22,825 nucleotides of DNA from a virus: the IMG/VR virus record IMGVR_UViG_3300048121_000332, positions 1 through 22,825 of that record; one strand, written 5' to 3'. A program made the position numbers and the translations under genes. The notes below the pieces were generated by a model. That model was not told the origin of the DNA, searched no databases, and worked only from the letters and a program-made list of their open reading frames with translations. Within the stretch, counting starts at the first letter, position 1; each line of letters opens with the position of its first letter. Below are positions 1-22,825 of this stretch, piece after piece.

Positions 1-1
1 A

Positions 2-517
2 ATTAGAAAGGATGACCCAATGGACCTAAAGATTTCTGTTCTTAATAGTTACGATGGCAGTTGGAAGTTCATGTCACTAGTAGGTGCGCTTAGACTTGCT
101 TGTTTAAATGGACAAGTGATAGGTAATTTCTTTTCTAGTTTCTATGGTAAGCATACCAAGAGTCTAGAGCCAGAGGTTGCAGTCAACAAACTTAGGATGA
201 GCTTAGGTACTTACACAGAGAACGCAGAGTACTGGAAGCAGTATCCTAATATACCAGTCAATGAGTTGCAGGTTAATAATGTGTTCATTAACTTAGCTGG
301 CGAGAGCAAGGTGCTAGGTGAATACCTACATAACATCTATGCTAAGTACCAAGATGACATGGGTGCTAACTTGTGGGCGTTGTACAATACATTGACTGAC
401 TGGAGTAGTCACGCTGAGTTTAGAAACAAAGCTAATCAAGCAGCTACTGTCATTACTAGAGAGCAGAAGGTAAGGAAAGTATTACCTATGCTAGAAAACA
501 TAAGGTTAGCAGCATGA
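2..517 (+). CDS. DUF932-type phage protein, 5' end cut by window edge
   Basis: The reading frame is open from base 2, so the gene probably begins left of the window. The first in-frame ATG is at 20, with a possible AAGGA site at 8-12. From that ATG the product would be 165 residues. The motif NSYDGS (residues 8-13) followed by LRLACLNG (24-31) matches my memory of the core of DUF932 proteins (phage/plasmid-like family), which usually run 250-350 residues. That family comparison suggests only the C-terminal part is seen here. The function of DUF932 is not settled; these genes often sit in early or accessory phage regions. The next gene starts inside the stop codon (ATGA at 514-517), so the two are translationally coupled. 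The family call is moderate confidence and the true start is unknown. Confidence 0.6.
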   Translation: MRKDDPMDLKISVLNSYDGSWKFMSLVGALRLACLNGQVIGNFFSSFYGKHTKSLEPEVAVNKLRMSLGTYTENAEYWKQYPNIPVNELQVNNVFINLAGESKVLGEYLHNIYAKYQDDMGANLWALYNTLTDWSSHAEFRNKANQAATVITREQKVRKVLPMLENIRLAA

Positions 518-819
518 ATACATACACAGTCAGAATAAATGTAGAAAAGTCTTTTGAATTTGATGATGAAATAGAAGCTGCTGATGAAGTAGACGCTGAA
601 GAAATAGCTAAGGGTAGACTATGGCGAGGTGACTACCAAAAAGAAGAGCGAGCTTGTGCTGAAATCACAGATGAAACATACAATGCTGAAGAAGTAGAAG
701 AGATTGTACAATGTGAGATATGCTGTGCTAGATATAGCAATTTAAAAGATGAAGATGAAAGAGGCTATACATTAGTAGAAGCTTTTGAAGAATCAGAGCA
801 AGTTATATACCAACCATAG
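514..819 (+). CDS. Hypothetical acidic protein with C-terminal Cys cluster
   Basis: A 101-residue product that I do not recognise. Residues 14-70 are rich in Glu and Asp with short alternating stretches. A CEICC cluster lies at about residues 67-71, which could bind a metal. The start overlaps the previous stop by four bases (ATGA). The following small Cys-containing gene begins 11 bases after its stop. It belongs to the early accessory cluster. The acidic character would fit a small host-inhibitory or DNA-mimic protein, but that is speculation; only the composition is visible. Confidence 0.6.
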   Translation: MNTYTVRINVEKSFEFDDEIEAADEVDAEEIAKGRLWRGDYQKEERACAEITDETYNAEEVEEIVQCEICCARYSNLKDEDERGYTLVEAFEESEQVIYQP

Positions 820-830
820 GAGATTAGTAT

Positions 831-995
831 ATGTATAAATGTAATAAATGTTACCATGCTTCGGATGAGCGAGAGGGATGTTTTACTACTGATGTAACTA
901 GATTCATCATGGAAAATACGCCACCTTGTTTGGATGGAACATGGCATATATTTAAACCAGAGTTTAATTTAATTAATATAGGAGAAAACGAATGA
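831..995 (+). CDS. Small Cys-containing protein, possible zinc ribbon
   Basis: A 54-residue product starting MYKCNKCYHA. CxxC sits at residues 4-7, with further cysteines at 17 and 33, a spacing that could form a small zinc-binding fold. An AGGAGA site at 818-823 sits seven bases before the ATG at 831. The stop codon (993-995) overlaps the ATG of the next gene at 992. No family is recognised. The operon spacing, the ribosome binding site and the coupled neighbour make a real gene likely despite its small size. Confidence 0.6.
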   Translation: MYKCNKCYHASDEREGCFTTDVTRFIMENTPPCLDGTWHIFKPEFNLINIGENE

Positions 996-1144
996 GTTAC
1001 ATGGGAGCATATGTATTATGGCTAGAAGAAGAAGGACTTGAGCCTTCACTAAAATACTGGGAACGCTATCAAAAAGAAAATCCTCACATGATTCCTAAAC
1101 CTAGAGATGAGGAGGAAGATGTCAAAGACACACGACTGGAATAA
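992..1144 (+). CDS. Small hypothetical protein
   Basis: A 50-residue product starting MSYMGAYVLW. It is rich in aromatic residues and Glu, with an acidic DEEED stretch near residues 39-43. The start overlaps the previous stop by four bases, and a GGAGAAAA site at 981-988 precedes it. Its 3' end overlaps the next gene by 26 bases in another frame; the DNA coding for its acidic stretch also supplies the AGGAGG site of that gene. No function is recognised. Confidence 0.55.
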   Translation: MSYMGAYVLWLEEEGLEPSLKYWERYQKENPHMIPKPRDEEEDVKDTRLE

Positions 1145-1391
1145 TAAAAGAAAATACTACACTCTTGATGATGGTAGAATAGTAACAATAAAAGAACTAG
1201 CAGAACTAACTGGCTTATCCCCTAAAACTTTATGGATTCGTCTGAAGAAAACTAGAGACTACAAGAAACTATCTAAGCCAAGTCAAAAGACAGGTAATAC
1301 TTTACCAAGAGTACCAGTTAAAACTGCCTTTCAAGAAACTTATGGTGACATGCCTCCTAAGTTATTTAAACTTTTGTTTGGTAAGTGGTAG
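1119..1391 (+). CDS. Small helix-turn-helix protein
   Basis: A 90-residue basic protein. Residues 23-41 (TIKELAELTGLSPKTLWIR) read as a helix-turn-helix: a helix, the TGLS turn and a recognition helix. It follows a YTLDDGRIVT strand, much like the HTH segments in small phage regulators and at the ends of homing nucleases. It may bind DNA and regulate early genes; no nuclease motif is present. I chose the ATG at 1119 because AGGAGG lies at 1110-1115. An in-frame ATG at 1107 would add four residues but has no clear ribosome binding site. The spacing of three bases is short. Confidence 0.6.
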   Translation: MSKTHDWNNKRKYYTLDDGRIVTIKELAELTGLSPKTLWIRLKKTRDYKKLSKPSQKTGNTLPRVPVKTAFQETYGDMPPKLFKLLFGKW

Positions 1392-1429
1392 TTTAATAGT
1401 TAAATACTATGTTAAAATAGGAGTGTTAA

Positions 1430-1642
1430 ATGGCAAGAAAAAAGATGCACGATGTAATAGTCAACATGGATATTATATTAAGTGTACCTAGTAAGACAGT
1501 TGAGGATGCTTACGATAAAGTAGAAGGTTTTTCAACAGAACGATTACTGTCTATAGCTTTAGAACAGCTACCCTTTAGTGAAATAAAAGGTGGTATGAAC
1601 TTTGTAGATGGAGTGTTTGATAGTAAGCATACAATAAACTAA
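1430..1642 (+). CDS. Hypothetical protein
   Basis: A 70-residue product starting MARKKMHDVI. It has a short basic start, a hydrophobic strand near residues 13-19 and then an amphipathic part. No family is recognised. An AGGAG site lies at 1419-1423 upstream of the ATG. The 38-base AT-rich gap before it holds an imperfect inverted repeat (1392-1417) but no convincing promoter. Its stop shares one base with the next ATG (TAATG), so the pair is likely co-translated. Confidence 0.6.
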   Translation: MARKKMHDVIVNMDIILSVPSKTVEDAYDKVEGFSTERLLSIALEQLPFSEIKGGMNFVDGVFDSKHTIN

Positions 1643-1857
1643 TGACAGATTATGGTATGGTAAACATGGAGGATGAGTCTGAGTATTTAAGTGACAAGCC
1701 TAAGTATTATAAGCAAGGCTGGCTTGACTGTAAACACGATAGACCCATAAGAAAGTTTACTTTACATAATAAAGCAGAAGCTGCTAACAAAGAGATATAC
1801 CTGATTGGTTACGCTGATTGTGTAGCCAATCTAGAATGGCAGTTTAATTACCAATAA
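1642..1857 (+). CDS. Hypothetical protein
   Basis: A 71-residue product starting MTDYGMVNME. An internal ATG at residue 9 is another possible start. The middle has KPKYYKQGWLDC, and the end is aromatic and hydrophobic (ANLEWQFNYQ). Two cysteines (30 and 60) are widely spaced. It lies directly before the ssDNA-binding protein, separated by a 15-base gap that carries the AGGAG site of that gene. No function is recognised. Confidence 0.55.
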   Translation: MTDYGMVNMEDESEYLSDKPKYYKQGWLDCKHDRPIRKFTLHNKAEAANKEIYLIGYADCVANLEWQFNYQ

Positions 1858-1872
1858 GACATAGGAGATAAT

Positions 1873-2268
1873 ATGTTAGTACAAGGAACCACTATTTTTA
1901 ACACATCACTTACTCAGTTTGATACCTATCAAGGGCAGTCAACTGATAAGTATTCTTTACAGATAACTCTGGATACATTCAACGCAGACATGCTTGATAA
2001 AGCTGGAGTCAAAGTAAAGGAGTACGAGGGAGAGCCAATCAGAAAGTTCACTAGTCGTTATGACATACCTGTTTTTACAGGAAAGAACGAGCGTTGGCAT
2101 GATGAAATACCTAGTGGCTCTACAGTTAGAGTAGAGTTCACAACTAAAGAGCATCCAACAGCAGGCATGGTTCCATATGCTAAGCGTGTGTTGCTATTAG
2201 AAATGGGTCAAGGATACGAAGGACAGAAAGAAGCTGATGACCAGTTCTTTGATACAAGTCCAGTATAA
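1873..2268 (+). CDS. ssDNA-binding protein, T7 gp2.5-like
   Basis: A 131-residue protein expected to coat single-stranded DNA at the phage replication fork. The sequence has the beta-rich look of a small OB-fold protein (TDKYSLQITLD, IPVFTGKN, GSTVRVEFTT, YAKRVLLLEM). It ends in a flexible acidic tail with terminal aromatics (EADDQFFDTSPV), the usual contact point with polymerase and primase-helicase in this class. T7 gp2.5 is longer (232 residues), so this is a compact version. An AGGAG site at 1862-1866 precedes the ATG at 1873. Its position directly before the primase-helicase supports the role. Sequence identity to known families is weak by eye, so the call is part motif and part context. 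Confidence 0.7.
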   Translation: MLVQGTTIFNTSLTQFDTYQGQSTDKYSLQITLDTFNADMLDKAGVKVKEYEGEPIRKFTSRYDIPVFTGKNERWHDEIPSGSTVRVEFTTKEHPTAGMVPYAKRVLLLEMGQGYEGQKEADDQFFDTSPV

Positions 2269-2373
2269 CTAAAGGAGAAGAGGTAGCTGGCTCACATGCC
2301 CAGCCTCCCTCCTCCTCAAAGTATGTGGGATTGGTTGCCCTAAGTAACCACTTATAATTATCGGAGGAGGATA
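2269..2373 (+). promoter_or_regulatory. Structured leader that can pair with the primase-helicase ribosome binding site
   Basis: This 105-base gap is the longest non-coding stretch in the window. It holds a hairpin with stem GCTGG (2286-2290) and CCAGC (2300-2304), directly followed by a pyrimidine tract (2304-2317). CCTCCTCC at 2308-2315 is exactly complementary to GGAGGAGG at 2363-2370, the ribosome binding site four bases before the primase-helicase ATG. A second short stem, TGGTT (2332-2336) with AACCA (2346-2350), lies between them and could bring the two tracts together. The pairing is seen in the sequence; translational control is inference. Confidence 0.5.
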
Positions 2374-4020
2374 ATGGAAGACCATAGAGAAGCTTGTCCA
2401 AAATGCAGAGAAGCAGGTGGTGATACTAAAGGTGATAACCTAGTAGTATACCAAGATGGAGCAGCACACTGCTACGCCTGTTCACACCATGTATTTCCAG
2501 ACAACAACCAAAGCACACCCAGCTACAAACCAAGGTTCAAGAAGAACGCAGAAGCAGTAAGCGAAGGTGTACACGCAGCCATAACCGACAGGAAGATATC
2601 CAAAGAAATAGCTACCAAGTACAAAGTCAAGGTAGAGTATGGAACTAACGGTCAGGTAATCAAACACCACTACCCATTCACAGATAAGTCATGTAGGATT
2701 GCAGCTTGGAAGACAAGAGATGTAGCTACTAAAGGCTTTCATATAACAGGCAGCTTTAAAGATGTAGGTTTGTTTGGTGAATGCTTATGGGATGCAGGAG
2801 GTAAGTACCTAACTATTACAGAAGGCGAGATAGATTGTATGTCACTAGCCGAAGTGTTCAATGGCAAGTGGGCAACAGTTAGTCTACGCAATGGTGCGCA
2901 AAGTGTAGTCAAGTCACTCAAAGATTCATTCGAGTTTGTTGATTCCTTTGAGAAGATAGTACTTGCTTTCGATGCAGATGAAGCAGGTAAAGAAGCTATT
3001 GATAAAGCACTAGAGATATTCAGTCCAGATAAGATAAAGATAATGTCTTATCCAGATGGTTACAAAGATGTCAGCGACATGCTACAAGCAGGATTAGTCA
3101 GAGACTTAGAGAACTGTTGGTGGCGAGCCAAGACTTATATGCCTAGTGATATAGTAGGCGCAACAGAAATAAAAGATAGCTGGATAAGTAGACCAAGTGT
3201 ACAGTCAGTACCTTATCCTTGGGTATGTCTTAATCAAAAGACCAAAGGCTTTAGACTAGGTGAGTTAGTTACAATCACATCAGGTACAGGTATGGGTAAG
3301 TCATCTGTTATCAGAGAGTTAGAACATCACCTGCTTACTACTACACAAGACAAGGTAGGTATCATACATCTAGAAGAAACTACCGAGCGTACTATCGATG
3401 GCTTAGTAGGTATTGAATTGTCTACACCCTATCACCTAGATGAAGTCAGACAGAACTTTCCAGAGCATGAAGCTACCGCAGCATTTGATAAGCTATTCAA
3501 ACGAGAAGATGGTGAAGAAGCTTTGTCATTGTATGAAGGCAAGGAGCTGTCAGTAGAAAAGATAGTCAGTCGTATCAGGCTTATGGCTAAAGCACAGAAC
3601 ATCAAGTGGATAATCCTGGACCATCTAAACCTAGTCATGTCAGGTGACACCAAGATAGATGAGCGTAGAAGTATAGACCAGCTAATGACACAGCTCCGTG
3701 AGGTAGTAGTAGAAACCAACATAGGTTTGTTTGTTATCTCTCATCTAAGTAGACAGCAAGGTGTTACCCATGAAGAAGGTGGTGAGATATCCCTTACACA
3801 CTTGCGTGGTAGCCAAGGTATCGCACAACTATCTAATATAGTCATAGCACTAGAGCGTAACCAACAACACGAGGATGACTGGATGCGTAATGTAACTAAG
3901 CTGCGTGTACTTAAGAACAGATACACAGGTGAGACAGGAGAAACAGGACATTTACATTATGATAATGAAACAGGTAGGATAACTGAAGTAGTTGTAGACT
4001 TAGAGGAGTTACTATCATGA
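2374..4020 (+). CDS. Bifunctional primase-helicase, T7 gp4-like
   Basis: A 548-residue replicative enzyme that makes primers and unwinds duplex DNA as a ring. The N-terminal zinc-binding domain has C8, C11, C33 and C36. A TOPRIM primase domain follows, with E150 (ITEGEID) and the DADEAG motif at 200-205. The C-terminal RecA-like helicase has Walker A GTGMGKSS (304-311), HLEET near 332-336 as the likely catalytic Glu region, Walker B IILD (413-416), VISH (454-457), LRGSQG (477-482) and a probable arginine finger in KNRYTGETG (R516). Length and domain order match T7 gp4 (566 residues), and all key motifs look intact. GGAGGAGG precedes the ATG. The stop overlaps the next start (ATGA). Confidence 0.95.
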   Translation: MEDHREACPKCREAGGDTKGDNLVVYQDGAAHCYACSHHVFPDNNQSTPSYKPRFKKNAEAVSEGVHAAITDRKISKEIATKYKVKVEYGTNGQVIKHHYPFTDKSCRIAAWKTRDVATKGFHITGSFKDVGLFGECLWDAGGKYLTITEGEIDCMSLAEVFNGKWATVSLRNGAQSVVKSLKDSFEFVDSFEKIVLAFDADEAGKEAIDKALEIFSPDKIKIMSYPDGYKDVSDMLQAGLVRDLENCWWRAKTYMPSDIVGATEIKDSWISRPSVQSVPYPWVCLNQKTKGFRLGELVTITSGTGMGKSSVIRELEHHLLTTTQDKVGIIHLEETTERTIDGLVGIELSTPYHLDEVRQNFPEHEATAAFDKLFKREDGEEALSLYEGKELSVEKIVSRIRLMAKAQNIKWIILDHLNLVMSGDTKIDERRSIDQLMTQLREVVVETNIGLFVISHLSRQQGVTHEEGGEISLTHLRGSQGIAQLSNIVIALERNQQHEDDWMRNVTKLRVLKNRYTGETGETGHLHYDNETGRITEVVVDLEELLS

Positions 4021-4136
4021 AGAAAAGAGGAGCAAAAGGAATTATACTAAAAGCAAAAAGCGGTAAGCCACCTAATGCTAGACTGATGCGTAGGAAAATA
4101 GCTAGAGATAAACTAAGAAAGAAGAGAAGAAAATGA
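4017..4136 (+). CDS. 39-residue very basic peptide between helicase and polymerase
   Basis: A complete small frame whose ATG overlaps the stop of the primase-helicase and whose stop overlaps the ATG of the polymerase, each by four bases. The product begins MKKRGAKGII and ends RDKLRKKRRK. More than a third of its residues are Lys or Arg and only one is acidic. The double coupling leaves no other explanation for the 112-base interval, so a real gene is likely. A nucleic-acid or polymerase contact is plausible, but nothing in the sequence proves it. Confidence 0.65.
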   Translation: MKKRGAKGIILKAKSGKPPNARLMRRKIARDKLRKKRRK

Positions 4137-5866
4137 AAGTAGCATTTGACATAGAGGCTAATGGCTTAGACCCTACGCTTATACATTGTATTGCTGCTAA
4201 GGTAATTGGACAAGATGTGTCTGAGTTCTGGACACCTGATAGAGTTAAGTATTTCCCTGCTTGGTTAGTAGAGATTAATGCTGAGGTATTAATAGGTCAT
4301 AACATTATAGGCTATGACTTACCTGTTCTAGATAAACTCCTAGGCTTTGAATGGTGGGGTGATGTAGAAGATACCCTAGTGATGAGTCGTCTGGACAACC
4401 CAAGTAGGGAAGGAGGGCATTCCTTGGCTGCGTGGGGTACTAGATTAAACTTTCCTAAAGGTGATTACAATGACTGGTCTACTTATACAGATGAGATGGG
4501 TGAGTACTGTAAGCAGGATGTTAATGTCCTTGTTAAATTACACAGGCTACTCACAAGCAAACAGATGTCTAAGCCAGCACTAGAGATGGAACATAAAGTA
4601 GCACAGATAACTCATAAGCAAACACAGAATGGTTGGAAGTTTGACTTACGCAAAGCTACTCATCTTCTAGCTTCTATTAAAGAAGAGATGTTCATAGCAG
4701 AAGATGAAGTACGCAAGGTATTTAAACCACTACCTGTATGGGTGGAGCTTAATCATCCCGGTGATAAGTGTATGAATAAAGATGGTACTCCTTCTAAGAG
4801 ATACATGAATCAACTAGCTAAAGGCGCACATTGGAAAGACGATACACATACTGAATGGGGACATGATATATACCCAGAGTTTAACTTAGGCAGCAGACAA
4901 CAGATAGCTAGATACCTACAGCACTTTGGCTGGACACCTAAAGAGTTTACAGAACTAGGTACAGTTATAGTATCAGAGACTGTACTAGAAAACATAGAGA
5001 TACCTGAAGGTAAACTTATAGCTAAGTACCTAATGTTACAGAAGCGACTAGGATTAGTCAGCGCATGGATAGATGCAGTAGATGACACAGGTAGAATACA
5101 CGGTAAGGTAAATACCTGTGGTGCTGTGACAGGTAGGATGACACACTCAAGTCCTAACCTAGCACAAGTACCTGCTAGTTACTCACCTTATGGTGAAGAC
5201 TGTAGAGAATTGTTTACAGTATCAGAAGGCTACAAGCTAGTAGGTATGGATGCGTCAGGCTTAGAACTCAGGATGCTTGCGCACTACATGAACGATGACG
5301 ACTACACCAACGAGGTGATTAATGGAGACATACACACAGCAAATCAAAGAGCTGCAAATCTTGACACTAGAGATAAAGCAAAGACATTCATCTATGCGTT
5401 CTTATACGGAGCAGGTGATAGCAAAATCGGGAGCGTTGTCGGAGGAACAGCTAAGGATGGTAAACGACTTAAGGCGGACTTCCTTAAAAATACACCAGCT
5501 CTTAAGAAACTACGAACTAGAATTACTGCGTCTGCTAATAGTGGGTCGCTTATAGGTTTGGATGGTCGGGTATTACATGTGCGAAGCTTACACGCAGCAT
5601 TGAATACCCTCCTCCAATCAGCAGGTGCTATCGTTATGAAGCGCGCTGTTGTATTACTTGACCATTTTAGTCAGGTATACAAGATAGATTACAAGATAGT
5701 AGGGCAGATACATGACGAGATACAAGTAGAAGTAGCAGAGAAACAAGCAGCTTTCTTCGGTGACTTGGCAGTTAATTGTGTACGCAGAGCAGGTAAAGAC
5801 TTTAAACTAAACTGTCCTTTGGATGGTGATTACAAGATTGGAACAACATGGAGGGAAACACACTGA
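4133..5866 (+). CDS. Family A DNA polymerase, T7-like, with proofreading domain
   Basis: A 577-residue replicative polymerase. The 3'-5' exonuclease motifs are D6/E8 (FDIEANG), N57/D62 (GHNIIGYD) and Y125/D129 (YCKQD). The polymerase motifs are A at D373 (DASGLELR), B at R413, K417, Y421 and Y425 (RDKAKTFIYAFLYG) and C at 527-529 (HDE). The stretches HAALNTLLQSAGA and AVTGRMTH closely match T7 gp5 as I remember it. It is about 127 residues shorter than T7 polymerase (704). Part of the difference lies between about residues 205 and 250, where T7 carries its thioredoxin-binding insertion. Y421 sits at the position of T7 Y526 and E. coli Pol I F762. It ends in His, as T7 gp5 does. The stop overlaps the next ATG (TGATGA). 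Confidence 0.95.
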   Translation: MKVAFDIEANGLDPTLIHCIAAKVIGQDVSEFWTPDRVKYFPAWLVEINAEVLIGHNIIGYDLPVLDKLLGFEWWGDVEDTLVMSRLDNPSREGGHSLAAWGTRLNFPKGDYNDWSTYTDEMGEYCKQDVNVLVKLHRLLTSKQMSKPALEMEHKVAQITHKQTQNGWKFDLRKATHLLASIKEEMFIAEDEVRKVFKPLPVWVELNHPGDKCMNKDGTPSKRYMNQLAKGAHWKDDTHTEWGHDIYPEFNLGSRQQIARYLQHFGWTPKEFTELGTVIVSETVLENIEIPEGKLIAKYLMLQKRLGLVSAWIDAVDDTGRIHGKVNTCGAVTGRMTHSSPNLAQVPASYSPYGEDCRELFTVSEGYKLVGMDASGLELRMLAHYMNDDDYTNEVINGDIHTANQRAANLDTRDKAKTFIYAFLYGAGDSKIGSVVGGTAKDGKRLKADFLKNTPALKKLRTRITASANSGSLIGLDGRVLHVRSLHAALNTLLQSAGAIVMKRAVVLLDHFSQVYKIDYKIVGQIHDEIQVEVAEKQAAFFGDLAVNCVRRAGKDFKLNCPLDGDYKIGTTWRETH

Positions 5867-6084
5867 TGAATAATATTAATCCTAGGTACTACAACAAGGG
5901 TAAAATACAAGTTACTGATTTCATCGAAGACCAGAAGCTTAGTTTTATAGAAGGCAACATTATTAAATATACATGTAGGTATAAAGATAAGTCAGGGATA
6001 CAAGATTTGAGGAAGGCTCGTTGGTATATAGATAAACTAATAGAGCTACAAATGGATATGCCACTCTTGGAGGAGAACCAATGA
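5866..6084 (+). CDS. DUF3310 family protein
   Basis: A 72-residue product starting MNNINPRYYN. The family hallmarks are NPRYYNKG at the start, then IEGNIIKYTCRYKDKSG and DLRKARWYIDKLI. DUF3310 is common in phage replication regions and its biochemical role is not established. I chose the ATG at 5866, which overlaps the polymerase stop, because the domain begins right after it and GAGGG lies at 5851-5855. An ATG at 5848 would add six residues inside the polymerase gene. It is coupled to the following exonuclease by an ATGA overlap. Confidence 0.8.
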   Translation: MNNINPRYYNKGKIQVTDFIEDQKLSFIEGNIIKYTCRYKDKSGIQDLRKARWYIDKLIELQMDMPLLEENQ

Positions 6085-6929
6085 AGAATATAAACACACT
6101 AGTAGAAGATGTGTATGGAGTACTGTCTTCTAGTAAAGCAGATAGTAATGTAGATGTAGATAAAGTAATAGAAGACTTCGGAGAATCTATGAAGTCGCTG
6201 CTTAGAGATAATGTACTCAAGGTAAGAGAAGACAAGCGTACCTTACGGATGTCTAACATAGGCAGGAAGGAGAGATTCCTGTGGTATGTACACAAAGGTA
6301 TGCCTCAAGAACAAATGAAGCCTAGTACCCTTATGAAGTTCCTGTATGGACATGCTACAGAAGAGTTAGTACTGGCTCTTGTTAAACTAGCTGGACATGA
6401 AGTTACACACCAACAAGCAGAAGCAGAAGTTTCTGGAATAAAAGGTAGCATGGACTGTGTTATTGATGGTAAACTAATTGATGTTAAAACAGCAGCACCT
6501 TTCGGCTTTAAGAAATTCAAAGAAGGAGGCTTACGATGGGATGACCCGTTTGGTTACATAGACCAACTGCGTGGTTATGCTGCTTCTCTCGGTGTACAAG
6601 ATGGAGGTTGGTTAGTAATAGATAAAACCAACGGTCACTTGTGTACCCACTTTGAAAACTTTGAGCATGACGAACCTATTGAAGTACAGATAGAACATCT
6701 CAAAGAAGTAGTGGAGAGAGAGGAAAGACCAGAGCAATGCTATGAGTTAGTACCTGATGGTAAGTCAGGCAACACAAAGCTTGCTATGGAGTGCAGCTAC
6801 TGTGTGTTTAAACAACATTGTTTTCCAAACATGAAGGTGTTCGCTTATTCAACTGGACCTAGGTTCTTAGTCGATGTAGTTAATTACCCGAAGGTAGCTG
6901 AAGTTTATAATTACTTTGACAAGGAGTAG
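6081..6929 (+). CDS. PD-(D/E)XK exonuclease (Cas4/RecB-like)
   Basis: A 282-residue nuclease expected to degrade DNA ends, in T7-type phages for host DNA recycling and recombination. RMSNIGRKERFLWY (56-69) is the typical entry motif, and GHATEE (90-95) supplies an acidic residue. D125 in GSMDCVIDG and D134-x-K136 in IDVKT form the core catalytic signature, with Q162 in YIDQLRGY. A CxxCx5C cluster (C238, C241, C247) near the C-terminus, plus C220, resembles the iron-sulfur cysteines of Cas4/AddB-type nucleases. The usual N-terminal Cys of Cas4 is absent. The start overlaps the DUF3310 stop by four bases. Confidence 0.85.
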   Translation: MKNINTLVEDVYGVLSSSKADSNVDVDKVIEDFGESMKSLLRDNVLKVREDKRTLRMSNIGRKERFLWYVHKGMPQEQMKPSTLMKFLYGHATEELVLALVKLAGHEVTHQQAEAEVSGIKGSMDCVIDGKLIDVKTAAPFGFKKFKEGGLRWDDPFGYIDQLRGYAASLGVQDGGWLVIDKTNGHLCTHFENFEHDEPIEVQIEHLKEVVEREERPEQCYELVPDGKSGNTKLAMECSYCVFKQHCFPNMKVFAYSTGPRFLVDVVNYPKVAEVYNYFDKE

Positions 6930-6931
6930 AT

Positions 6932-7027
6932 ATGAAAGAAATGATAGAGCAAGTACTGGCTAACAAATCACTTACAGTATTTTTAGGTATAGTAATCGTA
7001 GCCTTAGTGCTTGGTTGGGTAGGTTAG
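6932..7027 (+). CDS. 31-residue single-span membrane peptide
   Basis: A complete small frame with a strong AAGGAG site at 6921-6926 and ATG at 6932. The product starts MKEMIEQVLA and has one hydrophobic helix at about residues 14-30 (SLTVFLGIVIVALVLGWVG), ending almost directly after it. The N-terminal third is charged. A Rho-independent terminator begins 13 bases after the stop. Its role is unknown. Small one-helix proteins in early phage operons can alter the host membrane, but that is only a possibility. Confidence 0.6.
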   Translation: MKEMIEQVLANKSLTVFLGIVIVALVLGWVG

Positions 7028-7040
7028 TGAGATAAGACTG

Positions 7041-7072
7041 GGGGTTTCGTCTGTATGAGAACCCCTTTTTTT
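7041..7072 (+). terminator. Rho-independent terminator
   Basis: GGGGTT (7041-7046) pairs with AACCCC (7060-7065) across a 13-base loop. Two more pairs are possible inside the loop (TC with GA, with one bulged base). Seven T residues follow at 7066-7072. The next base begins the AGGAGGAG ribosome binding site of the rusA-like gene, so there is no room for a promoter after it. Expression of that gene must therefore depend on read-through, antitermination or an upstream start. Confidence 0.75.
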
Positions 7073-7082
7073 AGGAGGAGGT

Positions 7083-7484
7083 ATGGTTTACAAAGCTGTA
7101 ATAAAGCTGCCTACCTATAGTAAGGGCAGAGGAAAGAAGAAGCGTACTAATCTGTTTAGTATGAACATCTATAGAAACATGCACTACCTTAGTCTGAACA
7201 AGGTAAAGCAAGATTATCACAAAGAAGTAGAAGAGTGGGTAAAGGTTCTACCTAAGTTTAAGAACCTCACACCTAAGTATATTCTATTCTTTAAAGGAAA
7301 GAGAAAGAAAGACATAGATAACTATACATTTCCTGTACACAAGTTCCTAATGGACGCGCTGGTAGAGCATGAAGTGATAGCCGATGATAGTTATGACTAT
7401 GTTAGAGGATTCACCACGAGTTTTGGTGATGATGATATGGAAGATAGCTATGTAGTTATCGAATTAAATGGAGATGAGTTATGA
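7083..7484 (+). CDS. RusA-like Holliday junction resolvase
   Basis: A 133-residue protein expected to cut branched DNA such as Holliday junctions. The RusA signature is visible: KGKRKKDIDN (71-80), with D77 and D79 as metal ligands, FLMDAL (88-93), and IADDSYDYVRG (99-109) with D101/D102 as the third acidic position. Length is close to that of E. coli RusA (120). The basic N-terminus (KGRGKKKR, 14-21) suits DNA binding. AGGAGGAG at 7073-7080 lies two bases before the ATG and directly follows the terminator. T7 uses an unrelated enzyme (gp3) for this job, so the replication module is a mosaic. The stop overlaps the next ATG. Confidence 0.8.
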   Translation: MVYKAVIKLPTYSKGRGKKKRTNLFSMNIYRNMHYLSLNKVKQDYHKEVEEWVKVLPKFKNLTPKYILFFKGKRKKDIDNYTFPVHKFLMDALVEHEVIADDSYDYVRGFTTSFGDDDMEDSYVVIELNGDEL

Positions 7485-7744
7485 CACAAGCAGGTAGGCA
7501 AGAGATTATAAGAAGATTAGCAGAAGATTACGCAGAGAGAGCGAAAGTATTAAGTTTAAAGTTTGAAGATGCCTACAATATATATGCTAAAAGATGTGAA
7601 CTACGAGATGATGATAACCTGCTTCATCAATTCACATGTGCTAACTTAGGGAGATTACCTACCACTACTACAGCAGGTAGGTCAGATGAATATATAATTA
7701 CTACTGGTCCAGATGATTGTGAAGATGGAGTGTGTAAACTATGA
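7481..7744 (+). CDS. Hypothetical protein
   Basis: An 87-residue product starting MTQAGRQEII. Residues 1-50 look like one or two amphipathic helices (RLAEDYAERAKVLSLKFEDA). The rest is polar, with Thr repeats near 58-62 and a C-terminal DDCEDGVCKL. Three of its four cysteines lie outside any recognisable motif. It is coupled to the resolvase by an ATGA overlap and is the last substantial rightward gene before the strand switch. No family is recognised. Confidence 0.55.
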   Translation: MTQAGRQEIIRRLAEDYAERAKVLSLKFEDAYNIYAKRCELRDDDNLLHQFTCANLGRLPTTTTAGRSDEYIITTGPDDCEDGVCKL

Positions 7745-7800
7745 AGGAGAAGGAAGAGGAAAGACATCCACCTCGCCCACCAATGTCACCCTTTAGCTAG
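7741..7800 (+). CDS. Possible 19-residue peptide at the convergent junction
   Basis: A short frame starting MKEKEEERHP and ending MSPFS. Its ATG overlaps the previous stop by four bases, the pattern used throughout this operon. Its stop codon ends at 7800, directly next to the stop of the opposing gene at 7801. No distinct ribosome binding site is close by. It may be a real micro-gene or just spacer; the evidence is position only. Confidence 0.3.
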   Translation: MKEKEEERHPPRPPMSPFS

Positions 7801-8115
7801 TTATCTCCAGTTACTTTCATTAGATTTTCTTTCTTCATTGTAGTAACTTTGAAAACTTTTTAACTCTTCATCACTAAATTTATTATGAAGAGTAGCTAGA
7901 TAAGCTTCTCTAGAAGGTGTAGGTTCTATCTCTTCTTCATTTTCAGTAAAATAATCATAAGCTTTCTTACCTCCATAAGCAGCTAATCCAGCAGCCATTC
8001 CATAAGGAGTTCGTCTGGCTAACATACCAATTCCTTTAGCTATATTAATAGAAGTAGAAGGTCTAACATTCTGCTTAACTCCTAGTAAAGCATTTATATA
8101 AGTATTCATTGCCAT
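7801..8115 (-). CDS. Hypothetical protein, last gene of the leftward block
   Basis: A 104-residue product starting MAMNTYINAL. The ATG at 8115 shares a base with the stop of the 640-residue gene (TAATG), and GGAG lies upstream. A start at 8130 would add five residues. A small-residue stretch at about 29-45 (MLARRTPYGMAAGLAAYGG) could be a Gly/Ala-rich amphipathic or membrane helix. The C-terminal half is charged and helical. The order suggests a minor virion or assembly protein, but no family is recognised. Confidence 0.6.
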   Translation of the reverse strand: MAMNTYINALLGVKQNVRPSTSINIAKGIGMLARRTPYGMAAGLAAYGGKKAYDYFTENEEEIEPTPSREAYLATLHNKFSDEELKSFQSYYNEERKSNESNWR

Positions 8116-10037
8116 TAGTTCCAACTCCATTCAATAGGATTTCCAATCTTATTACCTATTGGTCTACCCCATATACCAATAGCTTCTTGTACACCAGCAG
8201 GTGTATTCCAATGCTCATCTTCAAAGTCTGCGCTCCAGTAGTTACCATCATCAGTACCTTCTACAGAACTACCTTGAAACCATCCCGGTTTTGTATTTGC
8301 TTTATCTTTACCACCGCTAATATCTCTATTATCTATAGACTTCTCATAAGGAGGCATGTCTTTATACTTAGATTTTATAGCTAAAGGTTCGTCTGCAATT
8401 AAATCAATACCTTTGTCTGGTGCAATAGGTATAAGAGAACCATCTATATCTCTATCTCCTACTAATTGATTAGCAGCACTTCCAACTCTTTGTACAACAG
8501 GTAATACATTAGCAGGTTTAATTACAGTTTCTCTAGGAGGTGGTATATCTATATCTTTAGTTCTTGATATAGGTCCATCTACTTTATTAGTTAATGTTCT
8601 AGGAGCAACAACTGGTATATCTATATCTTTAGTTCTTGCTATAGGTCCAGATACTTTACTAGTCATCATACCTTTAGGTACAGTAGTGGCTACAGCACTA
8701 GTCTGAGCAGCTCTGTTAGCTAATTGACTGGCTTGATATGCTTCATAAGCAGCAGCACTACCGTTTTCAAACAAGTCAGCTTGAGTAGCAGCAGCCATAG
8801 CAGCATCGTCATCCATGCGTTGTTTATTATTAAATGGTAAATCAGGGTCATTAAAACGAGGAGTTCCATTATCTAATACAGAAGTTCCAGTAGCTGCTTC
8901 TAAAGCACGCAATTGTTCCGGCTCTAAATATCCAGCCATTCCTTCAAAGTCACCGCCTCTAGCTTCAGCTTCTTTTAACATCTGATAGTATGCTATATCA
9001 TCAGAAGTTACTCTAACACTATTAGCAAGCTTAGAAGCATTAGCAGCCTCAGCAGCTAAAGCAGGAGAAACTTCTTGATTTCTAGTAGCTGTCATCATAC
9101 CTTTATTAAGGTCTGCTGCTAAGAGAGCATTACCTTCATCACTAATGCCTAATATTGCACCTGATTTAGAAGTGTCATTTAGTCCATCTGGTCCATTGTT
9201 TAGCGTAGGTTTTGCTTCATCAATCTTAGCTATAATAGGAGCAGCTTCTGCTGCGTCTATCTTAGGTTTAACAACACTTGACTCAGGTACATAAGCACCT
9301 AAAGCTTCATCGTATACTAACTTACCTTCATACTTAACAGTTCTTTCTAATTCTTGTGCTACTTTTAATTCAGTTGCTGCTCTAGCTGCAAGCTCACTTT
9401 CTAATACTGTACCTTTAGCTGTCTCAGCCATCTTAGTAGTAGTTGCACTTCTTGTAGTTGCTTGTTTAGATATTGCAGTCATTAAAGCTTTAACTGCTAA
9501 AGCATCTAATGCTACACTAACAGGTTGTTCAGCAAAAGAATCAGCAGCTTGCTCTAAGCTTCCATACTTATCAGCATAGTACTCATTAATAGCATTAGCA
9601 TACATCTTGTTAGTTGCCCAGTCTTCAGGGAGATATTGTTCCCACGAATCAGGCAATGCCTTTTGTGAATAACCAGCTAACACTCTAAGTACAGCCTCAC
9701 CAGTATCTATAGGATTAGCTACTGCTTGTGCTATATAATCCAACTCTTGTATAGCATCTGTGCTTAAATTACTACCTGCTGTAAATAATGTTTTAAAGAA
9801 ACCAGAGCCTTCATCTCTCAAATTAGGTGATAAATCTAATCCAAACATTTCAGATTCTGTTCTTGTTCCTTGTTCAGCTTCCCCTGCTGCTTGCATCTTA
9901 CCACTTTCATTGCCTGCTTCTAAACCAAAACTTGCTATTTCTGTATAAACAAGTGGCTGCCCAGCAGCATCATGAGCAACTCCATTTATAAATTGGACTG
10001 CTCCTGTATATTCATTACCGTTAGCATAAGTGTACAT
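8115..10037 (-). CDS. Putative internal virion/structural protein, 640 residues
   Basis: The product is mostly polar, Ala-rich and helical in its first two thirds, for example a long helix near residues 200-240. The C-terminal third is Pro/Asp-rich and holds a 24-residue tandem repeat (KVSGPIARTKDIDIP, then KVDGPISRTKDIDIP). It ends in an aromatic stretch (IEWSWN). There is no signal peptide and no enzymatic motif I recognise. The start at 10037 has an AGGAG site whose bases lie inside the end of the upstream 1293-residue gene. Its place after three other large virion-like genes suggests it belongs to the DNA-ejection or tail complex. Function is inferred from context only. Confidence 0.5.
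   Translation of the reverse strand: MYTYANGNEYTGAVQFINGVAHDAAGQPLVYTEIASFGLEAGNESGKMQAAGEAEQGTRTESEMFGLDLSPNLRDEGSGFFKTLFTAGSNLSTDAIQELDYIAQAVANPIDTGEAVLRVLAGYSQKALPDSWEQYLPEDWATNKMYANAINEYYADKYGSLEQAADSFAEQPVSVALDALAVKALMTAISKQATTRSATTTKMAETAKGTVLESELAARAATELKVAQELERTVKYEGKLVYDEALGAYVPESSVVKPKIDAAEAAPIIAKIDEAKPTLNNGPDGLNDTSKSGAILGISDEGNALLAADLNKGMMTATRNQEVSPALAAEAANASKLANSVRVTSDDIAYYQMLKEAEARGGDFEGMAGYLEPEQLRALEAATGTSVLDNGTPRFNDPDLPFNNKQRMDDDAAMAAATQADLFENGSAAAYEAYQASQLANRAAQTSAVATTVPKGMMTSKVSGPIARTKDIDIPVVAPRTLTNKVDGPISRTKDIDIPPPRETVIKPANVLPVVQRVGSAANQLVGDRDIDGSLIPIAPDKGIDLIADEPLAIKSKYKDMPPYEKSIDNRDISGGKDKANTKPGWFQGSSVEGTDDGNYWSADFEDEHWNTPAGVQEAIGIWGRPIGNKIGNPIEWSWN
8542..8663 (-). repeat. 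Two-copy in-frame direct repeat, 72-base period
   Basis: Two copies of a roughly 50-base unit lie at 8542-8591 and 8614-8663, differing at only a few bases. They encode the repeated GPIARTKDIDIP / GPISRTKDIDIP segment of the 640-residue protein. The 72-base period is exactly 24 codons, so copies can be gained or lost without a frameshift. Confidence 0.75.
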
Positions 10038-10039
10038 AA

Positions 10040-13000
10040 TTATCTCCTGTTATCTTCGGGGTCTCCGTATTGTGGGAATCCAAAGAAACCCGTGAATGTT
10101 CTTTCAAATCTTTCTTGCCAATCTAAGTCTTCATCTAGTACAGACTTACCTACAATAGGTATAGTCTTTCCTAGTATCCACTTAGCATAGTGTTGTGTAC
10201 CATCTTCATCTACTAGTCTTGGACCAAGTGGCATACCTTGTTTAAGTGAGAACCATTGTTTATTAAACATAAGTTCTAATGCTGTCTTAGGTACAACACT
10301 TGTCTTGTTCATAAAAGTGTGCATTGGATGTTGCGCCCAATGTATAGGCTCTGCAATCTGTTTAGATATAACCATAGTCTCTCCATTACCTAAGTCTAAT
10401 CTACCACTATTTTCACTGCTCCAGAAATCCCATAAGTTTTCCATAGTAGCTTCTTCATCACTAAACATTGAAGTCAACGCCCACCACATAGCTGAAGTAT
10501 ACATACCTGCTTTAACACTATAAGCAGCATAAGCATTCCATGCTTTAACAGCAGCTTTAGCTTCAGGGTCAAAATCCCAATTACCTTTCTGTATTCTTTT
10601 AGCAACTGCTTTACTCATGTTAGGAAAACCAGTCATTGTTTTATACACAATCCTAATATTAGATACAGTCCAGTCAGGTGCAAACAATCCTAAGTTTAAC
10701 CACCTTCTTTTATTAACAGGTATTAACTGAGCTAATCTATTAGCAGCTTTACTTCTTAATCTATTAGGGTTCTTTGCTGCATATCTATACAATCTAGTAG
10801 CAAAGTTATTCCAGTCTAAAGAACCAAACGCATCATTAGCAAATTCAGAAGCTTTCTGTCCAGCTAGTTTAGGTTCAATACCAGCATCTAACATCTTTTC
10901 TTTCTGCTTTAAATAAACAGCTAACTTAAATCTATCATGTAAATACTCCCATGTTACAGTATCTATCTTATTAAAAGCACCCATCATTATATCTCCTCCT
11001 CTTCCTAGCTTAGGTAGAAAAGCATCTATCTGCGCTTTACCGGGGTTGACTAACTCTTGTCTTTTAATATTAACAATCTGTAAACCATCTGCTATAGCTT
11101 CTTTAGCTAAGTCTATAAACTTAGTCTCACCTAGCTGCATGTCTGCCCATGTTACATCTTTTGTTATTTTGTTTCTACCTACTTTAAAAGCTCCTTTCAA
11201 AGCTCCAGCTAAACCTAAAGAGTAAACACCAGACATAAGTAGTGCTTGTGCGTGGAACAAAGAACCAAATACAAACACACGCTTTAAAGCATTGTTAAGT
11301 TTAAGTACTCTTTCTGCCATATCTCCTATGTTTCCTCTATGTCTTATAGCAAAGAAATCATCTAGTACATGATGAATATTGTTATGCGCTAAATAACCTT
11401 TTAAAGCAGGATGGTCAAAGGTTCTATAGTGAGTCATTTCTTGGTCGCTTAATTTACCAGCACCTTTAAGTAATTCAAAGTCTGCTTCCTTTAATAAAGC
11501 AGGTAATGATATATCGTTTCTGTTAGGAGCAAAACCTAAGTCCATTTTCTCCATACTATTTAAAGCATTTCTACCTATAATAGCTCTAGACATACCTTGT
11601 ATGTATACATTGATAGCTTCTTTAGGACTAAGTAGTGTTAATCCAGTAGTTAATCTACCACTATCTATCATGTCTTGTATGTCAGCAAGAGTACCTTCTA
11701 TGTTTCTTTTAGTAGCACTTCCATCGTTAAGTTTACCTAGTATGATAGTTAAATCATCATCAGTTAGTTTATCCATATTGCGGAATAGATGAGGAAAGTA
11801 GTTGTTTAAGAACGCACCTCTGGATGAAGAGTCCATACCTTTCATACTTAACTTCATTACTCCATCTTTATTAGCTATAAGTCCAGAGTCAACTGCTTGT
11901 TTACCTATCTCATCTAACAGTTGTTTAATTTCATTCCTAGCTTTTCTCATATCACTAGTTATATTAATACTAGCTGAGTCTACTCCTTCTATGCTATTAA
12001 TAATAGTTCTTACTTGAGCATCTGTAAACTTATCTAGCTGACTTATAATTACTTGTGCTTGCGTTTCCCATACTTTAGCTTGCTCAGCATCTATTTCTAA
12101 TCCTTCAGCTATCTGAGCCTTAATCCTAGCAGTAGTAGTATTTATAGTCTTACCTTTAAGCAGCTTATATCCTTTAGGTCCAAGTGCTACGCCTAATCCT
12201 ACAGCTAATGCTTGCTGTAAAGGTTCTTCTTCTTCCTTGTCAGCGACTGCGTAAGCACCTCCAGCCAATCCAGCAGCTATTCCTAGCTTTTTCCTAGGAT
12301 TGTCTTCTAACCAAGTCATACCTCTGTTGACAATACTCGGTGTTGTATTTACATCTATATCATCAGGTGTAGTTCTACTAGCTTTAAGCTCTTCTACTAG
12401 CTCATCTACTTGTCTATTACTAGTAGTCATACCTTCTGCTTCTACTTGCTCATAAGCTCTTTCAAGCTCATTTAACGCCATGTCATTAGCATCGTTTTCT
12501 TTCATACTAATAGCTTCATCAGCAGTTCTAGCTTGAGGCTCTGGTTTTAATCTTTGTTTTACTTTAGCTAACTCAGCAGCCATTAAATAACTTCTATAAC
12601 TATTCTCGTCTCTAAGAAATAAGTGCTGACTAGGTGTTATATCTTTAAAAGACTCTCCTAATATATTCTCATAGTTTTTATAAAAGTCTTTAAATTCTTT
12701 ACTTATCTTTCCTTCCTGCCAAACTATATGACTAACATTGTCTTTAACAATAGACTGTACAGGTACATCATCTCTAACATTAGGTAGTTTTGCAGCTTTA
12801 GCCTGAGCAAGTGTAACAACTCTATACTCCACACCATCTTTTAACTCAGGGAAAATACGAGTGTCATGCTCAGTATAAATCTTATGTGCTGCTTTTTTAA
12901 CTCTATTAATTTCCTGAGCAGGGTATAAAGCATCTACTGCTTCAGAGGCAAATTCTTTAGTAGCAGGCTCAGTAGGGGTTTTCTTTTGTGCTTCCTGAAC

Positions 13001-13921
13001 CATTGATTTGTAATCAATTCTATCACCACCAGCTTTACCTCTTTTTATCTGCAACTCTTGTGCTTGTTTAGCTTTTAAATCTTTACTAGTCCTACCTAAA
13101 ATACCTAGTCCAGCTAACACACCAAAGCCAGCACCAAAAGCTGCACCGGCTTTAACTTGATTACCTTTAACACTACCTTGATTAAGTTTACTATAAGCAG
13201 CTTCATAGCCAGCACCTATAGCCGAACCGCCAGCAACTCCTGTACCTACCTTAGCTAATCCTCTAAGCGCAGCAGGTTGTATATTGTTTAGCTTATTAAG
13301 AGTAGTAGCTACTATCTTACCACCTTGAGCTGCTCCTGAGCTGCCTCCTGTAAAAGGAGAAGCTAGTAAAGCTAAAAGAGTTATAGGTAAATCTTTTATA
13401 ATCTCTGCTGTAAATACACCACCTACATAAGAAGGGTTTTGTTTAAAGAGTTCTATTAAAGCACCTAATGCTGCTTCATCTTCAGTATCAACACCCCATC
13501 TTTGATTAAAACTTTTACCATCTTTATCTATAACAGCATCTAAATCTCCACCTTTAGTATCATAGACATGTTGTAAATCTCTAGTCAAGATAGTATTTCT
13601 ATTTACCATCTCTTTTAAATCTGTACTTTCTAACTCAGTTAATTTCCTATGTTTAGCTAGCTCTTCATACTCAGCTATAGCTTTATCTAATTCATTCTTT
13701 CCAAATTGAATACCGTTTCTTTGTACATACCATTTCTTTTGACTACTATCACTAGCACCTTTGCTTGCTAAAATACCAGACAAGCCAGAAGTAAACCAAG
13801 AACCTACACTATTATGTCCACTAATAAAACCACCAGCAAAACCTGAATTATCTTCAGGTAAATAGCGAGCCATCTCAGCTTCAAACTGTGCCTCTCTTTC
13901 TGCTACTGTTCTATAAGCCAT
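10040..13921 (-). CDS. Very large internal virion/ejection-type protein, 1293 residues
   Basis: The largest gene in the window. Size and position fit a T7 gp16-like ejected virion protein. It has several Gly/Ala-rich hydrophobic segments: about 174-198, 217-242, 256-276 (AAFGAGFGVLAGLGILG), 545-583 and 882-912. These look like glycine-zipper helices able to insert in membranes. An NNYFPHLF motif lies at 706-713, and the C-terminus has GFFGFPQYGD. I see no lytic transglycosylase signature, unlike T7 gp16. Parts recall the large polyvalent-type proteins of marine phages, but I cannot assign a named domain. It starts one base from the stop of the 360-residue gene and is followed by the 640-residue gene. 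Confidence 0.6.
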   Translation of the reverse strand: MAYRTVAEREAQFEAEMARYLPEDNSGFAGGFISGHNSVGSWFTSGLSGILASKGASDSSQKKWYVQRNGIQFGKNELDKAIAEYEELAKHRKLTELESTDLKEMVNRNTILTRDLQHVYDTKGGDLDAVIDKDGKSFNQRWGVDTEDEAALGALIELFKQNPSYVGGVFTAEIIKDLPITLLALLASPFTGGSSGAAQGGKIVATTLNKLNNIQPAALRGLAKVGTGVAGGSAIGAGYEAAYSKLNQGSVKGNQVKAGAAFGAGFGVLAGLGILGRTSKDLKAKQAQELQIKRGKAGGDRIDYKSMVQEAQKKTPTEPATKEFASEAVDALYPAQEINRVKKAAHKIYTEHDTRIFPELKDGVEYRVVTLAQAKAAKLPNVRDDVPVQSIVKDNVSHIVWQEGKISKEFKDFYKNYENILGESFKDITPSQHLFLRDENSYRSYLMAAELAKVKQRLKPEPQARTADEAISMKENDANDMALNELERAYEQVEAEGMTTSNRQVDELVEELKASRTTPDDIDVNTTPSIVNRGMTWLEDNPRKKLGIAAGLAGGAYAVADKEEEEPLQQALAVGLGVALGPKGYKLLKGKTINTTTARIKAQIAEGLEIDAEQAKVWETQAQVIISQLDKFTDAQVRTIINSIEGVDSASINITSDMRKARNEIKQLLDEIGKQAVDSGLIANKDGVMKLSMKGMDSSSRGAFLNNYFPHLFRNMDKLTDDDLTIILGKLNDGSATKRNIEGTLADIQDMIDSGRLTTGLTLLSPKEAINVYIQGMSRAIIGRNALNSMEKMDLGFAPNRNDISLPALLKEADFELLKGAGKLSDQEMTHYRTFDHPALKGYLAHNNIHHVLDDFFAIRHRGNIGDMAERVLKLNNALKRVFVFGSLFHAQALLMSGVYSLGLAGALKGAFKVGRNKITKDVTWADMQLGETKFIDLAKEAIADGLQIVNIKRQELVNPGKAQIDAFLPKLGRGGDIMMGAFNKIDTVTWEYLHDRFKLAVYLKQKEKMLDAGIEPKLAGQKASEFANDAFGSLDWNNFATRLYRYAAKNPNRLRSKAANRLAQLIPVNKRRWLNLGLFAPDWTVSNIRIVYKTMTGFPNMSKAVAKRIQKGNWDFDPEAKAAVKAWNAYAAYSVKAGMYTSAMWWALTSMFSDEEATMENLWDFWSSENSGRLDLGNGETMVISKQIAEPIHWAQHPMHTFMNKTSVVPKTALELMFNKQWFSLKQGMPLGPRLVDEDGTQHYAKWILGKTIPIVGKSVLDEDLDWQERFERTFTGFFGFPQYGDPEDNRR

Positions 13922-15004
13922 TTAGCTATCTAAATCGTAAGGAATGCTTGCAAATAAATCTGCATTGTTAACACCATCATAAGTAGTACTGCCTTCTATC
14001 TTAGCTCTATTCTTTTTATAGTACTCTACAGGATTACTTCTAAACTTCATTAACTCTTCAGGAGGTTGTGTTAAAAACCATTCAGCAGCCGATGAATCTC
14101 CTACTTGTCCGCCTATCCAATCACCTACAGCATCTTCAGCATTTTCATAAGTTTTGTCAGTTTGACTCATAAACATTTCTGGCATTAAATCAACTAAACT
14201 ATTTCTAACTTGTCCTAATACTTGTCTAATTTCAGACTTAGCTCTGTTTCTTTTGTATCCTTTTGTAAAGTCACTATCATTAGCATCTATTTCTTTCTCT
14301 ACATACTGAGGTGTAGTTTTAGTGCTAGTTCCAGTATCTATTAAATCTGCATTTGGTATAGGAGCTACTGTATTAACATCATCTGAAGTGTCTAATACTA
14401 AACCTGCTTTTTCATATACACCTTGCTTTACATAGAAATCTTGTTTACTTCCTACATAGGCTTTTAGAGCTGTAATATAACTACTTGCACCTTTTTTACC
14501 AATTTCATTTTCAAGAACTTTAATAGCATCTATCATTGTAAGTACTTTATTAGGTTTAAAGTTAACTCTTTCTTGAGTTAAAAAAGTATGTATAGCTGAG
14601 CGTTGTCCATTAACACTTACATCTGTTTCAAACTTTCTTACTAACGCTGGTCCATAAATAGTCTGCGCTCTTTCTAGTTTAGCGTTTTCTACTTGTATTT
14701 CTGTGTTTACAATGTTAGCTTCTGCTTGTTCACTCTGTAATATTTGTGTTGACAACTCAGCAGCAGCTTCAGGATTAACTTGCCTGACTCTTGCTATAGC
14801 TTCTTCTCTTCCTTCTTTAGTAGAAAAATCAGAAGTATCGTATATTTCCTTTAGTAAGTCTTCTTCATCTTTAAAGCCTGCTAATTTACCTAAGTTTTTA
14901 CCTAGCATTCCTGCGCTTGAAAAAGCTAACTGCATAGGCGCACTTGTGTAACCTTCTGAAGTAGCTACACTTACATCGTTAGGGTTAAAATCAAACATTC
15001 CCAT
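13922..15004 (-). CDS. Putative internal virion protein, 360 residues
   Basis: A mostly helical, charged protein. Residues 45-115 contain a long run of helix-forming residues (AAAELSTQILQSEQAEANIV), likely coiled coil. A Gln/Arg/Lys-rich helical part lies near 250-285. The C-terminal region is polar. No signal peptide or catalytic motif is seen. It sits between the 281- and 1293-residue genes, the place of T7 gp15 relative to gp14 and gp16. AAGGAG lies before the ATG at 15004; a second ATG two codons later is possible. The role is inferred from position. Confidence 0.5.
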   Translation of the reverse strand: MGMFDFNPNDVSVATSEGYTSAPMQLAFSSAGMLGKNLGKLAGFKDEEDLLKEIYDTSDFSTKEGREEAIARVRQVNPEAAAELSTQILQSEQAEANIVNTEIQVENAKLERAQTIYGPALVRKFETDVSVNGQRSAIHTFLTQERVNFKPNKVLTMIDAIKVLENEIGKKGASSYITALKAYVGSKQDFYVKQGVYEKAGLVLDTSDDVNTVAPIPNADLIDTGTSTKTTPQYVEKEIDANDSDFTKGYKRNRAKSEIRQVLGQVRNSLVDLMPEMFMSQTDKTYENAEDAVGDWIGGQVGDSSAAEWFLTQPPEELMKFRSNPVEYYKKNRAKIEGSTTYDGVNNADLFASIPYDLDS

Positions 15005-15016
15005 TATCTATTCTCC

Positions 15017-15862
15017 TTATAAACGACTGTATACATTCTTGCTAAGATATGAAGCTTGCTTAGCTGTTGTTGGACCAGCTCCGCCATACTGCGTTTGATT
15101 TGCTTTAGTACCCCAAGCATATCCATCTTGTCTTCCACCCATACCTTTAAAACTATTCATAGCATTTGAAAAACCACCGTACCTTCCTGCCGTAGCATTA
15201 GCATTAGTTAAAGCAGCTCCAGATAAATACCTAGAACCCATGATAGCAGCATCGCTTAACATGCGTCCTGTATCTACACCTAATTTAGCGTAATCTAAAG
15301 GAAGCTGTCCTAGCTGCGCAGCTCCAGACACATCTTCATTAATCCTACCTCTATACCTATCTATCATATCTTGTACTCTATCACTAGCTGATTGTCTAAC
15401 TTGTAGATTAGTAGTACCCTGTGACTCTCTTAATGCTTGCATTTGTCCCATACCACCAGTAGAGCCTAGCATACCTCTAGCTACTAATTGAGCATCTAAA
15501 GTGTCTCTATCTGCTTCTTGTCCCGGAGCAAGTAAAGCCATTTGCTGGTCATAATATCTATTTTCTGCTGTTAAGGGGTCAGCTTCTATACCTTGTAAAT
15601 AACCTCTATTAGCTTCAGCGGAGGTTAAAAACCCTTTCTGTTGTTTGTCAAAAGGGTCTGATAAACCTAAGCCTACTACCTTTCCATCTTTATCAAACTT
15701 AGCTCCGCCTAAAGAGCCGGCTACATCATAAGGATAAGAGCCTTCCATTGCATATTTAGCTGCTGCCTCTTGACCTGCTTGATTTTCTGCTGCTGATTTA
15801 GAGGCTCCTTTAGCTCCTAAAGCTGCGCTTATAGCTCCTGCGATTAAATTAAATGCTGACAT
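15017..15862 (-). CDS. Putative internal virion protein, T7 gp14-like
   Basis: A 281-residue protein beginning with a small-residue hydrophobic helix (FNLIAGAISAALGAKGASKS, residues 4-23), then a Gln/Ala-rich polar body. The middle has a GSTGGMGQMQALRESQG stretch, and the end is rich in Gly, Asn and Tyr. T7 gp14 (196 residues) and its relatives in marine podophages share this plan: a short hydrophobic N-terminus, then Ala/Gln-rich helices that build the ejection channel. Its position between tail fibre genes and two larger virion genes agrees. An AGGAGAA site precedes the start. Confidence 0.55.
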   Translation of the reverse strand: MSAFNLIAGAISAALGAKGASKSAAENQAGQEAAAKYAMEGSYPYDVAGSLGGAKFDKDGKVVGLGLSDPFDKQQKGFLTSAEANRGYLQGIEADPLTAENRYYDQQMALLAPGQEADRDTLDAQLVARGMLGSTGGMGQMQALRESQGTTNLQVRQSASDRVQDMIDRYRGRINEDVSGAAQLGQLPLDYAKLGVDTGRMLSDAAIMGSRYLSGAALTNANATAGRYGGFSNAMNSFKGMGGRQDGYAWGTKANQTQYGGAGPTTAKQASYLSKNVYSRL

Positions 15863-15871
15863 TTCTTTCTC

Positions 15872-16366
15872 CTATTGTCCTGAGTATGTTACTTTAAATG
15901 AGTGTCCGTTATTCCCAGAACCAGCTACACTTAATGAGCCACCTCCAGAACTTCTAGTTAAACCTGATACTGTTCCACCAATATATATTGAATAAACACC
16001 ACCTGTATTACTTGCTCCTACACCATCTGAATCTGTACCAAGTTCATCTTGATTGTAATATGAAACATAAAATCCATCTGCTAAAGTGAATCCACAAGTT
16101 TTGTCTAATGAACCACTACTTCCAGATGTGTAAGATGGTTGTGAAGCAAAAGCTAATGGGTATGTAGAATAAGTAGAACTAATAAAACTATCACAGTTAC
16201 CACCTGCTCCAAAACTAACAGTAAATATATCTGTTCCTATTGGATAAGGATGTCTAGTCCATATCTTAGTGCCATTAAGATACACATTATCCATATCAGT
16301 ACCATTTAACTTGACATCGTGTTGTCCTGTTAAAGCACTTCCATTAAAGTAAATATCTCCTGCCAT
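15872..16366 (-). CDS. Small tail fibre/tip-like protein
   Basis: A 164-residue protein. The N-terminal 37 residues carry two LNGT elements (VKLNGTDMDN and VYLNGTKIWT), a pattern common in phage tail fibre and baseplate-edge proteins. The remainder is Gly/Ser/Thr/Tyr-rich with almost no Lys or Arg, as expected for a beta-rich receptor-binding tip. Two cysteines are at 58 and 91. It lies with the fibre gene at 16569-17033 after the tail tube genes. The N-terminus may attach it to the tail and the C-terminus bind the host; this is inference from composition. Confidence 0.55.
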   Translation of the reverse strand: MAGDIYFNGSALTGQHDVKLNGTDMDNVYLNGTKIWTRHPYPIGTDIFTVSFGAGGNCDSFISSTYSTYPLAFASQPSYTSGSSGSLDKTCGFTLADGFYVSYYNQDELGTDSDGVGASNTGGVYSIYIGGTVSGLTRSSGGGSLSVAGSGNNGHSFKVTYSGQ

Positions 16367-16368
16367 AC

Positions 16369-16569
16369 TTATCCTATTAAACTATTTGCTGCTGTTAAAT
16401 CTTCATCTGTCCAAAAATCAGCAGTTACAATTCCTTTTAACCATTCTATATTGATTGATTTATGTATATTCCAACTAGCTTGTGCCATATTATCTGGCTT
16501 ACCTGCGTTGATGTTGTCAACAACTTTACACAATCCTTCATAACAACTAGATATTTGTTCTGTTGTCAT
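16369..16569 (-). CDS. Small hypothetical protein between tail fibre genes
   Basis: A 66-residue product starting MTTEQISSCY. It has mixed charge, three Trp residues and predicted helices, and no membrane segment. Its ATG overlaps the stop of the upstream fibre gene (TAATG), and its stop lies two bases from the next start. Small proteins in this position are often fibre assembly factors, but I do not recognise a family. Confidence 0.5.
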   Translation of the reverse strand: MTTEQISSCYEGLCKVVDNINAGKPDNMAQASWNIHKSINIEWLKGIVTADFWTDEDLTAANSLIG

Positions 16570-17033
16570 TATGATGTAGCTATATATAAGTCACCACCAG
16601 ATGTCCAAATCTTAGCCATACCAAATACTGTTTGTGAAGCATTAGGTGTATTTGCTTGAACAAAAGCTGTTGTAGCTATCTGTGTTGTATTTGTAGCAGT
16701 AGCTGCTGTTGGTGCAACAGGAGTACCAGTAAATGTTGGACTTGCTTTTTCACCTTGAACAAATGCTGTAGTAGCTAATCTAGTAGTATTGTTACCTGCT
16801 GACTGTGTAGGTCCAGTTGGAACACCAGTAATTGTTAAAGTACCTGCCACTGTGCCATTATTCATAGCAAAATCTTCTCCGGCATCTCCGTTAACATCTT
16901 GTTTAGAATTAACTGCTGTTCTTACTGTTGTAAATTCAGTATTAAAGTCAGCTCCAGATATTACTTTGCCAGCATCACTATCAGACAAAGCATCCTTACC
17001 ACTCCAATTTACTGCTAATGTATAATCACTCAT
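16569..17033 (-). CDS. Short tail fibre protein with ATTAFVQ repeats
   Basis: A 154-residue protein. The N-terminus (WSGKDALSDSDAGKVISGADFNTEF, starting at residue 10) is a typical attachment segment of short phage fibres. Two copies of the widespread fibre repeat ending ATTAFVQ occur at residues 87-93 and 120-126, 33 residues apart, each preceded by NTT. The C-terminal segment (FGMAKIWTSGGDLYIATS) is short, so the receptor-binding part may be supplied by the 164-residue protein. It overlaps the upstream gp12-like gene by four bases. Confidence 0.75.
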   Translation of the reverse strand: MSDYTLAVNWSGKDALSDSDAGKVISGADFNTEFTTVRTAVNSKQDVNGDAGEDFAMNNGTVAGTLTITGVPTGPTQSAGNNTTRLATTAFVQGEKASPTFTGTPVAPTAATATNTTQIATTAFVQANTPNASQTVFGMAKIWTSGGDLYIATS

Positions 17034-18628
17034 CGTATTTTCCCTTGTAAAGATATAATTGATAAATCTTGAATAGAAGTATCGTAGCCGTTGCTTACAA
17101 TACTTAAATTTAATTTAAGATGTTTAGCACTACCTGTTAAAGCAGTCTGATATTCTTGTAATCCATATATAGGTGTATATTTTGCAGCTCCATATAAGGA
17201 AGAAGCAGCTCCATATAAAGCTATAGTACCTGTTGTAACAGGATTTAAACTTATTTGAGTTATAGCAGAAGGATTAATACTATAATCTTTATACCACTTT
17301 ACACCTAAAACTGCTCCAGAACCTCCTTGTAATACCATTCTTAGTCTTTTAAGAATAGCAGAAGTTACACCTTCTCCTAACGGTATCCATATAGAAGACA
17401 CATCAGCAGTAATAGCAGCATTAGTATAGCTGGCTGCATTATTAACCCACGCCAAATCCACATCAAAATAACCTTCATAACCTGCAATGCTTCCATCTTT
17501 TTGTCCTATTAATAAACCACTATACAGCTCAGTATCAATCATACTAGCAGGTTCTCTATCACCAGTAAATGACCAAGTTGTTATTCGAGGTGCTGTATTA
17601 GGTGTAAACTGTTTAAAATCAAACACATAAGTTATGTTGTTGTCTACAAAACTTAAGATATAGACACCTTCCCCTTCTAAATAAACTGATTTTACATTAG
17701 AGCTAACACCTATGTTTCTTATTAAAGTATCTTTAATGTTTATACTATAGTCAGTTAAAGGTACTTTATCTTTTTCAGTAGTACGCATAAGAGAACGCAG
17801 TCCTGTAGCTGATAAGAATACTAAATCATCTCCTACTGCTTGTACTGAATCTCTATTAACTAAACCTACACCACTAATAACCTCATTTAATGACATATTA
17901 GCTACATCATCAGGAGTATCATATATAGCTATATTGTTTTTACCAAATATAACCAACTGTCCAAAGAAAGGAGCTATGTTTACTATCTCATCATTGTCCC
18001 AAACTTTCTTTAAGTCTAATAAACCTGAACCTGTACCTGTATAATCATCTCCATCTAGTAAAGCAGAGTAATACATGACAGCTTTATTTTCAGTTACTCC
18101 TCCTACAAACATTCTACCATAAAAACCCATACCACAACTAGGGTCAAATGTAGTTACACCTGAAGGTTTAGTACTGTTGTTAAAAGCTGCCCATTTAGAG
18201 CCAGCACTTAAAGCACCATCATATCTTTGAGGTACTATACCCGAATGGAAACAATGTAGCCTTTCATTAAAGTTTATAAATTGCCAATTACCTGTACTGT
18301 TAGCAACGGTATGCTTAACATCAGCACCACTACTAGGAAAAGCAGCATTAGGAGATGAAAAGTCAACTGTGTAAATAGAAGTACCGTGACTAGCAAATAT
18401 TTTATTAGTACCAGAATCATTATGCTCCACCATAGAACCTATAGCTGTGCCAGTAGGAACTACTTTTTGTTTAAAACCTTTTCTAAAAGATATTCTACCA
18501 GATTCTCTAATCATTACATTGTCAGCAGATGTAAGAAAAGAAGGGTCTAAAGTAGCTGCGTTATATTGAGTATTTAACCCATTAACACCTAAGTTAGTTA
18601 AAGGTTGAAAAGCTAGTTGTTTAGCCAT
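17030..18628 (-). CDS. Tail tubular protein B, T7 gp12-like (nozzle)
   Basis: A 532-residue protein expected to form the tail nozzle. The N-terminus (MAKQLAFQPL), the segment ADNVMIRESGRISFRKGF (about residues 35-52) and the beta-rich repeats after it match the gp12-like family, in which an early 'NV...RKGF' stretch is typical. It is shorter than T7 gp12 (794). The ATG at 18628 overlaps the stop of the gp11-like gene (TAATG); an in-frame start 8 codons upstream lacks that coupling. Its place right after gp11 matches the order in T7-type phages. Confidence 0.75.
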   Translation of the reverse strand: MAKQLAFQPLTNLGVNGLNTQYNAATLDPSFLTSADNVMIRESGRISFRKGFKQKVVPTGTAIGSMVEHNDSGTNKIFASHGTSIYTVDFSSPNAAFPSSGADVKHTVANSTGNWQFINFNERLHCFHSGIVPQRYDGALSAGSKWAAFNNSTKPSGVTTFDPSCGMGFYGRMFVGGVTENKAVMYYSALLDGDDYTGTGSGLLDLKKVWDNDEIVNIAPFFGQLVIFGKNNIAIYDTPDDVANMSLNEVISGVGLVNRDSVQAVGDDLVFLSATGLRSLMRTTEKDKVPLTDYSINIKDTLIRNIGVSSNVKSVYLEGEGVYILSFVDNNITYVFDFKQFTPNTAPRITTWSFTGDREPASMIDTELYSGLLIGQKDGSIAGYEGYFDVDLAWVNNAASYTNAAITADVSSIWIPLGEGVTSAILKRLRMVLQGGSGAVLGVKWYKDYSINPSAITQISLNPVTTGTIALYGAASSLYGAAKYTPIYGLQEYQTALTGSAKHLKLNLSIVSNGYDTSIQDLSIISLQGKIR

Positions 18629-19305
18629 TAGTGCATATTCCCCATAAACCAATCAGACTCAAATTGAGTATTACCACTATCCATCATAATAGCTTGAGCA
18701 ATAGAAGTACTAGCTTCTGTAGCAGCTATAGATGATTGTGTTCCTCCATCTTCACCACGCTCTGATAAAGCTCTAGCATAAGCTCCTAGTATTAAAGGCT
18801 TTGTAGGTATCTTTACTGTAGTAGCAGCTAATGTTAAAACATCTTGATACTTAACCATATCAAAAGAAATAGTTTCTGCTTTACTAGGAGTAGGTGATAA
18901 ATCTACTTTAAGATTATTAGAGCTATCTGCTCCATTAAAACCGTAGTAGTAAGGCTCGCCTGTAGAAGCTGTAGGATATCTTTCTCTATTAAGGTAAGCT
19001 CTGCTTACTTGTACTAGCTCATTACCTGTAGTATTATTAACTACATCTAGTATCTTAAATTCTTGTCCAGAACTTAAGTTATAGTTTTTAGTACCAGCTA
19101 CTGTAGATATATTAACAGTTTCTCTAAGTATTTGCCAATCATGGTAAGACTCTATACTTCTTTTAGAATCATTAACTAAAGCACCTATAACTTTATAGTA
19201 ATCAGATACTGTAGTGCTATCATTAATAGCTCCACTCCAATCAGAAGTAATAGGAGTTTCTCTTAACCTTATTAATACTTCGTTTATTACTTCTCTAAAT
19301 GTCAT
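18628..19305 (-). CDS. Tail tubular protein A, T7 gp11-like (adaptor)
   Basis: A 225-residue protein expected to form the ring linking portal to nozzle. The start MTFREVINEVLIRLRETPIT and the later segment VIGALVNDSKRSIESYHDWQ resemble the helical N-terminus of gp11-type adaptors. The middle is beta-rich, and the C-terminus returns to helix (ILGAYARALSERGEDGG). Length is near that of T7 gp11 (196). It directly follows the holin-like gene with no gap and overlaps the gp12-like gene by one base. Confidence 0.75.
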   Translation of the reverse strand: MTFREVINEVLIRLRETPITSDWSGAINDSTTVSDYYKVIGALVNDSKRSIESYHDWQILRETVNISTVAGTKNYNLSSGQEFKILDVVNNTTGNELVQVSRAYLNRERYPTASTGEPYYYGFNGADSSNNLKVDLSPTPSKAETISFDMVKYQDVLTLAATTVKIPTKPLILGAYARALSERGEDGGTQSSIAATEASTSIAQAIMMDSGNTQFESDWFMGNMH

Positions 19306-19743
19306 TTATTTCCCCTTAGCTAATTGCGCACCGAAGTAGAACTCTATTATCATCGTTGCCCATTGGAATACTTCATCAAACTTTAATACAGCACCTGCTT
19401 GTACAGTTACATAGTCTATTGTATCAGGCGTTAGCTGTAAACCTAGTAAACTAGCTCCTTCAATTACAGTAGGTATTACTGTAGGTACATTAAAAAACAC
19501 AGGAGCTATTTGTGTAAAGATTATTAAAGCTAGTATAACTAAAATAATAATTCTTCTATTCATAGCAGCTACTGGACTTTCTTTATCTGCTCTATCTCTA
19601 GCCATATTAATAGAATCATTACGGACTTGTAGTGATTGTATCATTAGCTTCTGTTGTTCTTGTGCTGCTTGACTTTTTAAAGCAAACAACTTAGCAACAA
19701 AGCCTAAAGCTATTGGTGCTATATTAGTTAAAAATCCTATCAT
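19306..19743 (-). CDS. Holin-like protein with three membrane helices
   Basis: A 145-residue protein with hydrophobic segments at about 4-22, 65-90 and 125-142. A charged, Gln-rich helix lies between the first two, with the SPVAAMNRR motif before the second. This arrangement recalls the three-helix holin family linked to gene transfer agents (GTA holin 3TM). In that role it would permeabilise the inner membrane at lysis. No endolysin is seen nearby, so the lysis role is not confirmed. The ATG overlaps the stop of the upstream gene by four bases. Confidence 0.55.
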   Translation of the reverse strand: MIGFLTNIAPIALGFVAKLFALKSQAAQEQQKLMIQSLQVRNDSINMARDRADKESPVAAMNRRIIILVILALIIFTQIAPVFFNVPTVIPTVIEGASLLGLQLTPDTIDYVTVQAGAVLKFDEVFQWATMIIEFYFGAQLAKGK

Positions 19744-19943
19744 GCTACTAACCTCAATAAATTAAACATCCCTACCTCAGAAGCTATAAAGTAAGCAAAA
19801 CCACCATATATAAAGTATCTAATTTGATTCAATATGTTAAATATCTTTTGTATCTTAGCATTAGTGTCATCAATCTTACTAAAAAGTTTAGCTATTTGAG
19901 AAGAATGCTTATCTAATTGCAGCTGTACTCTTTTATCTTCCAT
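19740..19943 (-). CDS. Small coiled-coil/one-helix membrane protein
   Basis: A 67-residue protein. Residues 1-40 form a likely coiled coil (LDKHSSQIAKLFSKIDDTNA), and residues 42-66 are a hydrophobic helix. This plan resembles XhlA-type lysis accessory proteins, in which a soluble coil is anchored by a C-terminal helix. I chose the ATG at 19943, which overlaps the upstream stop (TAATG). A GTG two codons earlier is possible. It sits directly before the holin-like gene and may act with it. Confidence 0.55.
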   Translation of the reverse strand: MEDKRVQLQLDKHSSQIAKLFSKIDDTNAKIQKIFNILNQIRYFIYGGFAYFIASEVGMFNLLRLVA

Positions 19944-20218
19944 TACCACTTACTCTTATTTGCCCAGTAAGCAGCACTCATTGGACCTTTAGCTATATTT
20001 TTAGCATGTCTAGCTTTAAAAGACTTACGCCTAGCTTTCTGTGCTGCTGTAGTAGGATTCTTACCAGCTCCAGATACTCCTTGCTGTCCATATCTAATAG
20101 TTTTTACCTTTCCGCCTGACTTAGCTACTACTACATGACTCTTAGTTTTATGGTTAGGAGTACGCTTAGGCTTGTTATACCCAGATACTCCTGCCTTTTT
20201 AAGCCTTGAATCAGCCAT
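19943..20218 (-). CDS. Small very basic protein, common type in marine phages
   Basis: A 91-residue, Lys/Arg-rich protein starting MADSRLKKAG. Motifs include GYNKPKRTPNHKTKSH and a C-terminal KARHAKNIAKGPMSAAYWAN. I recall closely similar small proteins in marine phage genomes, where their function is unknown. The charge suggests nucleic-acid binding, perhaps packaged with the DNA. Its ATG overlaps the stop of the upstream AT-hook peptide (TAATG), so the two basic proteins are made together. Confidence 0.6.
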   Translation of the reverse strand: MADSRLKKAGVSGYNKPKRTPNHKTKSHVVVAKSGGKVKTIRYGQQGVSGAGKNPTTAAQKARRKSFKARHAKNIAKGPMSAAYWANKSKW

Positions 20219-20313
20219 TACTTCTTACTTTTTTTAGCTGCTTTCTTTTTAGCTGTTTTTTTCATAGGCGGTCTACCTCTTTTACTTCCGTATGTTCCTG
20301 TTCCGTATGGCAT
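20218..20313 (-). CDS. 31-residue AT-hook-like basic peptide
   Basis: A complete small frame starting MPYGTGTYGS. RGRP at residues 13-16 is the AT-hook core that binds the minor groove of AT-rich DNA. It is followed by a tail of almost only Lys and Ala (KKTAKKKAAKKSKK). A strong AGGAG site lies seven bases before the ATG at 20313, and the stop overlaps the next start. I recall similar peptides (MPYG.GTYGS..GRPP) from marine phages. It may bind or help condense DNA; the role is not proven. Confidence 0.65.
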   Translation of the reverse strand: MPYGTGTYGSKRGRPPMKKTAKKKAAKKSKK

Positions 20314-20322
20314 ATTATTCTC

Positions 20323-20811
20323 CTAGTTTGCTAGTGGGTTATCTAAGGCTCTTTGTAGCTTACTACTAAGCCTTTCTTCTAACTCTTTAATCTTTCTATC
20401 TGTATCAGAATAAAGAGCATCTCTTCTGGCATCAAATCTTTCACCAGCTACATCAATAGTCTCATCTATTTCATCTTGTGAGTTATTAACTTTGTCTTCT
20501 AATCGTTCCATTAAATTTTCTTGCCTAGCTAAGTCATCTTTTAAATCATTCTTTATAGACCTAGTGTAATCTTTAGCTTGTTCAACTGACTCACTTACAC
20601 TTACTAAAGTTTCTTCTATAACAGCTATGTCTTGTTGTATACCAGTAATGTCAGGCGGTTGGTATTCCATAACAGTAGCTTTAAGAACTCTAAATTCATT
20701 GTATAATTCAAACCCTGCCCAAGCACCTCCACCAATCATACTTAATAATGGTATAACAAGAAGCAATTTACTACCGCCTACTTTAACTCCTTGATATTCT
20801 ATTTCTGCCAT
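20323..20811 (-). CDS. One-helix membrane protein with long coiled coil
   Basis: A 162-residue protein. There is one membrane helix at about 15-36 (KLLLVIPLLSMIGGGAWAGF) and then a long charged helical region (about 55-158) with heptad-like spacing. It begins with MAEIEYQGVK in the cytoplasm by the positive-inside pattern. The shape, one anchor and a long periplasmic coil, resembles an inner-membrane spanin, but the classical two-gene spanin arrangement is not evident. It overlaps the nidogen-like gene by 13 bases, which links its expression to the envelope cassette. Confidence 0.55.
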   Translation of the reverse strand: MAEIEYQGVKVGGSKLLLVIPLLSMIGGGAWAGFELYNEFRVLKATVMEYQPPDITGIQQDIAVIEETLVSVSESVEQAKDYTRSIKNDLKDDLARQENLMERLEDKVNNSQDEIDETIDVAGERFDARRDALYSDTDRKIKELEERLSSKLQRALDNPLAN

Positions 20812-22289
20812 TGTAAATCCATAAGTTTGTTATGTAGTATTTCATTAGCTAGTCCATTCCTTAAACCTCTTTGATTATCTGGTATGTCTTTGTCTAAATA
20901 TATTCCTTTATCTTTATAAAATACACCATCAATAAGTAGTTGTGTATTATAAGTATTAAAGCCAGCATTAAAGTTTAAGAGTGCAAGTATTAAACTTTGT
21001 AGTTTTTGCTGCTCTTCTAGTGATGCAGCTTCTCCCATCTCTGTTGCAAGATTCTTTAACTTGTTACTAATAATCTCACGCATCTTATCTTTCTTACTTG
21101 CTTTCTTAGCTACTTTTTTTAGTACTGGTTGCTCTACAACTTCAGCTTTTGTTTCTTCTGGCTCAGGCTTTTCAATACTTTCTTCCTGTTCCTCAACTGG
21201 CTCATCTTCTGTTGGCTCATCATCCTCAACCGATTCATTCTCTGGCTCTGGCTCAGGTTCATCAAGCTCCTCTTCAGTTGGTTCAGGTTCTAAAAACTCT
21301 TCTAACTCTGCCTCTAATTCTTCTATTAGTTCCTCTTGTGCCATTTCTTCAAACAATACTTCCATCTCTGGTATTGCTTCTTCTAATGTAGTAGAAATTA
21401 AAGTGTAATCATCTAATGCTTCTATCTCTATTATTTGAAAAACCTCTGGCTCTTCTAAAACATATACTGCTTCAACATCTTCTTCATTATCTTCCCAAAC
21501 TTCTGGCACATCTTCCTCAACATATTCTTCTATGTAAGCATCGTCCCAGCCATCACATCCGTAATCATACAAAGGGTCCAATGCACATTGTTGATTATAC
21601 ACATTGTCAGCATAGACTTGTGGATAGTATAAACAACTGATATGACTGTCTGGTATTACATTGCATACGCTTTCTCCATTTGCTATTTCTACTGGGTCAT
21701 CTTGTTGACTGTTCCAAAAGATTGCTCCACTTGTCGGATGATTATAGAACCACTGTTCGTACTCACCTTGACTTAAATCTCCTACTACTGCTACTGTTAC
21801 TGCGTGGTTATTTATTTGTACCTGCTCATAGTTTACATCTATGTTACCCATTGGGTATATTGTCAGGTCAAATGTATTACTTGTGTTTCTGTTGTAATAC
21901 TCTGATAAATTTTCCCACATATACTTTTGAAATGTGGAGTCACCTTGTGTGTAAAACTTACCTATACCTGTGTCTATTAAATCTGTGTTCCAAGGCATTA
22001 TGGTGTAATTAAATCTCACACCTGTAAATGAACTTAGGTCTTGTCCGTGACAACACAAACCATCATATACATAACCAGTACCGGGTACATCAAGAGGGTC
22101 AAGAAACCCCACAACACCGTTACTAAACATAAAACTAGTGACATAACTATTTCCATAAAAAGGAAAAGTAAAGTCAAGAGGCACTTCAACCCATCCATCA
22201 TCTGCTATCTGATGCTCAATTATCTCTGGGTCAGATAACGAGGATAGCGAGGAGCATAACACCAATAATGCCACTAACCAATTTCTCAA
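20799..22289 (-). CDS. Secreted protein with nidogen-like part and long Glu/Pro-rich region
   Basis: A 496-residue product. Residues 1-19 form a signal peptide (RNWLVALLVLCSSLSSLS). The next 180 residues resemble nidogen-like extracellular modules (VPLDFTFPFYGNSYV, FMFSNGVVGFLDP). A Cys-containing stretch (209-245) ends with CALDPLYDYGCDGWDDAY. Residues 257-387 are extremely Glu/Asp/Pro-rich, followed by a Lys-rich hinge (391-412) and a conserved-looking C-terminus (LLIDGVFYKDKGIYLDKDIP). The start is TTG at 22289 with AGAGGAG seven bases upstream. Its first 59 bases overlap the gene before it. Likely an envelope or virion-surface protein; function unknown. Confidence 0.6.
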   Translation of the reverse strand: MRNWLVALLVLCSSLSSLSDPEIIEHQIADDGWVEVPLDFTFPFYGNSYVTSFMFSNGVVGFLDPLDVPGTGYVYDGLCCHGQDLSSFTGVRFNYTIMPWNTDLIDTGIGKFYTQGDSTFQKYMWENLSEYYNRNTSNTFDLTIYPMGNIDVNYEQVQINNHAVTVAVVGDLSQGEYEQWFYNHPTSGAIFWNSQQDDPVEIANGESVCNVIPDSHISCLYYPQVYADNVYNQQCALDPLYDYGCDGWDDAYIEEYVEEDVPEVWEDNEEDVEAVYVLEEPEVFQIIEIEALDDYTLISTTLEEAIPEMEVLFEEMAQEELIEELEAELEEFLEPEPTEEELDEPEPEPENESVEDDEPTEDEPVEEQEESIEKPEPEETKAEVVEQPVLKKVAKKASKKDKMREIISNKLKNLATEMGEAASLEEQQKLQSLILALLNFNAGFNTYNTQLLIDGVFYKDKGIYLDKDIPDNQRGLRNGLANEILHNKLMDLQWQK

Positions 22290-22824
22290 GGAACACTCCT
22301 CTATTCATATTAGAAGCAGGTTCTTTCTTTGGAATCTTTTTAGGATTCAACCTCCACTCTGCTGTAGCTTCTTGTCCTATTAACCCTTCACCTGTAGTGG
22401 GTGAATAAATCGGGCAGGGAGTTCCGGCAAAACGCATTGCGTCAAACACCGACCTCGTTTGGCACATTAAAGCAACTGCTGCTACTTTCATACCCATATC
22501 ATATAATACTTTAGCATTCTTTAATCTCATACAGTTTTCATCTGAGTAAGCCTGTCCTGTGCTAATACCTAGTATCTGTGTCTGTACTGCTCCACTAACT
22601 CCTACCATACATAAGTCACTATTACTTGCGTTAATGCTCGGACTAATTGCACTAGGTGGGTTTGTCCTTATTGTACTCTTAGCATCTGTACTTGTAGTTA
22701 CTGTGCTATTACTTGTACTGTTTGTAACAATAGGGTCAGCAGCCATTACTGGCAATACAAACACTATCCAAAAAGCTACAACTATAAACCCAGCTATTAC
22801 ATTGTTACGCAGTCTGTCAGACAT
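22231..22824 (-). CDS. Secreted four-Cys protein with C-terminal membrane helix
   Basis: A 197-residue product starting MSDRLRNNVI. A hydrophobic segment at 10-28 ending VMAAD reads as a signal peptide with an AxA-like site. Residues 32-70 are Ser/Thr/Asn-rich and look like a flexible linker. Cysteines at 72, 98, 121 and 137 could form two periplasmic disulfides. A helix at 182-197 may anchor the C-terminus. I recall similar proteins (SGAVQTQILGIS, DMGMKVAAVA) in marine phages, annotated hypothetical. The ATG is one base from the window edge, so an upstream start is possible. It overlaps the nidogen-like gene by 59 bases. Confidence 0.6.
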   Translation of the reverse strand: MSDRLRNNVIAGFIVVAFWIVFVLPVMAADPIVTNSTSNSTVTTSTDAKSTIRTNPPSAISPSINASNSDLCMVGVSGAVQTQILGISTGQAYSDENCMRLKNAKVLYDMGMKVAAVALMCQTRSVFDAMRFAGTPCPIYSPTTGEGLIGQEATAEWRLNPKKIPKKEPASNMNRGVFLEKLVSGIIGVMLLAILVI

Positions 22825-22825
22825 T

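Follow-up and report, generated by a model that had tools for sequence, protein, structure and literature searches.

A covarying pseudoknot and hairpin in the leader of a phage primase-helicase gene, a candidate regulatory RNA

The window, the whole 22,825-nucleotide stretch of viral DNA analysed here, contains a 105-nt gap (2269-2373, + strand) between a gene for a putative single-stranded DNA-binding protein (SSB-like) and a primase-helicase gene. Covariation among 21 distinct leaders shows that 2286-2350 folds as an H-type pseudoknot (stems S1 and S2) with a hairpin (S3) behind it; the loop of S3 pairs with the junction between S2 and S3. The chance is put at about even that this leader RNA regulates in cis and represents a class outside the searched library, with two states and an SSB as the leading candidate effector. 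The RNA element probably controls the gene that follows. A sequence-only reading had proposed that the gap is kept for a purpose, which the conserved, covarying RNA structure supports well, and that a pyrimidine tract can mask the ribosome binding site (RBS). The conserved object is the pseudoknot, and masking of the Shine-Dalgarno (SD) sequence is at most one of two states.

The gap and its flanking genes

Loci compared with the window are labelled with L-numbers (L022, L278 and so on). The SSB-like gene (1873-2268, + strand) lies directly 5' of the RNA element and was assigned by protein similarity to the L278 protein (53% identity, 113 aa), which matches the PHROG family of Gp2.5-like ssDNA-binding proteins (1.2e-6). 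The window protein itself gave no PHROG match and, in Pfam, only a sub-threshold match to POT1 (E 0.012). The likely regulated gene (2374-4020, + strand) matches PHROG DNA primase/helicase (1.2e-167) and carries Toprim and DnaB_C domains.

The gap had been described as the only one over 100 bases in its operon. This fails when ORFs of at least 40 aa are counted, since 4021-4132 and 6930-7082 exceed 105 nt, but by eye each of these contains a small ORF (4017-4136, 39 aa; 6932-7027, 31 aa). With small ORFs counted, the gap is the longest stretch free of gene-like ORFs among the + strand genes of 1-7744. A promoter in the gap was ruled out: a promoter scan of 1800-8200 gave no + strand match there, and 12 promoter-like matches over that range compared with 16.0 in shuffles.

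Structure of the leader

Leaders were collected by scans with primase proteins and with the leader pattern. Twenty-seven loci were tried, including the window; 25 contained the element, four of these were duplicates, and L016 (truncated) and L142 (element absent) were left out. The resulting 21 leaders belong to one clade of closely related phages. The hairpins at 2286-2304 and 2332-2350 that had been pointed out earlier both exist and are conserved; what had been missed is that the loop of the first pairs with 2321-2327 to make the pseudoknot.

Stem S1 pairs 2286-2290 with 2300-2304 around a loop at 2291-2299, and its pair 2289/2301 is AU in 12, GC in 8 and GU in 1 of 21 rows. Failures fall on the outermost pair 2286/2304 (9/21 rows), on 2288/2302 (3/20) and on 2287/2303 (1/21); by eye, 8 of the 9 rows with a failed outermost pair have an extra pair inserted, which makes the stem longer. 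Variants run from GCUGG/CCAGC to GCUAG/CUAGC and, with the inserted pair, to CUCAG/CUGAG and CUUAG/CUAAG. The 5' strand of S2 (CACAUGC, 2293-2299) lies within the S1 loop and pairs with the 3' strand (GUAUGUG, 2321-2327) in 100% of cells. Two S2 pairs change on both sides (CG 12, GC 8, AU 1; and AU 20, GC 1), and the variants GACAUGC/GUAUGUC, GACAUAC/GUAUGUC and AGCAUAC/GUAUGCU leave the stem paired in 21/21 rows. Loop 1 is CU (2291-2292) and loop 2 is empty. Loop 3 (2305-2320) includes the pyrimidine tract at 2308-2315, and its 2306-2317 segment, TCCCTCCTCCTC, is invariant in 21/21.

Hairpin S3 (2332-2350) has the loop CCUAA closed by a C-G pair, and its stem changes from GGUU/AACC to GAUU/AAUC, the pair 2334/2348 being GC in 11 and AU in 10 of 21 rows. 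The junction contacts the S3 loop (2328-2340) through G2328-C2340, which is GC in 12 and CG in 9 of 21 rows, and G2329-C2339, which is GC in 21/21. In the 9 of 21 leaders that differ, a G-to-C change of the base preceding GAUUG goes with a C-to-G change of the third S3 loop base.

Compensatory changes are thus found in all four parts (S1, S2, S3 and the junction pair). Of all cells, 96.8% were paired, against 24-40% with partners slid by 1 to 3 columns; the 21 rows form one clade, so shared ancestry inflates such cell counts and independent events are fewer than cells. None of 500 shuffles matched the observed cells paired, both-side cells or covariation score. Five pairs show changes on both sides, a count that 11/500 shuffles reached; the number of further pair types was reached by 497/500.

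The same alignment bears on two other accounts of the gap. One is a DNA structure that falls here by chance, for instance a primase site or the start of replication; it would suit the DNA-handling neighbours, and S3 could extrude from single-stranded DNA. This reading is nonetheless very improbable: G-U pairs, which suit RNA and not DNA, stand in S2 in 15/21 rows and in S3 in 5/21, and the folding of single-stranded DNA gave z -1.80 with 9/200 shuffles equally good. A leader peptide, MPSLPPPQSMWDWLP, could be encoded at 2296-2343, where an ATG and a proline run over the tract would permit a polyproline stall. This account is almost certainly wrong, being refuted in the relatives: the ATG is ATA in 6 of the 21 and the peptide has a different end in 7 more, so that start and frame are not kept. 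Indels and loss of the start codon disrupt the ORF, yet the RNA structure is maintained.

Pyrimidine tract and Shine-Dalgarno sequence

The tract CCTCCTCC (2308-2315) is, as had been reported, exactly complementary to the SD GGAGGAGG (2363-2370), and the duplex of 8 bp has a free energy of -14.8 kcal/mol. In the sequence-only reading the tract simply masks the SD, S1 and S3 bring the two together, and a phage protein releases them. Folding of 2260-2390, which had been suggested as a check, did pick the masked state, with an unpaired probability of 0.01-0.02 at 7 of the 8 SD bases; nested folding of this kind is blind to pseudoknots, and the fold had z -1.74, with 11/200 shuffles folding equally well. 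The complementarity alone is modest and only mildly unusual, a Watson-Crick helix of at least 8 being reached in 22/600 mononucleotide shuffles of the gap.

Comparison of the two tracts for compensatory changes, the second check, gave none. The tract and SD pair in 92.9% of cells in the 21 relatives, with 0 of 168 cells changed on both sides. No such change is seen because the tract is invariant; in L138 the SD is out of register in the alignment, and only six bases (GAGGAG) are still complementary. The lack of covariation therefore says little for or against masking. The tract is also loop 3 of the pseudoknot, and its pairing with the SD crosses S2, which covaries; drawing both together would need a further knot. 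The leader would therefore have two probably exclusive states.

The window leader ranks its own RBS 2 of 36, but over 36 clusters leaders pair no better with their own RBS than with those of other phages (p 0.42). An identical GGAGGAGG also precedes the RusA-like gene at 7074, and there the complementarity to the tract amounts to 9 bases. In those relatives outside the clade whose leaders were read, the tract and the long SD are both absent, which speaks for masking. Loss of the tract with the RBS kept and no compensation, which would speak against masking, is half seen in L027: it lacks the tract and keeps S3 and the RBS, but that RBS is also weaker. Simple masking appears fairly unlikely as the whole explanation, and the conserved object is the pseudoknot.

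Between S3 and the SD lies an A+U-rich linker (2351-2362; A+U 0.83). Over 31 clusters, the A+U fraction of the linker after S3 averaged 0.70, against 0.57 for the loci.

Distribution of the hairpin among phages

S3 and its 5' flank were sought in viral contigs with the pattern xGAUUG-NNNN-CCyUAAG-NNNN-C, in which x pairs with y. Among the matches listed, the four free stem positions were all complementary in 61/95 of the C..G form and 34/70 of the G..C form, against 0/77 in a permuted-loop control; the 61/95 and 34/70 cover only loci first fetched by two open scans, their totals are to be read as 'at least', and matches from related contigs are not independent. An earlier count that included previously collected loci gave 77/111 and 59/95 fully paired, again among the matches listed. 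One copy was present in 17 of 18 records chosen because they contain the element, and two in the other; the reversed pattern gave 0. A further 18 records, chosen to include five relatives without the element, yielded 13 with it, once each. Loci were grouped by a crude 8-mer overlap, which may merge unlike contexts (L323/L343/L367), into 59 clusters, and 62 after genome loci were added. Twenty-nine different 4-base stem strands were found over the 62 clusters.

A second helix directly 5' of xGAUUG accompanies S3 in two further families. In the helicase-leader family, several of whose leaders precede a DNA-helicase gene, and also in Polynucleobacter-like chromosomes, the sequence that follows AACCNNNNCA forms a helix with the sequence that precedes CGAUUG. 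The first six pairs form in 88% over 18 distinct rows, against 14-39% when slid and 65% with swapped partners, with two-sided changes at several pairs; this count keeps L358 and L406, which are probably chance anchor matches. In the ssb leaders the second helix varies by eye (GACUU/AAGUC, AACUU/AAGUU, AGUAGCA/UGCUACU, CAUCU/AGAUG) and lies in the loop of an outer hairpin (ACAG/CUGU, becoming UCAG/CUGA and AUAG/CUAU), so that by eye these leaders appear to have the topology of the window. A blind test for S2 over 58 clusters, taking the longest complement with G-U allowed, gave a mean of 5.55 against controls of 5.18 and 5.25, which was not above the controls, and S2 is therefore claimed only in the window, the helicase-leader family and, by eye, the ssb family.

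The element was absent from 13 stretches of named phages chosen by primase, helicase, annealing or capsid protein, and the leader DNA gave no similarity to named phages, or short matches at E 0.2. One of the stretches (L489) has a single CCATAAG hairpin without the flank. L387 has two hairpin copies, at 10621 and 10984 (363 nt apart), each just past the stop codon of consecutive genes. In L365 (257, 283) and L382 (7777, 8127) the first hairpin has a second one nearby, which repeats the CCGTAAG loop and is flanked by CGACTTG.

Bacterial copies and action on transcription

When bacterial and archaeal genomes were scanned with the pattern, 15 matches were obtained, 8 of them with all four pairs. 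Four of these 8 are from Polynucleobacter species and related MAGs, in the AACC..CA form followed by T6-T8. The Snodgrassella alvi copy (L502 3440-3900, - strand) has two known RNAs to its 3' side, isrK at a distance of 258 bases and C4 at 355 bases, and precedes a putative antirepressor-like gene. The L505 copy is inside ORFs and may be a chance match. In L494, L497, L500 and L501 (Polynucleobacter and relatives) a longer shared stretch, AGGCAUGAGUG ... AACCGUGUCAG, stands 5' of the element; it is echoed in some phage helicase leaders and may belong to a larger RNA.

An alternative is that the element acts on transcription or mRNA life, as an attenuator, a mid-operon RNase barrier, or an antitermination RNA of the kind of the put and EAR-like RNAs. 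Very different genes follow the element, it occurs mostly once per record, and a T-run stands just 3' of S3 in 9/62 clusters; some members may therefore act in this way. In Polynucleobacter and relatives the run is T6-T8. The terminator scan also listed the window S3 as terminator-like. However, the tail in the window is CTTATAATTA, the terminator-like matches numbered 3 against a shuffle mean of 3.0, 53/62 clusters are without a T-run, and 31 clusters have an RBS within 75 nt 3' of the element. Action on transcription or mRNA life is regarded as unlikely.

Neighbouring genes

The element recurs in phages that are not related to one another, in many cases next to genes for DNA replication. The gene 3' of the element is an SSB in L215, L367 and L404 (PHROG 44, E 4e-36 to 3e-48) and a DNA helicase (PHROG 62) in L301 and L291. 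In L278 a Gp2.5-like SSB gene and a primase-like gene lie downstream of the element. The gene 5' of the element is Erf in L261; in L230 it matches SSB families, with a best named match of 2.1e-12 and a top match of unknown function. In L224 and L287 the element precedes major head protein genes, and some members precede genes of unknown kind.

Among relatives at about 63-67% primase identity, the element was found in 10, each time beside the same SSB-like gene (48-65% identical to that of the window). Five of the ten (L028, L032, L033, L036, L038) have it 5' of this gene, and the other five (L027, L145-L148) have it just 3'. No copy was present in the available fragments of L026, L030, L035, L142 and L144, and L029, L031 and L034 were too short to judge. 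Within these relatives, then, the element moves and, where found, stays beside the SSB-like gene.

Comparison with known RNAs

Rfam 15 families were searched at gathering score. None matched in the window or in 15 further phage loci, and in 7 bacterial loci the only matches were C4 and isrK in L502, away from the element. Permissive settings at four elements gave weak unrelated matches only. The STAXI model (RF01728) gave no match in the window, in L365 or in five bacterial genomes with the element; a wider search of 185 genomes gave no match, controls included, and hence has no positive control. Among the matches listed by a full-text literature search, no description of the motif was found.

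SAM-II and preQ1-II are H-type pseudoknot riboswitches that hide the RBS. They share with the window a small pseudoknot before the RBS and possible pairing with the SD, but neither covariance model matched in the window. A riboswitch for a small molecule or ion that changes during infection would accord with the compact fold, the invariant loop letters and free stems, and the presence of the element ahead of dissimilar genes and on a few bacterial chromosomes. This is distinctly improbable, as no common metabolite pathway is evident, the named genes are mostly for DNA handling, and no Rfam family matched at the elements searched.

The T4 gene 32 leader is the nearest known system in its working, and STAXI the nearest motif by neighbourhood. 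As described for T4 and RB69, SSB binds a pseudoknot in the gene 32 leader and is believed to extend from there along A+U-rich RNA as far as the RBS (PMC3014915, PMC535899). A 2010 review calls T4 gene 32 perhaps the sole viral case of translational autoregulation by a pseudoknot leader (PMC3014915). The window likewise has a 5' pseudoknot upstream of the RBS (S2 100% paired, with both-side changes) in the leader of a phage replication gene, an A+U-rich stretch to the RBS (2351-2362, with S3 intervening after the pseudoknot) and an adjoining SSB-like gene, here the upstream neighbour. By position, the element does not precede ssb itself in the window; it does in L215, L367 and L404. Unlike the gene 32 leaders, the window element adds a third hairpin with a fixed loop, the junction pairs and an invariant pyrimidine loop; it precedes a primase-helicase gene, and the class also precedes helicase and capsid genes.

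In the published STAXI entry, the motif is a pseudoknot near SSB and other DNA-handling genes, sometimes near c4 antisense RNA, with units in tandem arrays of two or three (PMC2864571). The Snodgrassella copy near a C4 RNA has a similar context, but the element here is single in 17/18 records. The same paper's entries for the manA and wcaG motifs describe structured RNAs in marine phages (PMC2864571), whereas the loci searched here gave no match to them at gathering score.

Proposed mechanism

S2 continues into S3, and the pairing of the S3 loop with the junction joins the three helices S1, S2 and S3 into one compact body, as covariation shows. The receptor is probably this body, with the linker rich in A+U and the SD behind it as the output. 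In state 1 the pseudoknot would be formed and the SD open; in state 2 the tract-SD helix would form and the SD be masked, if both states are used in vivo. Binding of an effector to the folded body would set the output. The neighbourhood and the analogy with T4 suggest the phage ssDNA-binding protein encoded next door as the leading candidate. By that analogy, excess SSB could nucleate on the pseudoknot and spread over the A+U-rich leader, as T4 gp32 does on its own leader, and the supply of helicase would be tied to the amount of bare ssDNA. SSB feedback does not account for the members whose following gene encodes a capsid protein (L224, L287) or is of unknown kind, and these speak against it.

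A broader proposal, held with somewhat less than even confidence, is that the element belongs to a class of sensor RNA that is widespread and so far undescribed. A hairpin locked to the junction (xGAUUG-stem-CCyUAAG-stem) would be stacked on a second helix that varies. Unrelated phages, and a few bacterial chromosomes, would carry it roughly once per genome, close to a gene for replication or for the capsid, and a single signal of infection, either bare ssDNA/SSB or a small molecule, would gate when that gene is expressed; the window would hold a short form whose spare loop serves as an anti-Shine-Dalgarno. If this is right, many uncultured phages would have one RNA control element in common near their replication genes, and T4 gene 32 would no longer be the lone phage pseudoknot leader. 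Since the element is short, strictly conserved and in most records present once, the effector can be sought directly. It would also help to annotate leaders of this kind in viral metagenomes, as a marker.

Other features of the window

The 39-aa ORF at 4017-4136 is strongly basic and, by eye, overlaps both the primase-helicase and the DNA polymerase genes. At 6932-7082 a 31-aa hydrophobic ORF is followed by an inverted repeat with a T-run, then by AGGAGGAGG and the RusA-like gene; the inverted repeat and T-run are terminator-like by eye and absent from the list of the terminator scan. For the 94-aa ORF at 1107-1391, PHROG gave a weak match (7e-6) to exclusion proteins of the Ren-like kind. The 1293-aa ORF at 10040-13921 (- strand) gave no PHROG match at 1e-3. 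Within a 640-aa ORF of the minus strand, a 51-nt direct repeat (92% identity, 72 from start to start) is present at 8541-8663.
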